Assembly (NCBI GenBank): GCA_010093515.1
Contig: MU001685.1
Location: 537,851-601,850 of the forward strand
Reading direction: 5' to 3'
Length of the DNA: 64,000 bases
From: Lineolata rhizophorae
Lineage: Eukaryota; Ascomycota; Dothideomycetes; Lineolatales; Lineolataceae
Below are positions 1 to 64,000 of this stretch, one piece after another; positions within the stretch are counted from its first letter, which is position 1, and each line of letters starts with the position of its first letter. The position numbers and the translations under genes were made by a program. The notes under the pieces are model-generated. The model worked only from the letters and a program-made list of their open reading frames with translations. It made no database searches and was not told where the DNA came from.

Positions 1-2099
1 CGAAAGCGATTAACTCGGACTCGATGGGTCTCCTGGAAATTTTTTCATTTTCTGTTTTATTTTTCGTTTTTCGTTTTTATTTATTTATTTTATTTAATTT
101 TATCGGCGGCTGCAAGTTGCGCGCGCCCACGACCTTCCCACTTGGCACCGAACCCAGGCCCTTTGCCAGGAGGACGACGTCGTCCACCCCCATGCGCCAA
201 GACCGGCTAGAGCGGCCGACCTCGGTTCGCTTCCCACCTCATCGCGTCTGCGAGGCAAGGGCTGCTCACGTTGCCGGCAAAAGATTTTCTTGCTCCGGCC
301 TTTCCCTTCTGCGCCGACCCTGCACGCGACTCCAGGCGATAGCCCTAGCTGACCTTCAAGGTCAGAGATACATATGCACATGTGATCGGCGTCCCGGAGT
401 CTCGTCCGATGCGGCAGCCATCTGGACTGCTGGCCTCCTGGACAAAACAACCACCCGCGCCAGCGCAATCGGGGCCCGAGCGGAGCGTCGCTGCAGGAAG
501 GAACCATGGTCGCGCATTGCTCACCAGCCCACCTGCTCCTTCCTGGCCGTTCCCTCGTCCCACGCCTCGCTGCCCGAAAATACGAATCGCCCGTGACCAG
601 CGAGGCAATTCCCTCGCGACCGGTCCCAGCCCGCGCGTGTGCCAAAGCGCCGCCTTCCCCAATCAAACGCGCTCGAAGGGCGACCCCCGCGCTTCGACGT
701 CCGATCGCGGACCGCGGACGCCGCGGGACCCGCATCGCCGCGGCGAACGCTCGCGAACTGCGCGGAGCACCGGCGCTTCAAGCTCAAGCCACTTTGCACG
801 CACTACCAGTGGCCCGGGGGTTCGCCATTTAATGCTCAGCAGATCTCGATCATGTGGAGCGCTCATGATGCGCCGCGAGCCTTTTTTGCTCTCATTTTTG
901 CTTTGCTTGTCCCTTTTGAGTTTCCTTGGTATCCGTTTGCTGGGAGGCGTTCCCGAGGGTTCCAGTCTCCGCGTTTTGGCAAGCGACGCCGTTGGATGCC
1001 TGCGGCCACGCGGTCGATTCCTGCTGCGTCGGTCGGGGTCCAACGCTCCGATCGGGCATCTCAATCGGAGAAGGCCCGGGCAGAAGCGAATGCGCAGTGC
1101 CCGATCCGAGAATGCGACTCGAGGACCCTTGCTTCCCCGGCATTCCGACCATCCCTTCCCGTAGAATATATATGATGTACGCGTTCCGGGCCGCGTGCAC
1201 CGCCGAAGCTATCAGGTAGGTGAAGGATCGGACGCATCGAGCGCGATTCCGTGCCATCGACACTTGTGTAATGAGCACTTAACATACAGGTGCGATCTAA
1301 AGTCATCTATATCGCGGAATGTTCCACGCTCCTCTGCTTCCACTGGAGCAGCTCAGTCTCAAATATACAATTGGTCTTTTTTCAAACAAAAAAAAAACTT
1401 TTTGGGAGAAATGCCCACTTGATGCGCAGTTACATATTGCACATGTAGTTGCATTACTGACCTCGATTTAGCCCTCATTAATGCTGCAAAACCCTCTGTT
1501 CAAAGCTCCAAAGGGCAAGGTTTACTAGGTGCACTTGACACAGCCAAGGCATTGCTCTCCTACTAACAGCTCCTCCATGTTACTCACTCCTAGGCCGAAT
1601 GATTAGCGGAAAGTACGCGGCAGTGAGATCGATGTGTTTTCGGCCTGCCCGGTTAACTCTACTGGCCTGGCCTCAGCTCTTGCCTCACTTGTGGCACTTT
1701 GAGAAGTCGCAAACAGTCATGCGTAGGAACCGTTAACAGACTCCGTGGTAACGCCTCTTCTCACGAGGCAACGTAACCGCACATGGCAAGAACTATCCCC
1801 AGCGCCAGCATCGGTCCTCTGCAACTCAACCTGTTCAGATATCGTGAGGCATTCATGCCACTTATTCCCCCATATTTGCTTCAGGATACCTCAGAGCGCG
1901 CGTTGGACGTTGGCTCGCACTCTTCGGTGGCGGTCCAACTCTTAAGGATCATTTACACAACATTCGGTCGCTTCTCATCGCCACAATATCCAACTCGAGG
2001 CCACCTAAAGGTACAGAGCGAAAAGGCTGTTGCCAGGAGGGGCAGTCCGCCCTCTCTACCCGCACATCTTAATCTAGGCAGCAAAACGACTCGGAGACG
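1..2099. other. Left-edge intergenic region, no supported gene
   Basis: Open frames of up to about 260 codons occur on both strands here, but they overlap one another, are rich in Arg, Ser and Pro as expected of GC-rich noncoding DNA, and show no domain I recognise. A T-rich tract lies near 40-105 and an A-tract near 1388-1398. The last few hundred bases probably hold the promoter and 5' leader of the arrestin gene starting at 2100. A distal part of a gene to the left cannot be excluded. Confidence 0.5.
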
Positions 2100-5000
2100 A
2101 TGGCTGGCTACGGCCAACCGCCGCCGGGAAAGGGGCCGCCGTCACATTCGTTACGACCGCTGCCGTTACACCCATCGTTTGAATTGAGTAAACCTTCATC
2201 CGTCCAATCGCGCAGCCATCCGGAGAGTAGCAGCACCAACAACAAACGAAACGAAGGGTCCGTTGCCGCCGAGCATAGCTTTAGCGCCGAGCAGCAGCAG
2301 CAGCAACAACAACAACAGGGCCAGCAGCAGCAAGGCCAGCAGCAGCAACAGGGGCGCCCGCTGCCAAATCCACCGCAGCTGGCCAGGGCTGGGCCCGCAG
2401 CTGCGGCGGCCCCTTGGTCTAACACTGGCGCGCGACCTCTATCCGACATTCGCGAACTGACGGAACCGAGCCTAACTGAGGCGCTCAACAGGTCTCTGCA
2501 CCAGCAACATCAAGGACAACAACAACAACAACAACACCAGGAGGCAACCCTAGGTCGGACGCGCTCGCTCCAGTCTAGAGCCGGGTCGGACAAGTCGCTG
2601 CGCAAGGTCTCCGGAACAGCAACAACGGCGAATCACCATCATCAGCACGCGGACGAGAACCAGCATCCGGCGGCCTCACAGCAGCAACAGCAGCAGCAGC
2701 AGCAACAGCAGCAACAGCGGGCACACCGCGGTCGTACGGCCGACCGTGACGACCAATCGAGTCTGTACAGTATCCCTCTCGGCAGCGTGCCGCCGCGCTC
2801 GTCATCCAAGCAGCGACAACCTCGCCGCCACAACAGAGACGGCAGCATCCCGCTAGCGGGCGGCGGCGGCGGCGGCGGCGGCGCGTTGGGGCTCTCGCTG
2901 CCGCCGCCGCGCGGGCACGGCTTCACGATCCCGAACCGGGGCCGGTCGAGCTCGCCGGTGCGCGGCATCGCGGAGCGGCTGGACCCGGTGACGTCGGACC
3001 GGGCGCGGCGGGTGCCGTCGCGCACCTTCATCCGGGCGCTGCACCAGAACGACATCCTGGACGCGCCGACGCACCGGCACCCGCGGGTGGCGGCGGAGCT
3101 GCAGGTCGGGGCCAGCCTGTTCGTCGGCGGCGGCAGCATCGAGGGCTGCGTGCGCGTCGTGGTCGACGACGCGGAGCGGGTCCGGCACCGCCGCTGCCTG
3201 GCCGTCGGCCGCATCAGCGTCGACCTGCTCGGGGTCGAGGAGATGGCGGGCGCGCGCCGGCACGTCTTCCTGAACCTGGCGTCGGAGCTCATCGACGCGG
3301 AGCACCCGCCGCCGCACAACATGGTCGAGTCGCTCAAGCAGCTGGGGCCGGCGGACCCGTTCTGGATGCTGGCGCCGTCGGCGGCGGCGCTGCCCTTCAT
3401 GCTCAGCCTGCCGCTCGACGTCGGGCCGCCGCCCTTCGGCTCCAAGCACGCCAGGATCAGATACGTCCTGTGCGTGACGGTGCTGGTTCGGGATTCGGGG
3501 AAGCAGTACATTGTGCGCACGTCGCAGGACGTGGCTGTTCTGTCGGTCTACGATCGTATGGGCTCTCCCTCTCTCCATCTCTCTCCGTCTCTCTCTCCTT
3601 GGCCGGGGGTCACTAGCTGGGGTTCAATGCATCCGCGATACTAACACTGCTTGGCAGCGGAGAAAGCGTTAATGTCTCTGCCGAGCCCCCTCACAGCGTC
3701 GGATGAGTACATCAGACACCGCGATCATGGCATCGAAATCATCAGGCTCACGGCCGGCCTGCATCGCCAGGTCTGGGTCAGCGGGACCAGCATCTTCGTC
3801 GACGTGCACATCGCCAATAGCAGCAAGAAGACTATCAAGCGTATGGAGCTCCAGCTCGAAAGGGACATTCTCTGCTACAAGCATGTGAGTCGTCGTTTTT
3901 GCTGGGTGTCACGAGGCCATCTGACACGTCGAACTGGGGCGACCTCTTGCGTTCTGGGGTGGCATCGAGATTCTAACTACGAGCTTCTCATTTGCTAGAC
4001 CGCGGCGACCACTTTGGAGAAGTCAGCGAATCAGCTGCGCATCTTCGACAACAACGAACGGTCATTCCTCAGCAAGTCCGTCTTGAAGCAGAGTAACCAC
4101 GGTTGGAGTGGAGTTGCGCCTCACACGACGCACATGCGAACCTGCGATCTCGAAATTCCTAGAGGTCATGCGACAGTGAAGTGTGGTCAGTTCCTAAGAA
4201 AGAGCCTCTGAGTGAAATCGATTGGCAGTGGCTCACTCCGATGCAGGAAAGTACTTCGAAGTGCGCTACTTCCTCAACATCAACCTCAGCACCACGCACA
4301 CGTAAGTCCATAGATTCTCCATCGACCAACCGAACAATCCCTTGTCCGTCCTACGTAGACGAACCGAAGGCTAGGCCAATCCATGTAAATCTCGAGTAAA
4401 AGAAACTGACGGCCCCTCACAGGAAGATTCTAACCGTGCAGCTGCCAATTGTTCTGATCCACATGGTGAGCTCAATCCGCCGTCCACGTGCTCACGTCTT
4501 CCCCTCTTTCCCCCGCCTTTCCCTTCAGCCCCGCATTCGGAAACCACACAACGTCCAGTCCGCTAACCGCCGACGGAACCTCCTTCTCCCCGGGCTCCTC
4601 CGCCGCCAACCTAGAACTCGCTCGACGTGGTCCCGAACTCGGTCGCCCAGGTCGCCGCCGCCATCGAGGAGAAGCGCCTCCAACAGCGCCACCATCACCA
4701 TCACGCGCACCACGCCCAATCCGGCGCCGCCACCACCGCCCCGACCCACCACCCCCCCTTTCCCCAGCACGACCGCCACCAACACCACCACCACCATCGT
4801 CGCGACTCCTCGACCTCGCGCTCCTCGCCGCCGCCCGCGTCCCTCCGCCTCAGCAGCCGCCCCTCGGGCCCACCGGCCGGCTCCGGCTCTGGCTCCGGCT
4901 CCGGCGCCGCAATGACGACGACGACGGCGGCGGCGGCGGCGGCGGCGGCGCCCACGGTCCAGGGCCGCGCCTTCGCCGCGCCCCGCACGCAGAGCCTCGA

Positions 5001-6067
5001 GCGCGCCCGCGCCGAGTCGGACGACCTGGCCGCGCTGACGCACCTGCTCGACGCGTCGCCGCGGCGGTACGGGCCGCCCGGCGGCGGCGCCGGCGGCTCG
5101 CTGTCGCGGCGCGGGTCCAGGGCCAGCACCGTCGGGGCCGGCGCCGCGGCCGCGGCGAACAACAGCAACAATAACAACAACAACAACAACAACAAGGCGG
5201 CGGCGGTGGCGGCGGCGGCGGCGGACGCGCTGCGCTCGCTGGCGCCGACGCCGACGCCGGCGCCGGCCGGGCTCGCCGACCAGGCGGCCTTCGAGTACCA
5301 CACGCCGCCGTCGAACCGCAAGGCGCGGGCGTTCGCGGCGGACGACGCCGTGGTGCTGGATCTGCAGCGCAGGTTGAGGTCGCTGCCGGGGAGGGGCGGC
5401 GGCTGGGGGGGGCGCGCGAGGAGCAGTCTGGATACGGAGCGGACGACGGGGGNNNNNNNNNNNNNNNNNNNNNNNNNNNNNNNNNNNNNNNNNNNNNNNN
5501 NNNNNNNNNNNNNNNNNNNNNNNNNNNNNNNNNNNNNNNNNNNNNNNNNNNNNNNNNNNNNNNNNNNNNNNNNNNNNNNNNNNNNNNNNNNNNNNNNNNN
5601 NNNNNNNNNNNNNNNNNNNNNNGGCGGCGGCGGGCGTGGACGCCAGGAGCGATGGCCTCGCGGGTCCAGGTGGAGGAGGAGGAGGAGGAGGGGCGTGCAG
5701 CTCCATCGGGTTCAGAGAGGCGGAGGTGGAGGAGGACATCGAGCTGGGGGGCCTGGCGGTGAGGGGCGGCGACGCGACCTTCAGGGCCAGGCTGGAGGCC
5801 GGGAGGAAGCGGCTGGGCCGCAAGCGGAGCGGGTGGTGGGAGGCGTTCCGAGGCGGCGCCGTTGCCGCGGGCGGACCGGGAGGCGAGGCCGTCGTCGGTG
5901 CCGTGGTGGCGGACGGTGACGGCGTAGGTCCGCCGCCGCCGCCGCCGCCGCCGGCAGGAAATAATGGCTTGAGCCGCAGTGCGGACCGGAATCGGCGCGA
6001 GGAGGAGGCTAAGAGGAAAGTGAAGAAGGAGCGGGCCAGGGAGAAAGACCGGCTGGATTGGATATAG
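2100..6067 (+). CDS. Alpha-arrestin domain protein with poly-Gln N-terminus
   Basis: Alpha-arrestins are adaptors that recruit HECT ubiquitin ligases to membrane transporters and receptors for endocytosis; that role is inferred from the family. Exons: 2100-3555, 3658-3884, 3999-4185, 4247-4301, 4423-4465 and 4615-6067. The phases close exactly through the first five, and the first intron carries a clean CTAAC branch site. Residues 1 to about 290 are disordered, with several poly-Gln runs, His runs and a Gly run. The N-terminal arrestin sandwich follows (about 300-485, including RTFIRALHQND and ARIRYVLCVTVLVRDSG), then the C-terminal sandwich (LTAGLHRQVWVSGTSIFVDV through KYFEVRYFLNINLS to LPIVLIHMNSLDVVPNSVAQ). 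The tail is very low complexity (His, Ala, Asn and Gly runs). It crosses the N gap at 5453-5622 and ends in a basic helix and stop at 6067. The frames before and after the gap disagree by one base, so the gap length is not exact or an intron lies within it. Which fungal arrestin subfamily this is remains open. Confidence 0.85.
5453..5622. other. Assembly gap (170 N)
   Basis: A run of 170 undetermined bases lies in the last exon of the arrestin gene, flanked by extremely GC-rich low-complexity coding sequence. It is probably a sequencing or assembly failure in G-rich repeats. The reading frame is not preserved across it at the stated length. Confidence 1.
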
Positions 6068-7914
6068 CTGGTGTGGGGTGGCGATGTTGGCGCGCTACCT
6101 GGGCATGATGGCGGTTTGAGGCGTTCTAGTGTTTGTCTACGCCTTCCGCTGCCTTTGGTTGATCGAGCGGTGTGGGGAGGGTTTTTTTTTTTTTTTTTTT
6201 TCGTTTTGGACGGGGCTTTCACATTCGTGGGGCGTAGGGGGCTTGCTTTTTCTTTGGCTTGGCGCGCAATGAGTGCGAGCTCTCACGAATGCCCGAATCG
6301 GGAAAGCCTTGGTGTTGTACATAACGCCGCCGGCGCTTTGTGCTTATTGTTTCTGGGAGGCAAAGAGAGGGGGGGAGAAAGTAGATTATATGTACAAGGA
6401 TGCGTTTTGGATTGCTCTCGAGGCCATTTTATACCATTTTTAACGTTTTGAAGCGGTCCTTGTCACTTGCGGGTGGGATGTGTGCTCTTCGGCGATGTGA
6501 TCTGAGGTCGAGGGCCTGTTTGACCTGCGACCTGATGGCGCGGTGGTGGTAGTCTGGACTTCAGTAGCGCCAAATTTTGGACCATCACATGTCCATGAGT
6601 TTTACCCTTGAGAACGAGTGAGGGAGTGCTCAGAACAATTCTCGAATACGCAGAGAGCGGCAGCCGGGCGTCGCGAGGCACCCGACGCATTGGCAGGAAT
6701 AGCAGCACCCCAAATTGCCGGACGCAGGCCAATATACAGGTCACGTTAGAACGGCCGGGGCACGGCGCTGGACATGCAGGTACGGGATCGGGCGGGCCTG
6801 ATTGGCATAATCTCACCCGCATGCGACAGGAGAGGGCGAGGTGAGCGGCCAGCGGCGGCCAATGGCACGGAGCCCCGGCGCGCGCCGGCAAGACGGCGAG
6901 CAGCCGCGGCCGCGGGCTGGCGAGAAGGGATCCGGACAGCCTGCGACCGCGCACATGCGCATCGTGCGCGGCACCCGGCCAGGAGGCTTGGCGATGGGCC
7001 GCGGCCCGATCCCCTGAGCCAGCGACACCGCGCAGCGCGCCCTCCTGGCGCCCCGGCCAATCTCGCCGCGCCCGCCGCCCGCCCGCCGTCGCCCGCCCGC
7101 CGCCGCCGCTGCGACAGCGCCAAGAGCGCGCCGCCCTGGCCTTGGCTCCCCCGTTTCATCAAACAAAACGGCCGCCGCCGAGCAGCCTCCCATTCGCGCC
7201 CCCCGCCGGCCGCCCGGGCGCTTGAAACAATCGCCCGGGGGCGGGCGGGGCGCCGCGCCTCCTTCTGACCTCACGCCCTCTTCTCGCCCGCCCTCCCGCT
7301 GCTTGCGAGGCCCCCCTCCCCTTTTTCGACTGCTCACGGCTCACCGACGGAGCAGCCGTGCGCGCGCGCGCATACACGGAGTCCTGCGTGCATAGGCCGT
7401 ACGCAGCACACGCCCGCCGGAAGCAGCCAACCAGCGCCAGCGGACCTCGACATGGCGGACCCCGAGCATGTTGTCTATAATCCCCCTTCTTCCCACGCCC
7501 GCGCGCCTCGGGCCTCTTCTCCTCATTTCATCGGGGCCTTCTCGTGCCACTTGTCGCTCTCTGACTCTCCATTTTGCGTCCCTGTCTCCCCTCGTTCACT
7601 CGTGCGTTGTTGTAACGGACAAAGGCGTTTGATTTCCTTATCCTTCTTTCCGGGCCGGCTGCTGCTGAGACCCTTTTCACTTTTCATTCATCCATTCATT
7701 CACCTCGCCGAGTGCCTTGCGTTTTGTTCCGCTATATCTGGCCGCCTTGTTCAAGCTCCTGAGTCAAACAATCGCCCTTGCCCTTTGTCCGCGGCCACTT
7801 GAACGAACAAGACCTATTCTTCGCTCTTAAGCTATAGACAAATCTAGGACTCCTGAAAACGTGTCCATACGATTCAACACTCGCTTCAATCTGAGGAAAC
7901 CCAACGGAGTCAAT
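6068..7914. other. Intergenic region upstream of the GH16 gene
   Basis: No convincing gene. A run of 20 T lies at 6182-6201, close behind the arrestin stop and possibly within its 3' UTR. From about 7480 to 7770 the plus strand is rich in C and T, as is common for fungal promoters and leaders, and then gives way to the GH16 start codon at 7915. Open frames on both strands at 6750-7340 are Arg/Ala/Gly-rich artefacts of GC-rich sequence. Confidence 0.5.
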
Positions 7915-9850
7915 ATGCGATCCTTCATCTCTGCCGCAGCTGGCATTGCGGCTTTATCTTTCCCATTTGTACATGCGCAGACTTTTACGGACTGTGATCC
8001 CACCCAAGGTATGTCCTGATCTATGAACTTGCTCCCTCGTCAATGTGTCGGCTTGCTTATTCTTTCCTGGAATAGAGGACTGCGACAATAACCCTGGCCT
8101 CACCGAAAGCCCGCTTGTCTGCGACTTCGCGGCCGACGGCGAGTCTGCTTTCCAGGGCTGGACCGCGACCGCAGGTGCCCTCACTTATGGCTCCGACGGC
8201 GCCGAGTTCACCATCAACCAGCGGGGAGATGCCCCCACCATCCAGACCGACGGCTACATCTTCTTCGGCCGCGTCGACGTCACCATGAAGGCGGCCCCCG
8301 GCACCGGCATCATCAGCAGCATCGTCCTCCAGTCGGACGACCTGGACGAAATCGACTGGGAGTTCATCGGCGGCGACAACGCCAACGTCCAGAGCAACTT
8401 CTTCGGCAAAGGCAACACGACGGTGTACAACCGCGGTGGCGTGCACCCCGTGGCCGACGCGCAGGGCACGTCGCACACGTACAGCGTCGACTGGAGCCAG
8501 GAGTCGATGAAGTTCCTCATCGACGACGCCCTGATCCGCGAGGTGCCCTTCGACGCCGACATCGCGCTCGGCGGCGCCAACTACCCTCAGACGCCCTGCA
8601 ACGTGCGCATTGGCATCTGGGCCGGCGGCGACCCGGACAACAGCCAGGGCACCATCGACTGGGCCGGCGGCGAGACCGACTACGCCCAGGCGCCCTTCAC
8701 CATGACGGTCCAGAAGGTCGAGATCACCAACTACAACCCGGCGGGCGCGTACGAGTGGACGGACCGGTCCGGCTCGTGGGAGAGCATCGAGCTCGTCGAC
8801 GCGGTCGAGGGCGGCGACGGCGAAGGCGAGGCCCCGTCTAGCGCTCCCGCGGTGCCAGAACCCACCGGCAGCGAGACGCCCTCCCCGTCATCTGTGGCTC
8901 CAGAGGGCCCGTCGCCGACCTATGGTTACGATGACGACCAGTACGGCCAGCCCGGCAGCAACAACACCGGCTCGCCGGACGATGGCTATCCTCCGTACGG
9001 CAATCCCGACGGTAACCCGCACGACGGGCCTCACGACGGGCCTCACGACGGGCCTCACGACGGCCCTCACGACGGCCCTCACGACGGCCCTCACGACGGC
9101 CCCCACGGCAACCCCCACGGCCCCGACTTCCCCTTCGGCGACCGCCCCGACTGTACCGACACCCCCTCGGACCTCACCACCACAATCCGCATGACCGGCA
9201 CCATCGAAACCATCACGACGGTGACCACGCCCCCGCCCGCGTCATCGTCGCCCGCCTCCCCGCACGCCCCCGACGTCTCCACCGCCCGGGAAACCAGCGT
9301 CCTCACCGTCACCGACTGCTCCTGCGACGACGCCGTCCCGTCCCCGACCCCGACCCCGAGCCCGCCCCCGCACAGCTCGGGCCCGAGCTCGCCGCCCGCC
9401 ATCTCGTTCTCCTGGCCGCCCCTGGTGTCCGAGTCGTACGCGGCGCCCTCGCCGCCGCCCGTGTCGTCGGCGCCGCCCGCGTCGTCGGCGCCGCCCGTCG
9501 AGTCCGCGCCGCCCGCCGAGTCTGCTCCGCCCGTCGAGTCCGCGCCGCCCGCCGAGTCCACGCCGCCGGCAGCCCCTCCGGCCGAGTCCAGCCCCCCGGC
9601 CGAGTCGCAGCCTCCCGCCGCCACCCCGCCACCGTCGTCCTTCTCCACCTTCGTCACGTCGTTCCCGCTGGCGCCGCCGACGCCGACGGGCGAGGCGGGG
9701 GCGTCGGTGACAGAGACGGAGACGGCGGCGACGGCGTCGGCGCCGGCGGAGTTTACTGGAGGGGCGGCGGCGGGTGTTGGTGGGGGGAAGATGCTGGGGG
9801 GTGGTGGTGGGGTTTTGGCGGTTGTGGTGGGGTTGGTGGCTGTGATGTAG
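7915..9850 (+). CDS. GH16 CRH-type GPI-anchored cell-wall transglycosidase
   Basis: CRH-family enzymes (Crh1/Utr2 in yeast) act outside the plasma membrane and link chitin to beta-glucan in the fungal wall. Exons: 7915-8008 and 8076-9850, giving 622 residues; the intron has a GTATGT donor and splits a Glu codon. Residues 1-21 are a signal peptide (hydrophobic, ending VHAQ). The catalytic domain spans roughly 35-245 and carries the GH16 motif DEIDWEFIGGD near residue 122, with both glutamates and the intervening Asp present. Residues about 255-590 form a Ser/Thr/Pro-rich stalk that includes seven tandem His-Asp-Gly-Pro units and several Pro-Pro-Val/Ala-Glu-Ser repeats. The C-terminus is Gly-rich and then hydrophobic to the last residue, as expected of a GPI attachment signal. 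No chitin-binding module is visible. The gene converges on the AA9 gene with U1 in between. Confidence 0.93.
9020..9103 (+). repeat. Seven tandem 12-bp units coding His-Asp-Gly-Pro
   Basis: Seven in-frame copies of a 12-base unit (CAC GAC GGN CCN) sit in the stalk of the GH16 protein. The first three use GGG for Gly, the next four GGC, and the last Pro codon is CCC instead of CCT. The block structure suggests expansion by slippage or unequal exchange within the array. Confidence 0.97.
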
Positions 9851-10271
9851 GGGATAGCGGGTTTAATTATTTTATGGGGGGGGGCTAGGTGGCTAGAGGG
9901 GCTTTTTTCTCTCTAATTCTTTTTACTCTTTTGGCTTTGTGCATATTTCTATCGAGGCTTGATGGTTTTGTTCAGGTGGTTACTCCGTAGCGGAGAGGGA
10001 GTAGACTATTATGACGGTTGGCGGCGAGATCATAACAACTGTAGACTTGATACCAATGCATTAGACGGACTGCGGGTCTGGTCATTGTTCTTTTCATACC
10101 TGGCCTTTGCCCTCGCCATGGAAGTTATCGTGAACTAAGTCTGAGGCAGGCGCAGCTTCTACGAGTCCCAGCGATCCGCTCACAGCCACGGCGCGCTCTT
10201 CGCCCGCGCGGAAAGGTCGGTGCGCGGCGCCGACTTCTCCCGGAGCCCCGGCCGGCCCGGCCCCGGCCAGG
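9851..10271. other. Intergenic region between GH16 gene and U1 promoter
   Basis: The G-rich sequence just after the GH16 stop continues to about 9890 and is followed by T-rich sequence that probably carries the polyadenylation region. From about 10190 the sequence is very GC-rich and leads into the U1 TATA box. No gene seen. Confidence 0.5.
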
Positions 10272-10278
10272 TATAAAA
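10272..10278 (+). promoter_or_regulatory. TATA box of the U1 snRNA gene
   Basis: TATAAAA lies 59 to 53 bases before the first base of U1, within a GC-rich context. It is followed by a C/T-rich leader (about 10306-10330) that ends directly at the U1 5' end. This is the only TATA element suitably placed for U1. The distance is longer than the roughly 30 bases usual for polymerase II TATA boxes, so the true transcription start or the factor used is uncertain. Confidence 0.6.
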
Positions 10279-10330
10279 ACCCTTCCGGGCCCGCTCCAAC
10301 CGTCCTCTTCTTCTTCTTCTTTTCCTCTTC

Positions 10331-10490
10331 ATACTTACCTTGTTGGGGTCACCGCGATCAAGAAGGCGGTCGACCTGCGGGGCTGCCCTGCATTGCACAG
10401 CGCGGCGGCGGCCCTGTATGAGTTGGTTTCGGCCAACTCTCCGGCGCAATTTTTGATGTCCAAACCAGGAGCTGCTGCGCGGCTCGTCGC
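10331..10490 (+). ncRNA. U1 spliceosomal snRNA
   Basis: U1 snRNA base-pairs with the 5' splice site at the start of spliceosome assembly. The RNA begins ATACTTACCTTG, the invariant U1 5' end. Stem-loop I follows: ACCGC (10351-10355) pairs with GCGGT (10366-10370) around GATCAAGAAG, the loop bound by U1-70K and identical to the budding-yeast loop as I recall it. Stem-loop II presents ATTGCAC in its loop (10392-10398), the U1A/Mud1 site. Stem-loop III is a 7-bp stem, GAGTTGG/CCAACTC (10420-10426 with 10433-10439). An Sm site, AATTTTTG, lies at 10448-10455. A final stem, GAGCTG/CGGCTC (10469-10474 with 10480-10485), closes the RNA. The 3' end near 10490 is an estimate. The window's introns use GTAAGT, GTATGT and GTGAGT donors that pair with this 5' end. 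Confidence 0.95.
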
Positions 10491-10934
10491 TTTTCATCAT
10501 TCTGTCCTGCCTTGTGCAGGTGCTTGAGGAAGACGTGGTGCCGACGCGTGCGGTGTGCGTAGGATGCTCCGGCAAGATGCGTCGGCGTTTGTAGAGGCTT
10601 GGGCTGGGAATACATGTTTGGCCTTGGGCCTTTGTACGTATGTGCTACCCGAAAATTTTTGACGCCGTGGTGGCCACTGGTGGCTAGGCTTGCGAAGCTT
10701 GTGCTGGTGGCTCGACATCCAGCGGCCGTCGCACCCTTCAGCACAAGGTTATCGTACGACCATCTATTAAGTCTCGGCACGTCATGTATCCTTAGCGAGC
10801 TGTTGAACTGCAAATTTGTACAAAAGTATGCACAGGCTCTTCTGTGAGGCAAAGCAACGTCATGCAACATTTCCACGCTTCCATCGCTTCCACTGCCCAC
10901 GTTACCCACCAACCCCCTTCCTCCTCATCATCGT
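10491..10934. other. Region between U1 and the AA9 stop codon
   Basis: This holds the unmeasured U1 3' flank and the 3' UTR of the AA9 gene, which is transcribed towards it. Open frames on both strands show no domain. No terminator or 3' box is recognisable with confidence. Confidence 0.5.
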
Positions 10935-11937
10935 CTAGCAAGTGAAGGTATCAGGTCCGGGGATCTCGTAACTGCTAAACTGGCCCCAAAGGTTGAACTT
11001 CACGCCCGGGTCGCTCCCGGAGTAGATGCCGGGGATACTGTACGTCTGCGGCGCGGCTGAGCCGCCGTTCGTGACGTGGATCTGCGCGCACTCCATATCT
11101 GCGGGCGGACGAGCGAAGCCGAAATCGTCAGAAGACAAAGTTCGAGTCGAGCAACAGCGACAGGAACACCGGCCGCAAACACAGCAAAGGAAAAAAAAAA
11201 AAAAATAAAATAAAAGCAGGTCAGAGCCAACTTACAAAACTGCGCGCCGGGATAATTGCTCGCGGCGTGCAGCGCGATCAGCTCCCCTCGCAACAAGTAA
11301 TCCCCTTCCTCGATGCACTCCGGGATCTTGACCGTGACCTTGCCCTCATTGTCGATGAGCTTGTCGACGGCCCAGACGCCGCTGTCGTAGCCGTCCTCGT
11401 AGATCTTGAACCAGCCGCTCTGGGGCGCCGAGCCGGTCGCGTCCGCCACCTTGGCCATGTACACCATGACGGGCCCGTGGTGCGACTCGTCGATGATCAT
11501 GCCCGTCTGGAAGTCCGTGTCCAGCGTGTGCGCCCACTGCAGCGTGAAGTCGGCGCCGGCCGGCACGTCGAGCACCGCGTCCGACACCATCACGATGTCG
11601 TTGGGCGGGCCGTTGCACGTCATGGAGGAGCTAGTCACGTCTTGGATGGGCTGCCGGTTTTGCGAGACCGCGTTTCGGTTAGCCATCTTCCTTTCCTCTT
11701 TTTACGCTCTGGCCTCATCTCTTGGCATGGATGTGTTTGTTGACTGCTCGTAGTAGAGTCGCGCCAAAGGGAATTCCGGGTGGCAGAGATTCATCGGGAA
11801 ATACATACGCCATCGTACGTCGGCAGCCGCATGTACTTGTACCGCTCCTCCATGGCCCCGTTCACACCAACCCGCTGAAAGATCGTGTGCGCGGATGCCG
11901 CACCGGCAAAGAGGAGGGCAAAAGCGTTGGTCTTCAT
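10935..11937 (-). CDS. AA9 lytic polysaccharide monooxygenase
   Basis: AA9 enzymes are secreted copper monooxygenases that cleave cellulose and related beta-glucans oxidatively. Exons on the minus strand: 11937-11809, 11650-11236 and 11098-10935, giving 235 residues. The signal peptide is MKTNAFALLFAGAASA, and cleavage exposes His-17 (HTIFQ) as the N-terminal copper ligand. The second ligand lies in DESHHGPVMVYMAK (His near 101). The second-sphere residues keep the family spacing in [21 protein letters not shown]: His, then Gln nine residues on, then the axial Tyr two further on. The last Tyr is rebuilt across intron 2. The mature chain of about 219 residues is a catalytic domain only; no linker or CBM1 follows. 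All features expected of an active enzyme are present. Substrate and regioselectivity cannot be read from the sequence. Confidence 0.95.
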
Positions 11938-13328
11938 CGTGCACGTGATATGCATACGACAGTTTGTGTTGACGATGGTATCACGGGATTTCAAGCAGCG
12001 CTTGAAATGACGACCTCGAAGGACAAACCACACCCTTTTTGAATTGAACGAACTCCTTCTACGACGAGAAACGAAGGGAGGCCCCTAGTGGGCTATACTT
12101 CTATATATCTAGCTCCCAAGGAATTCGAGGTACGTAGTCTCCGGATCCAAGCCGCCATTCCAAGTGGTCAGTTTTGCTCTACTCGCACATATACAAGCCT
12201 TGGTCTCTTGGGAGAGCCGCGTTTCCCTTCTAGGGGACCGCAACAGCTTGCTCCGTCTCCAAAGCGGGTATGGTCCTCCACAACGGCCTTCGACACGGGG
12301 CTGCTAGGTCCGGTCTGCTTTCCGCACCTGGGCGGCTGGATTGCAAAAGCAAGGGGGCCTAACCCAGCGTGACGGCCCGTCGGGGAGACAGGAAGCTCTA
12401 GGTCAATGGCATTGAAACGCGGTGGCGTTGGGCTGGACAGGTGGGTGCCATGTGTATAAAAGTCTTTAATTGCGGGGAAACCCCAGGTAGTGGGCGGGAA
12501 ATATATCTCTGTACCCCGGATTGGACAATCTGGGAAGTTGCCGACGGTAGTGAACCTATCGACCTATCGCATTGGAGCGAAAGGTTGGCGGTTTATTGCA
12601 TTTGCGGGGATTGACAGGCACCTTGTGATGTGCCAAGGCCGATGCGTTTAAACAGCCGAGGCCGGATGCTGGTCCGGAGGGCGAGGTGCCGACATTTACA
12701 TATATTAAGCCGCGTGAAGTGAAGTCGTCACATGATGGATTTCGTTGGCAGAGGATTTATTCGCTCTGCTAGAAGGAAAACAGAAGGTGCGTTCGGAAAA
12801 CTGAGCGTTAGACGCGCGTGCTCTCACTACACTACACACATTGAACGCAAGGACACCTTATGCGGATGGTACAGTATCGACGCCCTGGAATTGTCAAGTG
12901 CCAAACTTTCTAGCTAGGTCTATTATGCTTGGAAGACGTCACGCTTGCATGAATGTTAGAGGAATGTCTATTCTGTCCGTAGTGTATCTCTGACGAGACT
13001 TCCAGAGGCGCTGCCCAGTAATGAGATTCTCCTACTCTAAGGATTAACATTTAACGGTCGGCGAGTCAAATATTTGTGAAGAATAAGCATGGTTATACAT
13101 TTAAAACTTGGCAGATCCTAAAGGGCAGACGTGAGGTGAAAGTACGGCACAACATGAAAAAGAATTTAGAATAGTACTTTGGCTACGTATGCTAATATTT
13201 AGATGAAGCCGGGGGTTTTCAAACTATGAACATCGTTTATATATTTTTACGTATCTCCGTTTGATTTCGCTTCCGCCAAAGACAGAATTCGGAAAGAGAG
13301 ACAATTACCTATGCTTGTAAGCTTAAAC
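11938..13328. other. Intergenic region upstream of the AA9 gene
   Basis: No gene seen. The part near 11938-12130 is the presumed AA9 promoter (minus-strand transcription). From about 12700 to 13330 the sequence is AT-rich relative to the window, with no open frame of note. Confidence 0.5.
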
Positions 13329-13919
13329 TCATTTCGCGTTGTTTATAGCCGCCGAGTCCTAAAAAGTCGTGTTAATCCTAATTTCCACAACAATACTAAT
13401 TTAGAATGGACCTCTTACCAAGTACACCTGGTAATAATCCATCTTGACAGTTTGGTCCACCTTCGTCAGATGCGCTCTTGCGGCCCAATCAACAAACGCC
13501 TTCCGCCCGTCTTTCAGACCGTACTCAACGGTGCCATACAGCATCACCTCCTGCGCGTTAGGGCCGAATGGGAAAACCTTGAGAGGCATATGCCGTCGGC
13601 TCGCCACCTTTTCCCACATGCTTTTGCGCAGTGCGAGAATCTCTTGAAGCGCATCAGCATCTTCGGTCGCCTCCCACGCTGGACGTACGGTGCCTCGGCA
13701 GGTCCAGAAGCTCAACGTTGGCACAGCAATAATCAACATACCAGAAGTTCCTTCTACTTTCTTTGAGCCCATGATGAGTGTCGCATCTGGCGTGAAGAAA
13801 GTCGTGTACTTGTCGTGCGCATCCGGTGTATCGGAAATTGCGTAGAAGTCTTCGAAGAAGCGCTTGTACGATGGGTCAATTGGAATCTCAGGATGGTATG
13901 CCGACGTGTAGGGCGTCAT
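13329..13919 (-). CDS. Small NTF2/SnoaL-like fold protein
   Basis: A 155-residue protein whose pattern fits fungal SnoaL/NTF2-like proteins, small cone-shaped folds used as enzymes or binding proteins; no substrate is inferable. Exons: 13919-13742, 13678-13419 and 13358-13329. The first ATG in frame is at 13919; the upstream in-frame codon is TTG. The N-terminal helix FEDFYAISDTPDAHDKY and the strand FTPDATLIMGSKKVEG are typical, as are the later strands (PLKVFPFGPNAQEVMLYGTV and KMDYYQVYL). Intron 1 (63 nt, GTATGT to CAG) is a multiple of three and stop-free, so it could be read through; I remove it because the encoded stretch breaks the family pattern. The last exon adds only DSAAINNAK, which matches the usual fungal ending of YQVYLD-S/T-AA. 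No related genes lie beside it. Confidence 0.75.
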
Positions 13920-14584
13920 GGTAGCTCCAAGCAACAGTCGAATAAGTCAATGAATAGTCAATGTTGTTGAGAAGTGGCACCGTTAGTTGGTCTTCTAATG
14001 AATGCACGCTTTGAATAACAGAGATGGTCGGATGAGCCGACGTGTGGAGAATCGATGAATCAGCCGCCGCAATAGGACCACTATGCCTCGGCTTTCTTGC
14101 TTCGTAGCAACTGCTGAACTTTTGTGGTTCTACACACGCAGCGTCTTTACTTTACACCTAACCTTAAAGTGTTTGTTGATAGGATTCTTCTGGCGTGAAC
14201 TTCTAAGCTGAGGCAGTTCCCAGGTTCAACTGATCCGCCAAGACAAACAAATCTCACCACGTTTGGACATGTGCCTTGTACTATGCTAGTTTTATCGGGG
14301 AGCCTAGTAGAATGCACGAGAAACTACCTATAGGCAGGCAGAAATGAGCCGGGGCTTTAACTGCGATGTAAAGGTGTCCACTGTCGAATGGATCGCCACA
14401 TGAAGGTTGTGGCTGTGCCAAGAGCGCCACGCCCACGACGGAAAGACGTCACTAGCTGAAGCCTCAAAGCCGGCACAAACACCAGTCGTCGACACCCGTC
14501 CAGATCAATTCCGCTCCCCTAGAGCCTTCAAAGCGCCTGCAGCTCTTGAATTCCCGCCTCTTATACCTCGTGCAACGTTCCGCC
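13920..14584. other. Divergent promoter region
   Basis: This separates the NTF2-like gene (minus) from the FIT gene (plus) and presumably contains both promoters. No open frame with support and no clear motif. Confidence 0.5.
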
Positions 14585-15661
14585 ATGGCCGCGCGCCGAA
14601 AACCACCTTCCTCCTCACCGAACGGTTCCATCTCATCCTCCGCCGACAAACCTGACGCAACACCCACGACAGCAACAACGACAGCCCTCCCACAACGCCA
14701 AATGCCGTCCCATCCCTTCCTGCCAACCCCCCTCGAAGCCGCCATCCTCTCCATCTACCCGCTGACCCTCCTCCTCGGCTCCCTCTTCGGCGCCTTCTCG
14801 TCCACCACGCGCGGCGCGCCCTACGACCCCGCCGCGCAGTCGTTCCACCCGCCCGAGCTCGCGCCCTCGTACTTCGCGCGCAAGCGCAACGTCTTCAACA
14901 CGTACTTCGTCAAGGTGGGCTGGCTGTGGACGACGGGCGCGCTGCTCGCCTTCGCCGCCGCCGCCGCCGCCGCGCCGCGCCGAGCCCGCCGCGGACCCCG
15001 GCCCGGCTCCCGGCTCGCCGCCCGCTACGCCGCCGCCACCGCCCTCTGGTACCTCGTCACGCAGTGGTGCTTCGGCGCCCCGCTCATCGACCGCTCCTTC
15101 TTGCTCACCGGCGGCAAGTGCGAGATCCCCGCCTCCGCGCCGTCGTCGGCCGCCGCCGGCGCGGCCGACGGGTCCGTCGCCGTCCTCTCGGCGCTTGAGT
15201 GCCGCCTCTCCGGCGGCGTCTGGCGCGGCGGCCACGACATATCCGGGCACGTCTTCCTGCTGGTGCTCGGTTCGGCGCTGTTGGCGTTCGAGATCTTGCC
15301 CGTGGCGCTGCCTAGCGTGAGAGGCTTGCGCGAGGAGCGGTTGGTGCGATGGGAGAACGGGCGGGTCGGAGTTGTTGGCGGCGAGAGCGCGGAGGATAAT
15401 CGGGACGAAACGGACAGGGAACGCAGCGAGGAACGAAGGCCCGAGGATACAAGCCAGGGAGGGCTTGGGCTAGGCACTAAGGTCGCGCTGGGCGTGGCAG
15501 CGCTCATGGGCTGGATGTTGCTCATGACGGCGATATATTTCCACACCTGGGTCGAGAAGCTAACAGGTCTGCTGGTCGCTTTCATGGGCATTTGGCTGGT
15601 ATATTTCTTACCTAGGGGAGTGCCGGCTGTACGATTCGTGCTAGGTATGCCGGCGGTATAG
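14585..15661 (+). CDS. FIT family (Scs3/FIT2-like) ER membrane protein
   Basis: FIT proteins sit in the ER membrane, act on acyl-CoA and phospholipids, and are needed for lipid-droplet budding and normal ER lipid balance. A single exon encodes 358 residues. The ATG at 14585 sits in GCCATGG context and is preferred over upstream in-frame codons. Family signatures are clear: RKRNVFNTYFVKVGWLWTT, LWYLVTQWCFGAPLIDRSF, a Gly-rich segment ending CRLSGGVWRGGHDISGHVFLL near residue 215, and YFHTWVEKLTG near 318. The last two contain the histidines considered catalytic in this family. About six hydrophobic segments are visible. An Ala/Arg-rich cytosolic or luminal loop (about 125-150) and an acidic-basic linker (about 265-295) are insertions relative to short animal members. 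Confidence 0.93.
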   Translation: MAARRKPPSSSPNGSISSSADKPDATPTTATTTALPQRQMPSHPFLPTPLEAAILSIYPLTLLLGSLFGAFSSTTRGAPYDPAAQSFHPPELAPSYFARKRNVFNTYFVKVGWLWTTGALLAFAAAAAAAPRRARRGPRPGSRLAARYAAATALWYLVTQWCFGAPLIDRSFLLTGGKCEIPASAPSSAAAGAADGSVAVLSALECRLSGGVWRGGHDISGHVFLLVLGSALLAFEILPVALPSVRGLREERLVRWENGRVGVVGGESAEDNRDETDRERSEERRPEDTSQGGLGLGTKVALGVAALMGWMLLMTAIYFHTWVEKLTGLLVAFMGIWLVYFLPRGVPAVRFVLGMPAV

Positions 15662-16193
15662 GGATTGATTGGGAAAGAAGTAGGAATGCTGTATATGGCG
15701 TTGTAGCAGGAGCAAAACTCAGGGCAGGCGTGTTCTTGGTGGATTGTTTGTACATTGTATAGACGAGCATAATTCTACTCCACGTAGCTTATTACAACTC
15801 ATTGATTGCGGAACTAGCATGGCTGCCGTTAGGCATTGGGTCGTTGAAGTTGCGCCGTTGTCTTGAATAGAAGAAAAAGGAACTTTAACAGGCTTATCAA
15901 AACAGCACTCTCCGAGATTGATCGAAGAATAAGCCAGCTGGTAAAGAGAGAAAAGGTACGCAAGGATAGCCCCTGTACAAATATTAAAGCAACGCCTATG
16001 CTCAACCGCGTGGTACGCCCAAAGGGAAGAAAAAGAAAAAGACAAATTCGCATCCGCTGTTTGTCTGCGGACGTCCGGACCGCGAAACATCTTCCGTCCC
16101 ACGAGGTGAACCATCAACGACACACGACTTCATAATACACTATCCGCCGCTACGCACTACAGCACTACTACCAGTTCAACCTATTCTCCCATT
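15662..16193. other. Region between two convergent genes
   Basis: Contains the 3' UTRs of the FIT gene (plus) and the Rab gene (minus). Overlapping open frames on both strands near 15830-16130 have no recognisable domain. No gene seen. Confidence 0.5.
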
Positions 16194-17241
16194 TCAGCAA
16201 GCACATCCTTCCTTTGCGCCCATGTCTCCCGCCCTTCCGGTCAAGTTGACCCTATCGCCCTCTTGTCCTCTGCCAGCACCGAGGCTCGTCTGCCCTCCGA
16301 CGCCACCGCGCGAGCCCTTAAGGCTCGTCTCAGGGATCGCGTTTGCGATAGCGGTGAACACAGCAGCCACGTTGGCCCCGGTCTTGGCGCTCGTCTCGAA
16401 GAAGAGCAAGCCCTCCTCATCCGCGTACGCCTTGGCCGTCCGCATGGGCACCTTGCGCGCGTCCGCGGCCGCATCGTCGCCGTCCGCGCCGTCGTCCGAA
16501 TCAGCACCGCTGGGAGGCGCAGAAGCGTCTTCGCCGTCCGCCGGGACGCCCGCGCCGTCGGCATCAGCGGGCGCGTCCGTATCCGTAGGCCCGGAGGGCG
16601 GCGCCGCCGGAGGCTCAGCGCCCTCCTCGTCGGTGCCGGACGACGGATTGGCGAGGTCAGCCTTGTTGCCGACCAAGGCGATCACGATGCCGGGCGAAGC
16701 TTGGCGCTGGAGCTCAGCGACCCAGTGCTGGGCCTTTGTGAGGGAGGACGCCTTGGTAATGTCGTAGACGACGAGGGCGGCCTGGGCGTTGCGGTAGTAC
16801 ATGGGCGCCAGGCTGGCGAAGCGTTCCTGGCCCGCCGTGTCCCAGATCTCGAACTTGATAGTCCGGGTCGGGAGGGTGCATTTCTGAGTGAGGAACGCAG
16901 CTGGGAAAGCTTGGTTAGAAAGGCTGCTGTTCATGAAAGGGATTAGGGTAGTTGGAAGAGACATGTGCAAGGTGAAGAGCCCTCTGTGGTATGGTGCACG
17001 TTTCCGAGTCTGACATACCTCCTATTGTTGGTTCCTTATTCTCTTGAAAGTCATTGTTGACAAAGCGCATCACCAGCGAGGACTAAAGGTTACAATACCA
17101 CCCATTAGCCTTCTCCAAAACGTTCTTTCCCGACTAGAGCCTTTGTGACGACCATACCTTTCCCACAGCAGCCTCACCCAGCAGCACGAGCTTGACGCTA
17201 CTGCTGGGCTTCGGCGCAGAGCCAGCACCCGAGTCGGCCAT
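16194..17241 (-). CDS. Rab5-type small GTPase with acidic insertion
   Basis: Rab5/Ypt5 GTPases control early endosome fusion and vacuolar protein sorting. Exons: 17241-17158, 17082-17019 and 16900-16194, giving 284 residues. All G boxes are intact: GEAAVGKSS (G1), PTIGAAF with the switch I Thr (G2), WDTAGQERF (G3), GNKADL near residue 128 (G4) and ETSAKTG (G5). The switch regions read as Rab5 ([30 protein letters not shown]). The C-terminus, GCAC, ends in a Cys-x-Cys motif for double geranylgeranylation. Between G4 and G5, at about residues 133-199, lies an extra stretch of some 65 residues rich in Asp, Ala, Pro and Gly, so the protein is longer than the 205-220 residues usual for Rab5. The insertion is in frame and inside one exon, with no splice signals at its edges. 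Confidence 0.95.
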
Positions 17242-20200
17242 TTGCAATCTGCAGCAACGTGGGCAAGATTGACGCGGTGATCGGGTCGGGATCCGACGGT
17301 GCTGTGGAACTAACTAGGTAGCTCTCAGCAGTAATCGACGAAAATAGCTGGTCCGTTTGCGGCGCTCCGGCAGGTTTGGGAGGCTGGTAAGCGTGCCGTT
17401 CTTGTGTCGAAGCTTGTCACTACGGCGGGAAATAGGAATGACCTCGGTCTGTTGCTGGAGCCCGCCGCAACTTGTATCGGTTGAAGAAGTAGAGGGCGTT
17501 GCCCATGTGGCACGAGCGTAAGGCAGACGGTTTCGGCATCATGTAGGGCCGGAAGACCTAAGTGTGTTGATTGGCCCAAACATCTGGTTACGTCAGTATT
17601 TAGCTCGGTTATGTTCTCTCCAATAAGGAAGTTAGTACATAGCAGCACTTTCTTTATGAATTAGGAGACCAATGCATTTTTATTATAATTTGTAGACTTG
17701 AAATAATTTAAGAATATTCGATCTGTTGCTGTGTTTCCCATTTTGTTCGAAGGTTTGTTCTATGAATAGGTGCCCAGAACAGTCAAGACCAAGGATCCTA
17801 GATATTTCATTGGGTAACTAGGTACCTACATTCAACAATGGCTCCCGTTACACCCGGAGACAGAATACTCTGAAAATCTGAAAAATCTGAAAGCGAAAGT
17901 TTGGCCCTCACCAGCTGACTCTTCACTATCCATGGTAAGTCGAGAAAGGTCTACAATTTGAGTTTCTGCATCACTCAAGACAAAACACTGTATGTTCTAA
18001 TAATACCAGAACCCTCCATCAACATGCGAACAGCATAAAATCCCGATCGTTCATGCGGCATCTCCATTATGCCGTTCTAACTTGGGACAAGCTAGCCTTG
18101 TAAGTTTACGTACGGCGCAATCCTAGGCTTGACTTGCTTGACGTCTTCCTCTCTTGTAGCTCTCAAGCGGCCATGTCATGAAAATCTACTCCGTACAGCT
18201 AAGGTATGCGCATTTGCGCTGCGCACGTGTAGCACGACAGGCAACGTGCGTAGCACTCCCGCAGCCTGCTGCAGTCAGCCACCTGGCGCTTCTTGGTGCT
18301 TCCTGCAGTTGCCCGAGTCAATAATTGCGAATGCGCTTCCATCATGGCTGAGAAATAGTGACCTTGGACCAATGATAAGGATTGAATGTGGATATGTGGA
18401 TATCGGACTGAAGTGAATATATGGCTGATCGCTCCGGATACTCCTCCGGCCAGATGTCCGCGTCGCAATATCATCCCAACGTTTGCCAACAACGGCCAAA
18501 ATGTTGATCAGAAACAGAAGAAAAGAGAAAATAGTGTTCTAGACTCCCGAAGCGTGTCACGCGGCAGGGTTGGATGTTCCTTTGTGCGGGGAAACATCGC
18601 GCGCATGCGGAGAAACCTTAGTACGCTGGTTGCTTTTTTTGTCATAGGCGAATTTCGGCCAACATGAGGACGTGTACTTCGCATTCATGAAACCTACTAC
18701 TTGATTTGGTTTCTCGCCAATGGAATCTAGAAAGTCCTAAAGCTCTAAAATGGCCCGGCCTATCCGGGAAGACACATGAGAAATTCTGGACCTGCACGGA
18801 GTGTTTTACATGCGATAGACTACCAAGCTTCTATGTACTGAAGCGAGATGCACTAGTGGTTGCAATTAAAAGGGGAAATGCCTGAGAAAGAATCTAGTAC
18901 ATTCAACACATCATAGCCGCACCACATTCAATTGCCCCTTCATTTGATCATCCACACCAGCTTCCACGCATAGTATCGCGAACTTCCCACAACGGGTCCA
19001 TAGGCACATGCCTAGTACTCCGGACTTTCCTTGGAGGCTGGCTGAACGGCAGATCCCCAAGCCACAATACAACCCGACACGGGCTCACAGGACAAGCGTT
19101 CGCCGCGCTTCCTTCGTTCCCTGTTCGCCAGCCGAACCGATCCGATGCATCCGTCCTACCGAATGATTAGGATGGGTATTTGCTTCTTATCCCGCCCCCC
19201 ACAATTGCCAAAAAAAAGTTGTGTAGAAACAAGGCACACACACATCGGGACCTCCAGCAGGAAACCAAGACCAACTGAACTACATGCCAAAAACCGGTAC
19301 CTGACAAGCCAGCGTTCCCGTTCCGCCGCATCTCGCAGCACATGCCACGCCGCCAGCCAATCGCTTGGCTTCGGATCAATGCGCGCGAGTCCGCCTGCGG
19401 CAAGGCCACAAGGTTTCGCGTCCGGCGGTCTCCACCTCCTGCCTCCACAAAGGAATCGAAGCTCCACACGGTTCCGAAGAGCGAACAAACCCACCAAAAA
19501 CGCCACCCCCTCTCCGCCAATAAATTCTTCCTCCCGCGTAGCACTCTGCTCCTTACTCCATACGTAGTACATACATACATACAGTGCAGGATCGTTGTCC
19601 TCCTCAGCGATAAGGCTGAGCTGTGTGGCAGGTCAGTGATAACATCCCCGTATCGAGCCGTAACCGACCTAAACTCGGAACTCGGACTTCTTTCAACCCT
19701 TCAATTCTCAGCAGTCTTAGATTAGACACGGAGTTAGCCACGCCTCCCCCGCCGTCAGGGCGCAAGGCGAAGCGAAGCAGGCAGTACATTGTATGTAGTC
19801 ATGTGCGCGCCGCGCGCACCGCATCAGGAACCAACCTGCCCAACCCAACCACGGGCGTCCACACCACCTCCAACACTTTTTCGCCATCCTCGCCGCGGCC
19901 TTGGAACCGGCACCAGGCCCCAGCCGCGTGTCGTAAATTGACCACCTTCCCCCACCGTAAGGAGGTCCAGCCAGCAAAGGCAGCTCGGCTGCTTACGCCA
20001 TGTCCCGTGGATGAGGGTTGCAACAAAGTCAAAACATGTGCTCTGTAGTCGTGGTTGCGCTCGCAAGGCACTGAGGCCTTATCCACACAAACTCACGCTA
20101 AAGCGCCCATGTATGTATGTACCCGCCATGGATGCGGCAAGCAAAGTTAAGCCAGGGGCAGGCAAGCAAAGCAAGCCCGCAGCTCGGCATGGTTCCATGG

Positions 20201-22558
20201 GGAAAAAAAAAAAAAAAAAAAAAAAGGGCCGCGCACACCCAGCCCACTGCTTGCCGCTTCTGCGCGAGCACTTGTGGACGGAGACATGTGGGCGTGCGCG
20301 ATAGGGGCCCGGTTCCAATGCATTCCAGCCAGCCAACAAGAGGAGACATTGTCTTTGTAACAGGCACATGGCACGTTTGTCGGCCAGTCGGTGTGATCGT
20401 CAAGCTGATGCCAATTCGTCACGGCGAAAATTTCCGTGCGGAAGAAGAAATTTTCGATGGGTACCGAGACACGCATTATACAGAAAGGTAAGTTCATAGG
20501 TACCTTTCGAAAGGCTCGGTGCTGGCCTGCACCTCAGGTCCCGCTAGCATCGTCAAACAAAATGCCTAGCGATGTCAGTGGCACCAAAACAGAAAGAGTG
20601 AAAAGTAAAAGCCTCTTATATTTTTTTTTCCCTCTCTTGTGCCTTTGTTGCCCTGTGACCCCAAACACAGCCTGTCAATTCTTTCCATGTGTTGTACCTC
20701 GCGCATCCCAGCAGCCCTGAATGGTTAGAACGGATTGGTGCGGCGCCCAACGCAGGTCGCACCCGCATTACCCACCCATCATCTCAGACCTAGCACCGTA
20801 GCACAAAAAAAGAAAGATACATGCATGGCTGTCATTGCACTGCAGCGGGGATAAAGAAATAAGGAGCCGCCTCCGCTTTCCACCCCAAGGTGGCAGCACA
20901 CGAGGCGCCAAAACCTCGAAAGGAACAAAACAACCCTCGACGGAAACAAGCAAAGTCAATAGGCAACGCCGCCGCATCGTACGAGAAGCAGCAAAAAAAA
21001 AAAAGCTAGAGCTACCTCCCTACCTGTTTCCCATCCCATCCCTCCCCATTGCAGCCCCGAACGGACAGGCCTGGAGAAAGAAAGCTGCCCAGTGGCGGAC
21101 GGCGCTAAGCTGCCCGCGCCGCCGCGTGCCCACCCCCAACTGCCAAAGAGCCAAGTATGCAGGCAATGCGCGCCTCCCATTGGCCGCGAAGCGCCCCAAG
21201 CCAGGACCGACCCAGCCTCGGTCGGCCCACAAGCGCGAGCAGTTCCGCAGCGGCGCAGCCCCGTGCCTGGCGAGCCAAGCCCGTCGCCCGCAGCGCGCCG
21301 ATGGGGCGATCGCCGTGGATGGCCACGCGCGCGAGAGGGCGTGAGAGAGAGGGGGGACAAGCCGGCAAGGCGACCATATCCCGCCTGCTTGGACGCGGAT
21401 CCGTTGCTACAATGTCTTGTGTCTGGGCGGGTCGTGCCTACCTATGCGAGCTGTTTGGACCGCGTGCGGAACGAACAGCGACAAGCCAAAATTTTCGAAC
21501 TCAAATTCTGCTTTGCTTTTTTCCTTCCTCGGCTCTTGTAGCCAGATTCCCCTCGTGCATTTTCATCGGGTTCCTTCAATGCCCATGATGATCTAAATCA
21601 TTCGAATCTTTGATCAGCAATCCTCAGACGGACCTTAGGGCTGAAGCCATTATCTGGCCCGTATTGCGCACAGAGACTGCCCGGCCTGCCCGGCCTATAT
21701 TTGGGAACAAGGTCTGATTTGCCCCCTAAATCCTCTTTTTTTTTGTTGTTGTTGTGCTTGCCTGCCTTGCTTGAACTCGAACCAGCTAGGTTCCCTGTTC
21801 AGCCCGGCATTGTTACCTTGCTGCGCACTTCTTGACCTTTCGGCTGCTCAAACCGCGACAACCCAAGCGCTTGAGAGGGAGCCAAGAGGGGGCGCTGACA
21901 GCAAAAATCGAAGAGAGGGCACCTTCGAAACGCGCGCATTATTTTATTGCGCGCGGGGTTTTAGTTCACGCCGTGTCCAACGGGGAGCAGCAACTCACCA
22001 CTAGCATCCACTGCTTGCCGCGCACACGCACACAACCTAGCCCTAGTCTAGCCCACCACTCACTTGGCTATACTTACTTACCACGTACCACACCACTCTC
22101 CTGCCTGCTACAATAATCCCTTCTCTAGCACATCGCTCCCTTTTTGTTGCCTCTTCGTTTCTTGTCGAATTGAGCCGAGAAAGAGAGACAAGGCGAGAGC
22201 TTGAAAGCGGCCTACTTCAGCTCGCGCTTTCTCCCTTAACCTTTTTTTTTTTTCCTCACTTTCGCCCGCGCACCCCCGCTTGCCGCCCGCCCGCTCCCCG
22301 TGCTCCTAAAATTTCCAACATTCCGGGGCTGGTGAGACGACTCGCGTCAAATCCGCACAGCCTCGTTCCCGATCCCGCAACGAGACCAGCAGAACTTTTG
22401 CCTGCCGCTCCGGAGGCGTGCGCGCAGGCGACATTCACACGCATACCAAAATCTTACACAGACTTTTGTTTCCCTTGCCTCGACACTCTCTCACGCCCGC
22501 TCTCGCTCGTCGGGTCCCGGGCAATTGAGAGAGATCGACCGCGACAAACTCATCGGAC
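17242..22558. other. Long gene-poor region (5.3 kb)
   Basis: No reading frame here looks like a protein gene. The left part, next to the divergent Rab promoter, is AT-richer; the right part (about 20800-22550) is GC-rich and leads into the zinc-finger gene, with C/T-rich sequence and T-runs near 22240 typical of a long 5' leader. A run of 23 A lies at 20203-20225 and produces the Lys/Phe-rich frames around it. The size of the region suggests an extended promoter or noncoding transcript, but no such RNA could be identified. Confidence 0.5.
20203..20225. repeat. Poly(A) homopolymer of 23
   Basis: An uninterrupted run of 23 A (T on the other strand), flanked by GC-rich sequence. No target-site duplication or element body was recognised next to it. 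Confidence 0.98.
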
Positions 22559-24381
22559 ATGACAGCCTCCAAGGTGTGCTCGCCCCAGCTATCTCCGGCC
22601 CCCAAGGTCGACGCAACGCCATCCGCTCTCGCATTGGTACTCTAGATACTGACTACCGGGAACGCATTGCTCGCTTGCAGGATATGACGACCTCGACGCG
22701 TCCCACAACGTCGGGCCAGCACCGGCTATCGACCAGCTCCGGGTCTGCTGCGAACTCGTTGCCGTCGTCACGCCAGTCGCGCACGCACTCTCACTCGCAC
22801 TCAGTGTCTGCCGGCTCCGCGAATAACCAGGCGCACCGCGTCTCGCGCCGGAAAAGCATGTCCTCGACCGCTACGCCTTCGGCGAGTAGTGTGGCTGCTA
22901 TTTCCGCCGCGCTAGACGGCTCCTCCGGAGGACGACTCTCGTCGTCCGGTGCCGGCTCCAGCTCAAAGCGCACGTCCAAAGGTACGCTAGGCCCTCCGCG
23001 AGGACCACAGGACTTTGCGTCATCCTTGGCGAGTAGTCTGCCGAACAACAATGGGTCCGGTTTTGGTGGCGCATCCTCGGAATTTGGGGCGAAGAACAAT
23101 GGCAGTGCGATATCTGATGGGCCGCCGTTGTCGGCCATGTCGGCCGGTGGGAAGGCAGGATCTAGCAAAGCGCGAGCGCGCCGGGCGAGCGAGGGTTCGC
23201 GGTTAACCAAAGGCGAGTCTAAGAGGCAAAGTAACGGAGAATTGAGATGTGAAAAATGCGGGAAAGGGTACAAGCACAGCAGCTGTCTCACCAAGCATCT
23301 GTCAGTAACCCCCCTAGACAACCATCAGCGTGTGATTTGCAAACCCACCCTTCCCGCACACTCTCACATCGAAATCGGCCATTGTTGCACTCCCCTCTTC
23401 ACGCGCTCTCTCAAAGCGGGCCACCTGTCCAGACTGAATCCCCGACTGTAATGCGTATGTTGACCTGCCATCAGATGGGAACACACTCCTGAATGGGCCT
23501 ACACGTCCAAGCTTCTGATCTCGAAGCACCAGCAAGTGCAACTGCTGGAAGCTGCCTCTGTGCTCGTGGCCATGAACCAGGAAGCGTCCTCCTCTGGGGC
23601 AGCACCTATGGAGTCGGCGAAGAACGCCGACAGCGATGGCCATTCGTCCGCATCACCCACTGCATCTGGCTTCTCTGGTGAACTTCGTGACGACGATCTC
23701 TCGTCCAACGATACCACCCCACCACCGCAGATCGAGGGCGGCCGTGCCTTTGCGAATGGTGCCCAGCACTACTCCAAGCGCTTTAGCAACGCTACTAGCT
23801 CCGCCTACTCGCGTTCGTACCAGTCCGTCTTCTCCGACAGCGCGCCCAACGCACTCTCACCGCAACATTTCCGGCAGTGGAGTGCCGACACCAGCGTGAC
23901 CGGAGGTGACGCCGGCGTGCGCCCCACGACAAGCAGTTCCATCAGCGGCTCCACAGCCTACGATGATGGAGACTCTGCTGACCTAGCTGCTGCCGTCGGG
24001 TTGCTGTCGTGCTCCTACGGTACTCCCAAAACCGGCCCTTCAATGCTTCCGCCAGACGTTCCTCCCGTCCCTCCACTACCAGCCAGGTACCTCGGCCAGA
24101 GCGTGGGTGCGAGGAAACTGTCCGGAAGCGAGCTGACGCCGAACGTGGCGACGACTATTGGGCAGCATGTGCAGAGTGTTGAGCGGGAGACGGTGAAGGA
24201 CGAGTTTGCGGCGGCGTCCCAGCCGATGGGCAGAGCGGCGGTCTATGCTGGTGGCAATAAAGATGTCAACATGCGTGATGATTACGAGAGCTTTGCGGAC
24301 GAGGAAGAGTTCGGGCGTCACGACGGGCGCGACCGGATGGACGAAGACGAGGATGGCGTGTTTGGAACCATGGAGGAGTAG
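22559..24381 (+). CDS. Fungal single C2H2 zinc-finger protein
   Basis: A 534-residue probable DNA-binding or nuclear protein. Exons: 22559-22636, 22681-23300 and 23475-24381. The first intron is only 44 nt but has a perfect ACTGAC branch site, and the second interrupts the finger itself. After splicing, the finger reads CEKCGKGYKHSSCLTKHLWEH (residues about 217-237; C-x2-C-x12-H-x3-H) and continues into TPEWAYTSKLLISKHQQVQL, a block I recognise from fungal proteins of this type. The N-terminal 200 residues are Ser-rich and basic and the region after the finger is Ser/Asp-rich, both probably disordered. The last 50 residues are strongly acidic. The start at 22559 gives a short first exon; the open frame upstream of 22681 has no ATG that reads into it without the intron. 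Target genes are unknown. Confidence 0.85.
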
Positions 24382-26907
24382 GTCAGGCAAACCCGGGACG
24401 TCGTCCGAGGGTGTCTGTGGCGAGATCGAAATTGTTCGGTGTCGAGGCCATAAGCGAGCCCCTTCCCTCCCGGGCCAGGCTCACCTTCCATTCCCGCAAC
24501 CGCCTATCGTTTCCCCAACCCCACGTCTACCAGCTCTTTCCCTTTTACGATTCATGCAAATCCATCAACCTTCCGAGCGAAGTCACGTGCCTTGCGCGTC
24601 CCTCAGCACCGATGAGAGGACCCCTGTTCGCGCGGCCGGCAGCCGACGTTTTGGCCTGTATTCGATTCGACCATGGACTCTTCATTTCGATTCGATTCGA
24701 TCCGACTCAGCGTCAGCGTTGTTCCCCGCCTACGAACCCGTGGACTTGAGGTTGAAGCTTGGGGAGCCCCTCTTTTGTTGTTGGCACACTTGGCCGCTTG
24801 GATATAGTCGTTTTAACTTTTCGTAGCAATCTATGTTACGTTCGTTCCTTTGGCATCGTGATCCCTGGGGATGCGTGTCATTCGTATGATGTACGGATGC
24901 CACCATACGTGGCACTCGGCACTGTGGGTTAGTTATCGCTCCATCTCAAAAGATACGCAGAGCTCCTATAGCTGCAGAGTGAGCGTGGAGGTAAGGTGTC
25001 CAGCTCATGTGCTGTCTGAGGTTGACGTCATGACCCCGTATCTGTGGGCGCCTTTTCGTTTGAGTTGAAGACAGGAACGGTGTCTCCCCGGGAGTCAGTA
25101 TACGCCACTAATATGCTATTGAAAACGGTAAGTGTGTGGTGACAATAAAACTAGTCTGATGGAAAGCAAACCACCGGAGAAGATTGAGAAGGTTTCAGCA
25201 AATGAGTCGCCGGTGGATGGCGCAGATGCTCTTTGTATATGTACCCTCTCGCGTGCTAGGGGCGTCGAGCTCGTTAGCGGCCTGTATGGAGAACTTAGCG
25301 CACGGCTCGGGGTGTGGCAGGGGCTGCATCTGAGTGGCCGCTAATCGAACTGCGACCTGTTCCCTGTTGGTCATTCTCTGGGCGCAATAATAATAGGGCA
25401 GAATAAGAGAAACCGCGGGCTAGCCGGCTTCTGCAGACCTTGAATGTCGGGCAGGCTCACGAAAGTGACGCGAAAAGCGTCTAACGGCGGCGGGAAGGCG
25501 GGAAGCCAGCAAAATGTCTGGCCGGGCAGGGTCGGACCCAGCGGTAGTGGCCCCAGCCCCCAGGCCCACGATGGACCGACTTGTCTCGGCCGATGCCCTG
25601 GATGGCTGGAGTTGCGGTGTGTGCAAGCGCATTACTTATTTACCGGCGCGGAAGGAAAGATAAAGAAAGATACAGGCTTCAAGGCCAACTCGTCTCAATT
25701 GGCAGGTTTTTGGGGGTTGGATCGTTCGTGGGGCGAGCAGAGGGTGCGGGTTGGGTTCCCTTGGGCGCGCGGTTTGCGGGCGCGCAAACGTGATTCCCAT
25801 GGTTATGGAAGCTGCACATGATTATTGGCGGTAGCTGTCCGGCCCAACCTCATGCGTTCGTGCGTGCGGGAAGATGCGTCGCGGCGCGTTTCTGCCCAAT
25901 TCCATCCGGGCCACATCTGCCCCCTATGATAAGGACAGCAAAGAACGGGTTTCCACGAGACGCCAATTCCGGGGTACGGAGCAGTACGAAACAGCAGGTA
26001 CAAGATCAAAAGCCGCCGAGCAGGCGGGCGCGATTCGACGTCCCTTTTAGCTCGGGGCCTCGACTGGCCAGCCCGTGCTTCAGCTGTGGGCCTTCGTAAA
26101 ATCGCATGTCATAGCTACACGCTGATCGGTGTTGATCGACGTCTCCTTCGCTCCGACGCGTACTCCTCCCGCTGTCCAGGTAACCTAAATCGTGAAGCGG
26201 CCTACAGCAACTGGACCGAAGAGCCGCCTCCAAAGGTCTAGTGCGGTATATCCCTAACGATATAAGGGTTCCTAACCGTCATCATGCTTAAATATTTACA
26301 TATACTCTAATAGCTATTGGTAGGGTGTCAGTCCAGCTTTGCATGTGCCTTCCCGGCCTGTCCTACCTGCCTATAACTACCTAATCTGGTGGGACGCATA
26401 TGCGGATCTGCAGAGATCTGATATCTCGGGGTGGAACACATGCCTTCAGCACTGAAGCAAGATGTCTAGCTATCTGACAAGCACATGGGACTAGTGTGGC
26501 AATAAAAGAGGTATGTACTCTAAGATACGAATTCTGTCCATGAGGTTGGTCTTTGCGAAGGACAAGCCTACTTCTCGTCAACACTCCCATAAAATTTAGT
26601 AATGGTACTATAAGCTAGCAAATTTTAGTCCTTAAAATTTTAGCAAGACGTATAGGAATAATTGCGCTTGTCACAGTTCATCCATGCTTCCGTGTGGAGT
26701 TATATAGCATAAGTGCTAATAGAGAGAGCTTAATGAGCGTTCCACTTTGTTGTTCAACCATGCTCAACTATGCAGAGAAAAGCGCTCTATTAACCTAAAG
26801 TGACTCCTATTCATTCCAAACATGCCCTTTTTGCTAAACCCAATGCATCTAGCAATGTTGAAACAATGACACCATCGTACAATACTAGCCGGTAGCCCAT
26901 AACCTTT
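24382..26907. other. Region between two convergent genes
   Basis: Open frames near 25440-26100 are short and have no recognisable domain. From about 26230 to 26890 the sequence becomes AT-rich, with direct repeats of AAATTTTAG-like sequence around 26617-26645. No transposon ends or coding remains are recognised. Confidence 0.5.
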
Positions 26908-29513
26908 TCAGTCCACGTCCTCCTGCTTTGCCTCTGGCTTCGCTCCCACCTTCTTTGCCTCACTTTCCTTCCTCACCTCAATCAACAGATCCCAAAACTT
27001 CTCTCCCAACGCCTCCACCACGACACTCATATCCGGCGCACCCACCCTGATCCCGTCCCCCTCCGCAGCGCCATCCACGTCTAGCTCGTCCACCTCAACA
27101 TGATTCGGAAGCTGATGCTGATTCCCCGTAGTCCCAGCGCCACGGATTCCCCTCTTCACCCCGTCCACGCCTACCCTTCCCATCTCTCTCACGCTTGGGT
27201 CCTTGCCCGTCCGCACCTTACCGTGCGGCCGCGCCGGCGTGATCAGCGTCGTGTCCAGCAGCGCCTGCCACCTCGCGAGGTACATGCCCGGGCCGGCGAG
27301 ATCGTGCCCTTCCGGATGCGCCGGCTCCGGCGCCGAGCCCGAGCCCCGCTGGTTCAAAATGATGCTTAGCCGCTCCGTCGACGCGCTCTCTAGCGTGGCG
27401 AGATACTCGGCGTGACGATCCAGACGCTCGCCCAGCTGGGCCCGCTTCTCCGCCGGCAGTTCCCCGAACAGCTCGCGCAGCCGCGGCGTCATGCGGCCTG
27501 CCCCGGCGCCATGCCCGGCCGGATCGCCGACCCGGAACTCGGCCAGCGCCTCGTGTGCATAGTCGCGGAACCAACCCGCCATTTCGGGCCCGTTCTTGGC
27601 CACCTGATGCAGAAACCTGTGCGACGAGGCCTGGTGCCGCCGCAGGAGGGCGACAAAGTCGGCAACGGAGGGAGGCTCCGCGCCACCGTTTCCATTCCCG
27701 GCCTCGCGGGTGCGTCGGCCGTTCCCATTGCGAAACCGGCGCGGGGTCTCGGTGCCGCTGCCGGCGCTTTCGTTGCCACTAGCGTAACCGACGGGCGTGT
27801 TGGTGCCGTTAGTGGCACTCCTCTTGATGCTAGGGCCGCCGTTGACACGGTCGACGCCTTTGGAGAGACGAATCAAGTCATTGATGAAGGCTTCGGCGTC
27901 AGTAATAGTGCCGGAAAGATCGACGGCATTGTGTAAGGCACGGATGATGGGGTCGTAGGCTGCGACCAGGTCTCGGATGGCCGCCGTTAGATGGTCAGGC
28001 TGATGTTTGCAGAGCAGCTTGGTGAGCTCATCGCGGTCACGGATGGAGAGGTGGAGTGCGAGATAGTCGATTGCAAGGCCGTGATGGGCATTGCTGAGTT
28101 TTTTGGCTGCGAAGGGTGGGGAAGAAGTCTCGAAGATGATGGCAATGATGGATTTGGATTCGGATTCTGCAACACCGTTAATAAGTCCAGCCATCTATAC
28201 TGGCGGGACAACGTACTACTCCGTTCTCGGGCAGCTTCGTGTTCCGCACGGGATTTCGGAATCCAACTGCGAATAGCCTGAAGTTGCTCTTTACTAAGAC
28301 CATCCTTTTGCTTTTCGATTTTCGTAACCCGCCTCTGAAGGTCCATGGTATCCCACCACAGAACAGTGGAGATAATTCTGCGGACAAAATGAGATCCAGC
28401 TCTCCAGATCTTGTTTGCGGGATACATACTGCTGCAATAAATTCATCCCCTCATCAGGCCCTTTGGTCAAGCCTATCCAATTCGTGACAGTACTAAGACT
28501 AAGCTTAGTCAATACAAGTCGAACCATGCCGTTGATCATAGTAGCTGCATTTCCAACTCGGAGTGTCTGTCGAACGAGGCCATATGGCACCAGCTTGTGG
28601 ACATTTTCAAGTGTTCGCATCAGATATGGTCCATCGGGCGAGAGGATAATGAGATGATGGAGTAGCGACGCTATGCTGTAGACTTAAAATTAGCAAGGAC
28701 AAAATCCCTACCACACTCCCGCATTTTCGCAACCTACTTCACGAGGATGTATTCATGCGCCACTTGGACCAATTCGCCGTGCTCTTCCAAGTTATCCGTT
28801 TGCGCGGCCCGCTCGAACATCTCGTCCATTAGGCCGCCGTATATCAAGTTATGCGCGAAATCATTCCAACCCCGCAGCACGTCCTCCGGGCAACCCATAT
28901 CGTATTTTTGATCCTTTTCTTCCCCTTCACCAGCATTCCCCTTCTCATCCTCTTTGCGTTGATTGTCCATCCTTTCATCCTCGACAGCCATGCCTTTCAT
29001 GGCCACTGCCAAATTAAAGTCCCTCCGATCAAACCCACCAAATGCGCCTCTCGCCGCGTACTCGAATATAGCACTGAAAGCGGTTGCCAGCGTGCGCCTC
29101 AGGCTCAACTGACCCTTGTCGTAGCTCTCCGAAAGCTCCGCGGCGCCTAACTCACGCATCAGCGTCTGCAAGCGCTCCTGCCAAAAAGCGGGTGAAACGT
29201 CGCGCAGTCCCGGTAAACGCAGTGCAAACTTCTGGAGGAGCGACTGCAATATAGGCGCCGAGGGTTCGGTGGTCGGTGGGGTAGTGATAGGCGCGGCGGT
29301 CGTGGAGGCGCTCTTTGGCGCAGACGAGGCGTCGTTGCGCGAAGATGACGGTTTGACGTCGAATGGATGGCCATAGTAGTCTATGGTCTCCGGATGTTTG
29401 AAGCGCTCGATTTCGGCGTACGTTTGGGCGTGAGTGAGGATGTCGAAGAGCGCGTGGAGACGCGCGGGCGTGAGCTCGGCAGCCGCCGGTACGGAGGTCG
29501 ACCCCGAAGCCAT
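26908..29513 (-). CDS. PXB/DUF3818 (PX-associated) protein lacking a PX domain
   Basis: Proteins with PXB and DUF3818 domains are fungal, usually carry a phosphoinositide-binding PX domain between the two, and are thought to work in membrane lipid homeostasis or trafficking. Exons: 29513-28738, 28675-28430, 28377-28217 and 28166-26908, giving 813 residues. The PXB domain is at about 14-200 (LTPARLHALFDILTHAQTYAEIERF near its start). DUF3818 starts near 259 (IASLLHHLIILSPDGPYLMRTLENV) and includes LSTVTNWIGLTKGPDEGMNLLQQ and WDTMDLQRR. The middle of the last exon carries FVALLRRHQASSHRFLHQV and GWFRDYAHEALAEFR. No PX domain is present; PXB runs straight into DUF3818. The exon 3 donor could be at 28220 instead, which changes one residue but keeps the frame. 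Confidence 0.87.
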
Positions 29514-31490
29514 TGTAGTTGTTCAGTTGTGATGATCGCGCTGGGAAGTTGGCCAGCACGGCCTCAAGGGCGGTAAGAAAATACAAAGAGCTGAGTTGTG
29601 TTGCGCGACGCGCATCACCCGTCAGTATGATGTGAGCAAACAGCGGTGCTAAGTGATTAAGTGGTGCTGCGGATAGAGGCCAAGCCAGTGACGTTCGGCG
29701 AATTTTGGTTGGACCCTGGCGTTCGATGAGGTCATTCCTACTACGCTGTACTGCAAACCGACATATACCAGGAAAAAGAAAAGAATAAGAGCAAAATAAA
29801 ATAAAGTGTAGAGAGTATGATCCTAGACTCACCCTTGTTGCAGCTATTCAAGTTACGACTTTTTTTTCTTTGTCTCTTTTTTTGGAAGCCAGTGTAGTCA
29901 ATCACTTTCCAGCTTTGGGCTGTGCGCAATCGCAAAAGATTTTATTCTAAGAATGCTCATTAAATCAATACTAGCGTTTATTAACTAGGATAACAATATA
30001 CATGATAGCTCTAGCTAATTATGGATCAACCGTACTAGACAATAATCGAATGATATACAAATAATATTGTGATAAATGTGCATGCGCGATAAGCCGACCA
30101 TCTTGCACTATCAATTAACATAGAAGCCTGATTGTACAACAGTGACCCCAATTAATCAAGAAATTTTCAAGCTTGGGGTCTTATATTTATAGATACCCCA
30201 CTGGATGCTAACACTTTATGGCAACTAAGTGGTGACAGCAAGCTGCCTCACCTTTAGCTAGACTTGCCCGAAAGATTAACAAGCACGTCTACTAGCCAAT
30301 AAGTGAATAAGATTCCCTCGGTATCTAAATTTACAAGGTATCAAGCGAATTACTGTTAGAGACATTAACGTGCGACAACTCTTAAACAGGACTGCTTCTT
30401 GTTCTGCACAAGACGAACGGATCCCACACGGAGTCAAAACACTTTGAGTCTTCGAAGGCGCCTCAACTACGCCAGAGTGGCTCTTACCTGTTGCAGACGT
30501 ATCAATGATAATCCTTAGTTCAAGTGTGCATGCAAGACGTAATGGATTTCACACCTTCACTCCGACCGCGCTATAGTGGAGAAAATTGCGCTAGAGTGTT
30601 TGCAAGTAGGCGTATTTTCACTAAATCATTTCCTGCCGTGGATACCGAAATGCCCCTACGTCCCGACTCTGTTCATTCTACTTCAAGGTATTCCTGAGTG
30701 GCATAGATACCACACCAAGCAAACTTCACACACAGGATTAAGGTCTAGAGCTACAAAGTAGAAGACTAAAGTGTGCAGTCTGCAGTCAGTTAACGGGCAT
30801 TGCTACACTAAGTCCCTTTCAGGTGTACGCCTGCTTACATATCCACTTGTCTTAATCAGAACTTTGCAGGATTACCCAACCTTAACGATGGTCCCATCTA
30901 TAAAACCTTGCAAACTAACTCCAAGCCTCCAATCGCTACCCCTGTCTGGCTCTCGGGACAATTCGGCTCCCATCTTCGATTAAAGACATCGTCGCCGTTA
31001 ACTCTTCCCTTGCTACCGACTTTTCACAATAAACTTACTAAAGCGCTCCACCAAAAGTACTGGTCCGGTTAAGGTCTGTAGTGTGAAGGTGCTAATACTC
31101 CGACTTTCACAGGCCACATCCCTTAAGTCCATGGAAAGCAGTAGAACCGTGCCTATATTTGGCTTACTAAATCCAACCTTGGCCTCCTCACGCCATCACA
31201 GCTCGTGCTCATTATACATGGGTCGAGTTGTAAGGCTCAACGTTACAAATGTTAGCATTTCAAATTCAAGCTGTAGGCCATACCTATGCAACTATTGTTA
31301 ACTCCAATCTCCAAGTACCGCTATCTCCGAAGGTCTCTCAATTCTCTAAAATATAAGAGAAGGCGGAGCGATTCTCAAGCTGCCAAAGGAGCGAATAAAA
31401 TAAATTCAAACAATTCATTTGCGTTCGAAAATTCAACCGAGGCTTGAATTTTCACTTTCATAAAGATTCCACGGCTCAAATCGGCACAAT
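29514..31490. other. AT-rich divergent intergenic region
   Basis: From about 29940 to 31480 the sequence is clearly AT-richer than the flanking genes and has no supported gene. The short open frames (for example near 30576-30760 and 31083-31300) match nothing I recognise. The first 400 bases probably serve as the promoter of the PXB/DUF3818 gene and the last few hundred as that of the dehydrogenase. An old, mutated repeat is possible but no diagnostic part is visible. Confidence 0.5.
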
Positions 31491-32348
31491 ATGGCGCCGC
31501 AGAAATTGCCTCTTAGTGGCAAGGTCGCTATCGTGACGGGTGCTTCTCGCGGTATTGGAGAAGCTATCGCCCTAGAACTCGGCAAACGCGGTGCTTCAGT
31601 AAGTCCACATTGACAACGTTTCTCCACCTTGAGTCCCCTATGCCTCTGGCCCAGCTCAAGTGAGGCTGAACAAATGTGCAAGGTTGCCATTACCTACACT
31701 TCGGAGAGTAGCGCCGCTGGCGCGGAAAATGTCGCTAAGAAGATCGAATCCCTCAACAACGGGGCTAAGACGACGACGATCCGCGGCAACCTAACGAGTC
31801 CAACAACGCCAGCTGCCATTGTGGCCCACGTGACTACTACGCTAGGACCCAAGGTTGACATTCTTGTCAACAATGCGGGGGTCGAGAGCACGAAGACGCT
31901 CGACACGCTCACTCTTGAAGAGTGGGACAGTGTAATGGCCTTGAACTTGCGCGCGCCCTGGCTCATGACTGTTGCGGTTCTCCCTCACCTGCGCGCTCCA
32001 GGCCGTATTATCAACATCGGGAGCGTCGTGTCCCGCTCGAATTATCCTGGAATGGGCGCATATATGACGTCCAAGGCCGGGCTCGAGGGATTCACCCGTA
32101 CCCTGGCAGCTGAGTTGGGTCCGCAGGGGCATACTGTGAATACGGTATTGCCCGGCCCGACCGAGGGAGAGATGGTACAGAGAGCCCCGCAGGACATGAT
32201 AGCAACCATGAAGGCGAACACACCTCTCCAGAATCGCTTGGCAACGAAGGAGGACGTAGCTGAGGTTATTGCATTGTTGGCAGAGGAGCGTGCCAGGTGG
32301 ATCACGGGACAGTCTATTTCGGCCAGTGGTGGGTTTTTGATGATTTGA
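31491..32348 (+). CDS. Short-chain dehydrogenase/reductase (classical SDR)
   Basis: A 257-residue NAD(P)-dependent oxidoreductase of the classical SDR type, closest in appearance to 3-oxoacyl-ACP reductase-like and glucose dehydrogenase-like members. Exons: 31491-31598 and 31683-32348; the intron begins GTAAGT. Cofactor motif TGASRGIG sits at residues 16-23, NNAG lies after VDILV, the catalytic Ser is in [10 protein letters not shown], and the catalytic Tyr and Lys are in [13 protein letters not shown]. The segment [11 protein letters not shown] is the usual loop after the Lys, and the C-terminus [14 protein letters not shown] is the standard SDR ending. There is no signal peptide, so it is probably cytosolic. 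The gene stands alone in an AT-rich area. Substrate cannot be inferred. Confidence 0.93.
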
Positions 32349-33979
32349 AGGGTACCGTTCGGTGTTGCCGGGGACCAGATCGAAATTTCGGGATTAGTTA
32401 GTAGTCAACTAACCTCACAAATATCATTAAAATCTCTTTAGAATCCTTTGATGCCATTGGCCTTATATTACGTTCGGGTTTATAAAACAGTTGAAGTCTG
32501 ATCAATAACAGGCCTCGATTTTATTGGAAGCAAAAAGACCAACAGAAGATTGCTACGCAGTGCAAGCGCACGCGAGTTACCTTTCGAGCGAGTCCAGCAA
32601 TTATCCGAAGTTCACAGTGTTTGGTAGTGAAATAAACTGCCGCAAATACTATCATGAGCGTGTATGAACGTTAAAAAAGTAGAGTGGGTAATCGGTAATT
32701 GGTACATTTGCAGCGCTACCGAGTTATCCAAACGATGTTGGCGGGTTGGAATCTTAGCTGCATAGTCCTGTTATCCTCGATTATATAAACACGAGATGTT
32801 TGAGCTTGACTTGAATCACGTTGAAACAAGGTCCCAACATGGAAGTACCAGCAAATGAAGCGTAGGAAGTTGTTAAGTCTTAAGAAGCGAACATGGGAAA
32901 GCCGCCTGATGCAGTGGCAAGACACTGAACTGGACTTTATTCTAGCGATGCTTTATTCTAGCTTTCTGGCTTTGTAGAGAGGACAATATTTACTTACCAG
33001 ATTGCAATCGAGAAGGAGTTCTCCACCTTGACAATAAATAGAATTCTTACGTGTTTCTCTTTTGTGCTTGAAAGAAAATCTAAGGGCCAACAAGAAAGAA
33101 AACTCTGCGGCCGAGCCAGCGGAGATCATTAGCTTGCTCATCCAGCCGGGTACTGTAGCAGGGTAGAGCACTTTACCTGGGAACAACACAAAAGAACAGA
33201 AGGAGAGTCACGTTGTTACTGCTTCGCAGCATCGTATCGTTGGATAGGGAAAGCAACTTTTGGTTTACTAACTAACTTTTTATAATAAAGGAAGGAAGGC
33301 AAGAGAAAAGAGCAAAGAAAAGCCTTTGTAGCGAATAATGGCAAGGGCAACTTGAGTAAGTGTGTAGTGTGTTTTTGTGAGTCTGGAGGGGAGAAGACCC
33401 TAACATACATAAAAAAAGGGCAATGAAGTAACGTGCAGTTGGGAAAAAAGGGTGTTGGCGGTGGCGCCGCTTTACTCCACTGCAGTACTGCAATGTTGTA
33501 ACTCAATATTCTAGGCAGCTTGAAGCACAGTATACCTATTCACTACTACCATCCTAAAATTGGAACCAAGCATCCTTAATTAAACACTTCCCGCAATGCC
33601 TTCCATAGTTTCCCCACTCCATATCAACAACATTGGAAGATAATGAGGTTGCCAATGTGATTGCAATGGCCTTGACAACGCCATCTCCACCAGGGTTACT
33701 TTCCTTCCCACTAAAGCAATGACTAGCCTGTACGCCTGGATAGGTCGCCTAGGCGCCTCCCTAGGTAATAGTACAAGAGTACAGGCCCCCAGCTTCCAAG
33801 AGAATGAGAAACCGAGAAGAATTATGACCAGAAAAAAAGTAGACTTCATAGAACACCTAGGGGAATTGCCGACCAGCCGCTACATACACATCTATCAACA
33901 CAATGTAGGCCAGCCACCATAAGACCTTGGACTATACCTTCGACCGCTGCCTCAACAGAAGCTCCAGCCACCAAGTCAC
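32349..33979. other. Region between two convergent genes
   Basis: AT-rich sequence without a supported gene. An 89-codon frame on the minus strand (33849-33580) begins with an ATG and a hydrophobic stretch resembling a signal peptide, but lies directly behind the ING gene and has no other support. Confidence 0.5.
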
Positions 33980-36900
33980 CTATTTCCTCCCGCGCATCCC
34001 CGCAGACGCGACGCCTTCGTCCAGATCCGCCGCGGGCTGGCCCCGCTCGTCGATGCCCAATTTCTTGCGGCAGTCGCTGCAGAACCACTTCGTGCGACGG
34101 CCCGGGATTTCCGTCATGCCTACGCACTGAAGATGGAACCACTCCTTCTCGCACTGCGTGCAACCAATCGAGTTAGCCAAGGCTCGCTATCTTACCACAT
34201 TTCCTAATACTGCAACACGAACAAACGCAACAAGAAAGGGGGTGATAGAAGGAGGGGGAAGAAACTCACATCCTCATTCTCACACGCAATCATGGTCCCG
34301 TAACTAACGTCCCCACAATGGCAGTACCGCGGCTCGTCCGGATCGACGTCTTCCCAGCCGTCCTCGTGCTGCTGCTGCGCCGCCGCCTGCGCCTGGGCCG
34401 CCTTCTCCTTCTCCTTCTCCCTCCGCTCCTCGTCCTTGCCCGCCCTCCCCCCTTTCTTCCTCGGCGCCGCCTTCCTCCTCCCAACGCTAACCTTGGCGCC
34501 CATGCTGCCTTCCCCATCCGCTCCCTGGAGCTGCAACAGCGCCCCGGGCGCCGGCCTCTTGCTCCGACGCCCGCCGGCGCGCTGCTGTTGCTGCTGGGGC
34601 ACGCCGCCCTGTCCGTGCGCACTCAGACTGCCGCCGGCCATTCCGCCGTGCTCCGCCGCTGCCACCGACGCCGGCATCGACACGTTGCTCGCACGCCGTA
34701 GCTCGCGCAGCTCGCGCTTGACTGAGAGCCCGCCGGACGGAGCGCCCATGCCAGCGCCGTCGCCAGTCGACGGCTCCGCCGACGCGGCCTTGATGCCGCC
34801 GCGCGAGCGGGGCCGGACGCCCGCCGAGACGGGCGCGTCCAAGGGCGTCTGCGCGCGTGGCGCGGCTAGCGAGGTGCGGCGCGAGCGCTGGCCGGCTGCC
34901 GTGGTCGCTGTTGGGGTCGGCGTCGTGGCCATGGTGGGCGTGGCGCCGCGGGCGGCGGCCGTGGCGAGGGAAGGCTTGATCTTGATCTCGGTCGGAGAGA
35001 GGGGGGCGGGAGAACGGAGTTTGACGGTCGTGGTGTGTCGGGGGGGGGTCGTGTCGGTGGCTGAAGCGCCGCCAACGGACGGCGAACTCGGCGCGCTCGG
35101 CCCTGCGGGTAGGAGCGGGACGTGTGTCGTCACCGTGTGCTGCGCGGCCGAGGCTGACGGGCGCGTTGGGGTCTGCTGCTCTTTTTGTTGCGCGCCGGCG
35201 CCCGCTGATGGGGGTGGACGCATGAGCTCCGGCTGAGTATTGGACGCCGCGGAGCGTGGAGACGGCGCAGTGACAGTTGATTCACCGGCGGCCGCCGCTG
35301 CGATGGTAGATGAAAGAGATGGAAGCGCAATCTTGAGTTTCTTGGGGGGCTGCTGCTGAGGACTGGCGCTAGAATCTTGAGACTGAGATTGACCCGTTGG
35401 TGCGACACCGTCCCCTGCGATAGGGTTGGCGCCAACAGTCGCGGCGGCCGCGGTCGTTGCGTCCGCGCTGGCGGAGTCGCGCTTACGCTTCTTTGTCGAT
35501 TTGGGCGGTTCCTTGCGCTTCTCGGCTGTCGGCGTAGTGCTGCCGGTGGCGGCGCGCTGGAACCCGAGTGGCGGAGTAGATGCAACGAAACCGGGGGTAG
35601 GGGTTTGTTGTGGCGGCGGGAACGCTAGTGCTATCTGGTGTTGCTGGAGCTGATTTTGCTGCGTCGGCGTGAGGTCGATAGTGTCAAATAGGTTCTTGAT
35701 TTTGTTGCCCGCATTCTCGATGCGCTTGCTAGCCTCTTCGATTTCCATCGCATCGCGTGCCGCCTGCTCGCGGGCCTGGTTCTCTTTTTTAAGCTTCTTG
35801 GCCTCGTTGAGTTTCATACCCCTATTGAAGAGCGCCTCTTCAGTCGAGCCCATTGGTTTGAAAGTCGTCTCGCCAGGGCCTAGGGTCTTCTTCGACAGGT
35901 CTACGGGATCCTCGTCTAGGAACAAGTCGCCGGCAGCCTCAGCAGCAGCCTTAGCTTTCTCGTAGTTCTCCCACCCACGACCCTTGGCAGCTAGTTCGCG
36001 CCGAATCATCGTCTCTGAAGGTGCCCAGATGGCGTTCTTCTTCATAGCCTTACGCAGGACTGCCATCTCGTATTCTGTCAACTTATGCCACGGAGCCCAT
36101 CTGGAACCTGGCTTTGCATCTGCCGGCGGCGGCGTTAGCTTGGCCAGCGCATTAGACGTAGAGATGCCCGCAACAGCCGAATGCACATTCGTACCCATGA
36201 CCCCAGGTGGCCTCACGCGAGGTGTCTTGGGCGTCTTGGGCGGCCTCGACCTTGGCCCCTTCGGTATTTTCACGCGTCCCGGCTTTCCTCCTCGCCGCGG
36301 CTGCGACGGTGCAATCGCCTCAATCGAATTACGCACGCCCGACGGCGACAGGGCATCGACGTCTATGTCATCCTCGTCGGAATCGCTAGCCTCCTCGGTA
36401 GAGCTCCAGTCCGTCTCCACCGTGCTCGGCGGCGGCGAGTTGGGATCCGGGGGCGGCAGCACCTCGCCCGGCACCGTGACTCTGCGCACGCGGTGCTGCT
36501 GGCGCGCACGCGCGACTGCCGCTCCATCCCCCCTCCTGCCCGCGGACAACGAAAATTGTATGCGCGCACCGGAACGCTGGGGCTGCTGGTGATCGTCGCC
36601 AGGCTTGCGGGCGCGCGTCGGCGAGACCGAGACCGTGGGCGCGGGCGCGGGCGCGGGCGCGGGCGTCGGGTCGCGCGACGGCGGCTGCGGCAGCGCTTGT
36701 AGCTTGCGCTTGATGATATCGAGGCGCGTGGCATGGCGCTGAGCGACGTCGTAGAGGCGCGCGGCCTCGGCGTGGGCCGATTCACGGCAGTGCAGCGCGT
36801 GGTCGAGGGCGGCGGAGATTTGCGCGCGCAGGATGCGTGGGTCAATGGTCGGCGTTGCGGCGGCAGTTGGGGTCGCGTCCGCAGCTTGTTGCGCGGGTTT

Positions 36901-37146
36901 CTCGTCCGAGAGCTGCTGCGCTTGATGCTGGCGGCATTGCGCGGGAAGCTGCCCATACGCCGTGGTCAGTTCGTGCACCCTCTGCAAGCTCTCCCGGTAC
37001 GTCGCATCGAGCTTGCCGATCAGCGTGAGCGAGCGCGCGAGATCCGCCGGGAAGTACTCGGTGTAGTCGAGGAAGTCGGACACGGTCGCCTGAGCATCAG
37101 GGTGCGAGGCGCCCGATGAGGCGTGATGGTGTGTCCGTGGAGCCAT
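33980..37146 (-). CDS. ING family PHD-finger chromatin protein
   Basis: ING proteins bind histone H3 trimethylated at Lys4 through a C-terminal PHD finger and serve as subunits of histone acetyltransferase or deacetylase complexes (Yng1, Yng2 and Pho23 in yeast). Exons: 37146-34270 and 34153-33980, giving 1016 residues. The ING N-terminal coiled region is at about 20-110 (VSDFLDYTEYFPADLARSL, LDATYRESLQRVHELTTAYG). A conserved-looking middle block at about 345-480 includes LTEYEMAVLRKAMKKNAIWA and a Lys/Glu-rich coiled coil. Long Thr/Ala/Pro-rich disordered stretches surround it. The PHD finger (about 943-995) has the full C4HC3 set: YCHCGDVSYGTMIACENEDC, then EWFHLQCVG and WFCSDC. The Tyr and Trp of the methyl-lysine cage are present. 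The intron splits the finger at ENED/CEKEW. The length is about three times that of yeast ING proteins. Which complex it belongs to is not decidable here. Confidence 0.9.
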
Positions 37147-38590
37147 ATTTGTCCTGTAGTAGGGGTGCGAGTCCGGTAGGAGGTAACGTTCGCGTTCAAA
37201 TTGGGGGGTCGGTCGGGGGAAAGTGTTGCGCTGCACGAATAGCTCAGCTAGGGCTAGGGGTGAATGACGTCCTCGCTCTGGCCAGAGCTGGCTTGCGACA
37301 TTCCCCAGCAGCATGTGACGAGGAATCCCGGTCGGGAGATGGCCCGGTCGCGGGACTGAGGTTGACGATAGCGGCGCGTCTTCACGCGTGGCGATGAGCT
37401 CCGAGGGGCTGCGTTGGTGGCAGTTGGCCGCACGGTGGGCTGCAGCACCCAGACCCGCTGCCTTGTGGGGCGCCCGCCAATCCACGTGATCTAGAAGCAC
37501 CTGTTCACGTGATGCTCAAACAACTTCAATCGCCCGCAACAGGGTCTCCTGGGACGGCCGTGCAGGAAACACGGAGGACGGCTCGTTTGTATGTTTCATG
37601 AGCAAAATGTTGCATTCCAAAGCCAAGGCAGCCTCGACTGTTTCCATCTGCGAAGAATTGGGTCAAGTTTTGCGCGTCAGCAGGACTGTTTGCAACATGA
37701 CCAGCGTCTAGTCCAGTTCAAGAAGAGTTGGCCTTGTCCAGCAGGAATGCCCCGGCACAAGAACTTGGTAGAAATGCTAGGGTGTGTTTAAATATCGAAC
37801 TAGTTTCGAAACCCAGGCTTTCGCCATGCCCTAAAGCCCTCCAAAGTGATTAATCAAGTTTCCTAGGTTATCAACATCATCCCTACGAGGTCAAAGTCTC
37901 AGAAGCAAGAGCCTTCCTCACTTGCGCATTTGCCATCGCAAAGCTGTCAGGAGAGCATATCCTGTTTGAGTGAGTTTCTGAGTGCAGGCGGTCGTGCGCT
38001 GAATCAAGCCGCTGTTGTAGCCTGGTCAGGGTCTCGAGTTGGGTCGTCTTGCTAGACTTGAAGGCTTGCTTCGCCTCTTCTAGGCTGATTTAAAAATTTG
38101 ACTCAAGTCAGAGCTTTAGAGCAATCTGAGGTAAGCGAACATTGAAGAAACAGCATTTTTACAGTGCTGTGAGAACCCGTATATTTGAACATCCTCAAGA
38201 TTCCTCTATCTTCCAGTTTATTCCGATGATCCCGACGATCTATGGGACTTCGTTGCACGATCTATCTCTAGCCCATGTTGCCCCGGCGGCGAGTGTTTAG
38301 GATCGGAAGTTTCCGCACGAGTGTTTGTGTGAGTGGCACCTGGCACTATCACCCTTACATCAACCTGCATGTTTGGAAGGTGCAGGTAAAGCTTCTTCAA
38401 GCACCACTACGTACGTACCAACCCCGCCTTTTCTTTCTCTCTTCCGCACCACCAAGACTTTCAGTGGCCGCCAGTCCGCTCCAAAAGCACACTTTGTTGT
38501 TCATACAAACTGCCCCCTGCCAAGCGCACGCCGTTTGCACCTTCCCACTCTGGTCGGCTTAGGGATTTGCAGACGCGACGAGGATCTGAT
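37147..38590. other. Divergent promoter region
   Basis: Lies between the ING gene (minus) and the Gfd2-like gene (plus). No supported gene. Frames extending upstream of either start lack an ATG in good context or conserved sequence. Confidence 0.5.
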
Positions 38591-41335
38591 ATGGAAGCTG
38601 CGATGCCCGCTGCGGAAGCCAAAGTCCACTGGCTCCAGGGGCTCTTGGGCGCCGACCTAGAGTCTCTTCCTGACACTCACGCGCCGCCACCAGCGCGGTT
38701 AACCGTGGTGTCTGAAGCTCCTGTCGAGCTCGGCGGCGCGCCACCCATCCAAGAGCCCCAGCGTGACATCTCTCGACTCGAAGAGCAACACGAACTCTCC
38801 ACCCCACCCATCAAACCTGGAAACGAACTGGAAATTCCCTATGGCACCGATGATTTAGACGAAAAGCCCGAGCGTACAAGTCCGGGACTAGCAGAGCCAA
38901 CTCCCACACCAGCATCCTGTGAAGAGACGAGCGGCAATCTAGACACCTTCTCGGCCTGTGCTCCGCCACAGCCTTTTAGCAGCCCGGCTCGGCCGCCAGC
39001 CACGGAACCGGACGATAAAGAAGACGATTCCGAAGTCGTCATGGGCCGTAGGAAGAAAACGGGCATCGTCAAGGCGCTCACGCTCCCTCCACCCCCAGCT
39101 TGCGGCGAATCGGCTCCGCCCGATACCAACTTTTGTCCGATTTCTTTGGTCAGCAAATATCCATACCGCTTCTGTCCCCGCGAGTATTCGGAGCCCATTG
39201 CCCAGGCCTTCTTCAACGAGGGGAAGTTCTACAAGCGCGAGTTGGATCTGTAAGTTTTCTTTGTTCGCGCACGCTATTGCCATCCCCTAAATTGTGGCAA
39301 ACAGCAACCATGATATCACTATTGCAAAGCTGTTTACCAAAACAACACCCTAGTGGTAATGTGTGGCTGGACCAGAACTTCACAATACATCATGCTCGAA
39401 GCAACATCAATAAACCTAAACAACCGCTAATGCCCTGTAGTTACTACATATGGCCGCCGACCTCCGTTTCGGAGAAGCCTCTCCTCTTCATCACGGAGAC
39501 GCAGCTTCTCAATCTCCTCGGAGAGATAAACGATAAGTACCCGCCCGCCAACCTACGCATCACCGAGGGCAACCGCGATGCCGGCCTCGTCGTCCAATTC
39601 GCGCCGCACCCGTCTCTGCGTCCGCGCTATCTCGGCCGCTCACACAGCCGCGAGCAGTTCAACGACCTTGAGGCCAACGTGCCTGGGCGCAGCTTCTCGA
39701 TGTCGAAGGAGGATAATGACGCCCAGCCGGATCGACCTAGCCTAGAGGCCTTTAAGGCTAAGATGCAGGAGGTTCTGGAGGCCCAGCGTGCGAAGAATAA
39801 GGCGGGTAAGGCCAAGAAGAGGCAGGAGCGGATGCAGCGTCAGCAGGCCATGGGGAAGCAATTGAAACGCGCGCAGCGGTATTTAGGACTGAGGCCGTCG
39901 AAGACAGATAGTGAGTTCTATTCTAGAGACACTTGATCATCACACCGTTCTGCTTTGCGTTTGTTCCTCTGTTTTCCACTCCCTTATTTCCAAATTTCCA
40001 CGAGAGGCCAGTACAGGAAAGCGTCAAAACATTCTCGGCTGCGTCTCTAACTATGAAACAGTCCCCGACAGTCTCGACCGCTCGGTCCCAACGTCCTCGA
40101 CATACGCACTCGATCAACACGGCTCAATAGGTCCCTTCATACCTCCTCTCGATACCTCCGCCACCGCTCCCTACCCTTTCGACTCCAATGTCGTCATTGT
40201 TAGCGTCGACGTCGAAGCTTACGAGCGCTCGCACAGCATTATAACCGAGGTCGGCATCGCCACCCTAGATACGGCGGACTTAGTGGGCGTATCGCCTGGC
40301 CCTAAAGGTGACAACTGGGTCACGCGCATGCGCGCCCGCCACTTCCGCATCCAGGAGTACGCTCATCTGAAGAATGGTGAATACGTGGCGGGCTGTCCGG
40401 AGAAGTTCGACTTTGGTCAGAGCGAGTTTGTGAATAAGGCCGAGGCGAACGCCGCGGTGGCGAGCTGCTTCCGCGAGCCATTTTCGGAGGGCTTCACTGT
40501 GCCGAAGAAAGCGCTGGGGATCGAACAGAAAGAGGGACAAAACGAAGGCGTGAAGTTGGCAGAGGATGCAGATCTCATGGACGTGGAGCCTACCTACGCG
40601 GGCCCTTACACCACCGCCACCAGGGCACCCCAGCTCGCTGGATTTGGCGCCCCTAGTACCGCTTCCAAGCACCATAACCCCAATGCGGCGGCCGCAGTCG
40701 AGGGCGCCGACAAGCGCCGTGTCGTTCTACTCGGCCACGACACCAAGCAAGATATCCAATACCTGAACCAGCTGGGCTACAACCCGCTCAACTTGTCGAA
40801 CCTGCATGAGGTGCTGGACACGGCGGCGCTATACATGGCGCACCGGCGCGACTCGACGCAGCCGCGGTCGCTAGCCACCACGCTCTACGACCTCGACCTC
40901 GTCGGCTGGAACCTGCACAACGCGGGCAACGACGCCGTGTACACGCTCCGCGCGATGCTGGCGCTGTGCGTGGCCGAGGCGGCCGCGCGCGGGTCGACAG
41001 AGGCCCGCGTCGAGCGTGAGGAGCGCCGCACCGAGAAGCTGAGCAGGGAGGTGGCTGAGGTGCTGCAGCGGAATTCGGAGGAGGCGAGGGGCTGGATCTC
41101 GGATGAGAATTCGGACGGCGGCGTGCCCGTCGACGTGGAAAAGTCGGCGCCAAAAGCCAAGGAGAAGTGGAGTAAAGAGGGGTATGCGCCTAGTCGCGGC
41201 GAGACGGATCCGCTGTATGGGACGATGCCCCCGAGCGCAGGAGCGTCGGATAGGGTGGGCGGATTCAACATGGAGGTCGATGGTGAGTGGTGCGGAGCGA
41301 AAATTTCAGAGAAGGCGTCGAAAAATGTGAAGTGA
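38591..41335 (+). CDS. Gfd2/YDR514C-like protein with DEDDh exonuclease fold
   Basis: The fungal Gfd2 family is named after yeast Gfd2, a multicopy suppressor linked to mRNA export; its C-terminal domain has the RNase H-like fold of DEDDh 3'-5' exonucleases. Exons: 38591-39249, 39441-39910 and 40062-41335, giving 800 residues. The ATG at 38591 is the first in frame. The N-terminal 180 residues are Pro/Glu-rich and disordered. A conserved block follows (YPYRFCPREYSEPIAQAFF and, across intron 1, LYYIWPPTSVSEKPLLFITE), then a Lys-rich coiled coil (about 330-370). The exonuclease-like domain starts near 415: VIVSVDVEAYERSHSIITEV supplies the D-x-E pair, LLGHDTKQDIQYLNQL the next Asp, and LHNAGNDAVYTL (about 660) the His and last Asp. 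All the expected catalytic positions are therefore filled. A GTGAGT at 41282 could be a further donor; I kept the simple ending. Confidence 0.85.
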
Positions 41336-41885
41336 GCAAAGGCAACAGAAGCGGAGATACTTGAGGAGATGAGCTGTTTGTCTAATGAGCTGTGGATGCC
41401 AATCTGGCCATCCGCAATTTCATGCATGGGAGAGTTTTGAGTTCTTTGGCAAGGCGTGCATCTTTCAGGCCGGCGGCGACAGAATAGGTTCATGTTGCCG
41501 CGAATTGGGTGGTCTACCCCAAGCATGTTATATCCTATTCATGGAAGTCCACCAGGGCCGAAAGTGCTGGATAAAAAGTTTAGATGGGACAATGCACGGT
41601 GTCAGTAGAATCCCCAAATTCAAAAGTGCCTTTTTCATGCTGTATATTAGTCCTCTGGCTCAAGTAAAACTTCAGCCTTTCCCAATATGCTAACTGAAGA
41701 GCAAATGATTAGCTGTTATGGTTATGGCTGCGTTCCTATAGGTGTATGAGTAATATGCAGTATAATCTTAAACTTTTCGGGTCATTAAATTAGGCATGCT
41801 ATAGACGAGTTACGCCAATCTTTGCATGGCTACCTTTGGTTTGGAGCGTGCTTGCTACATGAAGCCCTCCGTCCTTGCCAAGTGG
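41336..41885. other. Region between two convergent genes
   Basis: 3' flanks of the Gfd2-like gene (plus) and the TPR-like gene (minus). AT-rich towards the right, no gene seen. Confidence 0.5.
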
Positions 41886-43586
41886 TCACAGAACCGAAAG
41901 TGGAATGAACCGTGCCCATTCCTTGTCCGAAATCGAAATATAGGCCATTGGTTTGGTGTCATGGTCCGCGACTTCTTCCTTTTCACTTTTAGCTTCCAGG
42001 TGCGAAGAAAGCCATTTCGACCGTACTCCAAGCATCCATTGCACTCGAGCTTGTTCAGCCGGGAAAACGTCGTCGCTCCAGTGGCCATAGCGGTATGCAC
42101 CAGTCGCTTCAAGGAGGAGATCCCTAGTAAAGCTACCATTAGGGCGAGTGACTTTCAGTACCTATGGTTTCGGTATATGAGCTCACCTCGCCTCCTTGTC
42201 GTATTTGTCCGCCTTGATTTTGTCGACCGCACAGTCGTAAGAGCATGCCGCAGTTCGATAATTGGTTCCAAAACCTTTCTGGGCAATTTTCAAAGCTTTG
42301 CCGTGAAGCGTTAGCGCCTCATCATGATTTCCTTCGGCGAGTCGTATATGGCCTAGAATGCGGTAGATAGCGCATATCCTATTGCAACGTCAGAATCCGA
42401 TGAGCGCTTGAAGGATCCTCTCCTACAGTCATCGGCATATGAGATCGTGAAAAGGCCAGGCCTTACTCCTCAAAAAATAGCATCATATCATCCTCCTCTC
42501 CAATATTTTGTGCTTGCTGAACCCAGCCATGTGTCTCTAGGACCTCCTCCGCACGACGAGGGGATTCCTCTAGAATATAGTACCGAGCAAGATTTGTAGC
42601 CGGCAAAGCACCCCTGAATAGTGTCTGGTCGGTCGTGACAGAAATACGAATACTGCTTTCGAAACTGCTGATGATCTCTTGTCTCTCACTGTTCGCCAGA
42701 ACTTGGCAGAGCCCCTGCTGGTTGTATGCTCTTGCCTTTGCCAGAGCGTACTCTTGGGTATGATTTTCGCTGGTGGCCTCGAGTTGAGCAAGACCAGCGA
42801 GCGATTTCTCAGCGTAGTTCAGGGTATTCGAAGGCGTTGTATGCATTAGGGCTACAGAAATGGCATGGTCGCATTCGACAATGCTCAAGGAATACCTGGA
42901 ATCGTTGACGCGGGATCGCAAGAAGGCGAAAACGCATTTTGCCAGGAGAGCAACCCGCCTGCATTTATCCATCTGGCCGGCGAAGAGCGCGAACCTAGGA
43001 TGACGAATTCAATCAGCACCTTGCCATCAGAAAAATAACATTCCGATAAGCAGCCGAGCGACGTACTTTGCATAGCGGAGAAATAGCATTGCGGTCTTGC
43101 GATCTTTTCCTAAAGCGTCGTTCGTATCCTCAATCGTGTCACCGAATGCCTTTTGGAGCGTCCAGACATGAGATGCAATTTCACGATCGTATGACGGGCT
43201 CGATTTCCACGGTCCGACAGTTCGAATTTCCAGAACCTGTCCAAGGTACAGACGGCACAGGTGTAAACGTGAGCCCAAGTCCAAGGGTTCAGTTCGTTTC
43301 TCACCGACTCCGCGACCGAGGTATACATCTGCAGAGTCTCTGTCAATTTGTCTTGGTGTACGAAGCCATGGCAAACGAGCTGTTCCTTGACGCTGTCAAA
43401 AGGCCTAATAGCGCGTGGCCTATTTGGCGCCTGTAAGTGGGTCAGCAAGTCCTTCTCCAAGGCATCTTTAAGTATTGCCTGCGACATATTGGTCGGATCG
43501 AGAATGGACATGAAGGCATAGAGCATCTTTGCTGCCGTCGAGAGCGTCTCAGAGCTAAGGCTCTGTGTCGTTCCTGTGTTAGACAT
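41886..43586 (-). CDS. TPR-like helical repeat protein
   Basis: A 469-residue soluble protein that looks all-helical. Exons: 43586-43305, 43236-43067, 42994-42467, 42378-42187 and 42123-41886; all phases agree. Repeat-like helices occur throughout, for example YALAKARAYNQQGLCQVLAN, TNLARYYILEESPRRAEEVL and IYRILGHIRLAEGNHDEALT, the last two being classical TPR A/B helix pairs. I recall similar sequences in fungi as stand-alone proteins and as C-terminal halves of NLR-like proteins, but there is no NACHT, NB-ARC or other N-terminal domain here. Intron 1 (68 nt) lies where two overlapping frames both look coding; the splice from TCG to GTT joins them without loss of phase. Function unknown; a scaffold or interaction role is inferred from the fold only. 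Confidence 0.72.
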
Positions 43587-46500
43587 GATTGTAGGTCGAA
43601 AGTTTGCTCGACGATGGCGAGGGATTGGCCAGCAACATTAGAAGGTTCTCCGACCAAGAGCGAAGGTGAGGGTGAAGATGATAAGAAGAGTCTGAAAGGA
43701 TGTTCCTTGTTTAGAGTTCAGTATGTTGGAAATTAGCTTATCGAAGGCTCACAATGAATTAGATGGAGGCTGCCAATGTGTATGATGATGCGTGGTTGGT
43801 CTCAATTGAGGCTGGTTTCAACACCAGCTTTACACTGCACCTTGAAGGGCAAATTCATAATTAGTAATGAGTAGCCAAATATGACGCCCTTGTTCAATGC
43901 ACTTAGAACGGAGGTGCATTTCATATACTGTTACAGGGAAGGCGAGGGACAGATCTCGCTACTTTGCATATTGGGCTTTCCGTCGAGGTTTGATACAAAC
44001 ACTTAGGAAAATTAGAAATTGTCTTGCCGCTATTTTCAGCTTCTGAAACGGGTCAAAATGCTAGACTGAGACTCTTGATCCTTTAGAGTATCCAAAGGTG
44101 ACCCTTACAGATCGAAATCAAAAAAACAAGTCTAAGTTCTTTTAGTCCTGCTTCCCCTTCCAAACCCCATTGAGGCGCACGCATCCGTTGTTTTACGAGG
44201 ATGCCCTCATATGTAGAGCGTAAAGTTTGTCAAATAATATATTTTGCTAAATTATGCAGATGTTGGACCAAAACAAGATCAATTCTGATAAGTCAGTTTT
44301 CATTTTAGACGGCCGCTTATCTCGTTATAATTGGTACCACTGCAACCAAATACCCACGTTACTCGATAAGATAAACAATTTAACAAATAGCGCATGATTT
44401 TTATCAATATTCAAAGTCCCTCGCACCAATTCTTTTGAAGTGCCGTAGTGCTGGGCTGGATAAGACTTTTCGAGAAGTTTGTTCCATGGGAAACTCTCTG
44501 GCTTCCGTGTTTCCACTGCATGTCTCATTTTGTGCTGCAGAATATATTGTGACTTGGTCACTCGGTTAAGCACCTAAGTTGATCAGAATGTATAAGCGGT
44601 GGTCAAAGAACTCAAGTCAGCTCCGATAACGTTATCTAGTGCAAGATATTTTTAATGCTTAAGAGCACAACTTGACCAAATAGCTTGCGCACTGTGATTA
44701 GCTCAACGCCTTGATAAACTTGGCACTAAACATCATAGTAGGCCTATGATGCTTTGTACGACCTATAATCAGCAACGGCTGTGCGGGAGAATATTAGGGG
44801 GGCTCTGGACCAACAAAAGTCGACTTCTGGGGAATTAAACTACGTGGGAGACATTCCATTTGCCTTTTCCTGGGACTAAGCTACACGTTACAGGCTGGAT
44901 GTGCTACTAGTCTTCTGGTCTACACCAATGCATGTAATATCGCTTTCCTGACATAGCTGCCACATGGGCTACAAGTACTTTCACTGATGGTGGAATTCGA
45001 AGGCTTCCCAATGCATTGCCGCAAGCGGGGGTCACTTGTCCTGCACATATTGTCGATGCTCGAAAATTCATTAAAGTTATAGGAGGGCACAGTGCTCGCG
45101 GTAATTCACCTTCCTGAGCCCGACATGGTTCTGCACTCCATCCTCTCTTTAACGGCAACTACACCTTACATTGTGATCTCACTTACGGAAGGCTTAACTA
45201 CTTGCATGTGGGGTTCTATCTTCGGGACTCTGGAGCTTCGTCAGTTCCAATCATTTGTGCAGCTTCCCAGCTATTCTTCAGCAATGCCTTCTTCTGCGAG
45301 TCTTTTTTTGTTAGACAACGAACGGTATTCGTGCTAGACGCCGTGACTATTTTTGGTGCAGGTCTACGGGTCTTATGGGCGAGTTATCTAAGGCATTCCT
45401 AGTCAGCTTTGCCGATTAGGGCCGTACAACGTCGACTACGCAACCCAGCACTCGAATAATGTCGCTTCTGCAAGTGAAGTCTTGTCGGTTCAACGAGATT
45501 CTGACTTTACAGTTGTTGGCCCGTTTTTGCCAGAAGATGCCCGCCCAGAGTAGCCTAATATTCTCTGCTAGGGCTAAGTCAAAAACCGTCCGAGGAAAAG
45601 GAAGTAGCGCGCTTACTTTCTTCACCGGTTTAGAACCTCCCAGGCGCTAGGGTACAAAGGGGCAATCTAGCATTGAAAAATGGTAGAAGAAGAAAAAACT
45701 CTGGTTGAGAAGAAAAAAAAAAGGAAAAGTTGGCTTACGCCTGGTTTTAGGTTTGGCGGTCTGGGGCTGGAGTGAAGGATGGACGGACATCACACCGCCG
45801 GCCTGTTGTCATATGTCATATCTGGGAGAATTTGTGAAAAACGTACTACGTACCTAGACACGGCAAGTCGGCCCCGAGAGACGCACGAGGAGCCGCATCG
45901 ACCGTCGTCGTCAGCTTGTCAGAGCGAAAGAGAAGCTACTGCAAGGTACACTCAGGTACGGCAGCGCTCCCAGCCCGTCACGACCGTCGCCACCACGCCG
46001 CGTTTCAATGGGCGGAAGAGTGCAGATCGCGAGAAAGAAGATTCCTTGGGCGGCACACGGTGCACAATTCCACAGGTAGCGTCGCATGCATCCAGCGCAT
46101 GACCGACGATCTTGCACGTATCCCGTCCAAGTCGCTCGAGCGCGGTAGGGCTTTTGTCGTCGGGCGCGAGTTGCACATGACAGATGTTTGGGCCGCCGGC
46201 CGCGCGCGTTCCACGGTTTCAGATGCGACTCCGGCCCTGGACCGATCGGGCGGCGCCGGCTCTGGGCCCCGCAACGCGCTTGACGTCATGGCACGACAGC
46301 TGTCCCGGAGCTCCTGTGGGTCTCCGCGCAGCCGCACAGCAAGGGCGCAGCAAACGGTCGCCGACAGCAGACGTGCGCTTAAGAGAGAAAACATAGCAGC
46401 GAGAGAGAGGGAGAGGGGTGGAATTGAAAGGAGCCCGGCAGTCCGACACCTCCAACCTTGCCAGGAAACTAGCCCGACGATCGAAGATTTGCACCCAGAG

Positions 46501-47300
46501 TCCTCGCTCTCTTCCTCTCCCTTGCTTGCTCTGACCCCTCGTCCCCGGCCGTGCCGCGTGCCCGTGGGCCTCTGCTTTTTGGCGCGGCGCACCGCGACGC
46601 GCGTAGATCGGGCGAGGCGACGATCCCGCCGTCAGGGTCCTCGGTCGGTTCCCGTTCGTTGGTCGGTTTCTCGTCTGGCCCCGCAGCGAGCGGCGGCCGC
46701 GTGAGCCCTTCCATCCTGAGTGGAGGGTTCCTTGGGCGCGTTCGCAGATGGCATGGGAGAAATCGGAGGATGGAACTGGCTGACCAGCGTAGGGAGCACA
46801 ACCCGTTCGAACAAACCCGAGCTCTTGTATGCACCCGGGCTCCCCTCGGGCCGGTCCCGTCATCCTTTCCCCATAGCCGGCGGGCCTTACCCAGAGATAG
46901 CAGCCGCCTTCACTAATCCACCCCCTCCCCGGCTCAACCTCCCTCCATATTAAAATCCGCAACTCCACGAACACACCACGGCCGCCAACCTGCTTCTCGA
47001 GCACGCTGCTATTAACTTCCAAGTTCTTTCACTTTACTCATATGCCCCAACTGGCCGCGGTTGCGCAGGTCGCTGCGACGTGACCTTTTTGCTGGTTCCG
47101 CGAACCGCAGCCAGCGAGCTCGCACCTGCACCATTGTCCCAGCGGAGGAAGTTGCGGGCAATCCAAGGCGGAGGGAGCGACCGGCTCCGCGGCGGCTCAC
47201 TTGGCCCACCAAATTCCTTGCCCTCTCTATCCTGCCTTCAAACCTTCCAACCTCACTCGACCCTTCCTGCCTTCGTTCAAAAGCAATCGTGCCGCCCGTC
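43587..47300. other. Large intergenic region, AT-rich on the left
   Basis: From 43740 to about 45760 the sequence is AT-rich and shows no supported gene. From 45780 to 47300 it is GC-rich with overlapping Arg/Ser/Pro-rich frames on both strands (the largest near 45916-46704 plus and 46219-47022 minus); neither has a recognisable domain. A TATTAAAA-like element near 46949 and C/T-rich sequence after 47200 suggest the promoter and leader of the hydrolase gene at 47301. Confidence 0.5.
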
Positions 47301-49419
47301 ATGGACCTCGTAGGCATCGCCGCCACGGCGTACGGTTTCTTCGTCATGGTCTTTCTCATCTCCACCGCTTACATCGACAACTGGTTCCGGCGGTCAGTCC
47401 ATCCCCGCGTCAGCAAGAAGGACCTTGAAGCCGGTATGTTTTCGTTTCCAGCGCACTTTTCAATTTACTGTCAGATCACCGTGCATAATTTCTGAACCCC
47501 CACATCTCCGTTATCTGCTTCCGCGCCTTCTTGACACCGCTTAACTCGGCCCTCCGCTGCTTCCGCCCTCGTCAAGGTTGAAAAGGTTGGAAAACACAAT
47601 TTGCTAATTTCCAATTGCCTCGCCGGCGCGCGTCGGCAATCCGCTCTCATGCAGCTCGAGCAAAGTACTGGGACCTTGCCGGCACGCCCTTCGGGCTCCG
47701 GCACGCCTTCTTCACCGCCCGTGACGGCACTAAGCTGCACTATGTGACGTCGGCCCCGGCCGCCGGCTCTTCAGCTTCCGCGCCGAAGTCCAACCTCGTC
47801 ATCTTCGTCCACGGCTTCCCCGACAGCTGGGTGCTGTGGCGGCGCCTGTTGGCGTCGGAGCGGCTGCGCGCGAGCAGCACGCTGGTCGCTGTCGACCTCC
47901 CCGGCTACGGCGGCAGCGACAGCCTGGACAGGTATGGCGCGGACGAGGTGCTGGAGATTCTGGTGGCCTTTGCGTACGCGATGAGGGGGGAGTACCTGCC
48001 GGAGGAGCTCGAGGAGAGGGGCAGAGTGGTGGTCGTGGGGCATGACTGGGGAAGTCTAATCGGGAGTCGGTTGGCGGCTGAGGCGCCGGAGTTGGCGGAT
48101 AGGTTTGTGCTTATTGGCGGAGTGATTGTGAGTTCTCTTACTTTCCTTCTTTCCTCCTTACCTCTCTACCTACCCTTGTCCCATACTTCCCACCCAATTC
48201 TCTCTCCCACAAACTCCCTTACGCTAACATCCTCCTCCTTCCCCAGCCCCACCACGTCCTCACCAGCGCGTCGGAACGCATCGCCTCGGCCCGCCAGATG
48301 CTCCACACCTGGACGACGCGGCCCCGCTCGCTGCGCTTGATCCGCACCGCGCTCGCCACCCTCTCCCCCGTCCTCGCCCAGCTCCGCCGCTCCGGCTACG
48401 TCTTCGCCTTCCGGCTGCCGCGCCCCTTCGCCGGCCTCATCGGCACCGCCGCCGGCGCCTGGTTCCTGCGCGTCACGCACTCGCTGCACGTCGGCCCGCG
48501 GCGGCCGCGGCCGCAGCTGGAGAGGACGCCGGCGGCCGAGGCGATGGCGGCGTCGGTCGGGCCCGGCCCGGCGCAGTTGGGCGAGGGCGCCGGCGACGAG
48601 AGGGGCTACGACGAGGCCGCCCTGCGGCGCCGCGACCGAGACGCCGGCTGGATGGACAAGATCGGCCTGTACCGCGACGGCCTGTTCTCGGGGCGCTGGA
48701 CCAAGAGCGTCGAGACGATGCTCGCGCTGCGGGAGCTGGAAATGGAAGCCGACGCGGCAGCGGCAGCGGCGGCGGCGGCGGCAGCGGCGAGGAGGACGAG
48801 GAGAAGTAGCAGCGGCGCCGACGCCAGCCCGAGCGCCAGCCCCGTCGAGCCGCCGGCCGCGCACAAGAGCCCGCGCCACGACTCGGCCGTCGTGGCGAGC
48901 GCGTCGCAGCACGACGGGAGCGGCGCCGCCGGCGGCGAGCGCAAGGGCAGCACCGGCTCCGCTAGCCCGACGGCGGCGCGGCGCGGCAACCACAACCACA
49001 GCAACCATCAGCAGCAGCAGCAGCACCGCCGCACGTCGTCGCTGCTGCTGCAGGACCCGCCGCGGGGGGCGCTGCGCGCGCCGGCCGCGCTGGTGTGGGG
49101 CGGCGAAGACGCCGCGTTCGAGGGGCGGCTGTGCGCGGCGGCGCTCGGGGAGTACTTGGTGGCGGGCGGGAGCGGGGCGGTGGTGGTGGAGGGGGCGGGG
49201 CATTGGGTGCCGGTGGAGGGGGAGGGGGAAAAGGAGGAAGAGGGGCAGGGGCAGGGGAGCGCGGGGGGTGGGTGGAGGTTGGTGGAGGGGGTGGTGGCGG
49301 GGTGGGGGGTTGGTGGTTGTGAGGGGGAGGAGGAAGAGGGTGGTGGTGGTGGTGGAGGTGGGTTGAGGGGGGTTTTGGACGGGTTGGGGTTGCGGGTGAG
49401 GTGGGTTGCGGAGAGGTAG
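47301..49419 (+). CDS. Membrane-anchored alpha/beta hydrolase, epoxide hydrolase-like
   Basis: A 592-residue alpha/beta hydrolase. Exons: 47301-47433, 47655-48127 and 48247-49419. Residues 4-26 form an N-terminal membrane anchor (IAATAYGFFVMVFLISTAYI). The core has the oxyanion motif HGFPDSW, the strand VAVDLPGYGGSD, and the nucleophile elbow VVGHDWGSLIG with Asp as nucleophile, as in epoxide hydrolases and haloalkane dehalogenases, not lipases. The late strand APAALVWGGEDAAF probably carries the acid, and VVVEGAGHWVPVE the catalytic His. Between the cap and the acid strand lies a low-complexity insertion of about 120 residues with runs of Ala, Ser, His and Gln. A second, Gly/Glu-rich insertion follows the catalytic His. 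Both are probably surface loops. Substrate unknown; ER localisation is inferred. Confidence 0.87.
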
Positions 49420-51904
49420 GGAGGGAGAGGTGTGGGTAGGTTGGGGAGCCTTTTTTTTCTTCTTTTTTTTGTGGAGAGGGAAAAGAGAGCAAGTGAGCGA
49501 CGAGGCGTGCGAGTATGGGATGGACCTTGCTCCTCCTTTCCCCTTGTACTTTACATTTTGCTCTTTTGTTGTGGCTGCGACGGGAATCTGTAGAATAGCA
49601 TGCATGAATGGGACGACTCTTTTGTACTTGGTTATGTTGTCTTCTCTGCGCCGCCGTATTTTGAGGCGAGTTCTGCGAAGGAGGGGGGAGGTGGTCGGCG
49701 TCGGGGTAAGTACAGTGGACGGTCTTTATAAAGAGCCCAGGGCTGAGTTGGGAGGTCTGTGGATTTGATTAGATTGGATAGGGACTTAACCTTTTTTTGG
49801 GGGAGAAGTGAGCATACGAGAGAGTTACGGAGTGAACAGCGATGGATGTGGTGGATGTGTAGGATAGACGGCCTGTGGGGGCCGTTTAGGTTCTATTTAT
49901 GCCTGGCGTTTAGACAGGTGCAATACCCACGTAGCTGACCTGCGACCGCGCCTGGCTGCTAAAGAGCAGGAGAGATACGTAGGTAACTCCGCGTGGTGGA
50001 ATGCATTTCGTCCCGTCTTCTAGACAATTGGTCATGTGGGAAATCATTTTCGTCCTCATTTTCAAAATATCTCTTTTCCTTTTACTTTGTTTTCTTCTCC
50101 CTGTTTTCCTCAGCGCAGGTGGCGTGTCGTACAGGTAACTGGGTATTAGGGCCCTGGAGCCGTTTGTCGCTGGCCCCATGCATCCAAGGGGAACCCCGGC
50201 CATTGCCGTTGCCCGCGGCGGGGTTGAGCTTCTGCAATCCAGATATGCACACACGGCCCTAGCCTCGTAGTAAGCCGGCCGCCGTGCTGCCGGATTGCCG
50301 CGCAGGGAAACGGTTACAGATTGTCGCATGGGGGAGCACCTCACCAGCTGACTGCAGCTTGCGTTCTACTGATAATCCCATCACCGCGGGAGCGGGAGAT
50401 CGCACGCGCCCGTTTCGGACGGAATGGGCTCGAATGGCGCGAATGAAGGTACGTACGTACACGTCACAACGTCAGTAGGGCTCTCCCTTCCCCACACCCG
50501 GACGGAAGCGGGGGGCGGCGCTGCGGTGACGGCCGGCACGTGGTCGCTCGGAGGTTGGAGATCTTTTCCTGGTGTAGCAGTCCCGAGAGAGGTGATGGGC
50601 GGGGTGGGTTTCGAGTCTATGTACATACTACGTAGACGAGTAGGTACCCACGCAACCCACGATAACTACTCCGTACCTTGAGTGCGTATGTAGGTAGTAT
50701 GTACATATGTACCCACTTATCCGGCAGCGGTAGTGGCGGAGGAGCGAATCCCCCCGGGGACCGGGGCGTTCCCTGCCGAGGCTCCAGAGTGGCGCGAGCG
50801 AGCGGCCGGCCGAAGCCGCGCACGGTGTCGCACTGGGCCAAAGCTCCTACCCCCCTCCCCGAGTTTTGATGCCGGGACGGGGCCGAGGGGACGGGTGCGA
50901 GCGAGATTGGAGGCGAGAGCATTGTTTATTCTTCTCAGGCCACCGTGATTTCAACTGCGTTTCTGTCATCTGGCAAAGTCTGCAATTGCAATTTTGTCCG
51001 CGCCTCTATCGTCCTTGCAGGCGCGGGGACAGCTCTGTGTATTGTAGAGGTGGTTGCACGGCGAAACATGTTTCTAGAAGCTGTTGTTTGACCTTGTCGG
51101 GCGGGGAAGCAGCTTGGGTGGGGGAGAGCCAATTGCGAAACAGAGCGGAAGGAAAAGGAAAGCCCCTCGATCCCGTCTGGAGACGCGCATGGGAACAGAA
51201 GGGAGGGGGCCTGGTAGGAGAGTAAAAGCTAAGCTATGACGCCGCGGGAGCTACCCCGAGCTACCTACTTACGTCGTAGGCCGTAGGTCGTAGTTGCCAG
51301 CCCGCGGACGGGCAGCGCTGCCGAGCTGGCCGCATGATCACGCTCGTCCTGCCTACATAGGCCCGACGGGCAACCACCACCGGCCAAACAAGGTGCGTGC
51401 GCTGCGTCGCTGCCGTTGCTGCTGCTGCGGGGAACCCGTCCCTCTTGCCTCCATTCCTCCCCGTCGCCTGCCACCGGCCACGGCCGCCAACCGGAGCTCG
51501 ACCCTCCTGCTGCCGAGCTGTCTTCGCGCCTGCCCAGAGCAGCTCTCTCTGTCCGTCTGTCCGTTCTCCCTTCCTTCCCCGCCACAGCTGCAGCTTCTGG
51601 CGAAGACGTCACGTTCCCCGGCGCTGCACCCCCAATCTCTCCTCCCTCCCTCGCCGGCCTGGCCTCTCTCTCTTTCTGTTTCCTCCCCAACCCACGGCGG
51701 AGCAGGGGCTTTGCGAAGCGCCTCTCCATCCACCCGGCCATTTCTTTTGTTTGGCTGCCTTGATAGCACCAGAGCGAGCACCCGTCGGTTTTCGCGCCGC
51801 GCCGAGCTGAAGGCGGAGAGCTCCTCTCTTCTGCTGCTGCCCTGCGCGCGGCGCACGCCAGCCGGCGCCCGGCCTCACCACGCGCCTCGGTCCCGCCATC
51901 CACC
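49420..51904. other. Intergenic region upstream of glycogenin
   Basis: The G-rich tail of the hydrolase gene runs on to about 49440. No supported gene. Near 50440-50720 there are several short palindromic TACGTA- and GTACATA-type sequences. From 51390 to 51900 the plus strand is C/T-rich, typical of a promoter and 5' leader; the overlapping frames there (both strands) have no recognisable domain. Confidence 0.5.
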
Positions 51905-54900
51905 ATGGCAACCGCCGCCGGCGAGGATGCCTACTGCACGGTAAACCGGCACCCGATCCGTCACGCTCCCGCAGCAGGCGGCCGGCGCCGCTCCGCCAGC
52001 TGCCCCGAAAATCTTTGCTGACCGGGCCTGCAGCTTCTCATGAGCGACAATTACCTGCCAGGTCTGCGATGCCGTCCCAATTGCTCTTGGTCGGGCGGCG
52101 GAGGGAATCACGCGTGATGCTGATGTTTTCGCAGGAGCTGCCGTCCTAGCCCACTCGCTCCGAGATGCGGGCACCACCAAGAAGCTGGCCGTCATGGCTA
52201 CCTTGGACGCTCTGTCCGCCGATACCGTCGGCGTGCTCAAAGTATGAATGTGATTTTTTTTTCCCTTTTCCCTTTTCCCTTTTCGTTTTTCATGTTTGGG
52301 CCAATTAATATGGCAAAGAAAAAGTGGCCTCCCAATTACCTGCCATGTTCACTTTGTGCTGAAGCTTATCTCGTGCCTTTCCCTTCTGCTCGGCATAGGA
52401 GCTCTACGACTACGTGATCCCGGTCGATCGAATCGGCAACCCGAACCCTGCAAACCTGTTCCACATGGACCGTGCCGACCTGCTGTACGCCTTCACCAAG
52501 ATCGCGCTGTGGCGGCAGACGCAGTTCCGCAAGCTTGTGTACCTGGACGCCGACGTGGTCGTGCTCCGCGCTCTCGACGAGCTGTTCGATCTCCCGCACG
52601 CTTTCGCCGCGGCACCAGACGTCGGCTGGCCCGACGCCTTCAACACGGGTGTCATGGTGCTGACGCCCAACATGGGCGACTACTGGGCGCTGCGTACTCT
52701 AGCTGCCAGCGGCGACAGCTTCGACGGCGCCGACCAGGGCTTGCTAAACCAGTACTTTGAGCATCGTAACTGGCACCGCCTTAGCTTCAGGTACAACTGC
52801 ACGCCCAACGCCCAGTACCAGTGGGAGCCCGCGTACCGGTATTACAAGAGCAACATTGGGGCCGTGCACTTCATTGGCAAGGACAAACCGTGGAGAAAGG
52901 GGAGGCAGGCTGTAAGTGCCAAAGGCGGCACCGGCGTGTACAATGAGTTGTTGAGCCGCTGGTGGGCCGTCTATGATCGCCATCTCAAGGCCCCGGTGAG
53001 TTCTTCCCGACGTAAACAGTTTACTTTGATGTCGAAGTGGGTTGGTGGCTGCTAGATATGCTGATCCTTCCGTGTTCTAACCCCTCCCAGACCACGGCCT
53101 ACGTGCCCGGCCACTACGCACCGTCCACGACGGTACAGCGCTATGTCACTGGCGAATCCACCCGCGCCGATTTTGGCATCACCGCATTCGCACAAGCGCC
53201 AGCTCCCGCGCCTCCGGCGCCTCAGCCAGAGGCCGCGGTCATGACCACCGAACCCACCTTTACGGAGCAGGGCGAGCCCGCCGAGAACATACAGCAGGGC
53301 ATCGTGGAGCCGACGCCGACGGCGGAACAGCGCCGCTTCTCAGCACCCCAGGTGGAGTGGGATGCCACGCGGTGAGCGCCCCTTCACTACTTCTTTGTTT
53401 TCTTATTACCCAGGACCGTCAATTGACAGTGTTTCGTATTAGATCTGCACCGCCAGCCGAGTCGAAGCCGGAGGCGGAGCACTTCCCGACCCAGCAATAC
53501 CACTTCACGTCGGACCCGGAGCCCTTCCACGCGCCGCAGTCGTACCCGGAACCTCCCAAGGACATGTGGTACCAGATGCCCAGCACGCCGCGCGCGGCCG
53601 AGGCGGCACGGCCCCCTCCCATATTCCCATGGGAGCGCGAGCATGATATGCCCAAGCCGACGCGCGTCTTTCCCGAAGACTTGCCGCCACCGCCGCTGCC
53701 GGTTGTTGAGCCATCACCGACGGCGTCAAGCGCCGGCACCGCGCCCAGCGAGCAGCTGGACAGGGGCAGCGATGACTCGACCCCACCACCGAACATGCCA
53801 CCCAAGGTGGCCCCGGGCCCGTCGCCCGAGCAGTCGTGGCAGGCCTTCGGCCAGTCGGCGGCGAACGCATGGGATGCGGTGCCGGGCATCGAGCGTTACG
53901 TGCGAGCTGTGATGCAAGCGCAAGGGCAGCGAGTGCCAGGCCCGACGGTGCCGCCGGGCAGTGTAGGTGGCATTGAAGCAGGAGAAGGAGGAAGGGTGCT
54001 GTCGCCGCCGCCGAGAGGCCCGGCTGGGGCGTCGGCAGGGAGACGCGAATCGCTCATATTGACGGACTTCCCGACGGCGGTGGAGCGGCCGTCGCTGCCG
54101 GTGACACCGGCGCCGATACGGCGGCCGACATTTTGGGGCGGCGAGAGGGACGAGAGCGGGGCGTTGCCGGCGGCGGAGGGGGTGCCGGACCAGGCTGATT
54201 GGGTAGGTCGACTTGACTTTCCTTCTTCTTCTTCCGCGGGTTTTTCGGCCGTGGCGGCGGGGGACGACGTCGTCGCCGCGCTGGACCGTGCAGCTGGGGC
54301 TTCATCTTCTGGTGCTGCTGCTATGCTGTCTGCTTTTTCGCATACGCTGCTCGAGAGGGGGAGGCACGACGAGGTGCCGAGTTTCCTGAGGCCGGTGGAG
54401 GGAGCTAGGGGTGAGGAGCCGGCGGGCGAGGGCGCGGGGGGAGGTTCCGAGAGCCAGTTCGGGCTGTGTCCTAGGTGCGGTCTCGTGGAGAAGGGGGACG
54501 TGTTCAGGCGCTGCTTTGTCGAGGCGGAGAAGCGGGCGAGTGAGGCGGTCGCGGAAATGGATCGTGGGCGAGAAGCTGGTCATGGCACTGCTCCTAGGGC
54601 CGCCCCTCCTGCTCCCCCACGGCCTGGACCGCACCCGCCGCCTCCAGAGGCTGCACCGGCAGCTCCTGTCCCTGCTCCGCCGTCAGGCGCCCCGAGTGCG
54701 GTCGAGCCCGCCACGAGGGTGTTCCGCGATCCTCCACAACACCCTCCTACGACTTCTACCACTGCTGCTACTACTCCACCGTGGTCTCGTCCGCCGCCCG
54801 CCGTTGCTCCGGTGAAAAAGAGTCTCTCGCCGGCAACGCCTCCGCCGCAGAAACGGGAGCCGTTCTACTTCCCATCGTCGCAGCTGCCGATGCACTTGCG

Positions 54901-55594
54901 GCCGAAGCCGAAGGCGGCGCCGGCGGAGACGGGCAAGGAGGAGGGCAAGGAAGAGACCGCGGGGCAAGTGGCTGGCGCGTCAGCCGTTGCTCCTGCTGCT
55001 GCTTCCAACAAGCCCTCTACTGGTGCCGGGGAGGAAGGCGCCGCTAGCACCGCCACCACCACCGCCGCCCCTCCTGCAGCGCCTGAAGAGCCCCGGCCGA
55101 CGACCGGACCCGAGGCCGCGTCGCCGGAAGGCAAAGCGGCCGTTCAACCGAATCCGCGCGAGCTACCGCGGAGGCGGATGTCTTCGTCGGAGATGTCAGG
55201 CGCGACGACGCTGGCGGGGACGGAGTGGGAGGAGGGCGCTGCGGCTAGGGAGAAAGAGAGGGAGAGGGAACGGGAGCGGGAAAAGCACGAAGAGGTGGAG
55301 AAGCCGCATTTCACCCGCGTGTTTCCGCTGCCCGGGGATGTGATTCCGTACTCGTTTTTGAGGAAGGATGAGCGTGAGGGCGGTGGGAAAGACGAGTCGA
55401 CGGCGGCTAGTACCACCGCGGCAGCGGATACGACGAGCGCGAAGAGTGGGGATGCAGAGGCAGCAGTAGCAACAGAAGCAGCAGCAACAGCAGCGCGAGC
55501 AGCGAGAGCGTCACCACCAGCAGCGGCGACGGCGGGAGCGGCAAAAGAGGAGGGGACTGGGACCGTGTCCTCGCCTGTAGCTGTCACGTCGTAA
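51905..55594 (+). CDS. Glycogenin (GT8 self-glucosylating glycogen primer)
   Basis: Glycogenin attaches glucose from UDP-glucose to its own tyrosine to prime glycogen synthesis. Exons: 51905-51940, 52034-52061, 52135-52241, 52399-52995, 53091-53371 and 53443-55594, giving 1066 residues. The GT8 domain covers about 1-260. It contains LLMSDNYLPGAAVLAHSLRD, the metal-binding DxD in KLVYLDADVVVLRALDELF (near 105), FNTGVMVLTPN, DQGLLNQYF, and SNIGAVHFIGKDKPW. The self-glucosylated Tyr probably lies in the YQWEPAYRYY segment but cannot be assigned with certainty. After it come fungal glycogenin tail motifs: KDMWYQMPSTP, FPWEREHDMPKPTRVFPED, and two further TRVF units. Between them are long Pro/Ala/Glu-rich, probably disordered stretches; a C-x2-C-containing patch (FGLCPRCGLVEKGD) occurs near 710. 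The true end may lie further on (see 56119-56943). Confidence 0.93.
52256..52290 (+). repeat. Tandem TTTTCCC repeat in a glycogenin intron
   Basis: Three to four head-to-tail TTTTCCC units lie just inside intron 3 of the glycogenin gene, followed by a T-rich stretch. A simple slippage repeat; it makes a pyrimidine tract far from the acceptor at 52398. Confidence 0.85.
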
Positions 55595-56118
55595 AAGATG
55601 GGAGTAAGGTTTTTATGTGGATGGAGCTTTTCTTTCGATTGTAGTTTCTTTTTCTTCTCCTGTCCATACGTTTCCTTCTGTTGTGCATGGCTTGCGCTTT
55701 CCTCATTTTCTTTCTTCTTTTCAATTTTGCATAACTGCGGTCTTTAATTTGCATAACCGCAGTCCGCGTCGTTTCTTTGCTAATGCATCTGTCATTTCCC
55801 TTGCATTTCCTGAAAAGTTTTTTCCCTCGTTTGTTTTGGAAAAGTTCTGTACTATATGTCCACCATATGTCGTGTCGTGTCTTGTCTTCATGTACTGCAA
55901 AAAAGTTCGATCAGCAGCGCAGAGCAGAGCAGAGGAACCAGCTAATGCATAATGCATAATTTGCTTCTTTTTGCTTTTCATTTCTTCTTGCCAATGCTTT
56001 GGTGGGGAGAGGCAGCCATGCACAACAGAATCAAGCACCCATCGTCGTCGTAAACGCTAGGTAGTCTTCTAGGCGGAAAGCCCCAGCCAGCAGCCAGGCC
56101 AGCCCGGAACCCCCGCAG
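55595..56118. other. T-rich region downstream of the glycogenin stop
   Basis: Pyrimidine-rich sequence (about 55618-55860) typical of a 3' UTR, or part of an unusually long intron if the frame at 56278 belongs to glycogenin. Contains about three AGAGC units at 55919-55934. Confidence 0.5.
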
Positions 56119-56943
56119 ATGAGTAGCAAAAGTAGAATTGCAAAACTAGCAAACCAGGCTAACCCCTTTTGCGTGCTTTTCCCCCCACCCCCCGCCCCTC
56201 CCTCCCCCGCACCATTTCGCGCCGGGAGGGGGGCCAGGGGGGAAGGGAAACGCGAACGACTCTCTTCTCTCCTCCAGAACCCGACCGACATGCTCGAGAA
56301 GCTGCGCCGCAGCTCGCTGCTCGAGTTCGAGCGGCTGCGCCAGGCGCAGGAAGCCGACCCGACGGGCGACAGGCGGCCGACGCCCCGCCGCGAAATGCCC
56401 CGCTCCAGCGTCGCGCTGGCAGCGACGCCGCCGCCGCCGCCCTCGGCCGCCGCCGCCGCCGCCGCCGCCGCCGACGAGTCCGTCATGCCGCGCAGCATGC
56501 GGGATGCGGCAGCGGTGACGGCGGGGGCGACGCCGGGGCCGACGGGGGATGCTGATGGGGCCCGCGGAGAGGGGCTTTGGGGGGGTGAGGTGGGTGTGGG
56601 TGTGGGTGCGGAGGCGGGTGCGGAGGCGGGTGCGGACGAGGATCTGGGCATCGTGCAGCCGCGGCCGGTGTCGGTTGCGGAGGCGGCGGCGAGGGCGGCG
56701 GCGAGGGCGGGTGCGGGGGCGGGCGGGGCGGAGGGGAAGTTTTTCGTGGAGGATTTTAAGGGGGAGGGGGAACAGGAGGAGGGGCAGGATGCTGGGCCGG
56801 TGTTTGGCGAGGTGAGGTTTGAGGGGGGAGGAGGAGGAGGAGAAGAGCGGGGAGAGGCGGCGGGGGCGGGGCCGAGGAAGAGCGAGGGGAGCTTTTCGGC
56901 CGAGGGGGAGTTGGAGGGCGTGGTTAGTCCGACGGAGAGGTGA
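56119..56943 (+). CDS. Uncertain gene or missing 3' exon of glycogenin
   Basis: An open frame of 274 codons with an ATG at 56119. The only part that looks conserved is NPTDMLEKLRRSSLLEFERL, starting at 56278 immediately behind a strong acceptor sequence (a C/T tract ending CCTCCAG). What precedes it is Pro/Arg-rich and resembles translated noncoding DNA. What follows is low complexity (Ala and Gly runs, GVGVGAEAGAEAGADE). I recall fungal glycogenins that end in a similar N/D-P-x-x-x-LEKLRR-SSL motif, and the frame lies on the same strand just behind glycogenin, so a last exon is plausible; no matching donor could be fixed. The alternative is a small independent gene. A minus-strand frame over the same DNA is a shadow. 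Confidence 0.45.
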   Translation: MSSKSRIAKLANQANPFCVLFPPPPAPPSPAPFRAGRGARGEGKRERLSSLLQNPTDMLEKLRRSSLLEFERLRQAQEADPTGDRRPTPRREMPRSSVALAATPPPPPSAAAAAAAAADESVMPRSMRDAAAVTAGATPGPTGDADGARGEGLWGGEVGVGVGAEAGAEAGADEDLGIVQPRPVSVAEAAARAAARAGAGAGGAEGKFFVEDFKGEGEQEEGQDAGPVFGEVRFEGGGGGGEERGEAAGAGPRKSEGSFSAEGELEGVVSPTER

Positions 56944-57225
56944 GGTGGAGGGCTGGGAGCTTAGGGGGAGTGCGTAGTAAATTGAGTAGGATGGTGCGGG
57001 TGGGGGGTGAGCGTGAAGTTGTGTGGAGGTTTGGGGGTTGTCTGCGGCTCTTTTTGAGGAGGGGGGGAGTGGTTGAGATGGTTTGGTGGGCTAGGAGACG
57101 TGGAACGAAAGGTGACGGGACATGATGGGACGGGATGGGGACATGGCAATAATGATCGGTTGGTCTTTTGGTCTCGGCCTAGTTGCTCCTTTCTTTTCTT
57201 TGCGCGCCTTTTTTTTCAACGTGCT

Positions 57226-57250
57226 GCTCTGCTCTGCTCTGCTCTGCTCT
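57226..57250 (+). repeat. (GCTCT)5 microsatellite
   Basis: Five perfect tandem copies of GCTCT. The same pentamer, in other phases or on the other strand, recurs at 55919-55934 and 59072-59090. Confidence 0.97.
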
Positions 57251-59071
57251 GATAATGCCCGTCTGGAGACGACTTGATTTGGTCTCGTGTACAATAGAGT
57301 CGTATATTTCCTTTTTATTTTTTTCTCTCCCTTTTTTTTAACGCATATATTTATTCATATTACTTTTCTTTTACTTCCCTTTGCGGTGGACTTCGATTTC
57401 GATGGTTCACGGGGACTTTTCCGAGGTTTCCGGTTGGTGTGGCGGCATGGTGGGCTTGGCTTTTGAGGGCTGGGGAATGAACAGATCATATACACATTTG
57501 CTGTCGGTACTTAGGTAGTTTGTTACAGGGAGACAAAGTTGGAATCTGCTAATCGAGACGTTAAGAAGAGTTGGAAGGGCACTACGTATGCGCTACTTGA
57601 TACCAAATTGCTGTTCTTGGCGCTTGCGTGAGCTTCGACATGTTGCTTTGCTGACTGTCGGTGGAGATGGCACCTTCGACGTGGACAAATGGACGTGTGT
57701 TCGTTCTTGCCCGTCCTTTTGTGCTTCTGCGGCCCGCGGATTTGAGAGTCCTAGAATACGCACATGGTTGCAGCTCTCTGCGTGTCCGGAACTTTACACG
57801 CTTTCCTTCTAATGACATTGTTTTCGGATGCGCCATGCCAGGGACGGGCATCGGTAGCTGGGTAGGCGGACGGTCACGTGCTCATCTCTACCTATGCATC
57901 TCTTCGGCATGGTGAATGTGGAGCGTGCGGGATCCTATCCCATATGCCGGAGTTGGCGGGCCAGACTCGACGCTATACGCAAGTCGTGTTGATTCTAGTT
58001 CGAGGCTCTGACTTGGATGAATATATAGTCGAAAAGGGAAAAGAGAAGTCCCTCTCTCTTCTTCGCGCATGGTAGTCCCACGGGGAGATGCGTCCGAACT
58101 CCGTACGGGTGGGTTCCCAGCGGGCCCCGGCTGGTTCCCGCCGCAGCGGATCCTTGGCGCGAGCACAGGGAAAGCAGGCTGTCGTGACCCGCGGTTCGGC
58201 GGGCCTGACGGAGTAACTGTTGTTCCTTCGTTGGATTTGAGCCTCCTTTTCCACGCCGCCACGGGAGCGTCTCGCAAGTCTTCACAGCCAACGCCAACGC
58301 AGCGGACACCTCGCCCTCCGACAAGAGGCACTAATAGGTGCCGTGTGTGTGACTTTTTTTGGAGGGGGGCGGTTTGGCGGGAGAATGTCGCCGACGAGAA
58401 CGGCCGCATAACAACGGCGGGAAGGGCCTGAGAGGAGGACAGGACGGGCCTGGTTGGCCGGGAGAGCGGTAGCCGCGTTGGGACAGGGGAGGCTGAGGGA
58501 TGCGGGCGCATCTGCAGCATCCCTGGCATCGCACCACCAGGGGCAGCGTGCCACGGCCAGGACAGAGCTAGCCGCCCTGGGAGCTCGAATCCCCTGCGTG
58601 TGACAGCCTTCCCATCCGCCGGTCTGACCTCCACGGCCTCCGGCAAGCGGCTCAGGCAAGCAGGCAAGCACTGCATAGAGGCCCACGCCTCGATTCCCGA
58701 CTCCCCGTCACCGCCGGAGATCTCCAGGTGTCGCCAAAGGGCTCGACCCGACAGCGAGTCGCCCGCTCCGTCTCCAGGCCGGCCTCGCCCGGCAATGGCG
58801 GCCAGCTTCGCCAGCGCGCGCCCGAGAGGCTGGCCTGGCCCACGAGCGGCCGTCCGCCGGTCAAGCGTTAGGCGCGCGAGCCACGGCCGGGCCCATCGTA
58901 CTCGGCTGCGCCAGTCCCCTTTGGTGCGGCCCGATGCGGGCGGGCCAATTTTTAGCACCGGCCCATGTCTCCCAGAAGCCGGCGAGGCCCCTTCATCAAG
59001 CCGCGCGATAGGGCGCCACCGCGCCCGCGCCGCTTGGCAGCTGAAGGATCCAAGCCGAAACTGAACTGAGG

Positions 59072-59090
59072 TCTGCTCTGCTCTGCTCTG
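59072..59090 (+). repeat. (CTCTG)n short tandem repeat
   Basis: Almost four copies of CTCTG, the same pentamer as GCTCT in another phase, 1.8 kb downstream of the (GCTCT)5 array. Confidence 0.95.
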
Positions 59091-59500
59091 CGCCCGCCCT
59101 GGGGGCTTCTCGTGCGACTGTCCGCTGGCCTGCCCGCCCAAAGTTGCCCCGAGACCTGCCTTCCGGGCGTCAGCCTCCTTCGAGACCAGAAGGGAAAAAG
59201 AAAAAAGGGTGCATTGCCGCGCTTTTTGGAGGCGTTTTCACTTTCGGCGCCTTTTTGAGCGTTCCCCTCTCCCCTTCCCTCTCTTCCTTTCCTTTTTTTT
59301 TTTTGCTGTTCTCTCGCAGAATTAATTTCCCTTCCCTCCCAAACTCGCTGCTTCACTCCTCGTCGCACGCGATTTGGGAGCCCCGGCCTCTCCAGTCACT
59401 CGTTCATTTTCTTACTCTCCCGTTCTTAATTAATCAAGTAGCCGGCCGACTCCACTCGCCTGTTTATTTACTCGCGCGAGCGAAAGGACTGCCAGTCACA

Positions 59501-60859
59501 ATGCTCGCCGGCAACCGGGACGGCCGCGTCGCAATGCAGCCGCTGCTCGTCGCCTCCCTCTTCAGTCTGCTCCCCGCCGTCGTCCTCGGCGAATGCTACT
59601 ATCCCGATGGCAGCCTCGCGACCGACTTCGACTACGTGCCCTGCACCGGCGGCACCTTCCAGACATGCTGCGTGCCGGACGACGACGAGCTCTGCCTTGA
59701 AAATGGCATGTGCTGGTACGAAGGCTCACCCTACCGAGCGACCTGCCAGGACCAGACGTGGGGTTCTAGCAACTGCCCGCAATTCTGCCTGACAGGTACG
59801 GGCTTCACTTTCTATTTGCTTGTGATCAATCAGACTTTTTAAGTCCGGTCTCACGTCGTCTTTGAATCCCCCCCCCCTTTCTCCTATACGGCTGTTATGT
59901 GCGCGGTAACGCTTGGACATGGGGTGCTGACAATTGAGTGAACGCACGCAGGGGAGAGCTCCGACACGTTCGAGTTCCTGTACGAGTGCGGCAACAGCAC
60001 CTACTGTTGCATGGACGACTACACCAACTCGGACACGACATGCTGCAACGACGCAAGCCTGACCTTCACGCTCGACGACTTCGACGTCGTCGACAGCTAC
60101 GGCGTCAGCACCACGCTCACCATCTCCGAGGACACCACCATCGCTCCGGACCCGTCCAGCACCAGCTTCACCACCACCGCATCCGGCGCCAGCACCACCA
60201 CGACATCTACCTCGGCCACCACCACCGGGACCAGCTTCCTTACCGAGACCGGTCGCCCCGACGAGGACGACGAGTTCCCCGTTCTCGCCGTCGGCCTCGG
60301 CGTCGGCATCCCCGTCGCCCTCCTTGCCGCCGGCGGCATCTTCCTCGCCTGGTTCTGCATCCGCAAGCGGAGCGGCAAGAGGGATGCCGCCGCCGCAGGC
60401 CCCGGCGCCGGCATGCCTCCGGCCGGCGGCGCCTGGCCCCAGCAGCAGCAGCAACAGCCGCTGATGCAGCAGCAACAGCAGCCCATGATGGCCGGCCAGC
60501 CCGGCATCATGGGCCCGCACGGGCCCGTCACGTACATGGCGCCGGGCCAGCCCGGCATCATGGACCCGCACGGCCAGGCCGGCGCCGGCCTCTACGGCGG
60601 CACCATGCCGCCGCCCGCCTACAACGACGCCAAGCGGCCCCAGAGCCAGGTCACGAGCCCCCTCCAGCAGCAGCAGCAGGCGCAGCCCTGGGGGCCGCAG
60701 ACGCCGTCGCCCCACCAGGGCCAGGTCCAGCTTGCGTCCCCGCCGCAGCACCAGGCGCAGCCGGGCGGCTACGCGCAGCCGATGCAGGGCGGGGTTGCGG
60801 TCAACGAGCTGGATAGCGCCGCGGCGGGGAGGCCCGGGGTGCATGAGATGGGGACGTAG
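59501..60859 (+). CDS. Cys-rich single-pass membrane protein
   Basis: A 400-residue type I membrane protein of the kind found throughout filamentous ascomycetes; no named domain recognised. Exons: 59501-59795 and 59952-60859. An N-terminal signal peptide (QPLLVASLFSLLPAVVLGE) ends near residue 31; an alternative ATG at 59534 would give a more compact one. The ectodomain (about 32-200) contains roughly 16 cysteines, including CCVPDD, LCLENGMCWY, CPQFCL, STYCCMDDY and TTCCND, then a Ser/Thr stalk. A transmembrane helix follows (about 209-235, VLAVGLGVGIPVALLAAGGI), then a basic stop-transfer (RKRSGKRD) and a Pro/Gln/Gly-rich cytoplasmic tail with poly-Gln and GQPGIM repeats. The layout resembles cell-wall stress sensors, but the WSC cysteine pattern is not evident, so the role is open. 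Confidence 0.85.
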
Positions 60860-63134
60860 AGGGGAGGGGAGAGGAGGGGAGGGGTATTGCTATTGCTGCG
60901 TGTGGTGAGGGAAGGAGGACTGCGATTGGAAGGTGTTGGAGGAGAGGGGAGGGCTGGTCACGTGAATGCACGTGCTGCTCGTTAGGCATCTACCCGTCCA
61001 TTTTCGATTCTCGTCCCGTCGCTATTCGATACCTGTGTCTAGATTTATTTCCTATGCTTTGTTTATGCGTTGACGGGAGATGCGTCAAGGGTTTTCGATT
61101 TTGCGAAAAGTGGGAGGGGGGTTCTAGGGCTTCTTCCTTCTCTTTCTCTTTTCTTTTTATCCAGGCGTCCGTGTCTGGTCTGCTTTCGGAAAAACTTTTG
61201 TTTCTGAACTTTTTTTTTTTTTTTAAATCTTTGGCTCTTTGGCGCGCAAAGTATGTAGGTATTAGTCTTGACGGTCTGGTGATGTTGGCATTCCTATCTA
61301 GGAACTCCGTAGGTAGCTTCGCAGCTAGTTGGATAGTTGGGCTCTTTGGTAATGAAAAGAAGTATCTAAGCTCGAAACAACGCAACTTGGAAATTTGCGA
61401 AGCAGACTGCTGTTTGAACTAAAAGGTCCTCCTTGCTTTAGTACAAATGACGGCGACTTACCAACGAACGCTCTCATCCCATTGCTATAGTAGAAGACCG
61501 GTGGAATCCAACCGGCAAACCGGCGTCGCCCTGTCGCTACACATTGAATCGCTGTTTGCAACCATCTAACTGCAGGCCCGTGTTCCACAGTAGAGCCAAT
61601 TGATCCTCCATATCCCGCCCTGGGAGGCTAAATCCAGCTGTGCGTCCATCCACCATCGTTCCTTGTCGTTGGCAGGCCGGCTCCACAACAGCTTCGCCAA
61701 GCAACCGGAGCCAATGGATGTATCCATGGATCCGACCTAGCGGACCACCCACGGCCCACAGCCGAGAATCGCGGCCAGCACCAGCACCACCAGCACCACC
61801 AGCAGCTAAACCGTATGCCCCAACCTCGCTCTCATTCCTCAGCACATCACCCTCCACATCACGCGCAGACGAACCAGGCGGTCGATATATGACAGTTGGA
61901 AAAAAGACCAAAAAAAAAAAAAGGCAGCAATTGGGTACACAAAAGGTTAGATACAAGACACCGGCCCTTTCCGCGAGCACACTCCACCATGATGTACATC
62001 GAAGCGCCTGCAAACATCGCACACCCGCGTCCCAACGTCCTCCCACTATCCAAGCCCTTCCCCATGCCGGCGCTGCTCGTCCGTCGCCGACCTTCTCGTC
62101 CCTCTTTCCCTCCTCCGGCCCTCCCCTACTCACTCTCCCCACTGCGCAAAAGATGAAAGCTCTGGGCAACAGCACCGGGCCTCTAAAGAACGCTTCGTCA
62201 AGTAGGTACGTATGTATGTACACGGCAGGAAAAGGAAGGATCTGCGCGCTCCGGCACGAGCGAAGGGGAAGCGAGTCGCCGGCCGGCACCTTCACGGCCT
62301 GTCGCCGCGTGCGCGAACGCGGAACAAAAAAAAAGGAAGGTTCAAAGAACTAAACAGGAGGGGGAATCTCGAAGACAGAGGAGGCCCTTTTGCCTCTCCG
62401 CTCTGGCCCTCGCGCCGGAGGAGACGGAGGGGCGAAAGGGGAAAAGACGCGGCGATGTCAGATTACGTACTACTAGCCACTGATCGAATCGATTGAGGCG
62501 ATGCAGCAGAAAAAATCACAGGTAAATACAAGGAAGCAAAGAACAAAAAAAAAAAGCAAAGAAGGGGACAGGTTTTCTTTTCGTGGCGCTCAGTGTGAGA
62601 AACGAAAAACGCCGCTCGCTGATGCTCTTTGATGCCGAAAAAGGAACGGGACTGAGACGCAAGCGGGGAAGACAAGCCAAGCCAAGCAATCAAGCAGTCG
62701 AGAACGGCGGAAGACAGGCGGACTAATTACGATGTATGAAGTATGCACAGCCCGGGGGGGAAAGGAAGAAGGAAGAAGGGAAGAAAAATCGGACAGACAA
62801 CGCTGTTGAGGTATAGAGTTGACATCAGTCGTACAAGATGTATGTTGTTTGTGTGCGTGTGTGAGTATGTGGAAGGAAGCGTGCAATCCAGCTGTTTAGG
62901 CCGGGACGCCAGTCATCACGTCATCGCCGTCGGAACGGAATGTAAATTCCAATTCCTCGAACACTCTACTCGAAAGCCAAAAAAGTAAACACCGCACACC
63001 ATGCACCTTAACCCGCCCTTCCCGCCAACTAGCACGACCAGCACCGCCAACCTTCACCTCCAGCAAGAAGCGTCTCCTGCCGAATAGCAGAAGCGCCAAC
63101 CACAACGCTTCGCTTCCCCAGCCCGCACCCGTCG
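60860..63134. other. Region between two convergent genes
   Basis: 3' flanks of the membrane protein (plus) and of the edge gene (minus). G-rich to about 60960, then mixed sequence with A- or T-runs near 61208-61224 and 61909-61922. Open frames on both strands have no recognisable domain. No gene seen. Confidence 0.5.
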
Positions 63135-64000
63135 TCATGACCACCCCAGGCTTGCCAGCAGTGCGGCGCTCTCGCGCGGCACAATGGTGTTATACTGGCA
63201 GGCGCGGACCGTGGAGCCCTTCCTGAAAGAGTTGATGCCCTTGACGAGCTTCCACTCCTCGGATCCCGGGATGACGAAGAGGAGGTTCTTTGCGTTTGTG
63301 TCGCGCACGTGCACGCGCAGGATGGCGAACGAGGACGACGTGGTGGAGGCGGTACTCTGTTGAGCAAAAGGGAATGCAGAGGCGTCAATTAGAAAATGTC
63401 GCTCGAGGGACAGGTACGCGTTGGAGCGAAGAGAGGAAACGAGAAACGAAAACCCGGCTCGACCTCGACGTCCACATTCAACTATCTTCAATGCCACGAC
63501 CAGCGTTGGGTGCGCTAGCGTCCGTACTTCTTCAAAAGCGACGGACGTGACGAGCAACAACAAAAATCGCACTCCTGGCCAAACTACAAATAAAGGCGGA
63601 AAAAGCTAAAGGGAGAAAAAAAAAAGGACAAGAAAAACTCACCTCGACTTTACAAATAGTCCAACTCTTCAAATCCCACTCCCTCTGCCCCACGCCCCTG
63701 ACGTCGTCGTCGATGAAGAACCCCTCCGAATCGATGCGCAGAATCAGCCCGTCCGTCACGCTCCCCTCGCCGGCCCGCAGCTGGGCCACCGGCTTCGGGA
63801 ACATGTTGTTGAAGTGGTACACGGCGCGGATGATGATCTTCTTGGGGTCCTGCGTGGCATAGGGCCCCCTGTGCGACGGCGGCGGCGGCGGCGTGGTCCG
63901 CGCCGTCGACTGGCTCGGCGCGTACGAGAAGGACGACTCCGACACGATGGACGACTGGCTCGAGTGCTTGGCCGGCTGCCGCGGCCGCTGCTGGTCGTAC
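63135..64000 (-). CDS. Conserved fungal protein of unknown function (5' part outside window)
   Basis: The last two exons of a minus-strand gene: 64000-63643 (cut by the edge) and 63356-63135. The reading frame is open up to the edge, and the first in-frame candidate start inside the window is GTG, so the true start lies beyond 64000. The visible N-terminal part is Gln/Ser/Pro-rich. It is followed by a well-ordered block: KKIIIRAVYHFNNMFPKPVA, GSVTDGLILRIDSEGFFIDD and VGQREWDLKSWTICKVE; after the intron come SFAILRVHVRDTNAKNLLFV and EEWKLVKGINSFRKGS, ending ALLASLGWS. The strand-rich pattern, ending in a helix, would suit a PH-like domain, but that is inference. The intron of 286 nt (donor GTGAGT, acceptor ACAG) keeps the phase. 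Confidence 0.8.

Follow-up and report, generated by a model that had tools for sequence, protein, structure and literature searches.

Positions 10270–10537 of the window, as we call the whole 64,000-nt stretch of DNA analyzed here, are best read as a U1 snRNA gene followed by a downstream 3′-end module, and on the evidence of sequence and alignment we give this reading a probability of roughly 0.8. For the locus at 10331 taken by itself, assignment as a U1 snRNA gene appears nearly certain. A U1 gene had been proposed here from the letters alone (the sequence-only reading), and the proposal was borne out by a full-length match to the Rfam U1 model (RF00003), by compensatory changes among seven copies of the gene, and by a TATA element and a 3′ module that the locus has in common with other copies. 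A fungal U1 gene is ordinary; the 3′ module, together with variants of U2 found elsewhere in the genome, is the interesting part.

Identification of a U1 snRNA Gene in the Window

The RF00003 model aligned over its full length (1–166 of 166) to window positions 10331–10460 on the forward strand, with a score of 54.8 bits (E = 1.2e-12 on a local stretch of 1.2 kb, 6.6e-11 on the whole window). In a covariance-model search of the whole window, U1 was the sole Rfam family at E ≤ 0.5. The covariance-model check was thus passed at an E-value of about 1e-12, though under the cut-off curated by Rfam. This gathering score of 69.5 bits is a curation threshold rather than a biological feature, and as the window copy lies below it, a default Rfam scan of the window reports no match. 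A chance match in GC-rich intergenic DNA, for which only the sub-threshold Rfam score could be adduced, is already refuted by the E-value, by six paralogues and by the compensatory changes described below; with a probability that is practically nil, it is excluded for the window U1.

The gene lies between two CAZyme genes, in agreement with the sequence-only reading. Upstream is an open reading frame for a GH16 glycoside hydrolase (8045–9850, + strand; Pfam PF00722, E = 1.2e-43) and downstream, on the opposite strand, a gene for an AA9 monooxygenase (approximately 11000 to approximately 11937, – strand, start codon placed by eye; Pfam PF03443, E = 1e-38 for 11003–11686). The AA9 gene has two donor-like sites, GTATGT and GTAAGT (identified by eye), with which the U1 5′ end is able to pair, as any U1 would.

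U1 acts through base pairing with intron donors, through binding of U1-70K and U1A to two of its loops and through an Sm ring on its Sm site. In the window copy we identified the 5′ end, the U1-70K loop, the U1A loop, stem III, the Sm site and a terminal stem, all in the order claimed for them. The sequence TATAAAAA begins at position 10272. A TATA element (GGTATAAAAACCC; 10270–10294, +), with its TATA 59 nt upstream of +1, is followed by a pyrimidine tract (10303–10330, +) whose CTTC end stands directly before +1; both were recognized from the sequence letters. A pattern built from this TATA site occurs once in the window, where shuffles predict 0 occurrences. The 5′ end of the RNA, which includes the donor-pairing segment, was located by the RF00003 alignment at 10331–10341 (+; AUACUUACCUU). 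It reads ATACTTACCT from 10331 (the same 5′ end is also written ATACTTACCTT) and includes the donor-complementary stretch ACUUACCU at 10333–10340.

The body of the RNA comprises four helices, based on folds and on pair counts in an alignment of the seven copies. Helix H, formed by a 5′ strand at 10342–10346 (+) and a 3′ strand at 10441–10445 (+), is paired in 100% of cells and has one pair changed on both sides. Stem-loop I (10347–10375, +) contains the U1-70K-type loop GAUCAAGAAG (GATCAAGAAG) at 10356–10365 and has three such pairs, and stem-loop II (10376–10418, +), with the U1A-type loop AUUGCACAGC (ATTGCACAGC) at 10392–10401, has five. Stem-loop III (10420–10439, +) is paired in 100% of cells, with two pairs changed on both sides; this stem had been predicted, and its length in the fold is 8 bp, not the 7 bp proposed. 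The Sm site AAUUUUUG (AATTTTTG) is located at 10448–10455 (+), and a 7-bp terminal hairpin, seen in folds and poorly conserved, occupies the position of stem-loop IV (10469–10485, +). The end of the gene had been placed near 10490, but the conserved gene unit reaches to approximately 10537.

Seven U1 Copies in the Genome

An RF00003 search of the 31-Mb genome (48 contigs) yielded seven U1 places with scores of 54.8–65.1 bits and E-values, on one genome, of 7.4e-12 to 8.1e-15. Since 41 of 467 candidates were scored in this search, the U1 count is a lower bound: there are at least seven, of which the window copy is one and scores lowest. All seven lie under the RF00003 gathering score, so that a default Rfam scan reports no U1 in this fungus; as at least seven genes are missed here, the numbers of U1 genes counted in similar fungi may be in error. 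An exact search for the 12-mer ATACTTACCTKG gave eight places in the genome; six of these are U1 genes of the set, and the seventh copy (C10) has ATACTTACCTCG instead. A U1 pattern was found at 0 places in viral contigs and at seven in contigs of prokaryote genomes, the latter as pattern matches only.

The seven U1 bodies are 69.2–99.2% identical to each other, whereas their upstream and downstream flanks are 13–41% identical. In the alignment, 98.5% of 264 cells are paired, versus 92.8% in shuffles, and 11 of 38 pairs are changed on both sides, versus a shuffled mean of 3.9; neither value was reached in 500 shuffles. All four helices (H, I, II and III) add to this support. Controls in which the structure was slid along the alignment had 31–50% of cells paired. 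The number of further pair types was unexceptional (29 versus 26.9 in shuffles). This covariation rests on seven sequences, which are few, and the shuffles ignore their relatedness; every comparison is between copies inside this one genome. Similar bodies within unrelated flanks, the extent of pairing and the compensatory changes together indicate constrained U1 genes. The first ten bases, the loop GAUCAAGAAG, AUUGCAC in the U1A-type loop and the Sm site AAUUUUUG are invariant in all seven copies. As the copies vary in their bodies while donor recognition is unchanged, they give the impression of redundant U1 genes, not of variants with a new donor specificity.

The 5′ end, the U1-70K and U1A loops, the four-helix body and the Sm site all correspond to those of the RF00003 family. 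The copies differ from the family in their scores, all under the gathering cut-off, and in the stem-loop IV position, where the hairpin ranges from 7 bp down to very weak and is absent from one copy (C6), which folds into none. Multi-copy snRNA genes are not new in filamentous ascomycetes: Podospora anserina, which likewise has more snRNA genes than one per type, is credited with 14 snRNA genes in a table and with 12 spliceosomal RNAs in the methods of the same paper (PMC2441463, as excerpted).

The window copy could be silent or decaying, with working U1 RNA supplied by the other loci. Its RF00003 score is the lowest of the seven, and one base beside the Sm site is private to it (GGCGC, where all others have GGCGT or GGCAT). 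Its body is, however, 99.2% identical to that of the C4 copy, its functional elements and helices are intact, and both the TATA element and the 3′ module are in place. We therefore consider a silent copy unlikely, and favor a constrained gene at this locus.

A Shared Hairpin Module Downstream of U1, U2, and U4 Genes

A module of approximately 47 nt is located downstream of all U1 (7/7), U2 (16/16) and U4 (1/1) genes that were found, giving an alignment of 24 copies. It consists of two nested stems that form a bulged hairpin of approximately 14 bp. In the window copy, delimited by this alignment and by a model of the module (R1), it spans 10490–10537 (+), with an inner hairpin CCUGC-CUUGU-GCAGG at 10506–10520 and outer arms at 10490–10499 and 10525–10534. 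The R1 model scores 62.2 bits on this copy (E = 3e-13), which is part of its training set.

The inner stem, of 5 bp with a loop of 5–6 nt, is paired in 99.2% of cells across the 24 copies, and four of its five pairs are changed on both sides (CG/UA/GC at one pair, and UA/CG, GC/AU and CG/UA at the others). This covariation indicates that the module acts as RNA. The outer stem, 9 bp around a mismatch found in all 24 copies, is paired in 95.8% of cells and is mostly conserved in sequence, with one of nine pairs changed on both sides. When the two stems are taken together, the covariation score is 0.288, versus 0.181 in shuffles (reached by 0 of 500), and five pairs are changed on both sides, versus a shuffled mean of 3.3 (reached by 34 of 500). 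Folds of single sequences were not all exceptional (z = –1.07 for the window module, –0.70 to –2.90 for five copies folded). Given these folds and the sequence conservation of the outer stem, it is possible that sequence is recognized rather than the duplex. Conservation of the primary sequence is high in the module as a whole, for instance in TTTTCATCA and GAAGAAG.

Two other pairings were considered. An alternative outer helix (columns 11–16 with 39–43) shows changes to both partners in two of its five pairs, versus one of nine for the helix adopted, and was rejected with 80.8% of cells paired versus 95.8%. A possible helix between GAUG, which follows the Sm site, and CAUC in the module was noted by eye and dropped, as U4 has only the CAUC.

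Alternatively, mature U1 might be longer, at approximately 205 nt, and end with the module as its final stem-loop. The module is kept in all seven U1 copies, and is more constant than the stem-loop IV position. It also follows, however, the U2 and U4 RNAs, which differ considerably from U1 in length and architecture; this argues that it belongs to a class of genes and not to U1. A longer U1 accordingly seems quite improbable to us, and we retain the reading of a module beyond the mature RNA.

We scanned 225 kb of fetched sequence from 53 sources with the R1 model, so that the module count is a minimum. The scan gave 32 matches of at least 47 bits at 29 distinct places, 24 of which are the training copies and match by construction; the next best score was 14.5 bits. 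The five remaining places, with two more from smaller stretches, make seven new module places. In their inner stems 34 of 35 pairs are kept (counted by eye). A TATA element is present upstream of five of the seven (L030 at 2783–2829, L054 on both strands, L062 and L091); none was seen at the expected distance in L061 or in the 401 nt fetched of L092. None of the U3, U5 and U6 loci (one, one and two, respectively) matched the R1 model, and a pattern for the module occurred at 0 places in viral contigs. In searches of open-access literature we found no description of a single recurrent 3′ hairpin common to the U1, U2 and U4 genes of filamentous fungi.

A Proposed Model for 3′-End Formation

In the mechanism that we propose, window positions 10270–10537 would be a complete RNA polymerase II unit for U1, one of at least seven dispersed copies. 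The TATA element would set the start at 10331, and the RNA would pair with intron donors via ACUUACCU, present its loops to U1-70K and U1A and receive the Sm ring on AAUUUUUG. The bulged hairpin just past the mature RNA would serve in forming the 3′ end: an RNase III of the Pac1/Rnt1 type would cut the nascent RNA at the hairpin to leave the 3′ end of the pre-snRNA, and the cut would be the entry point for a 5′–3′ exonuclease, which would end transcription. We infer that the window copy is expressed, that polymerase II transcribes it, that cleavage occurs at the hairpin, and which RNase III acts there. Runs of T tend to stop polymerase III. As the Sm site holds a run of five T, and still longer runs precede the module in many U2 genes, transcription of the U1 and U2 genes by polymerase II is the more plausible assignment.

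The genome appears to encode an Rnt1-like RNase III. An open reading frame with a single RNase III domain (C12:5765–6442) matches Pfam PF00636 with an E-value of 5.5e-10 and has a weak, sub-threshold match to a dsRNA-binding domain. Its relatives in the PDB include 7dey, named RNase III (E = 9e-14), and 4oog and 5t16, named Ribonuclease 3 (E = 6.5e-12), which we take to be yeast Rnt1. At two further loci RNase III domains occur in pairs, a layout suggestive of Dicers.

In Schizosaccharomyces pombe, the RNase III Pac1 is reported to bind and terminate snU1, snU2, snU4 and snU5, and when it is kept out of the nucleus the polymerase reads through past the snRNA genes (PMC8421224). Hairpins with stems of 23–32 nt and small loops are predicted directly 3′ of each of these four genes, and the substrate of the enzyme (Pac1/Rnt1) is given as a duplex of at least 20 nt in which bulges are allowed (PMC8421224). 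Termination at the S. pombe snRNA genes is reported to need Dhp1 and not Ysh1 (PMC6195540). The L. rhizophorae genes resemble these in having a mismatch-bearing hairpin directly 3′ of several kinds of snRNA, in a genome with a fungal RNase III gene. They differ in that one recurrent hairpin of similar sequence is found at U1, U2 and U4, whereas the S. pombe hairpins are described, in the excerpted text (PMC8421224), by stem and loop length, and in that the module is shorter than the 23–32-nt stems and gave no match at U5 or U3. The module duplex, with its 9 + 5 bp interrupted by a mismatch and an internal loop, extends over approximately 20 nt per arm. By this analogy, the best reading of the module is a cleavage and termination signal, as for Pac1 at the fission-yeast snRNA genes, and cleavage by RNase III is our leading hypothesis, which we consider somewhat better than even.

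Another reader, for example a factor of the 3′-box type, is conceivable in view of the strong sequence conservation of the module and of the lack of a match at U5 and U3. In metazoans, many snRNA genes are closely followed by a short conserved element, the Integrator-dependent 3′ box. The module is likewise short, conserved and just downstream, but it is a covarying RNA hairpin and not a linear box. A sequence-recognized box analogous to that of metazoans, a terminator at the DNA level, or a site for an export or assembly factor would each fit the conservation of TTTTCATCA and GAAGAAG, the fact that a single pair among the nine of the outer stem has compensatory change, the shortness of the stem and the lack of a module at U3 and U5, both of which are reported Pac1 sites in S. 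pombe. On the other side, the covariation of the inner stem shows action at the RNA level, and the RNase III route is documented at the snRNA genes of another ascomycete (PMC8421224). We regard a module that is not an RNase III site as possible but less probable, and keep RNase III cleavage as the working model. The module provides a concrete hypothesis for snRNA 3′-end formation in such a fungus.

Promoter Elements of the snRNA Genes

All seven U1 copies have an element of the type TATA[AT]AAACCCC at 49–59 nt upstream of +1 (identified by letters in all, and additionally by place in five); in C10 it reads TATATAACCCC. Each of the seven also has a pyrimidine-rich stretch ahead of +1, which ends in TCTTC in six and in CTCCTC in C10. 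Across the genome, the TATA pattern TATAWAAACCYCYYMAAG with one mismatch allowed occurs at 21 places, versus 2 for the reversed control, and a longer motif from the upstream region (GAAACTTCNTCGRCAAARGTATAWAAA, three mismatches at most) at 22 places versus 0 for the control. The latter comprise 13 U2 genes, one U2-like locus (L062), the U1 gene on C13 and seven other places. The window U1 copy is absent from the matches of both genome searches, though its TATA part is present.

Several places with a promoter element gave no match to the module model in the stretches fetched: L040 (promoter near position 1500, – strand) and L087–L090 have the longer snRNA promoter motif, and L048, L051 and L056 the TATA pattern alone. 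The promoter class is thus wider than the module class. The last three loci have TATATAAACCCCTTCTAG in common, followed by similar sequence (GTGTAAGCTC...TCAAGGT), and form a repeat family.

Other snRNA Genes and Variant U2 Copies

Searches with Rfam models, of which all counts are lower bounds, found 16 U2 genes (14 at 99–153 bits and two at 48 bits), one U4, one U3 and two U6 genes, one of the latter under its cut-off. This second, divergent U6 (L027, 1501–1605, +; 43.6 bits against a cut-off of 44) has a one-base deletion after ACAGAGA and is possibly a pseudogene. The only U5 match found (L025, 1501–1607, –; 52.9 bits) keeps the loop GCCTTTTAC and lacks the snRNA TATA element and the 3′ module of the U1, U2 and U4 genes; as 46 of 1206 candidates were scored in this search, another U5 may be missed.

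The branch-site recognition sequence of U2 is GTAGTA in 8 of the 16 copies (one of them, L034, weak), GAAGTA in seven, and GCAATA in one (L035, weak). To our knowledge, GTAGTA is otherwise near-universal in U2; the base changed in the GAAGTA copies corresponds to the pseudouridine at human position 34. These seven copies (L019–L023, L031 and L032) score 101–131 bits, with the variant at approximately +30 to +45 from the U2 start. All seven have the longer promoter motif, and their modules, which are training copies, score 63–72 bits. The stem of the recognition loop, its constant U-U mismatch not counted, is 93.3% paired across 15 copies; the sixteenth, L034, was omitted for its poor alignment. 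The covariation score of the stem is 0.206, versus 0.080 in shuffles (reached by 1 of 500), and two pairs are changed on both sides, a number reached by 221 of 500 shuffles. Promoter motif, module and stem conservation lean towards function of the GAAGTA variants. We found no description of GAAGUA U2 variants in searches of open-access literature. If these copies are expressed, branch-site recognition by U2 would be less uniform than usually assumed.

GAAGTA predicts pairing with branch sites of the CTTAC type. In approximately 231 kb of sequence from the same genome, intron-like patterns with RCTAAC (13 observed versus 3.7 expected) and RCTGAC (8 versus 4.7) exceeded expectation, while RCTCAC (1 versus 3.65) and RCTTAC (1 versus 3.05) did not, and there was no excess of CTTAC branch sites. 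With looser patterns, CTAAY occurred 78 times versus 54 expected and CTTAY 40 times versus 56. These counts come from a crude pattern test with 20 simulated sets and not from mapped introns; they give no support to the use of CTTAC-type branch sites by the GAAGTA U2, and weigh against function of these variants.

Further RNA Loci With the Module

The module is a simple mark for finding snRNA-type genes in such genomes, and has already flagged several unclassified RNA genes here. A more far-reaching proposal is that a single 3′ hairpin, transferable, covarying and conserved in sequence, sets a genome-wide class of snRNA genes to which the window U1 belongs, including Sm-type RNAs outside Rfam and a working GAAGUA U2. 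We put this forward tentatively, as a doubtful but possible extension; if true, this fungus would have more than one kind of U2 snRNP.

L061 and L062 appear U2-like by eye, each with a recognizable 3′ half and a module and with a degenerate 5′ half. Neither has an Rfam match at E ≤ 0.5, and both are probably U2 pseudogenes.

The locus L030 (2783–2941, –) has the layout of an Sm-type RNA of approximately 112 nt, with a TATA element, a long 5′ hairpin, an Sm-like AACTTTTTGG, a 3′ hairpin and the module; it lacks a U5 loop, and no Rfam family matched it at E ≤ 0.5. L054 carries two divergent loci. That on the reverse strand (1061–1257, –) has a U1-like TATA element, an Sm region GGCATAATTTTTGATGTCC and a module of 47 bits; its 5′ part, a hairpin followed by GGGTAAGTTGG, is not that of U1, and no Rfam family matches it at E ≤ 0.5. 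That on the forward strand (1501–1967, +), which overlaps L082, appears as an RNA gene of approximately 350–400 nt with the snRNA TATA element and a module of 61.9 bits. An RNA gene of approximately 600–650 nt may be present at L091 (26–782, +), with the snRNA promoter motif, a module of 62.1 bits and no Rfam match at E ≤ 1. At L092 (316–359, +), a module of 51.2 bits follows a short sequence that resembles a tandem repeat (GGTGTGTGGATAGTC...).
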